Assembly (NCBI GenBank): GCA_950295325.1
Contig: OX485808.1
Span: 33,133,180 to 33,197,179, forward strand
Source of the DNA: Polytrichum commune
Lineage: Eukaryota > Streptophyta > Polytrichopsida > Polytrichales > Polytrichaceae
DNA length: 64,000 nt
Direction: 5' to 3'
Notes under the pieces: model-generated
What the model saw: only the letters and a program-made list of their open reading frames with translations
Databases searched by the model: none
Told to the model about the DNA's origin: nothing
Shown: positions 1 to 64,000 of the stretch, in pieces
How the letters are laid out: each line of letters starts with the position of its first letter
Numbering within the stretch: the stretch's first letter is position 1
Program-made: the position numbers and the translations under genes

Positions 1-745
1 ACATCAATTGAATACATGTTAGCCACGAGCCTCCACTTGGACTAGGATGCATAAGGGTGGAGGTTTAGGGCTGACACCCGTCGCCTGGCATAATGCACTA
101 CCTACAGGTACTGAGCTCGCATCACAAAACACGTGAAATGGTTTTCCCAATCCGGTGGTGTAAGCCCAAATTGGGTGCTCACATGTGCTCTTAGACTTAG
201 AAATTGCTAGACGAGGAATTGATTTTATTATTAAAACATTAAACACATAAAAGGAGTGAGAAGTTAAGTGTGGAGTTAGATTAGGCTTTAATATGGAATT
301 GCTTGTAGTGCATTGCAATTGTTGGGTTATTAATTAAGTGATTGGATTAATGTAGGTTGGGCTTAGGGTAGGGAGCTGGGTTTTATTAACCGGCTTGAGT
401 CAGGCGATGTTCGTTTAAGGCTAGGCAGTTGTTAGAGAAAGGGCAAGGGCATTGTCGAATTAAGGGTTAACCCGTTATCGGTGCAAGAAGTTCGGATCCA
501 GGGGAATGTTCTGTGCGGCGGCCGAGAGCGTTATCTTCTTCAACAGTTGAGCATCTGAATCCGAAGCAAGGGTAGAGCCCTGCTCACGGAGCGGCAGTAT
601 GCGAGTGGGTAAGGTGTGATTCCGAACTGGAGGAAGGTGAGCAGGCTGGGTTCTCTCGGAGTAGCTGGCTTCGGCCAGGTTGGAGCATTAACACGGCACC
701 GAAAGGGGATAGGAGCTCTTGGTTACTTGAGGGACGACACTCCTA
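1..745. repeat. Dispersed repeat segment, no gene
   Basis: I see no convincing coding sequence. Bases about 150-310 resemble about 31380-31540 in the same orientation: both have a 'agcccaaa-tgggtgctca' block followed by an 'aaaaggagtgag' and 'gtgaagtta...taggctta' block. Bases 35-70 ('ggactaggatgcataa') resemble 33385-33410. This is therefore probably one end of a mid-size dispersed element that also surrounds the minisatellite at 32 kb. A MULE begins at 746 and interrupts or flanks it. Confidence 0.45.
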
Positions 746-746
746 T

Positions 747-771
747 GTGAGCGTAGAGCGGAGAGCGGAGA
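747..771 (+). repeat. MULE left terminal inverted repeat
   Basis: Begins GTGAGCGTAGAGCGGAGAGC. It is the exact reverse complement of 6089-6113 over 25 bases. Confidence 0.85.
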
Positions 772-1188
772 GGAAATAAAAATAGCAAACTTGATAGACT
801 AAAATAAGGCTTTTAAAAATAGATGGGAATATACCTAAAATATTCCCAAATCTACCAAAAATAGTAAAAATTGGACCTATTTCCGTGGGATGTATAGGTC
901 CTAAAATAAATAAAAAGGCCCTGTATTTGAAATGGTCTCATTAAGTTTGGAAACCGTGAGGTCGTTGAATTATTAAAACCAAGGATGATTACAAGTAAAA
1001 ATCAATGAAAATGAATTTTCAGAGATTGGTATAATTGAAGAATGAGTCAATCAAAATAATCAACTTGCTTCGTTTTTATTCCATCATTTTTGTCTTTGTC
1101 CAATATGTGAGTCAACTCTATAGCTTGGACTGCAGCAATTATCGTTTTTGGCCGAATAGATTATAAATTGAACTCATACCCAACATGA

Positions 1189-1626
1189 TTGTATATACAC
1201 TTGCACACAATGGAAGATGAGAGAGACATGTTTGCTGGACTAGGATGGGAGAAGGAAATTAGAAGTCTAGGAGATCCTCATATTCCCTTTAATCCATCGC
1301 CGAAATTTGAGTTTGTTGCTGGAAATCGAAGTAGTAATGACTACGAGCTGACTCCATTTTTGCAATTTACACAAGCATGGAGGTGGAGGGTGCAGGAGGA
1401 GCAGAAACAATATGAGAAAAATGAAAAGAGGCTGGCAGATGTGCCGGAGAAGGACGTTGATTTGGATGAAGACAAACCGAACAAAATGGAGCAGGAGGTG
1501 AAGGTGGTAGGCGAATCTTCGAAGTCTCTTTCATTTCGCGAAATGAAAAGAGGATTGTCGCCGCATCGTCGTCCGCTGAAGGATCGAATGAGAGATAAAA
1601 CAGTTTCTTATATTGATTTGCTTTGA
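1189..1626 (+). CDS. Hypothetical charged protein inside the MULE, convergent to the transposase
   Basis: I do not recognise this 145-residue reading frame. A second in-frame Met at 1210 gives 138 residues starting MEDERDMFAGLGWEKE and is the more natural start. The middle third is very rich in Glu, Lys and Asp and may be helical or disordered; the C-terminal third is basic. There is no membrane segment and no zinc motif. It lies inside the MULE and its stop at 1624-1626 faces the transposase tail at about 1839, so the two frames are convergent. That matches the mudrA/mudrB layout of maize MuDR, but I see no sequence similarity to MURB and infer nothing about function. It could be element-encoded, a captured host fragment, or a chance ORF. 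Confidence 0.35.
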   Translation: MYIHLHTMEDERDMFAGLGWEKEIRSLGDPHIPFNPSPKFEFVAGNRSSNDYELTPFLQFTQAWRWRVQEEQKQYEKNEKRLADVPEKDVDLDEDKPNKMEQEVKVVGESSKSLSFREMKRGLSPHRRPLKDRMRDKTVSYIDLL

Positions 1627-1838
1627 CCGGGTCCACCTCCCTCGGAATCATCCAAGAAGTATGCAAAACGGAAATAGAGTTGATAGACATAGGAAGCATT
1701 GTAATACAAAATTTTGAAGTAAATAAAAGTAATCCAAGAGATTATATATTTATTATATCAATCAATTATAAGTTCACAAGAGGTCCAGAAATGGACACAT
1801 ATATCATAGCCTAATGTAATGCTAGGCTGAGAGGAATT

Positions 1839-4778
1839 CTAGGAAGTAGATTGTGTTAAGAGGCCTCCCTCTAGGATGAGTTTGACTTCATTGAAGCTAA
1901 ATGTAGGGGCGTGTATGAACAAATCAACTTCAGGGTCTGCATTAGACACCTTAACAAATATGAAGTACAGGTGTTTGCAGTGCAGGAACGAATTTCGTTT
2001 GCGGCCAAACTTTGATATCATATCCTTGAAGGTCGGGCAATTACACTCGGGCAGGGAACTGACTGTCAATTGGTAAATAGATTGTGTAGGTGCAGGTTTG
2101 GATTGCAACGTGAGCACGCAACCAAATCCAGGGCGTGGAATCATGGTGACCTTCAAAATTGTCCCGTCCATAGCTCGTGCAGATGCGACCATCTGCATTT
2201 GTTTTGTTGACAGTGCAGTAACAGACCGTCTCGTAGACTTGGACTGCCTAGATGAAGGATAAGAGTCGGGGTTGGCAGGAACATCTACTCCGGAGAGGTC
2301 CAAGGGAGGAGCTGAGTGTTGAAGAGGCGAGTGGGCGTGATGCGTTCTTTCTGCGGGAGCTGGAAGCCTGCATTTTCAAGCTTCAGGATCTCCGGACGAG
2401 TGAGGTTGGTACCAATCTTGACAGGCCACACGGGAAGAATCGGAGGTTGTTCTTGGTCAGCAGAGAATTTGTCGACCCACTTGCGTCGTGAACCTTTGAC
2501 ACAACGCTCAATGTCGTCGGGGCAAAAAAAAACTTCTTGACCTTAGGTGCTGTGAATTTGTAATAGTTCCAAACTCCAAGGTATGCCGGTGCAGGGGTGC
2601 TCTTGGAGTTGGAGACAATTTTGGCAGTACATTTCTTCTTGGTGACAGCATGCATGGCCCAACATGCCTTTGAGGAATTGTAAGGAACACGAGCAATATG
2701 CCAGAGCTTCTCGTCCACTTCAGATTCTTGGACAGCAGTGACACGGCGAAAATCAAGACCAGTGGCAGGGGGTGGGAGAACCTCGAGCACAGACGGAGAG
2801 GACTTCTCGACGATGGTAGGCAGAGGTGAAGCATGAGACCTTGTGGTTCTCTGAGCGACACGAGGGCGAGAGAAGTTGAGGGTGTCGGGGCGGTGGGTCT
2901 CATCGTCAGTTCCAATGGGGGTGTCAGGCTTGCGTTTCTGTGAGCCGAAGACCTCGGCACCCTCGAGGTGGGGACTACGAGTACAGAAATCGTCCACACC
3001 TTCAAAGTCGAGGAGAACCTTCTGTAGAACAGCGGGGTCACTGGTACGTTGAGCACGACGTTGTGCGCATCGAAGCTTGAGTTCTTCTTTACTAGGGCCA
3101 TCACCTCCAGCGCCACCCTTTAGAAATTGATGGTAAGCCACGACTTGGAGGAAGGCTCGAATGTAGTCATCCACAGTGGCCACATAAAGATCGCCACCTT
3201 TGTTGCCGGATGCTTGAAGCCATTTGTTGTGAATAGATTCGGCGAGGTTGCAATTGGGCATTTGTGCGAATTCCTCTGCGGTCATGATTTTCTCCTGCAA
3301 AATGGAATGGCAGTAGAAGAAATAAACAAAGAACCAGAAGAAAAAAAAAAAACAAAAAAAACAAACAAACAAACAAAACAGTAATAAGAGTAAAGACAAT
3401 CCAATTCCATGAAGCCACCCCATTGTCGATATCGAAAGTGCCAGAAGGCCAGCCAAAGTTGAAGGTGTTTCAACCCCTCCTCGGAGGTGCAGTTTGAAGA
3501 AGCCCACCAGGCCTTGATGGCGAGGTACCTCGTTTCCGCCTCGAGCATAGAGGATGCGTCGCGATACTGGAGGCAGAGACGTTTGTGTTGGTCTTGCAAG
3601 TCGTGCTTGATATAGAGCTTCGTGTGTTTTTCCAGAGACTGGGTCCAATGGAAGTAGCAGGTTCTCTCGCGTCCATCGATGGGAACCTTAGGATCTCCAA
3701 ACCCGTAGACAATCCTGACGGCATTCCAATTAGCTTGCGCACTGTCAGCCATGAATCCTTTGAAGTGAGGCTTGGGAATTCCATGCCTAGCCATGACGTG
3801 GTTGAGGTTGTGCCAGAAAAGCACTTGCGCATCCTTGTCCTCCGATTGGAAGTCGCAGCAAGCAATAGTCATGATGCGCTGGTAGGTCCCATCGTAAACG
3901 TGGCAGGTCATGGTGGTCCACTTGGCGACGCGTTTGACATGGTCGGACATGATCCAAGCATGCTCGAGATCTCTGCCAGGCTGCATGCGTTTAACCAAGT
4001 CTACCCCACTACCAGGGCCGACCTCGGACATCTTGAAAATGAAAACTTTGTCCGTATCGTCACCTTGTCTTGGGAATTGATTCCGCTGGACATAGGCCCA
4101 GGTGCTGACACCTCTAAGTTTGGCGATTCCATCCAAAACTCCTAATCTACGTAAGTATTTGAAGGTGGTAACCTTGTTTTGCAGGTGGGGGGAATTCAAC
4201 TCCTTGCAACGATCAAAAACGGGCTCAAGTTCTTCCAAGGAAAGGAGTTGATGAGGATCAGTATCATTGCGGAGGAGGAACTCACCCACAAGGTCCTTGC
4301 TGGCCTCAAGAACAATTTTGCTATGAGTGGCTTGGGGCGTTTGCTCGACGTGCTCCTTGATAAGGGCGTCGATGCGCTTGCGACTATCTCTGCAATTGCC
4401 GACCTTGACCGGGTGGCGATGGTTACCCAGATGAATGCACGCACGCTGAGTGGTACCATTGCCGTAGACGTAGAAGATTTTGGCATGGCATGGGGCAATG
4501 CACTTGGGAGGCTCCTTACAGATTCTGCAAATAAGAGTGGAGCCCAAAGGAAAGGGGCCACCAACGGTAAACGGCTCCTTTGTGAAGCCGTCGAAATCAG
4601 TATCATTGACAGTGGAGGTGCGATGAGCACGTTGAAGGTAGTCGCAAGTAGGATAATGACACTCCAGGTGGCCAACGCAGGTGGACGAACGAAAAGCAAG
4701 GCCCAAGTCATTGGTAATGTTGGTGGTTTGGGTTTTGGTCCAGACATGGCTGTCGTAGCATTTATCCATGCCGTCCAT
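1839..4778 (-). pseudogene. MULE transposase (GCM/WRKY-like finger, DDE domain, SWIM finger), frame-broken
   Basis: The frame starts near 4778 (MDGMDKCYDSHVW). Residues about 35-150 hold a Cys/His-rich segment ending in ACIHLGNHRHPV, like the WRKY/GCM-type fingers of some MULE transposases. The MULE catalytic region follows, with YDGTY (first Asp), FMADSAQANWNAVR (second Asp) and RTCYFHW. A likely intron runs 3418-3276 on the minus strand (GT donor after 3419, AG before 3275). It joins ...YRQW to EEFAQMPNCNLAESIHNKW in frame. The frame continues to about 2530, where a run of nine A on the plus strand (2524-2532) forces a one-base shift to read FFCPDDIERCV. A second shift is needed near 2310-2325 to enter the frame containing the SWIM finger (CNCPTF...LHCKHLYF, about 2090-1930). 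SWIM fingers are standard in MuDR/FAR1-type proteins. With two breaks it is probably inactive. Confidence 0.8.
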
Positions 4779-4795
4779 ACCATACCGTCCATTTA

Positions 4796-5760
4796 TCCAT
4801 ACCGAGAGGATGGGCTAGGTGGCCATTTTGTGAGGATTCAGATTTCAGGTGTAGTTTTTGGTTTGATATATATCTGAAATGGGGCATCCTCTCGGAACCG
4901 AGAGGGTGGGCTAGGTGGCCAATTATGATAAATATGAGTTTAACATTAGTGTGAAATGGGGCACCCTCTCGGAACCGAGAGGGTGGGCACGGTGGCCAGA
5001 TTTTGAAGTTTCTGAAATCAGGTGTAGGCGATTAAGTGTGGATTCGAGTTTGACATTAGTGTGAAATGGGCACCCTCTCGGAACCGAGAGGGTGGGCTAG
5101 GTGGCCAGTTATGATAAATCTGAGTTTAACATTAGTGTGAAATGGGGCACCCTCTCGGAGGGTGGGCTAGGTGGCCATTTTTGTGAGGATTCAGATTTCA
5201 GGTGCAGATTGTGGTTTGATATATATCTGAAATGGGGCACCCTCTCGGAACAGAGAGGGTGGGGACAATGGCCAAATTTTGAAGTTTCTAAAATCAGGCT
5301 AAAGAGCGGTGTTTCTGGTTTAAAAGTGTTCGGGGCCATATTTGATATTTTTTGAAATCAAGTGTAGAGTTTGGATTCAGGTTAGAAGAGTTCGGGCCCA
5401 TAATTTGAGTTTTTGAAATCAGGTGTAGGCGATTAAGTGTGGATTCGAGTTTGATTTTAGTGTGAAATTGGGCACCCTCTCGGAACCGAGAGGGTGGGCT
5501 GGGTGGCCATTTATGATAATTCAGATTTCAGGTGTAGTTTTGAATTTCAGTTTTGTATCAAAATGGGGCACCGTCTCGGAACAGAGAGGGTGGGCTAGGT
5601 GGCCAAATAGTGAAGTTTCTGAAATCAGGCTAAGAGTGGTGTTTCTGGTTTAAAAGTGTTCGGGGCCATATTTGATATTTTCTGAAATCAAGTGGAGTTT
5701 GAATTCAGGTTAGAAGAGTTCGGGGCCATAATTTGAGTTTCTAAAATCAGGTGTAGGCGA
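4796..5760. repeat. Subterminal tandem array of hairpin-forming repeats in the MULE
   Basis: About eight copies of an imperfect unit of roughly 80-110 bp. The core is a perfect or near-perfect palindrome CCCTCTCGGAACCGAGAGGG followed by 'tgggctaggtggcca'. Cores are seen near 4799, 4888-4905, 4964-4983, 5072-5091, 5149-5163 (shortened), 5239-5258, 5473-5492 and 5572-5590. Spacers alternate between two types ('gatttcaggtgtag' and 'tttaacattagtgtgaaatg'). The array sits immediately upstream of the transposase start. It could be its promoter/leader or a set of transposase-binding sites; this is inference. Confidence 0.8.
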
Positions 5761-6088
5761 TTAAGTGTGGATTCGAGTTTCCATGTGTATTTTGCAAATC
5801 CCCATTCAACTCCTTCTATATGTTTTATTGATGTTTGATTTCAATTGGTGACGTCAGCCCTAATTTAATATGAAAGTATTTGAAACTTATACTATAAGAT
5901 GTTTGATAATAATTGCAATCTTCCACGCCTATAGGATCCGTTGGTTTCTTGAACACTTTTAGGTTATTATGTCCATGGGAATGGGGTGCCTTTCCAACAA
6001 ATTGAATTCAAACTATCTCTAATTCCACGGAAATAGGCACTGCTTCTCCTAAAATTACCCAACAAATTCTAAATTTTCTGCTCTCCAA

Positions 6089-6113
6089 TCTCCGCTCTCC
6101 GCTCTACGCTCAC
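6089..6113 (-). repeat. MULE right terminal inverted repeat
   Basis: Exact inverted copy of 747-771. It is followed by actacta, a 6 of 7 match to the seven bases before the left terminus. Confidence 0.85.
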
Positions 6114-6114
6114 A

Positions 6115-6650
6115 CTACTAAGTTTCCCGGACTCACCCCTTAATGGCTAACCCATTTCTTGGATGTGGACTTCCATCCATGGAAGTCCAATCCTATGTTG
6201 ATCATCGCGTTGCCGGAGCAACACTACAACAACCCGAAGCATACTAGGCAACTATGGCCTCACAATGGGCCAAAGCCCATGGAGGCCGTGCCGTTCGGCC
6301 TCGGGTGGGTGAGGCCACACCACCTCACCCATACACGAGCAAAGTTGCGGAGGATTTGACATCGAGCAGAGTTGTGGATGTTGACATTATGATGTTATGG
6401 AACTGAGTGCAAATGTTGGATCGCAGTGTCGAGCGAAGCTGCAGAGTCTAAAGAATCCAGGCCACTAATCAACGTCGTTGATTATATCGATGATCACGTC
6501 GTTTGGCTAGTACGTCCAAAATTCAATGCCCTCAAGTTCACGTAGAAGAAGGGGTCGTCCATAACGGGATGCACGTCAACTAATCTCAACTTTTGTTTTA
6601 GTAATCTAACTCTTGAAAAGTCCAAGTCAATCAGCAAAGGAGACTACAAC
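6115..6650. other. Intergenic, no supported feature
   Basis: Short plus-strand frames here (for example 6159-6359) have no recognisable content. A small palindromic patch, 'cttccatccatggaag', lies at 6170-6186. Confidence 0.4.
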
Positions 6651-8600
6651 ATGGACGTGAGGCGGATTGGCGAAGAAGAAAACTGCAACATGAACATAGA
6701 GATTAATTTGAAAAGCACATCAAATTCAAATGAAGTGACTTTGTTACCAAATCCACCTACAATTTTCTTACAAAAACTCAACGATAAGTTGAAGAATGGT
6801 CATTGTTGGTTGTATTGGTCTAAACTTCCTCTTGGTCCAATTGCTGAAGATAAAGTGCGAACATTGCAAGAAATTCAAGCTTGGTAGAAATAATTCTAAA
6901 ACATGGAATGAGAATGGTAGTTCAATCATTCAGTTCTTCACAATCAAACAACATGAGGAGTCTAATGATCACAAATGAAGCTACACACTATAGATGGAGA
7001 GGCATCATCCAACGATTATTAAACCAGCTACGTCATTAAACTAGACTTCCAAATTATGATGGATCGTAAAATGGACAGAAATCTCACTGTCACAAAACTC
7101 TTATAGTTTGTGATTTATAATGATAAATCATTGTCATAATATGGTGAACAATACAAAATTCACATACTTCTCTTGACTCCGGACATCCATGCGAATGTAG
7201 AGTATTTATTCTATACAAATATCACCACAATAATAGGCTTTTTAGATGCTATATCTCAATATTACGTTCTAATCTTGTTGATGAAGTCAAATGTAATTAT
7301 GTGTATTCAATATTGATTGATGAATCAATTGATTAGACATGTGAACCTAATCTACTTATGTATATTTGTTATTTGACATGAAGGGATCTTGATCTATCAC
7401 GTGTACAGTTCATAAAGCTCATACCTCTTTCATACGGGATTGGTGGTTCATGCCAAAGAAATTTCCAATAGAGAATTAAAGTTTTGTTACACTTATCTTG
7501 TTGGAACACATTGTATTGCTCATCATGAGGCTCTAGATCCGAATGTTACTAACCGAGTGGCCAATAAGATGTACGAGTAGTTGGATAAATTAGTAGTTCG
7601 TCGCAAAGTCTTAAAGAAATTGTTGATTACATTATGTAAAACATCATGTGTGATTTTACAAATTCATTTAGTGAAATCGTTATCTCGTCGCATAATCATG
7701 GAGAGATTTATATTTTGTATGCTTCCAATTTCATAATCATATGAGACTGAAAGAACTGCATAGTAAAAGAAATGTAACTTCTTATAAGTTCCAATTCTTC
7801 ATTCACTTTCTAACCGATATGTTTTTTGAGCTGAACAAGATCAACCACAAGTTCCAGTTTGATTTCATAGATATCACTAATATAGCTTCCTCGGTTGATA
7901 TCACAATCAGCTTGTTGCGCGAACACTACATGGATGTAAAGTTTTGGCCTGACAACCAACCAAAAATTTCTCCGCAAGGTGGTGCCCACTGGATAGATCT
8001 TGTGTCTTGATAATTTTGACTCTAGAAAAATATACATTTTGCACTATGACTCCATACATGAGTGCAACGTAGAAGGCTCATTGGAAGAACGCATCACTTT
8101 GAAAAAGCAATGTATGTAGAGTGGCTCTCGATTCATTCAATGATCACTTCCCCAACTTGTCCATTTTTTATGCGGCCAAGTTTCTTAGCCCGAAGCACTA
8201 TCTCGTAGATGAATTAGACATAGGGACATTAACCGAGCAATGGTTGAATCAATTGGTGACACACTTCCGTTGGAGCGATGACTCTGTTAATCAATGCAAT
8301 GCAAAATTGTTAGAATTCGTGGAGATGTTATCTTCTATTTGTGAACACCAAGGTGTGCACAAAATTTGGATTTTTTGTGACAATGACTAAGAGTTCATGG
8401 TTAATTGGCCAACAACATTTATTCTTCACATTGTACACATGTGAAGAATTAAGAATCGAAACACTACAACAAGTGGAGTTAGATTTGTCAATTCTTAATT
8501 CTTCACATTGTACTGGAAGCATTTACCATATAATTTATGCACAAGTCTTACATGAGTTTTGTATTTCATTTCTATATTCTTGGATTAACGTTTGGATTTG
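6651..8600 (+). pseudogene. Degenerate hAT-superfamily transposase (DUF4371-like)
   Basis: Scattered plus-strand fragments in several frames read like one hAT-type transposase with a DUF4371-like region. Near 6890-7000: SRNNSKTWNENGSS and the FTIKQHEESNDH zinc-finger-like tail. Near 7200-7350: an FLDAISQYYVLI-like stretch. Near 7490-7590: CYTYLVGTHCIAHH followed by NVTNRVANKMYE. At 7741-8010: FFIHFLTDMFFELNKINHKF and ISLLREHYMDVKFW. At 8121-8390: a conserved-looking C-terminal block with NDHFPNLSIFYAAKFLSP. The order of these blocks matches proteins that retain hAT features in many plants and animals. Numerous stops and frameshifts make it a relic. I could not find its terminal repeats. Confidence 0.6.
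8421..8514. repeat. Compound hairpin / inverted repeat
   Basis: GTGAAGAATTAAGAAT at 8441-8456 is exactly inverted at 8491-8506. In addition TTCTTCAC (8422-8429) pairs with GTGAAGAA (8441-8448), and ATTCTTCACATTGTAC at 8421-8436 recurs directly at about 8499-8514. It lies at the 3' end of the hAT relic. Confidence 0.75.
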
Positions 8601-9677
8601 AACCAGCCCCTCAAAGTGAAACTCATATGAGGACTTCAATCTTGAACTCTGCTCACTTGCATGGCATTGGATATTATTCAGATCTTCACAAGATTACAGC
8701 CATTTTATTTTAGTTCAGTTTATTCCTTCCAGAAATGGCAGAATTTATCATCATTGGGCACCAATTATGTACATCCTGGCAAACGGTGACAAGAATTTGT
8801 CTGATGTCATTCACCACAGGCATGTCAGGGATGGAATTCCAACTTTGACTTGTCAACTTCTTCTGGATACAATTTGCACAGGTATAGCTTCCAATCAGAG
8901 GAAGCAACTCAACTCTGAAAAATGAGCTCAAGAAACATGCTGTAAAAATTCGCCTAGATTGATGAGTTGACATGTAAGGAATGCAATCTCTTACAAAACA
9001 TAATAGGTACACAATGGAATTGGAAATTATTGTCACATTATTTTCACAAACCAACCTGTTGATCTCCAACCAGTCACAAAAAAAAAACATTATCACAGCC
9101 AGCACATCTCTCATAGGATGCAGGATTGCGCTGATGAATCAGCATTGCAGTACAATAGCTACTACCAGCACCTGGTCGTCAAAAGTCCAGCACCATTTTG
9201 ACATGGTATGCACATAGTGGAAAGACTATTTGGACAAATTGTGCCTAATTCTTTTCCCTCCTTACCCTGTCTAATTTAAAAAGCTAAACCACTACCATGT
9301 GTCCTACAGGTTGGGGAACAAGATCCTCAATTTGGAGGATGTAGGAACTGCTAAAGAAACAACCATCTTGGACCTGAACTGCTTGAACGTATAAATGTTT
9401 TGGAATCAGCCTTGATACAAACTATGGAAGGTAACACACTGCCAAAAGTAGGATACATCACAATCCACTGCGCATGGAAGGATTCATCCTCATCCTACTC
9501 CACATGAGAATCCGATGCAACTCCATGGAGAAAGTTTAAATGAGCGGTTGAGTCAATAAAACAGACTACCTCCTCATCCTCACAACTAATGCAACATTAG
9601 AAAACTACCACCCTATTTTTACACGACTGTCCCTCGGCCACTGTGCAGAAACATATATCAATTTCCATAAACACCCT
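8601..9677. other. Intergenic, downstream of EIN2
   Basis: No supported gene. The part next to 9678 would contain the EIN2 3' untranslated region on the minus strand. The minus-strand frame at 8710-9114 has no recognisable domain. Confidence 0.4.
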
Positions 9678-12600
9678 TCAACAAGTTGAGGGCAACAGCA
9701 CCATAGATAGAGATGCTGCAAAAACAAGGGCCTGGGCATATCCATTGGATCTGCGCCCACCTCCTGCTCCCCCTCCCCCTCCCCCTCCACTGGCATTACC
9801 AGCAGTGGTAGCAGCAGCCGCAGAGCCTGGGGGCTTACTACCCAGTCGTCTCTTGTAACGCTTCAACACCGAAGCCAGGTTTTCTTTCCCTTTAGGAAAG
9901 GCAACATCGCCAGCCGCAGTACCCGTTCGACCTTTCCGAGAACCGACAGCTTGCTCAACCTCCTTAATCATTTCCAAAAAAACGGCAGCACTAGCACCTC
10001 GTCCCTTTGAGCTACTCGAATTGCGGCCCCATGGCCAAGGATATGGGTATGTCTGAGGGGAACTCGAATGGTTATGTTGTGAATCTCCATTCAAATAGTC
10101 ACGTAGGCTCCCTTGTTTGATCAAGGGCCTTCCTCTTTTACTCAGGATGTCTCCTGATCCCGCATCTAATACACAGCTGCACATGGCTGACACTGTTCGT
10201 GGCTTTGAAAAAGCTGGCTCAAGTATACCCTGCACAAATATGAAGCCAATTTTAGAAGGAGAATTTCATATGTTTTAGTTAAAGAAATTAGATAAACATA
10301 AAAGAATGGACTTGACCACACAATAGACAGACATTGTCTCTATATTTCCACTTGGTGAAGAGAGAGATCTATCATACTAGTCCAGATATAGTATGTGCTA
10401 CTCTAAACAACAGATGGTTTGGCCTGTAGGATAGCTGGAGTCTCAGCCCAAGAAGATTAGAGAGCTGTATGCATTCATACCTGGAGACGATTCAGCACAT
10501 ATGTGTACTTGCCCCACAGCTCTGGTCTGCTTTCCATCAAGGACAGCTCAAGAACACGGTGCACACACCATACGCCAAAGCTGATGAGCAGACCCCTCCC
10601 CCATACACAGGCCTCACTACAGTAGCAGACCCTGCGCAACTCATTGCTGGATTTCAAAAGTGAGGCGACAGGCCGACCATGAACTTGCCAGCGCTCAGAT
10701 CGAGATAATCGATCAGGAGGATCTGCTTCCAGATGCATCTTCTCCACACCTGCCACGGCAGCAACAAGGTCTTCATCTGACCCGTTGTCAACCCGGAACA
10801 ACCATTCCGACCCATCCAAACACAGCAGCTTACAAAGGCAGGCACGAAGGTTTTCCATGATCTCACGCTCAGAATCAACCCCACTGCCCAAATTGGTGGG
10901 ACTGTTTGCGTTTCCTTCTACCTTTGATGTGGACCGACCTATACTACCGTTCCGACCAGAACCTGAACTTCCAGCTTTCGTCCTCAGAGATCCAATTTCA
11001 GTTCCGCCACCAAAAAGTTGCTCAAAGGGCTGCCGAGACCACAACGAATTTTCAGTCTGTGCGGACTGGATGGAGAATCCATCTCGCCTTGACTGCGAGG
11101 GAGAAATTTGATCGAAGGACAAAGGTGCCCTCTCACCAGGTGCCATACCAAGCCTTCCGATTGGTGAGTGCCCTAATGAACTGGGAGTATGAAGTTCACC
11201 TGTGGCTCGAAATACAAGAGGGTCCCAAGACCTGGAACCTGCTTCTGGCGTGTGTAGGTCTCCTCCATTCATGGAACTCCTGGTTATTGCATTCATTGAA
11301 AGATGGGAGGACCGGAGAGACTGGATAGTGCTCTCAAGTGAGGCATGCCGATCAAGATGAAGACTTCTGCCAAATCCATGAGAGCCTTCCAACTCCCTGT
11401 CAACACCTAACCCAGAAAGTGATTGGCCAGAATGTGTGCGTGATGTCCCAACTGCATGAATGTCCAGGATGTTCCTGCTGGACTTCACAGCAGGGCTTGA
11501 AGTGGCACTCCTACCACCAAGAAATGAGGGAGATTGATAGCCATGAATTGTGGCTGGCTGTCGTTCAAAATCTTCAGAATAGGATGGTAGGCGCATACTG
11601 GAGTATTGCCGCTCCCCGAGGTATTGAAGTTCCCCTGACCTGCCAGAATAGTCTTGCGTAAATCCAGGAAACCCTGAAGAGGTGGAAGCAGTAGCATGGG
11701 AGTGTGCTCTGACATATGCATCCATCTGGTCCACTTGGTGACGAAGACTGCTGGTTGATTTCGACATTCCTAGATGTGTTGCATACCCACTACTTCCTTC
11801 TCTGTCTACATAGTCCTGCCTCCCTGTGTAGGCACTATTGTCACCTGATCTAGATCCATTGCCACCCTCATAGGCCAATCCTGCAGCTGACCTCCCACTT
11901 CCGGTACCTCGATTCGCCACAACAGGTTGTCCATGCAGGTCAAATAATTTCCCCCAAAACTCATCGAGGTATGCAGCAAATTGTCGACGTGCAGCTCGAC
12001 CTAGCCCTGAAAGTCGTGACAAGCTTCCACTTCCACTCCCACCTGCGTCACTTGTGTCACTCCTCCCACCCAGACTTCTAGCTGAACCAGTACCTTCATG
12101 AGCAAGATTACTGTAACTGCCTCCCAGTCCACCTGTGGACAATGTTTCTACAACAACATCCTCATGTTCCAAATCATCACCCTCATCTTCATCTTTATCT
12201 AGCAGGTCTGCGTCGGCTTCAGCCTCTGCTTTTTTCAATGCAATAGACTCCAAATCATCTGCAGTTAACAACAACTGTTGTTCAAGCTTTGGACCATCAG
12301 GTATCAGCGTCAATTTCACAGTCGCTGGAATGGTTGCCTCAGGTGGCCTGGCTGCCTCCTCAGAGATCACCAAGGAGCCATCTGCAGTCACGGGTTTCTC
12401 ATGTACACTGGTAATCAGCAATTTTGAATGAGGTACAATGTCTTCGCAGCTTGGCTCTGTTGCAATGATTTTACTGTCTTCAACATTAGACAAAACCTCA
12501 TATTTATTGACGGTTGCACTGGAGTCTTCAACAGGCACAGTGGAGTAATCCACAACTGCCACCACATCATTCAACTCTTCTGATGGTTTTGGGACCTTAG

Positions 12601-15600
12601 TTTCTACCTCACTGTCACCATAATCGCTTGAAGGCAACAGAACACCTGTATTTCTAATATCTTCAGGGACTACTTTGCTATCCAGAGACTCCTGTACTTC
12701 AATAGGCTTCAAAACTTCAACTGGAGTGATCAATTCACATACTTCAATTAAATCACTGGTTTTCACAATCTCAAACTCCTTGGCTCTTGAATCCTCAACA
12801 TCACTACTAGAACTGCTGACAGCTTGTACCTCCCAGCTTTCAGGTTCAACCGGCTCAAGGACAACTTCAGCTTCAGGGTTGTTGACATCAGCCCTTGGTG
12901 GAAAATCCATGACCCCTAATCGAGGAATCTCTGCATTTCCTTGAGCACGATCAGGTATGGCAGCATCAGCCCTTGGCACAAATTCTACACCTGGTAATCG
13001 TGGTATATCTAGAGTTTCCAGCATGGTTTCCTCATTCCTCTCAAAGAGTTCATACTCTTCAACCCACTTTCTTTCCATTGCTATCCTGTCCAGCCGAAGA
13101 GGCGTCACTATCAACCAAACTAGAAAACCAACACTCAGACCTATTCCTACCAGAACTAGAGCAAAAACTGATGTGTTGAGGGTCTCTTCACCATAGTGGC
13201 CAAATGAATCTGTGCCAAGAAGATTTTCGAGGTGCGCAGCGAATCCTGCAAACTCGTCAATCTCCTCTAGCAATAGATCAAACACAAGCCAGATATTGGC
13301 ACCTACCACCAATGCAACAGAGATCCATGCCACACTCTCAACCACTGAAGAGATTCGATATGCTCCCATTCGAGCTTCAGAAGCTGATGCTTTGATAAGA
13401 GGAACTGCAGAGAATGGAAGCTCCAGGGCGATTATGATTTGTGAGAACACCAAAAGTTGGTATAAACCTTCACTGCCATAATGCCATGCACAAAACACAG
13501 CTGGAATCATTGCAGCCCCCCTGACTAAGGAACGGTGGAGCCATGGCTGCATAGTCATATCTAAAAACCCTTCCATGGTGACCTTTCCAGTGAGGGTTCC
13601 TGTAAGTGCTGATAGCTGTCCGGCACAAAGCAGAGCCAACCCAAAAACTGCTGGTGCAATTGAATTGCTCAGGATCTGCATAGAATACATTCTTGTGAGT
13701 GTTGTGCAATAACCAAGAGAGTAAGGACCTGCATGGAAAAAACAACACAAAGAAAATGGGGAACGCAACTAAAAACCATTTCATTCTATTCAATTGCTCC
13801 AAAATAATCAAACCTGTTCTAACGGGATGAAGTGCATCAGAACTCTAAGGACCGCCTCAGCTGACATCTAACCATGATTTTGTAGAAAAAAGGCCAACAA
13901 CCTTGCTGTCTGAATAGAATGAACATGCATTTTGCATTGAGGGGGGAGAGAACAAAGCACCTGCTCCAGTAGTGTATTTGCATCCTGGAGATTGAGAATG
14001 ACCAGCCCTACATTATGAAAAGTAGTGGCTGCAACCACCAATACAGCTATATTGGCAATCATCGCTATTCCAAATGCTCTGGCGGTGTCCCACAGATTTT
14101 CTTGACATACAATGTCAATTGACTGAACCCTTACATTCTGTTGCCTCTGTTGTACACCAGACACCCCACAGCAAATCAGAAGCAATCCTTAAACACATCT
14201 AAGGTAGTGCCAAATATTACAAAGAAACATTCAGCTCCTAACTAAAAATAGAGAAGAAATATGAATCTCACCTGAAGCAGAGCAGAATGAAGGTAAAATG
14301 TATGGGGGACGACGTTGGCACCAAGAAGTCCAACAGCAGTGTAAAGGGAGTCTCCCCGAACTTTGGGCCACATCCCACCCACAATGGCAGTTGCAGACGG
14401 CTGGCTAAGTAATGTGCCAAGCCCAAAGCAAACAAGGACCACTCCTACTATACTCCCCGCAATTAGCTCCACTCTCTGAACACCCTGAGGATGACCAGGT
14501 CTCATCTGCTTTAGAATTGACTCAAATGCAATTGAACCCTTAATTGAATTGTGAAAACAATATAGCTCATATAACAGCAGAGCCTTTCCAACAGACCAAC
14601 ACAGTGCATAACATACACATTCTGTTCTCAGGGACATGTCCAGCAACAACTACTGACACTAACCTCATCCTCACACAGCAAGCAATACATATGACATGCA
14701 AACCCCTAAACAACCAATCTCACAACTGTAAAACAACACACAAAATGAAAATGAATAGGAAGTCTCACCACAAAAGGGAGAATCACAGGAAAAAGGATGC
14801 CATCGAGAGCCAACACAAGAACACTAGGCAATATTGGGATCCCTAGAAGCAGGTTCAAACCGACAGCTGTTCCTAGAACCTGCAACATTTCAACACAAAC
14901 TAATTACAAAGTGCAGGCTAATCAAGATTTCGTACATCATTTCAAAGATTTTCAGTCACTGTATATCTAAATTTACTGCAAGTGTGCCATGGGAAGATTT
15001 TGCAGGGCTAAGTAATAGAAGTATGTTTAAAGGCACAGAAAACTCAGAAGAACGTCATGAATCATCCACTCCCTTGACAAATGAAACTGGGCGCACAATA
15101 TGCAAAGCAACAATGACAAAACCTACAACGACTAACAGATTCACAAATCAGAACAGGGTTTCTCCTGGCCCTAAAAAATGCAGAACCTGTGGCTCTTATG
15201 CAAAACTTCCCTTAAGTTGCGTTTAACTCGCCAGAACATAAATCCCAAGATGAACCCTAGAAGGAACTTAATCGCTTCATTTGTGCAGGTATCATCAATT
15301 CTCAATCTTACATTCCTCTTGTCAAATTCATGTTGTTAATCTTACATTTACACACGAGAAAATGAATGCCCACACTTGGAACACTGGAATTTACCATAGT
15401 CAGATCAAGAGCAACGATCGAAACTTCAGAAAGCATCCACAACAACAGGCAGACCGGACTTGGATAATCCTCTCGGCATATCTGCACCACAAAAAATAGA
15501 AGGTCCACAACAATACACATAATCAGTACACCACCATGACCTAGACAGGTATGTCTTACAGAAGGGTGCTGAAGTACAGGATGGCCATAAGATTCCCCGC

Positions 15601-15945
15601 AGAATCGAGTGAGCTGCACTCTTCTTTACTGCAGATTGCATATGCGAATTCGAAAAACCCATATCAAATTTTAGAAGAGAGGGTAAGGGGAAGAACCTGG
15701 GCAAGATGTTTCCCAGTCACCAATCCAAGACGCGTGGCAAGGGTTTGAAAAAGAGCTGCCATAAGGTTGGAAATGACCACCACCCACAGAAGCTCGAACC
15801 CAAACCTGGAACCACCCTCAATGGCGCAAGCCCAATTTCCTGGATCCATGTATCCCACCGCAACCAGAACTACCGGTGCCACAACCGGCACATATTTTGC
15901 CATAGTTGCTTGCGTATCCATCCCTTCCGATTGCACCTCCGCCAT
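9678..15945 (-). CDS. EIN2: EIN2 homologue (ETHYLENE INSENSITIVE 2), seven coding exons
   Basis: EIN2 is the ER-membrane NRAMP-fold protein that relays the ethylene signal. In seed plants CTR1 phosphorylates its C-terminal half, and on ethylene that half is released to the nucleus and to cytoplasmic bodies. Exons read on the minus strand: 15945-15697, 15481-15395, 14879-14769, 14505-14272, 14146-13961, 13675-10481, 10229-9678. All six introns (125-515 bp) are GT-AG and phase 0. The predicted protein is about 1537 residues, versus about 1294 in Arabidopsis. NRAMP region about 15-470: [21 protein letters not shown] in exon 1, [10 protein letters not shown] in exon 2, [14 protein letters not shown] in exon 3, [19 protein letters not shown] in exon 4. 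The long exon 6 has an acidic, Ser-rich middle and the conserved end [20 protein letters not shown]. The last exon has the nuclear-signal segment LKRYKRRL (about 1476-1483). Starts of exons 4 and 5 are the least certain. No frame breaks; likely functional. Confidence 0.95.
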
Positions 15946-18230
15946 GGAAGGTGGTTATGTGGATGTTGCAGGCTATAATTTATTTTGCAGGTAATTTACA
16001 AAGACGGATCTTCCATCATACAAAACCACGAGGAATGGCTTCCCACACTAGGTTTGCCAGTAGAGATCTCACACTCGCCACCCTTCCAGCAGCTTCCTCC
16101 TCTTTCTGATAGATCGAGTGTCAAGGTCGTGTAGAACAACCCGGAGTAAGTAAGTTAACCTACTGAATCCGTAGGCAAAAAGAGTTGATGGTGAAAATCA
16201 CGCTAAATGGAGCAATCCTACATGAAAGCCATCTGACTTCTCCGCCATCAACCACGCTCCCTTTGCAACATATCCTGCTCTTCCTATTCTACAAAGTATG
16301 CTCCGTATTGTCTTTAATACCGAGCCAGCTGAGGATGTCAAAATGTGATGTCACCCAATCCCACCCATACGAGAATCGTGATGATGATGAAAGAGGCAAC
16401 ACACGAGGAGCAGCGAGTTCGGCCGTTCAAGAAATAACCAATGCGCGCTACCCATTCCCCGAATGGAACGTAGACACCTACATCGCCCAATTCATCGTCT
16501 CCGCAACACACGCACACCCCCACTGGAATACTCGACACGAACAAACAAAATATGAAGAAGACTTGGATTATGCGATGATGAAGCTACCATACTTGCACAT
16601 CCGGCCGTCCATGGCCCCCATCCTCTATTACTACATATGTATCCAAATCTTCACCAACTCCGACAAACTCTCTCTACCTCGGTATACTTAACCCGCGATG
16701 CTGATAATGGTGCTAATGTCAACGCCATCATCAACACAAACCAAATCTTAAAATCTTAAAATCGATGCGTCCTCATATTCCACCCCGGATGTCCCCCCAC
16801 CTCGCGCACCACCCTACCATAATTCCAGGCCCACACCGAGACAGCCACAGACATTCCGCAGCGAGCCTGCATGCTACTTAGCCCAATTCCTACCTCGCCG
16901 CCCACACCCCTCTGCTCCTTCTGACATGCGCGAGGGGCGAGCCTGCAGTGCAACTTGCGAGGAGGGGAGAGCGGGGAGCAAGCAACAAAAGCAAAAACAA
17001 AACAAAAAAAAAAAAAAACTAAAGTTCCTCAGGCAGCAACAGAGTAGGGGAGCAGCAGCAGCACTTCCGTCGCTTCGATCCGCGTCAGACGACGGCGATG
17101 ATGCTCATTTTTAGCGGCTCCATCGCCACCTTCAATCTTTCTCTGTCTTTCTTTCTGTCCTTCTTCCCATCCCGTCAGGATAGGAGCGAGCCCTTTTCTC
17201 TGCGCACTGGGCTGCCATCCTTGCCTCCCTCGCCTTCCTCGTCTCGGGTCCTAGAATCTATGCCATTCGTAGATTTTACTCTCCCTTCGCGCTCCTTCCC
17301 CAGCTTCTGAAACCTAGTATATTCTTAGCTTTTATCCTGTCGTGCTCTAGAATCTACATTTTTCTAGATTTCGTGCCCTCCGATCATCCTCCACAGCCTA
17401 TGTAATGTACTTCAGAAACCTACGCTGCCTTCCCCGCCTACCTACTCTCGGAGTCCTCACATCTACAATCTTCCTAGACTCCATTCCCTTCGGGCTCCTC
17501 ACCAACTTCTGAGATCTACATGCCGTGTACATCAATCCTACTACGCTGCTACACCCCTTCTCTAATACTCTAGAATCTACGTAATCTGTGAGTTTCATGT
17601 CCCCCATCATCGCCACCCTATGTATCCAGTATACAGAAAATCCAGATTCCTTCACCTGCACTGCCTTCCCCGCCTCCCTCGCGCCCCTCGACATCTACTC
17701 CCCCCGTAGATGTCTCTCTTCCCGAGCTCTTCTGTAATATTCTCAAAATAGCTAATTCTCGTCCTTGCCTTTATACTTGTCCGGTCCGGGTGCTGCCCAG
17801 CCGCTCCCCCACTTGCAACTCGTAGATTTCCACGTCAGAATCTACCTCCTGCGCTTATATCCGCTAAATCCACTGATTTACCCAAGATAGTCGACGTAAA
17901 ATCTCCGTTTCGTGAGTTGGGGACTTCTGCCAAAACCCACGGGTGACGGGTTTGTCCACGTGGCAGAATCTCAGGGGCTGCAACTTGCTGTCGCGGGTCC
18001 CATCAAATCCAAGTGCAAATAATAATACCCGGGTGATACCATCCGATACCCGCCCGAGAGTCTGCGGGCGGGGGGCTCCCCTGACAGCCGGCTTGGGCCG
18101 GTGGTGGTGGGTCCCATGTGCATGTAGGCTGGGTCCACGTGGCCACGAATCACGGGCTGCAACTTGCTGGGAGGGGGCTTGACCTTGGTCATGGGCAAAA
18201 CAAGCTAGGCTGTTTATAATTGTCATATTA
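15946..18230. other. EIN2 upstream/promoter region, no other gene
   Basis: This holds the presumed EIN2 5' UTR and promoter on the minus strand. From about 17100 to 17850 the word 'agaatctac/gtagatt' recurs at least eight times in both orientations without a regular period. From 17930 to 18200 the DNA is GC-rich, with two G-box-like CACGTGG words (17957, 18136) and a repeated 'gggctgcaacttgctg' (about 17974 and 18152). An A-run lies near 17010. ORFs here (for example 16185-16691) show no domain and sit upstream of EIN2 on the opposite strand. Confidence 0.4.
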
Positions 18231-18406
18231 GTAATAAAAAGGGAATTATTAACTGCCTCAACTTGGGCGGGAGCCTTGACATAATAGATCTATATCTTTT
18301 TCCTTCACCCCCATCCGCCGAGAATCTGCATGTCCTGAATTGCCGTGTACCTTTTGGGTTGGATTGTGGTGCCATGCAAAGAATCGACTTCAAGGCTCTC
18401 CAAGGT

Positions 18407-18735
18407 TTCTTTTCGAGTTCATTAAAATGACAGCTTTCTTTCACGTTCATACACAACTTACGGGTTTCTTTCGGGTTCATAATACCTTGCAGATTTCTTT
18501 CAGGTTCATAATAATTTGTGGGTTTCTTTTGGGTTCATAATACCTTGCGGGTTTCTTTCGGGTTCATAATACTTTGCAGGTTTCTTTCGGGTTCATAATA
18601 CCTTGTGGGTTTCTTTCGGGTTCATAATAACTTTGCGGGTCTCTTTCGGGTTCATAATAACTTGTGGGTCTCTTTCGGGTTCGTAATAACTTACAGGTTT
18701 CTTTTAGATTGGTAATAAAGGGTTTCTTTCCTGAA
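18407..18735. repeat. Minisatellite, about 30-bp unit, about 11 copies
   Basis: Direct repeats of a unit close to 'gggtttctttcgggttcata' plus 'ataccttgc', with substitutions and small indels. The minus strand translates to a repetitive NPKET/YYEPERDP peptide that is a by-product of the repeat, not a gene. Confidence 0.9.
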
Positions 18736-20159
18736 CCTATCACTGGTTTTCTATACAACTATACCTCCCCCAGGCCTCACCACCTGCCCACTACATGTAT
18801 ATAACATATAGGTACCAGTCCAAAGTCCAAGTTTGAGTCTAGAGTAATTTACTGCTACACTACTCATAATGGTCTATTATAAGTCATGGGTTGAGTGATG
18901 GGTTTGGGTGTTAAAATAGGTTTGCTAGGTGGAACTAACATAGGCAAGCAGGTGATTGGGGTCAACCTTCTCGTTGAGGATAAGAATATATACATATATT
19001 TATATATTTATACACATGTCACATGCCCAAGCTTGCTTGCCATGAGTCTGTCCGTTTTTTGATTGTCGTTGTTGACATTTATCAGTGGGTGTGTCGAAAT
19101 ATTCTTCAACTCATGGAAATAGAAGGACGATGAGAATCCAACATGTGATGATCTTGATCCATGCAATATTGCAAGGACACAAGGATCATTGGCTCTCTCT
19201 CTCTCTCTCTCTCTCTATACTTAGTTCCTACTAAGCCATATATGAACAGATTTGGTAAGACATAACCCTAATGAACTTAATGTTCTAGGGCTACGTAAAG
19301 CTTACCTAACTGTTTTCAACCATAGATCTCACACTAAGGACCTACGGATGAGAGCTTTTACCTAATCATATATGAAGGGTGGGGGAAGCATTGTTCCCTC
19401 CTTTCAAAAGTTAAAACCGCTTAGGCAGTTTTACCCTAAGTAACTATTCGGATTAGTGTAAGCTTGTGAGGACTTGTGGAAGGTGTACGCTACCGACCTC
19501 AGTATTGTTACATACTAAGATCAAATGGCCAAGGAACAAGTAGAGTACTTAGTATTGTTGAGTATTCTTAGATACAAAACTTATGATTTCACCGTACTCA
19601 TGTGTGTGACATAGATAACAATTGGGTTCTGCTGTTATTCACCTCGTGTACGTTACTAACCCTCTCTTTGGATTTGGTTGGTGGCATGGGCACAGGTGAG
19701 GCAGACCCTTCACATTTTTGACGGCCATCTTAGGTTTTGTATTTCATCTTTATGAAAAATTATTGTGTGTACAAGGATGTTTACAAAGCCTTTTTTACTT
19801 GTAAATGGTACTTGAAGCATATTTTTGAATAAGAGGCACTTACTCATGTGATAGTGACTGGTTGTATTTTGGTTATGTTATGTACTTTTAATTTATGGGT
19901 AGAAAAGCTTACAACCTTAGAGGTGTGAATACTCAAAGGTTTTAGTGATGATTTGAACACATACCAAGTAGGAACTCTTTGTAGATACTTAGAAATAATA
20001 TTGCAATGTTATGATCAAGAGGGATGGTCCCACCCACCCTCCCGGGCTTTGGAAGGTTTATAGATATGTAATGGAATGATATGGCCTCTAAACAAGAGGA
20101 TGTACTAAGAAGGAACTATGTTGGAAAGTAAGCATAGAATATGTTCAAGCAATGCCCAG

Positions 20160-20208
<49 letters not shown>

Positions 20209-20756
20209 CACCGTAAAAACACACTACACACTTCAAGCTCCATGATATCACACTTGTGGCAATCAAAATGCATGTGGTATTTGTGAGTTACGTAGTATTA
20301 CCATGCATGCGTATAAAAGAGTTTGATGTAGTGTGTGACATTATGGAATGACACAAAGTCAACATTGCAATAATGACAAAAATTAAGATGATGACAACGC
20401 GATGCTTGCAAAGTGTGTGGTTTGAATTCTTTGATTGTTTATTATATTGTCCAAACCCGTGATGTAAGGGGAGGAAACGTGATAGCAAAAAGTGAGATTT
20501 AGACTAAGAACATCCATTCCCTAGGTTTTCAGGATATAAGAGAAGGAGTGACATTAATGAGGTTGGTGTTACAAAATTTAGAATGTGTTTATTTGTTGAT
20601 TTGGTTCAACATAAAACATTCAGTTTCTAAAAGAAAGATGCCACACGCCATTATTGCATTGGTTAGGACCCTACATATTGAGGATGTGTGGAAATTTATG
20701 TCGAAGAAAATAGCTCACTAAGGTATACATAAATTTGGCTAGCTATGGCACACTAA
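18736..20756. other. Intergenic with microsatellites
   Basis: No gene supported. Simple repeats are (CT)n at about 19193-19217 and (CT)n followed by (TA)n at 20161-20208. Confidence 0.5.
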
Positions 20757-20898
20757 GGCCCCCTTTAAACTCGATTTAAGAGCTCGAACTTGCAACTTTT
20801 GGGAGCTCGATACTTGGCGTTGACAAGCTTTCATCCAATGCTCTAGATATTGAGAGCTTGACCAATGTTCAAGCTCAAATGAGTTTGAGAAAGTGGCC
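20757..20898. mobile_element. Short PIF/Harbinger-type MITE, about 142 bp
   Basis: The left end GGCCCCCTTTAAACTCGATT is an imperfect inverted match to the right end, whose reverse complement starts GGCCACTTTCTCAAACTCAT. The left flank is TAA (20754-20756); the right flank is a, tat. The GGCC..CTT termini resemble the other GGCC-ended MITEs in this window. Confidence 0.55.
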
Positions 20899-23800
20899 AT
20901 ATCCAAGGTGAGAGATCAAGGAGGGAATGATAGTAAAGAAAGAAGCATTCCCAACATACCAACTTGGACAACGAAGATCTTCAGGCATAATCAATCAAAA
21001 TTTTAGTGTTTCCAAGTTTGACCGGTTTCATGTTGCAATCTTCACCTTTCTTTTCTTAACTTGAGGTATATTGTATAGATTCTTATAACATGATCGATAA
21101 TCTTCATGGATTTTTTAACTTTAACTAGATATTTCTCAAACTCAACCAATTCATTTGTAACTATCAGTCAATTTCTCTACGTTCATTTCTCATCTTCTTA
21201 AAGCTAGGCCCACCTACTAACCTCCTCCTCCTAAAAATAGTGTTTAATTTTTCGGTGACAATCACTTGTAGGTCAAAAAGTACCTTATTGAACGCATGGA
21301 AGTCCAACGCCCGTGTCCACAGTCCTCTCATCTACCAAATTCTATTGAGAATAAGGACAAACCCACCCAAATGTTGAGGGAATCTAGTGGGATAGAGTTC
21401 GTATCTACCAACTAGTTAAATCCCATCTTCTCAAATTTGGGTCCACCTACTAACCTCCCTCCTCCCAGTTTCCAAGGATGGAATACTAGACCAACATTTG
21501 GTTCTCTTGAATCTTTAACGGGTCTTAATTCTTTGGTGACCACCCCTTATAGCTTAAAGATCCTTTAGTGAGCACATGGAAGTCTAGCAGTCCGTGCCCA
21601 TAGTCCTGCACACTTTAGTGGACCACCATAATGGAGTTGGATAGCGGCTTGTGCTTAACTACATGCAAACACCCTCCAACCCACTATTATCTAAAACATA
21701 GAGGGCAAGTGGCCTACATGGAAACTCACCCTTACTTGAATGACATGAATCCTAAGCCATGTACCAGCGGGAGATACACATCTAGTTTAATCTAATTGAG
21801 TTGAATATGAAAAGTTTAATAATAGGTTTTGGCCACCTTCACCAAGAAGGCATTGGAGTTAACCTTTGGCAAAGAGGGTGTACATCTTTATGAATATCCC
21901 ATACTCCCAATCCCTTTTGTCTATAGCCTGAGGTATGTGGGTGTTATCGGGTTCATTTTTCATGTTCTCCAACTTCTATCAATTACATTTACAAAACAAA
22001 GCTGATGTTGTTATCACAAATCTACGACGAAACATTTGTAAAATCCAGATTGAGACCTCCCCTGATTTAGTTATGGGTATGAGAGGTGCATGTTTGTTGA
22101 TTTTTTCACTGGATACATAGGTCCTCCCAATTATGTTCATTGTTGAGTGTAGTGTAGTTATTAATATACGAAGACATGCTTTGTTCTCTTTTAAACATGT
22201 GTCTTTATGTTGTTTGCTCTTTGATCCTCACCGAACCACATACTAATCAAATATAGGGATCCGATTGAGTAAACAAACCACTTAAGACCCATCTATCTTA
22301 GCTCCATAAGCATGAGCTTTGAGGTTACACATGATTGTAGGTAGCCTAAGGCCAATTCACATGGGGTCCCAAGTCCCACTCATGGAGGCAAAATCCCAAC
22401 TTTTGAGTCTCAATAAACTATCAAAATATGGTTTTGTCTTCATTAAAGTCACATCTTAATTAATTTATGAAGTAAAATTCTTGAGAATTATGTCGAGAGT
22501 TGGGTATAGCTTTTTGCTCAACCCAACTCTCAACACGTCTCAAGTCTCACCTCCCAAAATTGTTGCAATGTAGGCATCCATGTCATACTCGGGACTTAGG
22601 ACTTGGGACCCCGTGTGAAGTGGTAAGTCTCAACCATAGTTGCAATGAGAGACATTTCTATTTGTTTTGAAGTAGACAAAACCATTCGTTTCATATGGTA
22701 TTTCAAAACACATGGTATTTATAGGTTTAGGGTTTGAGTTTTCGTTATGGTTGTGCATGCGCCACTCCTATGTTTCCCAACGTTCTAGATATGTTCCGTT
22801 TCTTATTGTACTTATAATCATACACTAAAAATTGGTGTTAAGATGAATTGTAGAACAAAATAAAAAGAAACGCAAGAGGTTATCCTTCTCTCAAACGAAA
22901 GTTGGTTTTCATTTCAAACGAACTTGAGGATGTTGGAGACCATGAGAACTAATGATGCCATTCAAGAATTAGATCCCAATAAAATTGACTTTACTAAGGT
23001 TCCTTCTTTGTCTTCTTGGTTGGAAAATGAAGATCAATATTCTTTCTTGTACAAAGAAGGAGTTTAGCCATCTCAATGTGTGCCATGGAAACGGGAATCT
23101 AAGAATCATAATAGACTCTTATCGTGGATCCAGTAAAATACTCAACATTCTCTATGATTCGTTTTCTTTTGGGTATTTGGGGGGTTTTTAGAAGTAAAAA
23201 AAAACATTCTTACTATGTTAATGTCAATTGAGTTAATGTTACTTGCAGTCGATTTGAACTTCTTGGCATTTCATGTTTATTTAGAGGATATGATGGATCG
23301 ATTATTTGCTTTATTCGTTTTAACGGTGGCAACTACAAAATCCACTATTGGGCTGGCCATTCTAGTTACAACTTTTGCGAATTCACGGGCCACTAGAAGC
23401 CCGCACTAATAAGCGTGGGTGGGCTATAAATTGCAAGTGGAAGAGAACACCAGCCTTGACTCACACAAGTTGGCTCCCAAAACAGTCCGAGTTGCATGTG
23501 CTCAGTACGCTAAATATAATCACTTGGGAAAACCAGCGAAGCCACAAAACAACAAACAAATCTCTCTTTTCGGTATTTGGGTGTTTCCAATATAAGCGCA
23601 CGGGTTATCGTCTTTCAATTCGATTATAACCCAACTACATGCATTGTGTCACATATAAACCTTGGCATGTTATCATAGCTGGTTGCCAGCCTCACACGGA
23701 TCGGGTTGAGCATTATAAGTGGTCGAGAAATCCGAGTTATTTTAGCCTCAAAGAAGGAAGGCGCATCTTGCAGGTGGGGTATATTTGGGCTACCGTAGAC

Positions 23801-24527
23801 GTGTGTTATTCGGATGCTTTTCTTCGGTCTACGCATCGTTTCTCTCGTGATCTATGGTCGGGGAAAACCGACGGCTAGTTCATTATCAGCCGATGGATTT
23901 CCCTTCATGGCCGGTCCAAATTTCCAACCATCGGATGGCAATCCGACTGTAATTTCAATCCTCCGGCAATTAGCCGATGGACCAGAAAATGTCCCGGAAA
24001 TGTAGCCGATTCTTCTTGTGAGTTACTGGATTTCAGCCAGAAGCATCCAGAGCGCTATTTGTCTGGGGCATCTGATGATGCACTTGAGGAAGTACCCTAA
24101 ACCTTCAACTTTTTGAATTATGCAACCTTTCCATGACCAAATCCAATTGCTTCTATGAAGAATTGGGGGACCCTTGGCCTTCAAGCGGTGAAGGCATTGC
24201 TAGGTTCAATTCTTGCCAAGGATATTAACTCTTCAAATTTAAAGTTTTGAACATGCCTTTCTTTTCACTTATTCAAGATTTTGTACTAAGAAATTATTTC
24301 TAATAACTTTTCATACATTTTTTAAACAATTAGTGCCGATATGAATTCCATTTAATCGGATATTGGCCAATGAAAATATGAAAATATAGGCAATTGGCCG
24401 ATTGATTTTACAAAAGACCGGCTCTTGCCGATGTAAATTGGAAAAAATCCAACCCTTCGTAGCAACTACCGGCAATTAGCCACTAAGGCTTCAAAAACTT
24501 CCCGAACTCTGCTCGTGATATGAGGGA
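20899..24527. other. Intergenic, includes a diverged tandem duplication
   Basis: No gene supported. Bases about 21207-21330 and 21428-21610 are diverged copies of one segment: 'cacctactaacctc', then 'ggtgac.a.c.cttat/gtag', then 'gcacatggaagtc' and 'ccgtg.cca.agtcctc'. The region 22940-23870 has short ORFs without recognisable domains. Words such as 'ccggcaattagcc' recur at 23967 and 24470. Confidence 0.35.
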
Positions 24528-25029
24528 GGGCCACTTCACACACGAAACCGAGAGCCCGTGACCATTGCACTTCAAGCACCCTCGTTGGTGGAAAAGGTGG
24601 AGCCGGTCCAAGTTTGCTACTTCACACTCCGCTTGAGGGACCGACGGAGTATGTGAATGCAAGATGGATGGAAAGTCTACATGGATTCCTACGTGGCATC
24701 CAATGGATCATGTTTCATGGTCACTTGGATTATTTTCAAAACCCATCTTTTGGAGGTAGGTCTAACACAAAACCGGGAGACCATGGCACTCCGAAAGCTC
24801 ATAACCGTTGATTTGTTTTATTTTGTCATGTGCGAGGGCCCACGTGAATAGAAATTCATTGAAATAGCATTTGGTTGAGAACCTAGTCACATATGGCTTC
24901 ACACTACAGTTGAGAGTCCATGACCACACTACGTGATTTTGGAAGTGTGTTGGGACGGCCTTTGGACACTTTCATTTGGGCTCTCACAATTTCATGGTCA
25001 CATCTCTTGGCTCGTGTGTGAAGTGGCCC
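24528..25029. mobile_element. PIF/Harbinger-type MITE, copy 1
   Basis: The terminus GGGCCACTTCACACACGA.. is inverted at the other end, where the reverse complement reads GGGCCACTTCACACACGAGC. It is about 80-90% similar to copies at 25033-25535 and 42167-42721. It is followed directly by TAA and then copy 2. There is no coding capacity. Confidence 0.8.
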
Positions 25030-25032
25030 TAA

Positions 25033-25535
25033 GGGCCACTTCACACACGAGACCGAGAGCCCGTGACCATTGCACTTCAAGCACCCTCATTGGTGGAAAA
25101 GGTGGAGCCGGTCCAAGTTCGCTTCACACTCCGCTTGAGGGACCAACGGAGTATGTGAATGCAAGATGGATGGAAAGTCTACATCGATTCCTTCCTACAT
25201 GGCATCGAATGGATCATGTTTCATGGTCACTTGGATTATTTTCAAAAACTATCTCTTGGAGGTAGGCTTACTACAAAACCTGGAGGCCATGGCACTCAGA
25301 ACGTTCACAACTGTTGGTTTATTCTATTTTATCATGTGTGAGGACCTGCGTGAATAGAAATTCATTAAAATAGCATTTGGTTGAGGGCCCGGTCACATAT
25401 GACTTCACACTACACTTGAGGATCCGTGACCACACTACACGATTTTGGAGGTGTGTTGGGATGGCCTTTGGACACTTTCTTTTGGGCTCTCACAATTTCA
25501 TGGTCACGACTCTTGGCTCGTGTGTGAAGTGGCCT
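25033..25535. mobile_element. PIF/Harbinger-type MITE, copy 2, in tandem with copy 1
   Basis: Same orientation and termini as copy 1, separated from it only by the trinucleotide TAA (25030-25032). The right flank is TGA, a possible mutated TAA. Internal words such as 'tgaatgcaagatggatgg' are shared by all three copies. Confidence 0.8.
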
Positions 25536-27155
25536 TGAAACTCGCAATTTGTGCAAGATGATTAGCTAATGTCCATATCCATTTCCCGTATGCTTTTTCG
25601 GAGCTCGTATGAGTACTTTGTCAATTTTGTAGGGTGACGATTCTTGTGCTCAGTAACCCCCTAAACGCCGGTAGGGTAAAGTGGTGCAAAAACTAAGTAA
25701 ATTTTGAGTATTCAATAAAAACCCTTGGCTTTATTTGGAAAAATAAATCAAGGATTGTCCGATCTAATTGTAGGATCTAATGCTTTGATGACCCCAATAT
25801 CCCCCTCAGGGGAGTCGGGTGACTGGCCGAAAAGTAGAAACCATGTGAGAACAACTATAGGGTGTTTTTTATTCATTGGCAATAAAATTTATATAAACTT
25901 TGGATCTACCATAGCCTACTTAAATTGCGAAACATGTGATTATATGTAAATTAGCATAATGGGAAAACCCCCACTTTAGGTTTGAGATAGAAAGAAATTA
26001 ATATGACAAAAATAATAGAGGGATTTTCTTCAAAAATAGATTGAGTATATTCACATAAAATACATGCAAAATGAATGGAAATTGAATCACTGGGTTGTGA
26101 TGTGTACACTCTTCTTTCACCAATATATAGTAACATGGATATACGCCATGACATATTGGAGTCTTAAGTTTGCCTTCATATGGAATGAGTAAATCAAATT
26201 TTTATAAGTAATTTAGCATCATTTGAAATAATATAGGTTTCCTTTTGTCATTACCTATAAGGTGTTGAAAGTTTCTTTTTCCTACTTAAGGGGTTCCCTA
26301 AAATCCAAATGAGGAGGTAAATAGCCTTCATAAAATTACCCTTTGTATGCACGTGATTACATAACACAAGAGGGAGTGACCCCCCCCCCCCCCGAGGTAC
26401 TCCTTGTGTTGTTTTGAGTGCATTTCATTTGGATGTTGTTGCCCAAATTACCGTGTGAACTACCGTTTATGTACTATTATATGTCTACCCATAACAATCA
26501 GGTGGACAAACAATCCCCAAAACTCTAATTTAACCTTATCAATAATATTGGCCATATACCAATACAAAATCTACATGAATCTAGCATGTCAAGTCCAAAT
26601 TTGCAAGGTTTTTTTGCTCAATCCCATCACTTGAATTGGGCTTGCAATCAATATTGGTTTGTCAAAAGTAATGACAAAGTTAAATACAATGCTACACTTG
26701 CAATATTATGACGAAGTCAACTATAGAATCCGTGTAGTAGATATGAAGGCACTACCATCCTGAATTGAGTCCACCAAAAACAATAAACAAGTGACATGCA
26801 TGTTTAGCTACCATGATCACTGCCTAGAAGATTATTTTTGCTTGGGCAAATCTAAGGCTTCAAGCTTGCCTAAGTTTAGGCTCATACCCCCTATCATGTA
26901 GCACCCACATGATTGCCTCGCTTGGTGCTAACCCCCGCACTTGAGTGGTTCCTAGGACCATGACAAATAAGTTAGTTTGCCCAACACTAATGCAGTTATT
27001 AAGACCAACGCTTCCACTAGTCTAGAAAAATATTAAATGTGCCTTCACAAGTTTCATAATTTTTTACCAACTTTGGTTATTAAAACATAAAAGCATTGTA
27101 ATGAATTCACATTCAATTTGTATATTTTAAATACATCTTGTATATATATGTAAAA
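25536..27155. other. Intergenic, AT-rich
   Basis: No gene supported. A run of about 15 C lies at about 26381-26395. The short ORFs here have no domains. Confidence 0.4.
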
Positions 27156-27163
27156 CATTCATA

Positions 27164-27573
27164 CACGGGTAGATCACTCCATTGTCAAGTTGAACATCAC
27201 GTGCGACCAAAAAAAATCTTCTTTTGGTAAGTTGCACCACCAAAATGGGTCAAAATTTTATCAAATTTTTTTCATGAGTAGATATACACAGTACCTATGA
27301 CATACTTAAAAATGGTAACGAAATTTGATGATTTGTTTTTTTCATAAAACATACCGTTTCTAACTAGAATGACACAAAATTGAACTAAAAAAATTACTAA
27401 AAAAAATAAAGATGACTAAAAATTTCAGAAAACTATTCAAAAGTTACTATCAATGGTTATGTATACGTAGAAAAAAAATCATAAATTTTAAAATTATATA
27501 TGGCATGTAATATAGGGGTAGCAAACTTTGTCCGCACGTGGTGTTCAATTTGACAAGGAGTGATCTACCCGTG
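27164..27573. mobile_element. hAT-type MITE with perfect 8-bp target duplication
   Basis: TIRs of about 45 bp start CACGGGTAGATCACTCC and continue with TTGTCAA.TTGAACA.CACGTGCG; the right end is the inverse. The element is flanked on both sides by CATTCATA (27156-27163 and 27574-27581). Eight-base duplications are diagnostic of hAT insertions. The interior is A/T-rich and non-coding, total 410 bp. Confidence 0.85.
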
Positions 27574-27939
27574 CATTCATAACTACTGAGCTCACGTTGT
27601 CCACACAAGTCACAAGCTAACAATAGTGTATGATGTCAATACGTGTATATTTCACATTGTAAGTAATATATCAATGTAAACACGTGTTATTATAAAGACT
27701 TCTCATATTATCACAAAATGAATGTCATGAAATGTCATTGGTGAGAACTTACCGAGTCAAACCGGACCGGGTATGTGGATATTGGAATAACAAGTGTGAA
27801 GGCACATGTGTAAGCCATTGTGATGGTTGCAAATATTGTTGCACCTTCGCTACATAATGCACACTTATGACGTAATGCCCATGTGCTTCTCATAGGCACT
27901 TGGGTCCACTTTTTTGTGGGCGTGTTACCCATGTTTGGC

Positions 27940-28870
27940 TCTGAGTCCTAATCCAATTTAAAGCTAATGTCTTTGGCATTGCAATGTGGAAGTCCATATG
28001 TTTCATGGCCTCCTTAGGGGTGCCCCTCCTCTTCATGATTTCTTAGTGGATAATATACTTATCAACTAGGGATGTGTCTAAAACAAGTTAGCACAACCTA
28101 TACCACCACTTATGTTGTCCTCACTTGATACGAGTACGTTTCTCTTGTTTATTGGCAACGTCCACCCCTCGCACGTACATTGTGTATTGCAAGTGTATAG
28201 GTGTGGTTTCCACATGTTTTAAACATGATTGGACCTCCTAGGCACCATGATTGCCATCCCCCTCACTAGCCCTTGGGCTGTTGATGTGTGGATATTAAGC
28301 GAACCAATTTTTTGTCCACCCACAATATAGAACATTTTTTTTGCCTCTAGATCTCTCAATAACTCTACGCTTGTGAAGAAATTATCCATCATTATCACAT
28401 GTCCCTTGTGGTGGAGATCCTCTACCAAATGAATAACAACTTTTGACCTTGTTTGGCTTCACCTTTTTTTTTATTCCTTTCAAAGCGCCCTCTCCTCTTG
28501 ATGCTATGGCATGAACATCGAATGTAGACACATACTTTGACCTAGCATCCATTAGGCACCACACCTTCAACCCCATTTGACTAGCTTACTTGGCAAGTGT
28601 TGTCTGACATGGCAATACTTGCCCTTATAGGGCACCATCAATTCATCTATAGTTATCTCTTGACCCAAGTTCCAATTCTCTTTGTACTGTTCTCTAAATT
28701 CATCTAGTAACCATCTCATTTTGTGCAATTTGTCATAGGAAGGTGAATTATGATCCTTGCAAACAAAAGAACTATCAACAACACGAAGACCAGTTGATAT
28801 GGCTAAGTACATGTCCATAGTCATGATGTTTGAAATAACATGACACCATAGACAAGGTTCTCAATTTTTG
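27940..28870 (-). pseudogene. piggyBac-family transposase relic (DDE_Tnp_1_7 type)
   Basis: Three overlapping minus-strand frames read as one piggyBac transposase core. 28824-28567: NWNLGQEITIDELMVPYKGK and RQHLPSKLVKWG. 28576-28382: GLKVWCLMDARSKYVSTFDV. 28428-28219: GHVIMMDNFFTSVELLRDLE. Further down, around 28180-27960 in shifted frames, come RGVDVANKQEKRTR, HKWWYRL and a LVDKYIIH-like block. These correspond to the DE.M..YKG, KWG.K.....D..S.Y, DNFFTS and GVD..N / KWW motifs of the family, including catalytic Asp positions. Several frameshifts and stops show it is dead. I could not find its TTAA-flanked termini. piggyBac elements are well known from animals and sporadic elsewhere. Confidence 0.8.
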
Positions 28871-31030
28871 TATATAAGGTGCACGGTCATATTGGAGACC
28901 ATGGAACTTAAGGTCCCCAAAGGCCTGTTTTTAGGCCTACATTATCCATTGTCATGGTCCAATGGGTTTTGCCATGAAAGAGGCAAAAGAGGTTCTCTCA
29001 TTGCAAATGTCAACGGACCATTTTAGAGAAATGCCATTTTAACATCTAGTTTTTATATATTTGTTTTTGCCAAATGTTTCCATAGTTACAAGGAAAGAAG
29101 AAAGGGAGAAGGTCAAACATGAAAAATTCCCGAATCTACTTTCTTTGGATAGATATTAAAAATACTAGCACATTCAATTTATGGTGCATGGTCAGTTCTC
29201 TTGGTTCATGTTCGGTATACACTTAGCAAGGGCCCCAAAGGCTTTAAAATGTATTTTTTAGAAATCAAATCATGAAAGTGTGACCATGGAAAAATTCCCT
29301 CTGACATGGGACAACTTCATGGTTCATGTTGTAAACATCCCCTCAATAATAAGGACTTGCAATTGAGACATTTTGCATCCTTCACTTTTGTCATGATGTG
29401 GATCCATTGAATATTTTCTTATTTTGGTTCCCATGTCACTAAACCTTCTTGGACTAGGAGAGGATCACTACACTAGACATATGATTTAGTGCGGTCTGCA
29501 ATGAGTCTACACTAATATGTGCAATGAGTTTGATCTTACAAATAAATAGACTCTTTATCCATGCAAATTAACTTAGATTATAAGTATATCACAAAACCTT
29601 ATAACTACTTTAATTCATTCGTATAGCAACCATGATAATAAGCATTCAAAATATTGTGGAATGTTGATAAATTGGTGTGGGTCAACCTAAACGTGCATAT
29701 CATGGTACAATATACATTATCAACCCATGTAAATGACCTTGCAGTCATTGGGTGCTAACAATAGATGGTGGTAGGACATGTTGCTACAAAACATGTCATG
29801 ATTTTGACTGTTAAGGTGGATGGAGAAATGTCTCGTCCAATTAGTGATTACAAATCATGAAGATTGTCATTCCAAGTTTCATGATAACAATTGACATACA
29901 AAAGTTATAAGAGGTCAAATTTTAATAGTTTCTTAGTTTATTTTTTAAATGTCTATCTATCTATCTATATGATACATGAGGCCAAAGTCCAACAACAAAT
30001 GCATGAAGAACAAATAAGACACACCCACTTGGAGGGGAGGTGGAGCCCCTCAAGCATGTCACAACGTCACCTAAAGAATAAAAAACATGGGCAATTCTCA
30101 TAGGCTTTCCCAAATCATGTCCACTATTGAACATGGAGCGATGTCCATGTTTTAAGCACATCAATTAGTCTTGTTGTCTTATGACACATCAATTAGAAAT
30201 GTGTTTCCTCACCTATTTTAGAATGTGATAATAGGCAGTCTTAAGTGTCTCTTCCAATTTCACCATCATGTTATTGTACCCTTTACCTCATGGAGGTCAC
30301 TGCACTCCGTTACTCTAAGGAATTAACCTCTTAAGAATGACACTAAAAAAATAGGCGTTTGATTAAGAAGAGTAACCACATGAGGCATACTAACATTAAC
30401 TCAAGTCATTCTAATTGAACCATGAAGTTGATATATAACTTCTATCTTACACAGTCTATTACTCTAGGTAGCCTTTTGGACATCGTCTTTATTATTATGT
30501 TTATGTTTATGTTTACCCCCATGAGCCTTTTGGCTTTCTAGACTTTAAAATCACTTCCATTTCATTGTGGCACATGTCTTTTTGGTGTGAAATTCTTTAA
30601 TATAGGTGTTGTTGTATATTATCGTTAAAAAATAACCATTTGATCAAGAAGAGTGACCACACACGGCTCATTGATGATAACGCAAGTCTTTCTTCTAATT
30701 GAACCATCAAGTTGAGAGATTGATTCTCTACCTCACAGAGGCCACTAGCACTCTGTTACTCTAGGGAAATAAGCTTTTTTTTTCACCATCTTGATGTACT
30801 TCTTTTACTCCGATAAGCATTTTAACTTTCCGGAGTTTAAAACAAATTCCATTTCATTGTGACACATGTCTTTGTGGTGCATGTTCTTAAGTACAAGCGT
30901 TTGGTGCCATACAAAAAATAGGCATCCAATTAAGAAGAGTGACCACATAAGGACCGCCCGCTTAAGATAATTTGTCATGGATGATTGAAATTTGGATGAA
31001 GTCCATGTTAATTATTGAAACAACATTTGG
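28871..31030. other. Intergenic, diverged tandem repeats near 30.3-31.0 kb
   Basis: No gene supported. Around 30330-30960 a unit of roughly 280 bp recurs 2-3 times: 'aaaaaataggcgtttgattaagaagagt.accacat' near 30345, 30625 and 30915; 'ccatttcattgtggcacatgtcttt' near 30557 and 30849. Related sequence appears at 45470-45565 inside intron 6 of the PLP gene and around 29830-29900 and 43960-44160. Confidence 0.45.
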
Positions 31031-31039
31031 TATATTTTG

Positions 31040-31230
31040 CATCGTAACATTTCAATAATGAACTATTATCATGGATGTTTGAGATTTGGATGAAAATCCA
31101 CTTAGTAAGTGACAAATATTGGAACATTGTAAATCTATAATGCCCAAATTATTTTACAAGGAATGACAATTAATGTTAGGTTTACATTTAGTGTTGGTGA
31201 CACTACATGGGCAATTTACAAATAGTATTC
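31040..31230. repeat. Dispersed repeat, inverted copy at 43310-43450
   Basis: The reverse complement of this segment aligns to 43310-43450 over about 140 bases. Shared words include 'aaatgtaaacctaacatt', 'catagatttataatgttcca' and 'cttactaagtgg'. Confidence 0.65.
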
Positions 31231-31379
31231 AACAAAACAAATAGAGTTGGTGACACTAAATACAATATCTAGGGTCGATTTAGACTAACAATGAAGAAAT
31301 GCACTAGTCAGAGACCAAGTTTCTTGTTCATGGGCTTGAGGTTGCCCAAGGAACTTGACTTCCAAAGAACTCCCTAAGT

Positions 31380-31980
31380 AGAAAGTGTTGTATGAGCCCA
31401 AAATGAGTGCTCATATTTGTTTTATGTTTAGGATCTACTTAGAATTGCATTTGGAGTGTTGTTAAGACAATCGAAAGTATAAAAAGAGTGAGGCTTGGTG
31501 TGAAGTTATGTTTAGGCCTTAGGCTTATGTGGTGTAATTGATTAGGAGCTTAGCGGCACGAAGGAAGTGCTTGGGTTAGGTGAGTGTAGTGTGTGGTGAA
31601 CCAAGGGGAGCTCCTTGAGTTAAATATTTGAATTGGAATCCATATTGTTGGTTTAGGAGTTGAAGGCTTAGAGGATAGGATGAGAGCCTACGAAGTAGGA
31701 GAGGATCAAAAGGCTTATCTTGAGCTTGGAGGGGTACTCACCTCTCCCATCCCCTATATAATCCTTACTCTCACCTTCTTCACTCACTTGTTTTCCTATT
31801 CACTCTCTTCCCTCTCCTCTCTCTCTCTCTCCTCTCTAGGATTTGGAGCTCTTAGAACTAGAAGAATAGTGGAATTAAGTAGTGAATTAGTAGGGGATTT
31901 AGTGGAATTATTAGAATTAGGTAAGGGGATTAGTTAAAAGTTAGTGGGATTAGGTGATAGAGTTAGTTAAGGGGTTGACC
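31380..31980. repeat. Leader segment of a dispersed element next to the 32-kb minisatellite
   Basis: 31380-31540 resembles 150-310. A TATA-like 'aagtataaaaagagtgagg' lies near 31477. The plus-strand frame at 31680-31937 has a serine/leucine-rich low-complexity middle caused by a CT-rich tract (31800-31840), and I do not call it a gene. Confidence 0.4.
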
Positions 31981-31984
31981 TTAT

Positions 31985-33085
31985 TAGGTAGCTTGTTACT
32001 TTTATAGTTGGAATTAGTTGCTGATTACTTGGAGGCGGCTGGAATTAGTTGTTGGTTACTTAGAGAAGGCTGAGAATTATCAGCTGGTTACTTGGAGGCG
32101 ACTGGAATTAGTTGCTGGTTACTTAGAGAAGGCTGGGAATTATCAATTGGTTACTTGGAGGCGGCTGGACTTAGTTGCTGGTACTTAGAGAAGGTTGGAA
32201 ATTATCAACTGGTTACTTGGGGAAGGCTACTAATTAGTAGCTGGTTACTAGGAGAAGGCTACTAATTAGTTAGTGGGTTACTAGAGAAGGCTGGAATTAG
32301 TAGCTGGTTACTAGGAGAAGGCTACTAATTAGTTAGTGCGTTACTAGAGAAGGCTAGAATTAGTAGCTGGTTACTAGGAGAAAGCTACTAATTAGTTAGT
32401 GGGTTACTAGAGAAGGCTGGAATTATCAGCTGGTTACTTGGGGAAGGCTACTAATTAGTAGTTGGTTACTAGGAGAAGGCTACTAATTAGTTAGTGGGTT
32501 ACTAAGAAGGCTGGAATTAGTAGTTGGTTACTAGGAGAAGGCTACTAATTAGTTAGTGGGTTACTAGAGAAGGCTGGAATTAGTAGCTGGTTACTAGGAG
32601 AAAGCTACTAATTAGTAGCTGGTTACTAGAGAAGGCTGGAATTAGCAGCTGGGTACTTAGAGAAGGCTGGAATTATCAGCTGGTCGCTTGGAGAAGGCTA
32701 CTAATTAGTAGTTGGTTACTAGGAGAAGGCTACTAATTAGTTAGTGGTTACTAGAGAAGGCTGGAATTAGCAGCTGGGTACTTAGAGGCGGCTGGAAGTA
32801 GTAGCTGGTTACTTGGGGAAGGCTACTAATTAGTAGCTGGTTACTAGAAAAGGCTGGAATTAGGAGTTGGGTACTTAGAGGCGGCTGGAATTAGTAGCTG
32901 GTTACTTGGGGAAGGCTACTAATTAGTAGTTGGTTACTAGAGAAAGCTGGTATTAGCAGCTGGGTACTTAGAGGCGGCTGGAAGTAGTAGCTGGTTACTA
33001 GAGAAGGCTGAAATTAGCAGCTGGGCACTTAGAGAAGGCTGGAATTAGCAGCTGGGTACTTAGAGAAGGCTACTAATTAGCAGCT
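31985..33085. repeat. 1.1-kb minisatellite, about 30-bp unit
   Basis: Over thirty degenerate units built from 'agctggttacttggagaagg' followed by 'ctggaatt' or 'ctactaattagt'. Units with 'gaggcggctgg' dominate the two ends, and the 'ctactaattag' type dominates the centre, so there is two-level organisation. No conserved open frame runs through it. Confidence 0.95.
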
Positions 33086-33870
33086 GGCTAAACTTGGAGG
33101 CTTAGGGTAGAAGTGAATGTGGGTTTAACTCCTATTGCATTAAGGGGGAGAGATCCCAATTAGCAAGAAGGTGGCACAAAGGAATAAGCTCTTAGTAGGG
33201 ATGTGGGTGTGGTTGTGAATTAGTGTAGGAGGAAGTGAACCATTGGAGAATAGCATTTTTAATGCTTGTACTCGTATTATGGAATAAACTAGTGTGCAAG
33301 AATTGATGGAAGCTTAAATGGAGTTTTATGAAGTTGGCAAGAGGAAGTTATGTGAACATGAGTGTGATACCCATTCCCTCACCCGGACTAGGATGCTTAA
33401 TGGTGGGCGGTTTGGCCTCACATGTTGCCATGTTGGCAAGATATCATGTTTTCATCCATGCTTGAAGTTCTCTGCCAGAGAAGTCTTGACCGTATTGTAA
33501 ACCTTGTCCGGTGAAAAATCATTTTGTAGCCAATCATATCGCTCCATTCCCCTAAAATTCTTGACTGGTGTACTTCTTCATCATAGTCTAAACTTGCCCT
33601 TAGTGTAGTGTTATGTTCTCCATGGTCATTGATTGTGCACATGATGATCATTGTTATGTCTCATAATGCGGTCATAAGGTAGGAGCACCTTAAACCAAGA
33701 CATCACCCAAGATCAACACCCTCAGAATCTTGCATAATAAGTACATGTTGAATTTGAGAATGTTCGCCATATGAACATCATCTCCCCTTAACGGTTTTGG
33801 GTGCCAACACAATTTTCATTAGAAAATTTTGTATTTCAAAGTTGGGGAGGCGGGGGGAGATAAACTTGCA
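33086..33870. other. Intergenic
   Basis: No gene supported. 33385-33410 resembles 35-70 at the window start, consistent with the same dispersed element. Confidence 0.35.
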
Positions 33871-33876
33871 AGTTAT

Positions 33877-34708
33877 AGTAGAGGTGCCTATTCCTGATCA
33901 GAACCCCATTGGCAATCTATAGGGTACTATAAATTTCGATCATGTCTAAACAAGAGTGCCATGACAATGTCATGGTTTTGAGTGCTAAAGTGAGAAGGCA
34001 TCCACGGTTATTGCAAACTCTAAGACATTGGTAACATGTTTGGGCTAACTTTTGGCTTCAAAATTCACAATGCTTTTAGTTTAAGGAACAAAAGTATTGA
34101 AAAATTTGCAACCCTCATGATTTCTATCTTTGTACACAAGAAAATATACACTGCCTTATGCTTCTCCAGATCAAGTGCAAAATCTCCTAAGTGATTGGTT
34201 ATGGGTGCCTCTACTCCACATGGCCTTTCTTTTTTTTCTACATGGGAATATTTTTTTGGGGTTCGTACGGTTACCACATGTATGCCAAATATCTTAACTT
34301 TTTGGTTGAAGGTGCTCCTACCGTACATATAGAGTAGAGGCGCCCGTAACTGATCACTTAAGAGATATTGCACTAGATCTAGAGTAGTATCAGGTGGTGC
34401 AAATCTTCCCCATATAGGAAGATAGAAATAAAGAGGGGTACCATTTTTCCAATAATTTTAATCCTTACATTGAAATTTATGTAAGTCTGTGAAGTCAAAA
34501 ATTGGCCCCAACTCTTATCAATGTCTAGAATTTTCCATAAACAATTTTTTTTACCACTCACTCCTCCTCACTTTAAACATTCAAAACTATGACACGTGCC
34601 ATGAAACTATTGGTTCCGGCCTAATCAAAATCTAGTCCCGGCCTCATCAAAATCCCGGTACCCTATAGATTGCGGATGGGGACTTGATAAGGAATAGACA
34701 CCTCTACT
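33877..34708. mobile_element. DNA-transposon-like element with about 50-bp TIRs and nested inverted arms
   Basis: The left end AGTAGAGGTGCCTATTCC..., continuing to CAATCTATAGGGTAC, is mirrored at the right end; the reverse complement of 34655-34708 reads AGTAGAGGTGTCTATTCC to CAATCTATAGGGTACC. Inside it, 34177-34222 and 34326-34370 form a second pair of inverted arms carrying a similar 'agtagaggc.ccc' word, so a related element may be nested within. I found no clear target duplication. Confidence 0.6.
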
Positions 34709-34732
34709 CTACCTAATGTGCAATAGAAAACG

Positions 34733-34763
34733 CATCGTCGTCGTCATCATCATCATCATCATC
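34733..34763. repeat. (GTC)n/(ATC)n microsatellite
   Basis: cgtcgtcgtcatcatcatcatc tract. Confidence 0.9.
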
Positions 34764-35306
34764 GGTTATTTCAGTAATGTCCCCTTCCCACTTGACTTTA
34801 GCTAAGTAGAAAAGTTGGTTCTAAAAACAAAGCGTTCACACCATCGACAATATCTAGTCCCAAGCCTAGTTGACAAATGATGTGGCATGGTTTACAAGCG
34901 GAGGTTTTGAGCCTCAAGCACCGATCCTCCCATCGTCACCTAGACAAAGGCAAGAATGTAGGACTTTTAAAAGTGTCACCTCCGGCCCTTGTGATTGGTT
35001 GCTTTTGATCTTAGCTATGAGGGCAAAAAAGGAGCTCCATCAACAAAAACCGATGGTAGGATAGATGAGTAGTAAAATAAGGCATTTGGGGATGGGACAA
35101 AAACTATCTAACATTCATTACTTGGTAGATAAAACAATGAACATGTGAAAACTACTTAACTAAAACCTACTCGACAATCTCTGGAGCAAGTTCTTGTAGG
35201 TGCATTGGGATACACTACCTAGATGCCTCCGCTATGACCAAAAGAGCTTTACCCGGCTTTTAGGGAAAGACTTTGGTTATTTGGTAAAGTCAGGTGGAAC
35301 GGGGCA
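34764..35306. other. Intergenic
   Basis: Nothing supported. The short plus-strand frame at 34870-35064 has no domain. Confidence 0.35.
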
Positions 35307-35309
35307 TAA

Positions 35310-35990
35310 GGGCCACTTTGCACCTAGAGGCCGGGCCAATTCCCCTTGAGGCCGATGGCATGGAATTTCAGCCCCTCTTGGGTTGGAGGCTGGCCTCAAC
35401 TACACATTATAATAAGATTATAATGGGGGCCAAATTTTCCATATGTAAAGGCCTTACTTAGGGCCAAGAAGCTAGGCCGATGCAATAAATCTAGCATAAT
35501 CCAACAGATCTAGCATAATCTAGGATAGAGCCGTTCAAATTCACACATAATCCAATGGATATGGTTCGTTGAGAAATCATATTATATTACATAAATGTTC
35601 ATAAAAAATTTGAGATTTGACATTGGCCCTCCATTTTGGGTTCACCCAATTCAATGAGCTTGGGCCGTGGCAGACCATGCATTTTTTGATTAAAAAATTC
35701 ATACCACCAAATTGACCCTGCCTCTAGGTGTAAAGGGTTGAGGCAATCACAAGTGAGGACTTGAAGCCTCTAATTGGCCCGGCCTCTAGGTGTAAAGGGG
35801 TTGAGGCTGATCTCAACCTTTTGACCAATCACAAGTAAGGATTTCAAGCCTCTTACACAACGAATTGACCCGACCTCTAAGTATAAAGGGGTTGAGGCTG
35901 ATGTAAACCTTTTGGCCAATCACAAGTGAGGATTTCAAACCTCTTACACAACGAATTGGCCTGGCCTCTAGGTGTAAGTTAAAGCGGCCA
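35310..35990. mobile_element. PIF/Harbinger-type MITE with perfect TAA target duplication and internal tandem repeats
   Basis: It starts GGGCCACTTTGCACCTAGAG; the reverse complement of the right end starts TGGCCGCTTTAACTTACACC and continues CTAGAGGCC. TAA flanks both sides (35307-35309, 35991-35993), the classic PIF/Harbinger signature. The right half contains about three 85-90 bp tandem units, each restarting at 'aattg.cc.g.cctcta.gtgtaaagg'. The TIR is thus contained in the repeat unit. Confidence 0.8.
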
Positions 35991-35993
35991 TAA

Positions 35994-37640
35994 GTATCTT
36001 CCCAAGTGTGTTTCTATGCAAATCACTCTCTCTCTCTATATATATATATATACATATACAGGACGTGCCGTGGCATTTGGTCAACCTCCTAAAGATAATG
36101 TACATGTTTGCTCAATAAATAAACGCACTCCTTGCGGCCGAGCTACACGCCTAGCGAGTCGACGATGGTATCTAGTGTGAGATAAGTTATTGCATGCACC
36201 AATCGGAGCCCACAAGCCATGAATCAAGGTGTTGGCATTCATCAACATGCACATGCAGCCAATCTCCCCATCCCAATTTCCAAAGCCAATTTCACCCTAT
36301 TTTCCACATGGGTCGAGGCAATTTCAAGAACTTTACAGTTCAGTTATTGTGAAGGAAATTTTTTTTATAGGGAAAAGTGTCGGGCGTCGAGTGCTTTTTT
36401 TGGGGCATAATCGGTCAAAATTCGAGTGTTTTCCGAACTCCAACCGGTTACGTGTTTTGGTCTTTTCGGGGTTTCCTGTTATTGATTTGAAGTATGGTTT
36501 TGTAGATTCCTCTAGATTAGATGGTACCTTTTCATGAAGGTCTTGATGAACTTCAGCCGGTTAGTTATTCAAAAGTCAACCGGTTTCATCTGTAAATACT
36601 AGTGTGAATGTTTGACAAATTTTATTTGACGTTCCAATTTCAAATCCAAAGTGTCACGTGACGTTTTCAAAAACAAAAAATGAATGTTAATTGACATCTA
36701 CATTTTTTTCTCTCTCTAAAATGTCATCTCAATGTCATATGCCTAGTAATACGTGTCATTTCAATTTGTAAAAGTGTCAATTGACGTGGGTTTTATTTTT
36801 GTGCAAGTTTTTGTGTGTCAAATATCAAAAACTTTGTCAAAAATACACACTGGTAACTACTAGCCGGATCTGCCCGTTCATTGGCATAATTGGTCAAGAT
36901 ACTTAAGTTAGTGTTTTTGACATCAATTTGGTGGACACGGTTCTTCTTTATCAAATCGATGAATATTCTATAGATTCCTCTAAATGGATCGGTCATTTTT
37001 TTGAAGTCTGGAATTTGAACTCGTTCATATGTAACTAGCGGGCGGTTCTCCCCGTCCTTTGATAGGGATCACATGCTAAGGTAGATGTGTCTAGTTTTGG
37101 TTACTTATCTTAATTGGACAATAACTTTTGAGTGCGTGTGTAGTGGCTCCAAGAACATGCATCAATAAGACATGTGTTGAAAAGAGATGGGAATGTGTGC
37201 TCAAAATATGATAATTATTCTAGGTTCAATAGTCAACTTGATAATTTGGGGGGGAGGGGGGACCACATGACCAATTAATGAGCACGAGAATCATCACTTT
37301 GATAATGGATAAGATATTCATGTGAGCTCATTCATGACATTGTTACACTAGAAGGAATGGGGGTCCTTTCTAACATACCCCTATGACACGGAGGGCCCCC
37401 TGTGTGGGATATTTGCACACACTCGAATTTGGGGCTCAAATTTTGAGCTCCGCGACACATTTTTTACATGTGTGGGAGTTGTGTCACTTTTGTGTCATAC
37501 AAAAAGTCCATGAAGGAATGTTCTATAATTAATGCGTTTTATAGATCTTCTAGCTAGATTTAGACCTAGATATAAGTCACCTACTTCATTAATTACTAAG
37601 ATAAGAGAGAGGCAATTACCGCATACAAGTGTATTTTTCA
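35994..37640. other. Intergenic
   Basis: A (CT)n(TA)n tract lies at about 36027-36053. 36505-36535 and 36970-37005 share 'tagattcctcta.at' and neighbouring words, suggesting an old duplication. No gene supported. Confidence 0.35.
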
Positions 37641-37649
37641 TTCATCCGA

Positions 37650-38190
37650 CATCAAAGCATTGTAATAGTACTTAGTAAATAATAAACATGAAATATTTCA
37701 GGGTATATAGTAACCAATATACTATAAACAGTAAATAATAAGACCATGACATAAATATTTAATAATATACTATAAACAGACAATAATACTAACATGCCAT
37801 AAATAGTAAATAATATACAATAAAGAGTAAATAATAATAACATGCCGTAAATAGTATATATTATACTATAAACAGTAAATAATTATAACATGCCGTAAAT
37901 AATAAACAATGTACTATAATAAATAAATAATAAAAAACCGTAAATAGTAAATTAAATAATAGTACATTAAAATTAAATAATATACTATTAAAATTAAAAA
38001 TAGATAGTAGATCATAAATAGTATGAAGTAAATAATAAATAGTAGACTGTAAATAATAAACCATAGGTAGTAAATTATAAATAATAGACAGTAAATAGTA
38101 AATACTAGACAATAAACAATAAATAGAGGACAGTAAATAGTAGACAGTAAATAATGGACTGTAAATAGTAGACAGTAAATAGTAGAAGTA
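37650..38190. repeat. AT-rich satellite of TAGTAAATAATA-type units
   Basis: Dense short repeats such as 'actataaacagtaaataata' with a period near 12-14 bp. The minus-strand frames rich in YYLLSTIY are an artefact of this repeat. Confidence 0.9.
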
Positions 38191-38245
38191 GTGAGCGAAT
38201 AGAGGCCCCCATATACAAAAGCTTGAAGCATTCCTCATATATCAT

Positions 38246-38445
38246 GAGAAGTTGAGTGGCTTGGTGGCTAAGGCCTCCAAGTGGGAACCATGAGGTGCAT
38301 GGTTCGAATCCCTTGGCCTTCCGCGCCCTATACTTGGATTTGTAGGTGGTTTGTAACCACCTAGGGAAGGTGGGTTAGGTTATAACTGGGCCGGTTAGGG
38401 CTTCAGTGGTAGGCACCTACGTTACAAAATCATTTTTAATGTGAT
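38246..38445 (+). mobile_element. tRNA-derived SINE
   Basis: It has an internal RNA polymerase III promoter: an A-box-like TGGCTTGGTGG (about 38255) and a perfect B-box GGTTCGAATCC at 38301-38311, spaced as in tRNA-derived SINEs. The 3' part ends in an A/T-rich tail ('acaaaatcatttttaatg'). The layout resembles the SINE at 62325-62535. A tRNA gene is excluded because no cloverleaf or acceptor stem surrounds the boxes. Confidence 0.75.
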
Positions 38446-38868
38446 ATGCACTAATTAAACTTTACATAAATTATTCATAATAAAAAAATACCGCTGATCG
38501 AGGTCAAAGTCTATACTTGCTAATTAAAACCACGACACGATTCCGACATCTCATGTGTTAAAAATTAGGACTGGTCCAAGATGACACCTTCTGCACAGTG
38601 GCTGCAACTACCCACGACATGTGTCATGGTCCTTGAAAAGTGCTAATTTTGTGTTGTTTTTGTGTGTGAAAGGACCCCCTTTCCTAGTAGTGTTAAGCTC
38701 CACTAATCACTAGCTTTAGGAAAAACAATAATATGGCCAAGGGTCATGAATAATTTCACATGTTGCGAGTCTCCAAAAACAATAGCTTTAATCTTAGTGT
38801 TGTGGCAAGGTCCCCATGGAGCATGGCTTCTCTTTTTCTTTAGAATGGGTGAGAGAGCATGAGTTTTA
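38446..38868. other. Intergenic
   Basis: Nothing supported. Confidence 0.35.
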
Positions 38869-39675
38869 GGGTTGCTTCACACTATGGCCGTCTAAGTCGA
38901 GAGGCTGTGGGATTGAATGGCCAAACTTTGTTGAGAGTCCAAAGAAATGGGTTGAAAGTGACCAATAAAATATATGGATTGGAGCCTTCGGCCAGACATA
39001 GTGTTGTGAAGGTTCTAAAGGCCAAGCCCAAAGTCCAAAGGAAGAAGGAACATCCCACTTTATTCCCTGCCCCTATAAAGATATCGAACTGAATGGATTG
39101 ACCACAACAAATGAAGTTGTAGATAATTATGGTACCCCCCAACTAATGGCCAAATTTCAAACACATAGCATTGACTCCTTGAAATGGTTTAGGGTTGCTT
39201 CACACTATGGCCGTCCAAGTCGAGAGGCCGTGGGACTGAATGGCCAAACTTTGTTGAGTCCAAAGAAATGGGGTGATAATAGCCAATAAAATATAGGAAT
39301 TGGAGCCTTTGGCCAGGCACTGTGTGAAGCCTCCAAAGGCCAAGCCCAAAGCCCAAACCCAAAGGAACATCCCACTTTATTCCTTGCCCAAAACAACCCC
39401 TCCAATCTAACGGCCAAGATCTTGTCAATGATTGATTTTTTTTATGGAAAAAAACTGACGGCCTCTCAACCATAGTTTGGGTTTCCATTCCAGTCCAACC
39501 CAAACTTCCTTCGAGAATCTGTCGCCTTCATAAAAAAGTAAGCATTTAAAATTTTGACAACCTTTGGACTTTGGCCTTAGTGTGAAGGGTCGAGAAGCCG
39601 AATTCTCAGTTTCTTGCAAAATGATTGGTGGAAATCAACGGCCTCTCGACCTTCGGCCATATTGTGAAGCGGCCC
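38869..39675. mobile_element. PIF/Harbinger-type MITE with TTA target duplication and an internal 316-bp duplication
   Basis: The left end GGGTTGCTTCACACTATGGC and the reverse complement of the right end GGGCCGCTTCACAATATGGC are inverted, and both go on to TCGAGAGG. TTA flanks both sides (38866-38868, 39676-39678). The left 320 bp is repeated immediately (38870-39085 versus 39186-39395), including the terminal sequence. Confidence 0.8.
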
Positions 39676-39833
39676 TTAGTAGTGTTATGTTTCAAGGAAG
39701 GAGTTGACCCTCCAAACAAAGATTCCACCTGATGCATCTTCCATATGCCTAACACCACGGAATCAATTACACTGAGCACAAGTTTTGGGATAGTGTCTAG
39801 GCTAGGGAAGCTTGGAGGTGGGCTACGTACATC

Positions 39834-40211
39834 GTGCATGAGCTTTATTGGGTTAGGACCAACAAATATGAAATTTCCAATGGAAGCATGCCTTATTTGG
39901 GAAAAGAATCTCGAAAAATATATCTTAAGTTATCATGGTTTGGCATCTTCTCCATGGCTTCACACTATGGACACTCTGGGATTGAACGGAATGACAAGGT
40001 CTTTAACCATACTCAATGGCACGAGTCTGAGCTTAAATATGTCATGTGGGATGAACTCATTGTGTACGTTAAGATGGCTTGCGTTAGGGTTATTAAGTGT
40101 ATTAAGATTAGCGTGTCGTCGGCTGAGGCCCATCTTAATGGTTTTGTCCAAACTTGGTGTGCTAGAGGGGTCCTCTATAGATGTGACAACTTGAAGATTG
40201 ATTGGAACTGA
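39834..40211 (+). pseudogene. C-terminal fragment of an L1-like plant retroelement protein
   Basis: The frame contains GIERNDKVFNHTQWHESELK, YVMWDELIVYVKMACVRVIK and GFVQTWCARGVLYRCDNLKI. It matches in layout the C-terminal segment that follows the zinc-binding domain in plant LINE/RVT proteins (ERN..VFN, W..L, F...W, I.WNW). It ends at a TGA after IDWN. The upstream reverse transcriptase is absent, so this is a 5'-truncated or broken insertion. Confidence 0.55.
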
Positions 40212-40843
40212 AAACGCTATGGGATTTGGGGTGACGACCAATTTTATTGGCATGGAGGTTTGAAAATTGTCCCTTGTTGATGGTTTGGTGGGTAGCCCTT
40301 GGTGGTTGTCACTTAGTTACTCTTTACATGGGCATGTTTTCTTGTTCTTTCAAATTCTTTACATTGGTGTTTGCCTTACGTATCCAAAGAAATAAATTCG
40401 AATAATTAAGTTCACGAGCCTTGTTCTGAAATTTGGGGGTTGAAATTAGTTTGAGGAGTCCCAAAGATATGAAGAAATCAAATAGCATCATTAATGAAGG
40501 TGTGGAAGCTTTAGATTGGGCTAGAGGAATTGGGGCAAGATATATTCAATTGTACCATTGCGCATTCTTTGAACAATTATGATTATTGAAACTAACATGA
40601 AAGATGTAGTGGACAATCAAGGTCATCATTGCAATATTCATTGTGTTAATTAGTAGTTGCAAGTCTTCTATTTTCCTTGCTTATTTCCTCGCTTCTTGTA
40701 TGTCTTTGGGTTTTACCTTGGAACACGAAGTCATAATCTTGAAACGTACATGAGCTTAATGAACACGGTGTATGTGAGGACAAGGGAAGATCCAAGGATT
40801 GTAATAAAGGATTAAGGAAGGACAGAAAGTGATGTAGGAGGTG
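40212..40843. other. Intergenic, probable 3' flank of the L1-like fragment
   Basis: No further coding content. Confidence 0.35.
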
Positions 40844-40854
40844 GGAAGCATTAC

Positions 40855-41206
40855 CCTAACATTACCCAACCCAATACTCTTAACTCCGGCGCAGAGTTCG
40901 ATGCGGCTCCGATGCGGCTCCGGGGAGGTTCGGATGCCAACTCCGGTGGGTTCGGGTGGGTTGGGGCAAAAATTGCCCCCTATTTTTTTGATTGGGTGGG
41001 GCCTTACTTGATCTCATAAGGGGCCTCCTAGAGTAATCTGGGGCCGTAGAACCCAAATTTAGCAAAAAAAAACCAAAAAAAGTCATCAAGGGGCCAAAAC
41101 GGGGAGGGCCAGAAAAATGGACCCACCGGAGCTGGCATCCGAACCTCCCCGGAGCCGCATCAAACTCCGCGCCGGAGTTAAGACGTTTGGGTTGGGTAAT
41201 GTTAGG
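40855..41206. mobile_element. Mutator-type MITE with long TIRs and 11-bp target duplication
   Basis: GC-rich inverted termini of about 115 bp start CCTAACATTACCCAACCCAA and include AACTCCGGCGC, GGGGAGGTTCGGATGCCA and CTCCGGTGGGT in both arms. The 11-base GGAAGCATTAC occurs at 40844-40854 and 41207-41217. A 9-11 bp duplication plus long TIRs points to a non-autonomous Mutator-like element. Its TIR is unrelated to that of the MULE at 746-6114. Confidence 0.85.
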
Positions 41207-41217
41207 GGAAGCATTAC

Positions 41218-42163
41218 AAGGAACAAAGAGAGGTGGGGATTGTAAACTTTGCTTCATTTTTGAGATAATATACAATTGTTATTTTCAATGACGTGGCACC
41301 TACAAAGGATTTCCTTTCTCTAAATATCTATGGGGTAAGCTTAGCCCGTAATTGAATAAGGCACTCCTCCGGGGCTTCTTGTTGGTCGAACTAGAACTAT
41401 AATACCTTGAAGATGGATGTTGATTTTGTAGCTCATCCAATAGCTTTCTTGAAATCTACTTTCTAAGATGTTTGACAAATATGAAAAATTCCAAAGTTGG
41501 AATTTTTACCGCATTTGCAAGCTCCACAAATCTAAGATTTCAACTATACTACACGACATGTTTTTCTATTATATTTACATATTTAGATACTCTAGCTAAA
41601 TTAGACTCTATCACGATACTTTTATACCTATGTAACACATTTGTATTTTTCTATTGTGTTCGAATAAATCTAAAAAATTATAATTTTATGTTTTAGAACT
41701 ATGAAAGAATAATCATATTATTAAAAACTTGATTTTTGAAAATTAACTTCATGACATGTTTAGTGTTATGTAAAAAAAATCATAGAGGAAATTTCCCCCC
41801 CCCCCCTTAAATGAGTGGTGAATTCAAAGGTGCAAATATGGTTGACCATATGGAAAAAAAACTCAAACCATAAAGGGCGGAAGCCCAAGGAAATACACTA
41901 CACCATTTATGGTATTTAATAACACTCACTATCCAGACTTACGCATTGTCGTTATTGTATACTGAGAACATAATATATTACCAAGTAAAGTCATTTGTGT
42001 TCTATAGTGTCCAGACAAACCTATTCAAAGCTTTGATAGTAACAATTGACTTCTAGAGTGACAAGGCTTTACGATAATAGCGTAGTAAGTGACACTAAAT
42101 TCCATAAACATGTTATTGAAAGCAAAGGTGAAACAAATGACTCAGACTAACATGAGTAAGTAC
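41218..42163. other. Intergenic, AT-rich
   Basis: No gene supported. A C-run lies near 41797-41807. Confidence 0.4.
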
Positions 42164-42166
42164 TAA

Positions 42167-42721
42167 AGGTTACTTCCCGCATGAGACTGAGAGCCCGTGA
42201 CCATAACACTTCAAGCACTCTCATTGGTGGAAAAGGCGGAGCCGGTCCAAGTTTGCTTCACACTATCCTTGAGGGACCAACAGAGTATGTGAATGCAAGA
42301 TGGATGTAAAGTCTACATGGATTCCTATACATATAGATAGAAACTCCAACCCCTTTCAAGCAAGGGGCCGGCGAGGATTCCTATACAACATCTAATGGAT
42401 CATGTTTCATGGTCACTTGAATTGTTCTCAAAAACCACCTCCTGGAGGTAAGCCTAACACAAACCTGGAAGACCATGGCACTCCGAACACTTACAACCAT
42501 TGATTTATTCTACTTTATCATGTGTGAGGACCCGCATGAATGAAAATTCCTTGTGATAACATTTGGCTGAGGGCCCAGTCACATATGACTTCACACTACA
42601 CTCGAGGATCCGTGACCACACAACATGATTTTAGAGGTGTCTTGGAACGGCCTTTGGACATTTTCTTTTGGGCTCTCACTATTTCATGGTCACGGCTCTT
42701 GGCTCGTGTGTGAAGTGGCCA
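42167..42721. mobile_element. PIF/Harbinger-type MITE, copy 3, carrying a nested 43-bp retroposed insert
   Basis: Same family as 24528-25535. The left end is worn (AGGTTACTTCCCGC...) and the right end is intact (...GGCTCGTGTGTGAAGTGGCC). It is flanked by TAA (42164-42166) and TCA (42722-42724). It is interrupted at 42332-42374. Confidence 0.75.
42332..42374 (-). mobile_element. 43-bp insert resembling the 3' end of the 52-60 kb LINE
   Basis: It begins TATAGATAGAAACTCC and ends in GGGGCCGGCG, matching the sequence at about 52034-52074 with few differences. It is flanked by the 13-base duplication GGATTCCTATACA (42319-42331, 42375-42387). Read on the minus strand it ends in a TATC-type tail, as expected for a LINE 3' terminus. 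Confidence 0.7.
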
Positions 42722-42724
42722 TCA

Positions 42725-44825
42725 CGTCCCAACTTTTGAAGACTGAAGACAGCCCCTTTCGAGCTTCTAAAACTTGTTCTTTTTTTAGGGCAGATTCCTC
42801 TTTATGACAAGACCCAAAAACTTGTAAGGACGTCGTATTCCGTCACCAAAAAATTTCAACTCTCTAATTCATTTTAAATGGCTATCCGTCCATTTCAATC
42901 TAGTGGGTTTGATCCGGGTTGCAAACGTCAAGCAATGCACGGTCGATCGTCCTCCTCGTCATGAGGAAGTTAAGAAGTCACTGTCTTGAGGTTCACATAA
43001 GTACTAAGTCGCCTTTCAATTTCAAAAGTTGCTCAAAGTGTTTACATCTTAGTTGTTGAGACATAGACACGAGCTTTAGAAAATGCACGGATTCTTTGAC
43101 ACGGTTCAGTTCCATCATTTTTTCTTTGTTTTGTTCTTTTGTTTTTGTTTTTGTTTTGTTTTTTCTAAAAAATAAAAATCTCACTGACCCAACGGAGTTC
43201 CATTGTCAAAGTAAATAGCTCAGAGTAACTACATTAATATTGTATCTAGTGTCATTCATTCTGTTTGTCTTGCTCAGTGCTAATTGTAAACTGCCCTTGT
43301 AGTGTCACCACCACGAAATGTAAACCTAACATTGTTTTTCATTCCTTGTGAAATTATTTGGGCATTATAGATTTATAATGTTCCAAATACTGTCATTTAC
43401 TAAGTGGTGTTTCATCCAAGCCTCAATCGTCCATGACAACATTTCATTACATAAATGTTAGGATGCAAAATATACCAAGGTTTTTCTTTCTTTGATAACT
43501 GACACGGGTGTCAATCGTCCATGACGTTACTTGTAAACTCATTCATAAGAAGTGTCATTAGAAAAGTTGCCACAATGGCATAAACTACCATATGACACTA
43601 AATATAATATTTAGTGTATTAACTTGGACTAGATTGATTTGGGATCTTGGAAGTTAATTAATTATTGTTCATTATCAAAGTAAAGAGTCTCTTTCTTCTT
43701 GAATGTTCGTATAAAGTCCCCAATCATGTTGATGATTGAACCTAGAATAGTTAAAGTGTTTTGAACACATAGCTCGATATCTTTTATACACATGCTATTT
43801 TGATACCCATTCCTAGGTCCACACCTATCCACACAATACTCAAATATAGGAGTCCAATTAAGATAAGTAACCAAATTAGATCCACTTAAGGCATGTGGTC
43901 CGAGTGTGTCACGTACAACTCTAGAACCAATTTCCACCATTGGCTCACAAGCTCGTCTAGTTAATAACTATGAACCACAACGATTGTCATTTCAAGTTTC
44001 AAGATCAGAGTTTGATGATACGCAAAAGTTACAAGGGTCAGTGTGCAAATTCTCTTACTCTTGAAGTGAATGATCACATAGGCCCTCTTGAATGTGTTGA
44101 CTATGGAATCTAGTGTGATGTTTATAGTATGAGCACAAAGTCCAATCTCATTTAAACAAGTGTCTTTTTGTCCACTCATAGCTACAAGTCTTGCCATACG
44201 GTTTTGAGTATGTATCACCCAAGTTTTTTCGAGGCTCTAATTAATAGGCTTAGAATGGTATCAAACTATAAAAATTCCAATTTTCTAGCTTGTCATACTA
44301 GGATGGGTGGCCAAGCTTGCCTCGCATAGGCTGACTTGCAATTTAGGGCGGTGGGTTCCATGGACAAAAACCTATTTTAGGTCCTAAAATTCTCTCAAAG
44401 TTTTTGGGATGGCAAGTGGAGGTCCAAGGAGTTTAAAGAATGTCTGGGAATCCCCACCACCTAAACACCATATACACAATAAACACCACCACAATTTTTC
44501 AAAGAAATACTTCAATGTGTTTGTGGAACTCCATGAACTTAATCCCTCGCACACAACATATTGGGAAGACCAAGGCAGCTCAACTTGATTCAAAATTGTT
44601 GTCTAGAACCATTATGGGTACATCACAAACCTCAATTCATACATCAACTCTGATTTCACATTCATTCAATCACATCAAACTACAACATTGAAGCAATGCA
44701 TACCCAACATATAACAAATCACTTGCATTTTCAGATGTAAGCCTGGAACTTGTGCTCAAAGACAGTGAGCTACATGGATTGATAATATGATATATCACTT
44801 TGATTTATCATCAGGATAGTGGTAA
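42725..44825. other. Intergenic, holds dispersed repeats
   Basis: 43310-43450 is the inverted partner of 31040-31230. 43960-44160 resembles the repeat at 45290-45560 and 29830-29900. A (GTTTT)n tract lies near 43130-43160. Minus-strand frames at 43662-43940 and 43961-44218 have no domain. Confidence 0.4.
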
Positions 44826-47800
44826 TCATTTCGATTTGAAAGACCTGTTATTATGTTCAAGAAATTCCAGGGATGTGGCACTAGGTGTTAACCCCTGTGC
44901 AGCTAAGTACCTGGGGTTATGAAATTTACTCAAATGCCGTGCTCCCCCATCACAAAGAATGGTACAAATGACATGCCCTGGCCCAAGTAGTTGAGCAACA
45001 CGAACTGCGCCCACGCAGTTCATAGCAGATGAACTTCCAATAAATAGTCCGTCGTTAATCATCAAGAATCTGCCAAACCCCCAAAACTTCTTGTTAGAGC
45101 TCTGGATAGAGAGATATGGAGCAGGAAAGAAAGTAGTAAACGAATTCATTACGGATACAACATGTTCTTTACGTCACACATAAATTGCACAAGTTCATCA
45201 CATTTCAGACCTCTCTCTTCCTTCTTAGGCAACTTCCAACTCCAGACTATTTTAATGGTTGGAATGAGGCGGAACTTGTCTCATCCAGTTAGCAATTGCA
45301 CATCATGGTGATCGTCATTTTAAGTTTCTGAATCGGAGTTGAGATGCCCAAGTTATAGGTAGTCAAAGAGAAGATTCTCTATTCTCTTCAAGTGATTACA
45401 TAGGCCCTCCAAATTGTGTCACCAATTGAACCTGGAATGCTTACTATATTTCAAGCATATAGTCCGACATCAGTGTGACACATGTCCTTTGGGTGTTCAT
45501 TCTTAGCCTTGCCATATACCACTCAAATGTCATAGGTGTCAATCAAGAGTGACCACATAAGGTCCACATACCAAAAAAAGAGGAGGCAGGGGGAAAGCGA
45601 TGAAGAATAACCTGGCCATTTCCACAGCCTCTTTGTCAGTACCCCGGAAAGCACCATCTAGGCGTGCTTGCTTGAAGTTTTCGGTGATGCGGTTGATGCC
45701 GATACCTTCTGTGATTGTATCAAAGGGATTTCTCATTCTTTTACCCTCTGCTTCCTCTCGACTGTACATCACACCCCGAGTGACTCGGTTATATAACCCA
45801 GACCCTGGAGGATCTATGAGGTAGCATTTTACCTTTGGATTTTGCTCCTGCAAATGAATCCACAGTATAAGACTGGGTGTTGCAACATGACAACTTGAAC
45901 CATGCGTCATTATTGAAAAAGTCTTGAAGAAGCCACACTTCCGGTTGAGTATATGTGGATAAGTCTTACCACTATCGACGAGAACCATTAAATTCAATAC
46001 AACATTGTAAACATGGTGGCATGTTGTGTGGCCATCATGTGCCATAATGCCTATATTTCAATTAACCTTTGCTTATTATTTCACCTCTGGTTCCAATAGT
46101 ACCCTTAACAATATTCCATAAATAAGTTGAATTTTTTTTTTGGGTAGAGGTGCCACATCATAGGAAAGATGACTTATACCTCGTTGAACAAAATAAGTAA
46201 AATCTACATTCTCTCTCTCCCACTCTCTCATATACATCGTGTTCAAGTACACTCTAGTAAGTTCCAAAATTATAACAATGTTGATTCAAGGGAAAGCCCG
46301 AGGCATGCAAGAGGAGATGGAAAAAACTGAGAAATATAAAAGACATGCGATTACTTGGTAACACAAGAGATACTATATTGATGGCCTGGCTTGTCCAATG
46401 CACCCTTCAATTTGGTTTCTGTGGTAACGATTGTCCAAGGAATGAGCACACACCCTAATAGATTTCTACCCCAATTCTTCTAGCCTTATCCCCAGCTTCC
46501 ATACCCCTCATTATCCCTTCCTCTCATGTGTTGCTGTGACTTAATTTCCCTATGCAACAACAAGGCCCACATATCATATGATGAGCCAATTTCAGAGTGA
46601 AGATCATATTGTCATGTGAATTTCACCAGAGCTAGGTAGTCCAGAATCAATTACCTTCAGATATTGTGAGATGCCAGCAATCGTTCCACCAGTTCCTGCT
46701 GCAGCAATAAACGCATCCAGCTTTCCACCTGTCTGCTTCCAAAGCTCTGGAGCTGTTCCCTCATAGTGAGCACGGAAGTTTGCCAGATTCTCAAACTGGT
46801 CTGCAAAGAAGCCCCCTTGACCTGAACTAGAACAATCCTCATCATCCTCCAAGTCACCTCTTACAGGGTCCTTTGGTAAGGAAGATGCATGTGCTGCCAA
46901 AGAATCTCCATTGGAAGTGCAGGGCTCCAAAATAGCATCAGTTTGTGGCAGTTGATCATTGCAAGTGCTAGCCACCGTCTCTTCCCCATTGTCAGCTGGT
47001 CCTGTAGCACCAGCTTTTGTCTTTTAACACTCGAGGCCTGAGGGGTGAAGCATTTTCTAATAACATTTACACAAGAGAGAATTTGTGAGGCACCGTGAAA
47101 GGATCACATACGCACAGTTAGAAATGCAAGAGATGCTTTTGGCCCTGCCATGATGAATTCAGAAGTGATATTTTAGAAAATAACATGGTTATCACAGATC
47201 TCATTGTTGGGATGAGACACTTATAGGATTAGACGAAATTACAGATACTTCAGATTGGTGAAAGGTTGCAATGACAGTATGAGCTTGAAGTGAGCCACTA
47301 TTGGAGTTTCTTCGGAGATGTGAGCACTTCATGAGTGTATAGAGGATAATTATTCATGAAAATTTAAGGACCAAGCTTCTGGAGGTGAAAGTCAATTTCA
47401 ATAGCTAAGTATGGGGGATAACAATTGCTGAGAAATACTTATATTTAAGCGAGATCCAATCATTTAAAAATTGAGGGTCCTATATTGGAACATTCAGGCC
47501 ATTAATGGTTAAACATGGACCGTCTACTGAATTGAAGGAATGCAGGCTATGAATTTGATCATAGGTCCTTTTGAAATTGTGAGTTGAGTTTAGCCTGCTA
47601 CCTGGATCAGATTGCCCATCCATTTCCAGAGTGGTAGGATGTGGTGCAGGGCAGCCTTTGAGGGCAGCTTGGGCTTCCAGGGCACGCCGCCTGGCAACAT
47701 TGACAAAGTGGTCCTTATGGGTGATTGAAACAGGTCGTACTCTTTCTACGGTGGCACCCATAGACTCCAAGATCTGAGTCTGGTAACAGACAATTGAAGA

Positions 47801-50502
47801 TCCACCTCAGGAAAATATCACAAAAACACACAACAGAACTACACTACAAGCCACAATAAACCCTAAAACAGTAAACCCCAGTTTGAAAGCCCCCGGTGCT
47901 GAACTGCCTCTTTAAATGACACATATCTTCTATCTTCATGTGATTGTATTGGGCTAACTTTATTTCTACATTTGGGTGCGTGAGCACTCTTGTTTAAACC
48001 CTGATTCTTGAAGAGCATTCCAAAGATTACAGCACAATCCTCTGAATTGGCATCCCTCTGTCTTGGACAACAGTATACACAAAAGAAAATAGAAAACAAT
48101 AAGGAAAAAGTTGCAACAGGAGTGCAATCTCGCTAGACACCACACAAACCCTGAATCCCAGTTCAAAAGACAAGGCCGCTGAATAGCATCTTCAACGACA
48201 CAAGGCTCAAGTAGAACTTCAAGAAATATAGCGAATCTGCATAGAGCTCTGAGTTTCTCTGAATCTTCACAGGCTACCTGTGAAAGCATTGGGCTAACTC
48301 TCCTAACATTTTGCTGCTTGAGCCCTCTTATCTAACCCCTGATTCTTTACAAGCATATCAAAGAATACAGACATGGAACAGTCATAAAAGACACCATGGG
48401 CATGCAAATTCAATTGGCACTAAATTAACCCGAAACCCTAAACCCCAGGTCCAGCGCCCAGGGTGCTGAATAGCATCTCGAATGACAGCAACTTCGAGAC
48501 ATGTAGACAATCTACAGCGAGCTATAAATTTCCATGAATCTACCTTCATAGGCTACCTGTGCCTAGATTCCTTGTGCTGATGAATTTGCACAATGGGTTG
48601 TCTTAATTTTCCATGTTGCAGAAAGCCCTCAAGGAAGGAGATGACATTAACAGCTGACAAGAATTGACGAAATTGATCCCAAACCCTAACATAGAATGCA
48701 ATTCAAGCTGGAGGAAGTATGTGGAAGACTAGAAACAGATTTCACTCTTTTTGCGGTGGCACCTATAGATTCAGAGATGTGAGTCTGATAACACACAATC
48801 GAAGACACTCAGGATAAAGTCATAGGAAGACGCAATTGGAGTACAATTACACTAGAAACCACACAAACCACACAAACCACACAAACCCTAAAACCCTAAT
48901 TCCCAGACCCCAGTTCAAAAGCCGATGGCACTGAATAGCACGAGGGAGTAATAGAACTTCAAGAAATGTAATGAATCTGCATCAAGCTCTCTGAGTTCAA
49001 ATGCATATATATCTTCTTAAAATTTGCATGGTGGACTGTCTAAGATACCCTATTGTATAGATCCCTCAACGAAGCAGATGACATAAACAGCTGACAAGAA
49101 TTGACACAATTGATCCCAAACTCTACCACAGGTTGCAATTCAAGGTGAAGGAAGAATGTGGAAGACTGATGAAATAAAAATAAATAAACAAAATTGCAAA
49201 AAATTGAGATTCTGAAGAATGATCGATACCTTCTCAATCGCAGCATCGTCTGGAAGGACCACATGGCACCTGCAGCCATGCGCCATGGCTACCATTGCCA
49301 GGCTGACTGCTGTGCTACCTGCGCTTCCCTCGGTGACCACACCACCCACACGTAGAGCCCCAGACTTCAGTGCCTGCATTGCAAAATATTTATAAAATGT
49401 TCTCAATCAATCAAGCCCATAGCATTCTTAAGTGGTGTAGTGAGTGGTCATCCTAATAAAGCACCTTGGACAGCATACACTCGGTGAGAATCTTTTTGGC
49501 AAGGTATTTGAGTTGAATCTTGATAGATGGGATAAAGCTTTGTTCGACGATAGGTAACAATGAGGTGTCCACTAATGAGAGCTTGCCACTTGACAATACG
49601 CTTGGCATTCATTGAAGCTAGAATAGAAAGAGGACGTCTGTACTCACACATGCTTAAGAATGCTATGAGCTATCAAGTAGTACTTTGAGGAAATAAATAA
49701 CCAGAAATTACAGCACAAACAGGTTTACATGAGTTTTCAGGAAGTTACAACCTCGTCGATGATTTTGGCAGCAACTCGGTCCTTGACACTCCCACCTGGA
49801 TTGAGGAATTCAGCTTTCCCAAAAATCTGACCCACACCCAAGAAGCAGACACATGAACACATTATCTCAAAATTCAAGCGACCAACAATTACAGTCGAGT
49901 AAGTGTTGATACATACCCTTGAGTCAGGGTTCAATGTCTTCTCAGTGGTACCTCAATATTTAGCTAAAGATTCATTCAACATTGATTTACCTCATAAACC
50001 ATCAATCTTTGGGGTCATTCACCGATAAAATATAAGAAGCAAAGGATTAAAAGTGATGCCAACCCTATGTATAGATTCAATGATGGAGGAGTTTGAAGTG
50101 ACCGCACCAATGTGAAGTCATTGTTGCTGGTGGTATATGAATCTAGAGGTTTGTGAGGAGCTGCAAATTTCTCAGCAACTGCGTGGAAGCAGACAAATTC
50201 ACGTCGAGAAAGTGGTCCAATCCCTAATGGAGGTGATTTTTCATTACCTCACAACCGGTTGCTTCGGAGAGACTGCGGATCCTGATCAGCGGCGTGTTAC
50301 CGATCGCACCCAGAATTCCGTCTCGCGCATTTCCCAATCCATCCTCAGTTTTTCCCACCTCAGGAAGCTTCTGCTGTTCTCCAGACTTCCACAATTTGAA
50401 CTCCTTTTGCCTCCTATGCAACAACAGAGCAGCCGCAGCCGCAAGCAGTGCCGCGGCTGCTACCGAGGTGGCAACTGCCGCCGCGCCCTCCCTCCCTTGC
50501 AT
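44826..50502 (-). CDS. PLP-dependent cysteine-synthase-like enzyme, membrane-anchored type, seven exons
   Basis: This belongs to the cysteine synthase / cystathionine beta-synthase PLP fold. It most resembles the group that includes yeast YGR012W and its plant homologues, whose substrate is not settled. Exons on the minus strand: 50502-50248, 49826-49752, 49373-49230, 47779-47602, 47013-46655, 45847-45612, 45069-44826; about 496 residues. Residues 10-30 form an Ala/Leu-rich membrane segment followed by HRRQK, so an N-terminal anchor or organelle signal is likely. Catalytic features are GILGAIGNTPLIRI (about 63-76), NPGGSVKDR with the PLP-binding Lys at about 100, TEGSAGST (124-131), AAGTGGT phosphate loop (322-328), and SSSAMNCVGAVRVAQLLGPG near the end. 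An acidic, poorly conserved stretch spans about 215-280. The exon 5 acceptor (47014-47015) is chosen by phase and is the least certain. Intron 3 (1450 bp) holds tandem duplications. Likely functional. Confidence 0.92.
47810..49180. repeat. Diverged tandem duplications inside intron 3 of the PLP gene
   Basis: A segment of about 430 bp recurs: 48641-48735 and 49077-49170 share 'aacagctgacaagaattgac' and 'aatgtggaagact'. Shorter related blocks with 'gctgaatagcatct', 'cttcaagaaat.ta.cgaatctgcat' and 'accctaaa.c' lie near 47860-47920, 48160-48290, 48430-48560 and 48880-48990. A (cacaaaccac)n patch lies near 48850. Confidence 0.75.
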
Positions 50503-50985
50503 TGTGTGCTCTCATCAACCTCTCATCCACAAAAGCTCTGCAAAATCATACCTTAAGAGTCTTTGCTGCGAAAGTAAACAAGCTCTTCACCTTCGATGAT
50601 GCACAAGAACTTAGACTTTGAGGAAACTTTACTCTGTATTGTGGGCTTTGCAAGCATGAAAGATTTAATTTGTCTCTCAATTGAGTGAGTGATTATTTGT
50701 TGAGCAATTCTAAGTTATTTCCTGCTTCACAGTGCGAGAAGCATCTTCCCTTCTTCAAGAACTACTTGATTTACGCACCCAATTTTGTACTTTGGCCTCT
50801 TCGAATGGTGCACATCGATGACTACTAGCTTTTGAGGGAATTTGGCATTTTTGTAACTCAACATTGTGAGCTTGGGAAATCCGGGAGGCTTTTACATTAA
50901 GCTGTAGCACCCCTAAGAGGAAGAGAGTTTACCTACTTTTACTTTTTTGAAGCAACTTTTGCCCTCATCTTTTATGTTTTACAAA
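50503..50985. other. Upstream region of the PLP gene
   Basis: This is the presumed 5' UTR/promoter on the minus strand. No other feature supported. Confidence 0.4.
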
Positions 50986-52031
50986 ATTTGTGACCAAGAA
51001 TGGAATATGCTCTCGTAGCATCTCGCCCACCTCCATCTGTGCTTGTTGCATTTCTTTCGGTTCCATCCGCATTTGTTGCATCTCTTCTGATTCTATCTGC
51101 GTTTGTAACATCTCTCCTAGTTTCATCTATGTTTGTTGTATTATTGTCTTATTTTGTATGGAAACAATGTGGAGATCGTTTTCATCAAAGCATTGGTTCC
51201 TACAAAAATCCACCCCGCAAAGAAAAATGAAGTTCCCGGTCGAAAATATGGTCTTTTTAAATATGATGCATCTTTCATGTGTTGTACAATCTCATAGCAT
51301 CTCTTCCAATTTCATTTCTTCATGGTTTTTGTATATAAAAAGCGTGTTGTGATTTTTTTTTAAAACATTGATTGCTAATAAAAATCCATCCCACGAAAAA
51401 AAATGAAGTGTTCAATTGAACATATATATATAAATTCTTGTTATGGTGCATCTTTCATGTGTTATACAATCTCGTAGCACATATCCCGGTTGCATCTGCG
51501 CGTGTGGCATCTCTCCTGGTTCCATCCGCGTTTGTTGCATTTATGTTGGTTTTGTGTACAAAGAGTTGTGTTGCAATCTTTTTCATTAAAACATCGGTTC
51601 TTAACAAAAATCCACCATGTGAAGAAAAATGGAATGCTCAATGAAAATAAATTATAAAATACATATAATGCATGTTATGGTGCAATTTCCATGTATTACA
51701 CAATCTCATTGCATCTCTCCCGGTTCCATGCATTACACAATCTCATTGCATCTCTCCCGGTTCCATGCATGCTTGTTGTAGCTCTCCCAATTCCATCCAC
51801 ATTTGTCATGGTGCACCATGTTTCTTTCAGCTTCATTTGTGTTTGTTGCATCTCTCCTAGTTGATTTTGTGTTTGGTGCATTTTTGTTTCATTATTTATA
51901 GGAATAGTGTGGATATTTCTTTCACTAAAATATTTGTTGCTAGCAAAAATTCATCTTGCAAAGAAAAATGAAGCGCTCAATTGAAAATAGATTTTCTTTT
52001 GAAATAATGCATATTATGGTGCATCTTTCTT
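50986..52031. repeat. Two-level satellite interrupted by the LINE
   Basis: A short unit of about 25 bp ('ccatctgcgtttgttgcatc') sits inside a higher-order unit of about 200-230 bp. The larger unit contains 'aaaaatccacc....gaagaaaaatgaagtg', then 'tggtgcatctttcatgtgtt', then 'acaatctcatagcatctctc'. At least four higher-order copies start near 51200, 51370, 51605 and 51945. The last is cut off after 'ggtgcatctttc' at about 52030, where the LINE tail begins. Confidence 0.85.
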
Positions 52032-52238
52032 CTATAGATAGATAGATAGAAACTCTGGTCCCTTTGAGGGGCCGGCGTGAATAGAGTGTCCGTTCGTAAT
52101 GCCAACAACCCGATGTCCACAGGACATGGGGAAGCTGGGACAAAACTACTCTCCTCTTTCGAGGATGGACACTATAGTAGCCAGGGAACAAATAACACGG
52201 GCCCATCATGGCCCACGGGGGTGTATGCCTTTTAAGTA

Positions 52239-52334
52239 TAGCTAGTGGTTTTGTTGTAAGGGTGTACGCCAAGTCATGATTCCTCGGTTGGTTGTGTGAG
52301 GATGTTTGGGTTAAGACGGTCCGGGTTCGATTCC
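52239..52334 (+). promoter_or_regulatory. Pol III A/B-box pair in the LINE 3' region
   Basis: TAGCTAGTGG (52239-52248) fits an A-box and GGTTCGATTCC (52324-52334) is a perfect B-box on the plus strand, opposite to the LINE. Spacing of about 85 bp is long. It may be a SINE nested in the LINE 3' region, or chance. Confidence 0.4.
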
Positions 52335-52499
52335 TGTTGGGTCCGTTTGATCGCCTAATGTGTAACACATGACTTGGTGCTGCAAATGAGTAAAAGGTAG
52401 GAAATTTGTACCAACCAACCGGCACCAATCCCTCATCCTGAGCTGTATATAGTTATTAAATATTATATAAGTTTTTGAGTTTTATGGAGGGTCTAAATT

Positions 52500-52994
52500 T
52501 TGGGGGAGCGGTTGGTGGTTTTCGATCCTCCTTTTATGAAGGAGGATGGACATGGCATATTATATTGCAATGGTATTAATGTTTTTAAAGGTATTTTTGA
52601 TGGTAACCATGGGTATTTTGAGGTTGTTCTCTAGTATTTTCATAGATGGGATGTGGGTCGTAGCTCGGGCCCCGGCTGTGATGACAATAAGTGGTTCGAT
52701 TTTCCATCCTCTGGAAGCGATACTATCAATTAGTGGTTTGTATTTGTTGATTTTTGCTTCTATTGTTTCTGGGGAGAATCAATCGTTGCAGTATGTGAAT
52801 TCAATAAATTGTATGGTGAGGTTAGGGTCAATGTCAATGGGAGGGTCATTTTGATACGGTAACCCTTTAACGCAAAGTATATCAGGTCGAAATCTTGCGT
52901 TGCAGTGACATCTTTGTGTGTTACATGTGCAGGGGAGTAGCCAGTTTGGGACAGTGTTTTCTTGGGGATTATTATTGAAGGTACCGGCATTCAT
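52500..52994 (-). other. C-terminal PD-(D/E)XK / restriction-endonuclease-like domain of the LINE
   Basis: CTCNTQRCHCNARFRPDIL gives a Cys/His cluster followed by Pro-Asp. After 27 residues comes IQFIEFTYCND, then a frame break, FSPETIEAKINKYKPLIDSI and ITAGARATTHIPSMK, ending YAMSILLHKRRIEN. The D...E-x-T pattern, strand/helix order and C-terminal position resemble the nuclease-like domains of some large LINEs. The usual Lys of E-x-K is Thr here, so catalytic competence is doubtful. Confidence 0.6.
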
Positions 52995-53399
52995 GAGAGT
53001 AAAGCATCAGGATTTCTCGGACGAGATTAGGAGCTTCCTAATTTCTCCGACTGCTTTGTTATGTCTTTTAATTCTAAGTGAGTGTATATGTTGTTGTTTA
53101 CATTTAAGTAGTACATGTAGCCTGGTGTCTGGTTCGTTTGAATTGCATATGGGGCACGTAATAGAGGGGTATCTTTGGTGGCCGAAGAACATTTGTTTCC
53201 TAGCATTACCCATGTATGTTCCTGTGCGGAATTTAATAAGACATGATTTTTGTTTGTCGGTGATTGAGGGATTTGTCCAGAATTCGTTTGACATTTCTTT
53301 GTCTATGTCTATATTTTTTGTCCATTTACACGTGTTGGGGGTTTGTGTGGCCATGATTGCTATATTGGTTTTCCTATCGTATTTTTTAATTTGTTTTTC

Positions 53400-53970
53400 T
53401 AGGAATCTTACTGGGCCTTTATCTGGGACGTCTGCCATCGAGGCCCAGACGTCTTTTTGATAATAGTACGGGATGGCGTGGGCATGTTCGTATGGGTGGA
53501 TGGCAATTCTATGTTTTAATTCTAACCCTTCTTTTGCTAGTTTATCTGCTTTTTCATTACCGTCAATGTTAACATGTGCTCTAACTTTGTATAGTGTGAT
53601 TGGTTGTGTACGGTTTTGAAGGATTTTTACCATGGAGTTGAGTGTGGTTTGGTCTGGGTGGCTATTATGGAGAGTGGGGTGTTTGATTTGTGTGTTGAAT
53701 AAGTATAGTACGTTTAGACTGTCTGTGAATATGAATGCGGGTTCATTAGGAAATTGTGTATTGATGATTCTTAGTGTTTTGTGTATAGCCATCATTTCTG
53801 CGCGCAGTATGTTTTGATGCCCATGGAGTCTTTTGGCGATATTTAAGCCTTTGGGGCTGTAGATACCGTATCCAGCTCTTTCTCTTCTCCATTCCCCAGG
53901 GGCAATTTCTTTGGGTTTTATAAAGGAACCATCCGTGTAGTAGCTGAATTGGGGGTGGAATTTTAGCGGT
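53400..53970 (-). other. RNase H domain of the LINE
   Basis: The four acidic positions are readable: FSYYTDGSF, ILRAEMMAIHKT, AFIFTDSLNVLYLF and NIDGNEKADKLAKEG. It is followed at about 53180-53090 by a zinc-finger-like CPICNSNEPDTRLHVLLKC. Confidence 0.85.
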
Positions 53971-54129
53971 AGATTAGTGTGGTAGTTTGGAAGTTGTGGG
54001 GTAGGGGTATTATTGTGTGGGATTGTATTTGGGTAGTTTGATTTGGCCCATTTTTTACTAGGGTTAACGGTGATGTTTGGAGGGGTGGGTGGTGCAGTTT
54101 GTGTGTGACTTTGTAGTATTTAGAGGTTA

Positions 54130-54520
54130 TTTGCTGTGTCGTTTATTAATTTCATTTGTTCGTAGGTGCCTATGTTATTGTTTTGGCGATGGATACAAAA
54201 TATTTGCATGGTAGATGGTTCTTTTCTTGTGATATTGAGCTCGGGGGGTATTGTGGGTTCCTCATACGTGATCGTATCAGCGGCGAAATGGGCAATGACG
54301 TGTGTGTCTGGGAATGGCCTGTGTGTGGGTTGGAGTTTTGGTACCAATTAGTATCCGGAGATATAAGTATAGTGATTGTATATGGATCATTTTGGGCCGC
54401 TATGCGCGCCCAGTGAATAGCTTGTTGTAGGTATGTTGTATTATGAGGGTGTGCGTAACCGATTCCTTACCATTTATGGTCAAACGCTTTACCTAGGGAT
54501 CCAAATATTATGTCTCGCGA
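54130..54520 (-). other. Extra conserved-looking segment between RT and RNase H
   Basis: Ignoring one stop at 54467-54469, the minus strand reads FSRDIIFGSLGKAFDHKW, then GIGYAHPHNTTYLQQAIHWA, TITILISPDTNWYQ and AHFAADTITYEEPTIPPEL. The spacing of Gly, aromatic and Asp/Asn-Trp residues suggests a folded enzyme-like domain rather than a linker. I considered a methyltransferase-like fold but cannot support it from motifs. Unidentified. Confidence 0.5.
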
Positions 54521-55899
54521 GAATGGTGAGTAGAATTGGGTGAATTGTGTGGGGCATGTAACTGGGGATGAAAAATATGAATGGTTAATATTGAATGTTG
54601 TAATCAGGAGATCTAATATTTGGGTTGGTATTGTATATTGGGCTCGTTTGAGTGGGTCATTTTTTGGGATACGGTATTTGTACTTTTGGTATAACCAAAT
54701 AATTTCAGTTTCGAACGATTGGGTAGATGGTTCTAGACCGTGTGTGTTGTTTTTTGCCAATTGGTATTGTTTCCATAGCCATGTTAGTCTAGCTTTTGGG
54801 ATGGTAATGAGGTGTCGGCCATTGTCTTCGTATATGTGAGCGACATCGAATTGTGTTTGGATGGTATCAGAGTTTGTTTCGATGTTGTTTTCTGGGTTGC
54901 ATTCATTAATAAAGATATGTGCTAGTGGAATTATTGTGGTTGGTGTGACGTATCTTGTGTCTCTATGTTGTTCTGTGGAGAAATAGGCATTACTTATGTT
55001 TGAAAAATATTTGTGTTGTCTTTCTTTGTAGTAATGGATAAGTAGGTCTGTGTTGTGATTACATGTGTTGGCTTCACAGTAGGGGTATAGGTCCCTTTGA
55101 GTTCGCCATTTGTTATATGTGTTGTTATTTGTTGTAGTCCATTGACATAAGTACGACGTGACTGTTTTTTTTATTCCGTTATGGTCATTGGATTGTTTTT
55201 GTTTATGATCGATTATTTTGTATATGGGGAATTGTCGGGGGTCTTTAAACATGTTGTTGGGAGGAGGGGGTAGAGGGGGGATGGGGAGGTTAGGGGGGTG
55301 TACGGGGGCGGTTGGTGGGTGTGGTACGATATTGTGGTGTCTTATTATATATTTATTTTTTAGGGATCTTGGTGGATGGTGTTGTTGGCATGGTAGGGGG
55401 CATTGATTACAAGGGGGGTGGCAAAATAATTGATTAGCTATGTTAAGTGCGCTTTTGATAAGTTTAGAAGGAGTGGAGTGGTAGATTTTGAATTCGTCCA
55501 GGTTCATTAGAGTGGTACCATTAGGCATGGTAATTTGGTCTAGTGTGATTATATTATGTACAAGTAGTTTGTGTAGTAATTTAAGTGAGGTGTTGGGATT
55601 TAGGCCATGAAGCATTTGTGCTTCCTGCATTCATGCAATTTCAAGTGGGGATGGGGTTAGTAGGAAATTGTTTATTGTACTTTTTAGGTGGACTCCAGCT
55701 TTATGTTTGAGCAAGAATAATGTTCTAGTGATGGGTGATCTAACACAGTGGTGGTATTTAATGCGGGTGATTTCCTTAGAGCCCCCATATTTGGCGAGTA
55801 TGAATTGAAGTAGACCAACATATATTTTCCCAATTCTACATTTATCATTGAGGGCGTTTTGTAGTTGTTCTCCAATGCATCTTAAATAGGCATTTTGTA

Positions 55900-57150
55900 G
55901 TGAGAATGCTTCGATTCCGAATAGATTGTGTGGGAGTTGTGTAGCGATGTTAGATGTGCATTTGGATATTCCGCATATCGTTTTGTGAAGTGCTATGATT
56001 TTTTTATCGAGTTGTTTGATAGCTGGTATGGAGTATGGCACTGCGTAGAAGCTGTATGCTATTCCAGCACGTATGACTGTATCTGCCATGTTTATTTTTT
56101 GTTTCATAGTAGCTAGGCATGTTACAAGGGCTTGACACTGTTTTATTAGTTTAGCTGTAGTGGTATTTATTTGTGTTTTGCATTTGAGTGATGGTGCAAG
56201 ATTTATTCCTAGATACGTGTATGGTTCATGTTGGTTTAAGACTGGTATAGGTTGGTTTCTGTAGTTGATATTGGTAGATTGGATTAGGGCTTTAAAGGTT
56301 GTGGGATGAAGTTTGGATTTGTTTGGGCATCTAGTTATTGCGCACTTGGGTATTCCAAGATCCATTCCTGCCCATTCGCAGAATTTGTCTAGTTTGTTGA
56401 ATTGTGTTTGTAGTGTCTCTAGTTTATTGGCGATTGCTGCTAGGTCATCTGCATATGCTGCTGATGAGATTTTAATTTTAGATGTACCAAAAGTGTATCC
56501 ATTATTCCCTTGTTGTAGCCATTTGAGGAGGGGTTCTAGGAATATGATAAATAGATATGGGCTAAGGGTATCACCTTGTATTGTACCTCTTTGAATGGGA
56601 ATTGGTAAGGTTTTACCGAAGTGTTCACCAGTGAATATTGTTGAGGATTGTGAATATATGTTTCCTATGAGATTTATGGAGTCAGTGGGATATCCCAGAT
56701 CTTTCATTATGGCTAAAAATCTGGCGTGATCAATGGAGCCGAAGGCGTTTTTGAAGTCAATGTAAAGGATATATATATCTTGGTTCGTGAGTCTTGCGTC
56801 TTCAAGCGCTGCGATTAATAATTGGATTTGTCTAGAAGTGCTGCTCTCTGCTCTAAATCTTTATTGATTATCGTGTAATATTTGGTATTTTTCTCCATAC
56901 GCTGATAGGATAGAAGTTAATGTACTCGTGTAGAATTTATATATGGTGTTAGCTAGTGTAATAGGTCTATGGTTTGTTAGTTGTGATGGGTTACCTTTTT
57001 GTATAGTAAAACTGTTAGACTGGTTTTCCATGATGCAGGGATTTGTTTTTGTTTATAACAATGTTTAAAAAATAAGAAGAGTAATTTATGGAAGCATGGA
57101 GGCATGTTTTTTAGAATTGAATTGGGTATTTTGTCTGGGTCTGGGGGTTT
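55900..57150 (-). other. Reverse transcriptase domain of the LINE
   Basis: Motif 1 NKPPDPDKIPNSILK; motif A YIDFKNAFGSIDH; motif B QRGTIQGDTLSPYLFII; motif C AAYADDLAAIA; then GIPKCAI and YTYLGI. A frameshift near 57000 (LLYKK/GNPSQLTNHRPIT) and a stop at 56861-56863 interrupt it. Confidence 0.9.
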
Positions 57151-58244
57151 GTTATTATTTAGGTTTTTAAAACAAAAGTCGTATATTTCTTGGTCAAAAT
57201 ACGTGTGTAAAGGGGTTTGGGGTTCTCCTCGTTTGTCAATGATGTATCCATCTAAGTCATGCCATGGATATTGCCGGACTCCACATGTGCAGTGTAGTGG
57301 GTGTTTATTTTTATATTGGCACGTGGGAACTGTAGGACGGTTACTGATGGATTGTTGCGTGTATATTTTTGTTGCGATGTCTTCTGGGTTAGTTAATATA
57401 TTGTTTTGTCTATCAATGATGGAGTCCAGGAGTGAGGTTTCAATGTTATTGAAGACTTTTCGATTTATCTTTTTGGGTTTTTTCATACATTTGACGGTAT
57501 TTTGATACGGCCTTTAAAATGCAGTGTTTGGTGTATTTTGTGGTGATTTTTCTGGCTTCTTTATTTGCATTTTTTGCGATGGTTGCTATGGCATCAATCC
57601 ATTCAGTAGGAGATGCCGTTGTAACAGGTGGGTGTGGGATGTTTGTGTGTTGGTGGTTTCGTATATTGTTTAGGATGGGGTATGCTTGCCAGAGTGGATC
57701 GTATTGTACAATGTATATGGTTTTCCTGATGAGGTGATATGTGTTGAGGTGTCTTTTTCATTTTCTCGCAAGTTTGCGTGGCAAAAACCCACCTTGTTGT
57801 GATGTTCTGTTCGTAAGGTTGGGTAATGGGTCTGCTTTACAGGTTTTTTCAATTATTTCTGAAATTTTGTATACAATGTGGTCGAATGTTGTACAGGCTT
57901 CCGCCCATTGATCCGGGCTTAAGTGTTGGTGGTTTTCAAGTAGGGTGGTAAGGGCTTTTATTTGTGCAGAGTTTTCTTCGAAGAATGTTATGTTGAATTT
58001 TTCGATGTTTTCTGGTGGTATTGGGTTTAGTATTCTAGTTGGTGACGTGTTTGTGGGGGGTGGGGATCTGGCTATAAGGGTGTTGTGGGGGATATGTAGT
58101 ACAACTGGATAATGGTTTGAGTTTAGATTCATGTTTGTGTTTGTGGTAGAAATGAATTTGTTGTTGTCTGGTGAGTGAATGTGGAATCCATCTATTAGAC
58201 TTGTTGATGTATAATTATAGCCTCCTTGCCTGGAGATGCTAGTG

Positions 58245-58865
58245 TTAGTTGGGATATATTCTAGGTTGAGTGATGCGGTGAAAATTTTCCATTGGTAATC
58301 TTCTTCTTGTGGAGGGGGTGTTAATGTTGTTATTTTGTCTGCGTCTAAGTGCGATATCTCGGTTAAAGTCCCTACATAATGTATACATGTGATTGGGGTG
58401 TATAGTAATTTCGTTAGTGATTTCGTTCTTAAGGTGTGGAATGAGGTATGTGTCTTCTAAGTGTGTAGGCATGTACATGTGTATGATTAGCCAAGGTATT
58501 AGTGGATGGTTATTTATTTTAATTATTTGTAGGTATGGGGATATATTTACTGGCGTGGGAATTTTTGTGATATTCCCAGAGAATGCATATTTCTTGTGGA
58601 TAAGTGTGAGTAAGCCTCCTCTTCCGGGGGTATAAGACATTATTTGTTGTATGCATCTTGTGAGTGCATGTGTGTTGTTGAAAATGAATTTAAATTCCGG
58701 AAATAGGTTTTGTATGTATTTTGTAGATTTATTTGCAGTTAGTTTGGTTTCTTGGATATGTATGATTGCTGTGTTGTTTAGCGAGTTGTTTATTAGGCTT
58801 TGTAGGTTTGGTAATGATGTGTTGAGTGATGACGTATTCCATGTTATTATGTTTGTTTCGTGATC
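58245..58865 (-). other. APE-type endonuclease domain of the LINE
   Basis: Motifs in order: NIITWNTSSLN, IIHIQETKL (catalytic Glu region), RGGLLTLIHK, IIHMYMPTH, and CRDFNRD in place of the usual GDFN. It continues after a frame break with SLIDGFHIHSPDN and NLNSNHYPV (the SDH-like motif, with Asn for Asp at one position) near 58130-58200. Confidence 0.8.
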
Positions 58866-59507
58866 GGTGTCGGTGTCGGTATTAATTCTTGGGGTTGGTG
58901 TGGAAGTAGCTGGGGGTAGGGGTGGGTGTGAATATTCGTTGATGTTTTCTAGGCATCGGAGTGCTTCGGTGATCAATTGATTTGGGAGGAAGGGAAATTT
59001 ATTTTGAAGGGTGATTGGTGTTGGTGTAGTATCTTGGTTGCGAATAAATTCATATATCTCTGTGTGTATTGAATTTTTTGGGTATATTATATCTTGATTG
59101 TTTTCTACAAAAGTTGTGTAGGGGTGAGGTGTTGATATATGCCTTTCGGGGGGGTTGGTGAGGTTGGCCAGTCTGATAATCAATGTGTTCGTCCATATGT
59201 TATTAAAGTGGTAATTTTGGGGTTGGACTAGTATGTTATTGCATGTGTTTATTGAGGGGTGGATGGTGATGATTAGAGCGTATAGCATATGGGTTAGTGG
59301 TGATTGCCTTTGTGTTTGGATATATTGATGTAGATGCGGGTAGGTGGTTATTGCTTGAGGGTGTAATGGGTGTGTGTTTTTTAGTATGGGGCCAAATGTG
59401 TTTGCTATGTGTTGGTATTCAGGTTGTAGTTTTATATTGTTTGGAATGAAGTAGATGTTGGCTCTTTTTTTGTATGTAGCAGGGTATGTATGTAGGATGT
59501 TAGGCAT

Positions 59508-59534
59508 TGGTCCGGGGTTGGGTTCTATGTCCCC
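59508..59534 (-). other. 2A-like ribosome-skipping motif in the LINE
   Basis: Residues 93-101 of the first frame read GDIEPNPGP, preceded by KLELLKC. This fits the D-(V/I)-E-x-N-P-G-P consensus at every fixed position. In known cases the ribosome skips the last Gly-Pro bond and releases an upstream peptide. Here it would separate an about 100-residue leader from the APE/RT protein. Such motifs are documented in trypanosome and some animal non-LTR elements. Activity is inferred from the motif only. Confidence 0.8.
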
Positions 59535-59782
59535 GCATTTTAGCAATTCTAGTTTGTTAATAAAGTAGTATCCGTGGGAATGGAGTGTTTTTGGATTTTT
59601 TATGTTTGTTTTTAGATATATTATGATTGTGAACTTGGTTGTAGTAAAGAGGTTAGGTATAGCGGGTATGATGTTTTCTATTTGTTTGGGTGAGAAGTGT
59701 GAGTTTGTATTTTTTATAGATTTTTGGCTTGTTATTGAGTTAGGTCTCCAGTTATCTATGAAGTGGTATGTGTTATTATTTG

Positions 59783-60108
59783 TGTGGCGAGGCCGGTAGG
59801 CCGAGGCCATTGTATCTTTTGGGTGAGGTTGGTATTTTGAATGAGGGTTTAATAGGTATTTGAAATAGGGTTTGTGATGGTGTTTGATGTTGAGGTGAGG
59901 TTTATTTAAGGTGAGTAGTTTATATTTATTTTTTGTAAATAAATTAGGTAAGGCAATTATTGTTTTTTGTGTAGTTTTTGGGAGGTAGTGTATAGGTTTA
60001 GTATGTTGGTGGGTAGGCTTTGTGATTGTGTTAATGATAGGGTTGAGGGAGTGGTAGTGTATATATCGTGTTAGTTTTATTTTGTGGCGAGGCCGGTAGG
60101 CCGAGGCC
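59783..60108. repeat. 26-bp direct repeat spaced exactly 300 bp at the LINE 5' end
   Basis: TGTGGCGAGGCCGGTAGGCC plus GAGGCC occurs at 59783-59808 and 60083-60108. The first copy covers the start codon region of the polyprotein frame. The repeat is GC-rich and partly self-complementary (GGCC ggta GGCC). Confidence 0.9.
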
Positions 60109-61924
60109 GTATTGTGTACTTTGTTGTATTGGATAGGATATTGTTGTATTGTGAGTAAATAGATTTGTTTTTGTAAGGTGTTGGGGGGGGTTTTCTTTGT
60201 GAATTTTTGATGTTATAGTATTCATGAATACTATAGGTAGGGTTTCATTTTTAGTATATATTAATAATTTAATAATGTTTTTTATTTTTAGTATATAAAT
60301 ATACTATAAGTAATTTATAATTGTACGCCGCCGGGATGTTTGTCGAAATTAGTTTGTCAAGTCCATATTGTTTTCAATTTCCGATATGTCCGGATGAGCC
60401 GCTTCGATAGCATCCAAGGTAATCTTCATTTGCCTTTGAAGGAGTTGTATTTGGAGCTTGGAATTCTTGTTTGACTCCGCTTGCACATGGTCGGCATAAA
60501 CTTTTGCCTCTTGCACAATCTCACCTTTAAGGTTCACCATTTCCTTTCGTATTTCATCCGTCCCATTTTTTACCGCTGCTTCTACCATCTTGTTGAGATC
60601 TTTGTTGGTGATGTTTTGGTGCGGTCCATTCTCCAGAGCTTGGATGGTGTTTGCAAGTGCGGTGTTCACGTCTGAAAATTCAAGTCTAACTAGCTCTTCT
60701 TTACTAGGTGCATTTATTCCGTCTAGACTTTTTGGATGGGGGATAAATTCAACATATTTACCAAATATTTTTTCATTTTTCTTAACAAATTTCTTGTAGA
60801 CAAACGAGTTGAGGCATTGGACATTGCATGAGCCCGTATGCTTCCCGTTCTCAAGTCTAAAGTAAAAACTGAGAACATTTAGTTCTCCCATGCATTTTCG
60901 GATTCCTTCTTCGATTTGCATGGTTGTTTTTACCTTATTGAGGTTACGGGCAATTAGAATGAGTGCATTCTTTCGGGCTTTATCATCTTCTGAGAGTTTT
61001 TCGTTACTTGCAAAGTTTACATCTACTATTTCATTGAAAAACGAAAGTTTGAGTGCTTTAATTCTTTTGGCTTCTTCTGGAGAGGGTGCTTTAATCCAAG
61101 CAAACTCTGCATCCGCCGATTTTTGCACATTCGTTATTTCAAAGTCAAGGCCTCGTCGAAATCCATCCCCAACTATTTCTACAAACAAATCATAGCATTC
61201 TTTACCCTTGATTGACGGGGTTGTGACTTTGATGGAGAGCATGGATGCAATTGCAATGGTATCAAAGGATTTACACACTTTGCCTATAGCATGTGTAAAT
61301 TGGCCAAGCTTGAGGATGAAAGGTCTCAATCCACAGAGAAGGCCATATCCATCCATTTCAAGGTTTTTAAGGTGGAGTTTAATAATTCCACTCCATCTTT
61401 TGGTCCCATGAATACAAAGGACAGCTATGGGCTCTCTTAGGACTTCCCCGACCTCTATCCTCATTGTTTTTAGTCTCTCCTTTGTTAAGTTGAGTATCAC
61501 ATCTCTATCCAATTCTATTTTTTCAATTTCAAAATGGATAGATATGTGATAGTCCAAAGCAAATCCATGGTCACCCACTTCCACATCTGAAGGAATGTGC
61601 ACTATTAGAAAATCATGACCAAATCAACAAAGAATCAACAGATCTTTGTCGATCCGGGCACTGCAATGACCGATTTCACTGATTTTTGAATTTTTGTAAA
61701 AATCAACAGTTTACTGCCTACATTTTTGTTGATTAGAATAGTACAATGACCAAATCAACAAAATTTTAGTAAATGTGAAATCTTTTTTGAATCTTTTTTG
61801 AAATATTCTAGGATCTATTGGAATATTGTAAAATCTTTTTAATTTTTTGCAATTTATGGACTTGTAAGTGTATGGGTATGGAAATAATTACGAATTCAAA
61901 GGTGTTTAAATATTATAAATATTA

Positions 61925-62265
61925 TATTAGTTGATAGTTAATTTTATATATATTAATATATTAATATGTATAATATGTATATAATATATGTAACATATAA
62001 TATATATATGTATATATATGTCTGTATATATATATGTATATATGTATATAATATATGTATACAATATATGTAACATGTATGTATATAATATATAATATAT
62101 AAATATGTATACATTTACAGTAAATATATACAGTATATATTTACTGTAATTATATACTGTATATATACTGTAATTATATAATGTAATTATATATTGTATA
62201 TATTTACTGTAATTATATACTGTAATTATATACTGTATATATTTACTGTAAATATATACATCAAG
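61925..62265. repeat. AT-rich palindromic satellite inside the CACTA-like element
   Basis: (TA)-rich tract followed by repeats of 'ctgtaattatatactgtata' and 'tttactgtaaatatata' in alternating orientation; strongly self-complementary. Confidence 0.85.
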
Positions 62266-62324
62266 TAGGTAGTAAAGAGAAATTAGTGGCCTTATTCTAG
62301 AAAGGTTTAAAACACTTCGTTTAT

Positions 62325-62535
62325 ATCATGTGTGATGTGATGACCTAGTGGTTAAGGCACATTTGTGGGTATCACTAGGTGCAAGGTTCGATTCATGTGG
62401 CCGACACCTTCGGCCTTGGCTCTGCCACCTATGTGAGTGGTAGGTAGTCTATACTTGTAGGTGACGTATATCTTGAGGGTTACTTTGGAGGGGTTAGGAA
62501 TTGCAGATCTGACATTTATTCATTTTTTATTTTTT
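62325..62535 (+). mobile_element. tRNA-derived SINE nested in the CACTA-like element
   Basis: A-box-like TGACCTAGTGG at 62341-62351 and B-box GGTTCGATTCA at 62385-62395. The 3' region ends in a T/A-rich tail before a (TA)n tract at 62543-62562. Same layout as the SINE at 38246-38445. Confidence 0.7.
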
Positions 62536-63080
62536 AATGTTATATATATATATATATAATAAGTTTTTTTTTAAAAATATTTTTGTGACCATATCAACAG
62601 AAAAAATCAACAAAATTGTGTTACATCATGTCCAGGTCAACGCGTCCTAAGTAACAACCGCGACCAACGCCTTTCTGTTGATCCGGACGCAAAATTTTCT
62701 ACTAGTGCTGGGTGAGATTGTAGTGCATTCCCTCCTTACCATCCGTTCGTATGGAAGGCCACTGTTCTTGGGCAACGAACGGAAATGAGGGAGATGACTC
62801 CACCATTTCATGTGCTTCAGACTCACACATATTTTTTTTGACTAACTCAGTGAAAGAAGGTGTTTGAATGAGAGGCATGTTGGCAAATTTTGCAATTGTG
62901 TTCATAGCTTGAAAACCAAGCCAATAGGGGGGGGCGTGTTCTCTCAGTGGGTGCTATTCCTTTAATTTTTTTTTGACTTGACAATACCACAGCAAGCACT
63001 GGACATTTTCCACTTGTAGAATCTATATTTTCATTTTCAAACAACTTACGGGATGATGAGGTTGGAGTGATGGTTGCCAT

Positions 63081-64000
63081 TCTGATATAAGCAAAGCAAA
63101 CAAACGTTTTGTACTTTAGTTTTGAATGAGGTATACTTCTTATTTTCTTTCCTCTAATTCTTTTCCACAAATTAAGTTGTGGACCTCCTAGGAATTGAGA
63201 GTGAAAGAAGAAGTGATTGCATGTTCTAACATCATATGAGTACTAGTATGAGTACAACTTGCATTCATCCTATGATAACACCTTTTCCTATTCATATGAA
63301 TCTTCATATTAGTATTTACAAATTGGTTGTAAGTGCTCTTATGTAGATTATGATTTGTCACAACTCTAACATTCCATACATCTCCTAAGCATTTGAGGCA
63401 AGTATAACTAAAAGCACAAGCATCTACCGTTACTACCACGGATCCATTATTTCTAATGGAACATACATTTATGATATGAACATTAAGGTTGTTATACCAT
63501 ACCTTTGGATTTATGACGTTCTTATATGTGTTTTTAAAGCAAGAGTTTGTAAGGCATTCCCATGTGGTATGAGAGTTGACACTGAGAGTATATCCAGTAT
63601 GGTGTGGCTAGTACTAGCCACATAATGATAACAAGGTAGGTTGCATATGCAACCTTCATTTTGCTTACTATCCTAACAAACCTATCAATGCTATGATGTG
63701 TCTAAGACTATGTGTGTGCCTATGTGCAAATAATGAGAAAACAAATTTACGTGTAAACTTACCAAGCGGATGAAGGGCAGCAAAACTACTTCTACTTTTA
63801 GGGAGCAAAAAAGAAGCTAAGTGCCTAGTTAACTAATGTGTGTGTGTGTTTCTAATTGATTAAGTGTGTATCTACTGTGATTTTAGTTTGTTTCGTTTGT
63901 GTGTGTGTTCTCTATGTGTCTAAGTGCCTATCTAAGTGGGGGTTTTGCATATGCAACCTTCATACTACCTCCTACATAAGAAATTGCTATGTGACTAATT
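63081..64000. other. Upstream flank of the RRM-like gene, no supported gene
   Basis: TTGCATATGCAACCTTCAT occurs at 63641-63659 and 63945-63963 in direct orientation; its core TTGCATATGCAA is palindromic. (GT)-rich patches lie near 63838 and 63896. The minus-strand frame 63188-63439 has no recognisable domain. Confidence 0.4.

Follow-up and report, generated by a model that had tools for sequence, protein, structure and literature searches.

A LINE of Polytrichum commune with a 2A-like motif, a PCIF1/CAPAM-like segment, an APE-type endonuclease and a likely restriction-like endonuclease

The locus described here raises the question of what kind of LINE, in a land-plant genome, would carry two endonuclease-type domains, RNase H and a 2A-like motif, and whether such an element is more than the chance assembly of broken parts. 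The window, i.e. the whole stretch of DNA that was analysed, comprises 64,000 nucleotides of P. commune contig OX485808.1 (positions 33,133,180 to 33,197,179). Pfam matches, motifs and mapped coordinates bear out the parts named in a first-pass annotation, and their order, on the minus strand, namely a 2A-like motif, APE-type endonuclease, reverse transcriptase (RT), a segment left without identity, RNase H, a CCHC finger and a likely restriction-like endonuclease (RLE) (Table 1). The unidentified segment is indeed present; its PCIF1/CAPAM-like identity had been overlooked, as had ORF1. The element had also been ended too soon, at 60340, since it runs on through ORF1 to at least 63947, at which point the window copy joins a leader unlike that of a copy on contig C7. 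This complete relative is about 12.6 kb in length. ORF2 is open for 2576 aa from an ATG in relative L015, against which the window ORF2 shows five frameshifting indels and eight in-frame stops, more damage than the approximately seven breaks originally counted. The C-terminal part of ORF1 ends in what appears by eye to be a coiled-coil-like stretch, and the 1.1-kb CACTA-type insertion is later damage that is foreign to the element. RNase H, recognised from the outset, is matched by PF00075 in all four relatives also (best 6.4e-17).

Table 1. Features of the element in the window; positions are those of the 64,000-nucleotide stretch.
Feature	Position	Strand	Evidence or remark
3' tail (CTAT)4, the element's 3' end	52034..52049	-	sequence read
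ORF2, broken in window copy	52485..60225	-	open in relatives
Likely restriction-like endonuclease, PD-(D/E)XK type: RHNK, PD, E, K..KY	52608..53087	-	motifs and R2 profile matches
CCHC zinc finger	53097..53156	-	C-x2-C...H...C invariant in 4/4 relatives
RNase H, histidine present in D-E-D-H-D set	53520..53945	-	PF00075, 4e-14 in window
PCIF1/CAPAM-like domain, HPHN at NPPF position	53988..54841	-	PF12237, 4.5e-10 in window
Reverse transcriptase (YADD)	56162..57165	-	PF00078 (RVT_1); tree
APE-type endonuclease	about 58064..58859	-	PF14529 and PF03372 in relatives; catalytic columns
2A-like (StopGo) motif, ...LELLKCGDIEPNPGP, including CGDIEPNPGP	59508..59564	-	motif match
ORF2 N-terminal leader, 5' of 2A motif	59511..60225	-	dN/dS 0.53, weak constraint (L015 vs L048)
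ORF1 C-terminal part	60349..61599	-	no Pfam family above cut-off
CACTA-type insertion in ORF1, CACTAGTAGAAAAT...ATTTTCTAATAGTG, 3-bp overlap	61600..62707		interrupts ORF1
ORF1 N-terminal part, broken in window copy	62708..about 63659	-	733 aa open in L034
First stretch 5' of ORF1	63660..63947	-	homology to C7 copy stops at 63947

Next, further copies of the element were examined. At least 15 additional near-full copies with 95-96% identity were found among the 19 scored of 3159 candidates. Values of dN/dS for L015 versus L048, the least saturated pair, were 0.07 for APE, 0.06 for RT, 0.14 for the PCIF1-like domain, 0.06 for RNase H and 0.08 for the CCHC-RLE region, indicating purifying selection on every enzyme-like domain. 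Because of these near-full copies and the low dN/dS values across the five domains, the element is not a product of chance. Flanking duplications of 12-13 bp are present in seven of the eight copies examined, compared with a maximum of 8 in a control of 56 mismatched pairs; the exception is the copy on C3, whose true 5' end may fall beyond the stretch examined. A 5' duplication was not found for the window copy when one short word was sought in the window from 60001 onwards and in the next 2.9 kb. A (CTAT)n-type tail followed by differing flanks was observed in all 11 copies read at the 3' end, that in the window included, and since the flanks differ there is no single target site. Target-site duplications together with a constant 3' end are the properties of a LINE that moves by target-primed reverse transcription (TPRT). 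The element is an abundant and recently mobile plant retrotransposon, of which the window holds a damaged copy.

The 2A-like motif withstood closer examination. The strict pattern occurs 268 times genome-wide and not once in the reversed control, which excludes an origin by chance. An in-frame D[VI]ExNPGP is present in the window and in three of five families (L015, L047 and, twice, L057), while NPGP is conserved in all five, the sequences of L048 (DIKPNPGP) and L056 (DIHPNPGP) falling outside the strict motif. Using the first 100 of the 268 sites, a same-strand 2A site was located upstream and within 9 kb of 37 of 65 PCIF1 matches (65 of 68 scored matches, on C1 and C2 up to C2:64.47 Mb), whereas randomised sites gave a mean of 0.15. 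Trypanosome and animal LINEs of the APE type have already been reported to carry motifs of this sort (Heras 2006, Odon 2013; via PMC4981915). The present element shares the in-frame D[VI]ExNPGP with them and differs in its plant host, its second endonuclease-type domain and the location of the motif 5' of APE in ORF2. A 2026 survey found no natural use of StopGo by plant viruses (PMC12846837), against which the natural occurrence of 2A motifs in a plant genome stands out.

The segment between RT and RNase H matches Pfam PCIF1_WW (PF12237) in all five families tested (E ≤ 0.01, best 1.8e-13), and above the cut-off in the window itself. The name of the Pfam family would imply a WW domain, a reading that was rejected, since PF12237 is described in PMC7641849 as a CAPAM-like methyltransferase. 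The best PDB match of a profile of the domain is PCIF1 itself (6irv), albeit with a marginal E value of 0.32, and a phmmer search of the PDB with the window segment gave no matches at E 1. The PCIF1 alignment (A1) comprised L015, the window and seven of 12 further loci (L001, L002, L003, L004, L005, L007 and L010), of which five are represented by stop-free sub-stretches; L009 and L012 were left out, as were the frameshifted L006, L008 and L011. In contrast to PCIF1/CAPAM methyltransferases, the domain is embedded in a retrotransposon protein and has lost NPPF, the position reading HPHN, HPPN, FPTD or HPKD across the five families and HPHN, HPPN or HPHT at 10 of the 12 further loci read in frame (L001 and L011 standing outside the 10). 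The absence of NPPF from families and in-frame loci renders the activity of the domain doubtful, and it was not therefore classed as an active m6Am writer. That it might nonetheless methylate the cap-adjacent adenosine of the element's own RNA, with an altered active site, would be consistent with the family-level match, the purifying selection, the FGS motif conserved in all five families and the one proline retained at the active-site position. This seems unlikely given that PCIF1 is reported to be inactivated by changes to N553 and F556 (PMC10544176) and that the absence of m6Am from Drosophila is ascribed, in PMC9479742, to a single F-to-H change; honey bees, with F to Y, lack m6Am also, the authors in this case not blaming the motif. 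Cap binding, as opposed to methylation, may be the most likely role of the domain.

The presence of two endonuclease-type domains in one ORF, as first proposed, was supported for both domains, with differing strength. The APE is matched by PF14529 (best 3.8e-8) and PF03372 (best 3.1e-7) in five of five relatives; Pfam returned no APE match in the broken window copy, in which SDH has become SNH and GDFN has become RDFN. At the C-terminus, RHNK, PD, E and K..KY are invariant in all four relatives, and a profile search of the PDB returned only two R2Bm sequences, at E = 1. A profile comparison had been named beforehand as a means of refuting a nuclease-like domain, and in the event hhalign aligned it with R2 RLEs (E 1e-4, probability 57%, versus E 0.49 for an unrelated control). 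HMMER detected no RLE family in the region, phmmer with the L015 C-terminus gave no PDB matches at E 5, and Foldseek with the RLE model gave none at E ≤ 0.001, the top row being a metallo-beta-lactamase and some of the weak rows being what we take to be PD-(D/E)XK nucleases. Two single-sequence AlphaFold models, with mean pLDDT of 42.7 and 36.2, were too poor for use. The ordered motifs and the modest profile match provide moderate evidence that the domain is likely an R2-type RLE. Known LINEs manage with one endonuclease, and the window copy has lost the SDH of its APE, so that one of the nucleases could be envisaged as a relic, with the element operating like a conventional LINE of either the APE or the R2-like kind. 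Such a reading is improbable, however, as both domains are under strong constraint, in the L015-L048 pair and again between L015 and L047 (APE 0.14, RLE 0.08), and their catalytic columns are invariant, in five families for APE and in the four families that have the RLE.

The RT was identified by RVT_1 (PF00078), with E values of 1.6e-30 in L015 and, over the open 3' portion of the window copy, 1.2e-22. In a tree with R2, human L1 and LINEs of the same genome as references, a 100/99 branch separates the element RT from four sampled own-genome LINE RTs and human L1. The RT of L056 scores R2 (2.4e-37) above the best L1-type chain (7.5e-20), while L049, an own-genome LINE, shows the opposite ranking (LINE-1 9.6e-43 versus R2 1e-21). 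A scan of viral contigs with the RT gave 13 pattern matches, none of which was confirmed. The element RT is not L1; an L1 placement, which the first-pass annotation had named as grounds for abandoning its interpretation, was not seen, and plant L1 was rejected. It is accordingly very hard to sustain that the element is a divergent plant L1 with APE as its one endonuclease and a merely nuclease-like CCHC region, a reading to which APE before RT, the CCHC motif, the failure of HMMER to find an RLE family and the RNase H reported for some plant L1s (PMC4640811) would lend themselves, as against the 100/99 branch, the RT rankings, the selected and R2-alignable C-terminal motifs, and a tail of (CTAT)n, not poly(A). 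APE, RT and CCHC are shared with plant L1, whereas the position of the RT, the likely RLE and the tail are not, nor does the element's RNase H, with its H, have the R described for archaeal-like RNase H in PMC4640811. An ordinary R2-like element was rejected also, since APE is present in five of five relatives and the element is not RLE-only. It resembles R2 and other RLE-only LINEs in its CCHC finger, RLE motifs and RT ranking, and differs in having APE, RNase H, two ORFs, 2A and differing flanks.

Comparison was then extended to the Dualen/RandI LINEs, which were reportedly described from green algae by Kojima and Fujiwara in 2005, with a cysteine protease in Dualen. No protease family was found by Pfam with E up to 1 in overlapping pieces covering L015 ORF2 or in L034 ORF1, in contrast to that reported feature, although a very divergent protease could escape such a search. 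The plant origin of the sequence was supported by rbcL on contig C8, for which PDB entries of land-plant Rubisco rank higher than that of Chlamydomonas. Dualen/RandI elements combine APE and RLE (PMC4640811, PMC3636483), have RNase H (PMC4640811) and end in microsatellites, including (CTATTT)n (PMC3747384); a 2015 survey table gives them for green algae only (PMC4438587), and a 2025 paper annotates them in cryptophytes (PMC12747079). APE with RLE (the latter on moderate evidence), RNase H and a microsatellite 3' tail other than poly(A) are all features of the present element, which differs in its land-plant host and would differ in its 2A motif and in the PCIF1-like domain that separates RT from RNase H. 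The element works like Dualen/RandI and may belong with them, the references in the RT tree being R2, human L1 and own-genome LINEs.

Taken as a whole, the locus is very probably the decayed copy of a LINE with two ORFs that would use 2A to release a leader, TPRT to insert and, least securely, selection of capped RNA. ORF1 probably encodes an RNA-packaging protein. To judge from its motif and position, the 2A would free the leader peptide from a protein comprising APE, RT, PCIF1-like domain, RNase H, CCHC finger and RLE. This protein would nick DNA and then prime on the 3' end of the RNA with its (CTAT)n tail, and the second strand would be cut about 12 bp away, each cut being made by one nuclease or the other, giving rise to the flanking duplications that are observed. 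RNase H would remove the RNA template. The PCIF1-like domain might conceivably bind the element's own RNA at its capped 5' end, thereby selecting full-length molecules, as opposed to methylating it.

It is possible, if somewhat less than probable, that these elements constitute an undescribed architecture: land-plant dual-endonuclease LINEs, recently mobile and present in hundreds of copies, that have captured a PCIF1/CAPAM domain as a cap-recognition module and, with a 2A-released leader, select their own full-length capped RNA. Dual-endonuclease LINEs serve as evidence for a change from RLE to APE in LINEs (PMC4640811), and with many young land-plant copies in which both nuclease-type domains are under selection, why two are kept becomes testable. 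A cap-methyltransferase-like domain in a LINE would suggest direct self-recognition of capped RNA, and the combination of two nuclease domains, a virus-style 2A and such a segment shows how elements of this kind gain parts.

The window lies at C6:33133180-33197179 of the host genome (408 Mb, 64 contigs). Pfam searches of its stop-to-stop frames recovered, on the minus strand, the RT and RNase H that the first-pass annotation had read (RVT_1, 1.2e-22; RNase H, 4e-14), and a match above cut-off to PF12237 (PCIF1_WW, 4.5e-10) was located in the segment that had been left without a name. With L015 as reference, a relative whose ORF2 is open for 2576 aa from ATG, the window ORF2 shows 96.5% identity across 7727 aligned bases and carries five frameshifting indels, eight in-frame stops and altered APE active-site motifs (GDFN to RDFN, SDH to SNH). 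ORF2 is also open from stop to stop in the families L047 (2919 aa), L048 (2890 aa in the stretch fetched), L056 (2372 aa) and L057 (2131 aa); since the L057 frame stops before RNase H, RNase H and the C-terminal restriction-like endonuclease (RLE) were counted in four families and the other domains in five. On this basis Pfam detected APE (best 3.8e-8 for PF14529 and 3.1e-7 for PF03372) and PF12237 (best 1.8e-13) in 5/5 families and RNase H in 4/4, and, in the families that carry the respective domain, there is no variation at the catalytic columns of APE, RT (YADD), RNase H or RLE. In the least saturated pair, L015 versus L048, dN/dS was 0.07 for APE, 0.06 for RT, 0.14 for the PCIF1-like domain, 0.06 for RNase H and 0.08 for CCHC-RLE, and 0.53 for the leader preceding the 2A-like motif; remaining pairs gave 0.03 to 0.39 over the same five domains, with dS high and some values not computable.

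The RT was placed in a tree of 14 rows. One group (100/100) holds the six element rows, another (100/99) human L1 with the four sampled same-genome LINE RTs, and a third (94/95) the three R2 rows; the element branch has a length of 1.54, and a long-end-branch warning applies to human L1, L049 and two R2 rows. Scores against PDB agree with the tree, in that the L056 RT matched R2 at 2.4e-37 and its best L1-type chain at 7.5e-20, whereas L049, a LINE RT of the same genome, showed the opposite order (LINE-1, 9.6e-43; R2, 1e-21). Tree groups and PDB scores thus argue against an RT lying firmly within plant L1, the outcome that the first-pass annotation had named as counting against its reading.

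That the C-terminal domain is nuclease-like, as had also been proposed, is supported by profile-profile comparison with three R2 RLEs (two partial), which gave an E-value of 1e-4 and a probability of 57%, the profiles being in register at the finger's second half and at RHNK, PD and K..KY; the control, the unrelated PCIF1-like alignment, gave 0.49 and 0.1, respectively. A profile of four C-termini matched only R2Bm among PDB sequences (two sequences, E = 1), the aligned stretch taking in the latter half of the finger and continuing up to and including RHNK. AlphaFold gave a poor model for the window domain (mean pLDDT 42.7), and a fold search with it returned nothing significant. The domain is likely, though not proven, to be an RLE.

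PF12237 is named a WW domain by Pfam, an identity contradicted by PMC7641849, which describes it as a CAPAM-like methyltransferase. The PCIF1-like profile matched five PDB sequences, three being RNase H1 (via the flanking RNase H start) and two PCIF1, the best of which (6irv, E 0.32) aligned over SP-x2-C, FGS-x-G and the NPPF site. Across the five families that site reads HPHN, HPPN, FPTD or HPKD; further loci (10 of 12 read in frame) show HPHN, HPPN or HPHT. Changes at N553/F556 are described as inactivating PCIF1 (PMC10544176). In the account of PMC9479742, Drosophila PCIF1 has NPPF altered at F and m6Am is absent; honey bees also lack m6Am with F to Y only, so that the motif-m6Am link is not strict. 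Since NPPF is replaced and N553/F556 changes are inactivating, the domain, although conserved, is probably not an m6Am writer; it may instead bind cap or RNA.

The element had been thought to end at 60340, a boundary that did not hold: the window matches the complete relative on contig C7 onward through ORF1 to 63947, interrupted by an insert (see table), and sequence upstream of 60340 is common to 9/9 further copies for which the 5' junction was read (one stretch shifted by 100 bases). ORF1 of the relative L034 comprises 733 aa, with no Pfam family above cut-off. A protein search with it listed 66 matches at 42-100% identity (61 of 886 candidates scored), and because nine of these cover all 733 residues stop-free, ORF1 too forms a family. 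The leader that precedes ORF1 contains internal repeats and varies among copies.

Coordinates of the element and of neighbouring features (window positions unless a contig is named)
Feature	Position	Strand	Remarks
Open frames	2383-4814	minus	resemble a MULE/MuDR-type transposase
Open frame, 1097 aa	10475-13768	minus	resembles the plant EIN2 Nramp-type protein
Degenerate tandem-like repeats	50951-52030		adjoin element 3' end; apparently its insertion site
GC skew 0.28-0.60 (2-kb steps)	52000-60000		strong strand asymmetry; element sense RNA very G-poor
GC-rich direct repeat, 29 bp, 97% identical	59780-59808; 60080-60108		in ORF2 leader; SAYRPRH encoded twice; possibly RNA structure or regulatory repeat
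CACTA-type insertion in ORF1	61600-62707		starts CACTAGTAGAAAAT, ends ATTTTCTAATAGTG, 3-base overlap; termini typical of CACTA transposons; AT-rich, tandem TA-type repeats
Complete relative	C7, ~16964358 to near 16951751		~12.6 kb
Two 2A motifs, L057 ORF2	C2:36080497; C2:36081298		aa 14 and 281; similar YYTWN stretch before each; look as if leader duplicated
Strict 2A site (G000, host genome)	C1:72835527		~7.3 kb upstream of RVT_1 match C1:72842797 (1539-aa frame, repeated type); possibly an LTR element's own 2A

A strict DNA pattern for the 2A-like motif (coding D-[IV]-E-x-N-P-G-P) found 268 sites genome-wide and none in the reversed control. Pairing with PCIF1 was assessed with 150 of 697 PCIF1 candidates scored and 100 of the 268 sites listed, 65 matches falling within the listed part. 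Of these, 37 have a 2A site on the same strand at most 9 kb upstream (randomised sites, mean 0.15), at a distance of 4.7-4.8 kb in 30; the other 28 have none within that range, and, of the 100 sites listed, 63 are not followed downstream by any scored PCIF1 match. Variants occur as DIKPNPGP in L048 and DIHPNPGP in L056.

Fifteen further near-full copies of the window element were found at 95-96% identity. All 11 of the 3' ends read, including that of the window, terminate in (CTAT)n-type repeats followed by differing DNA. In 7/8 copies with both ends fetched, 12-13 bp of the post-tail sequence reappear at the 5' end. Up to two or three of these may be tail, such that true duplications may be slightly shorter; 56 mismatched end pairs gave matches of at most 8 bp. 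The remaining copy (on C3) showed no flanking duplication, and its true 5' end may fall outside the stretch fetched. Flanking duplications together with a constant 3' end are what TPRT leaves.

Both APE and RLE are attributed to Dualen/RandI elements (PMC4640811; PMC3636483), as is RNase H (PMC4640811); their reported tails include (ATT)n and (CTATTT)n (PMC3747384). A 2015 table gives green algae as their only hosts (PMC4438587), and a 2025 paper includes cryptophytes among their annotated hosts (PMC12747079). Among the open-licence literature matches listed, titles and abstracts mention no LINE with a PCIF1-like domain and no land-plant Dualen. The present element resembles Dualen/RandI in its APE plus likely RLE, RNase H and microsatellite-type tail, but the cysteine protease that Dualen reportedly carries was not found by Pfam in L015 ORF2 or L034 ORF1. 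The element is therefore likened to Dualen/RandI, in the manner of which it works, rather than counted as a proven member.
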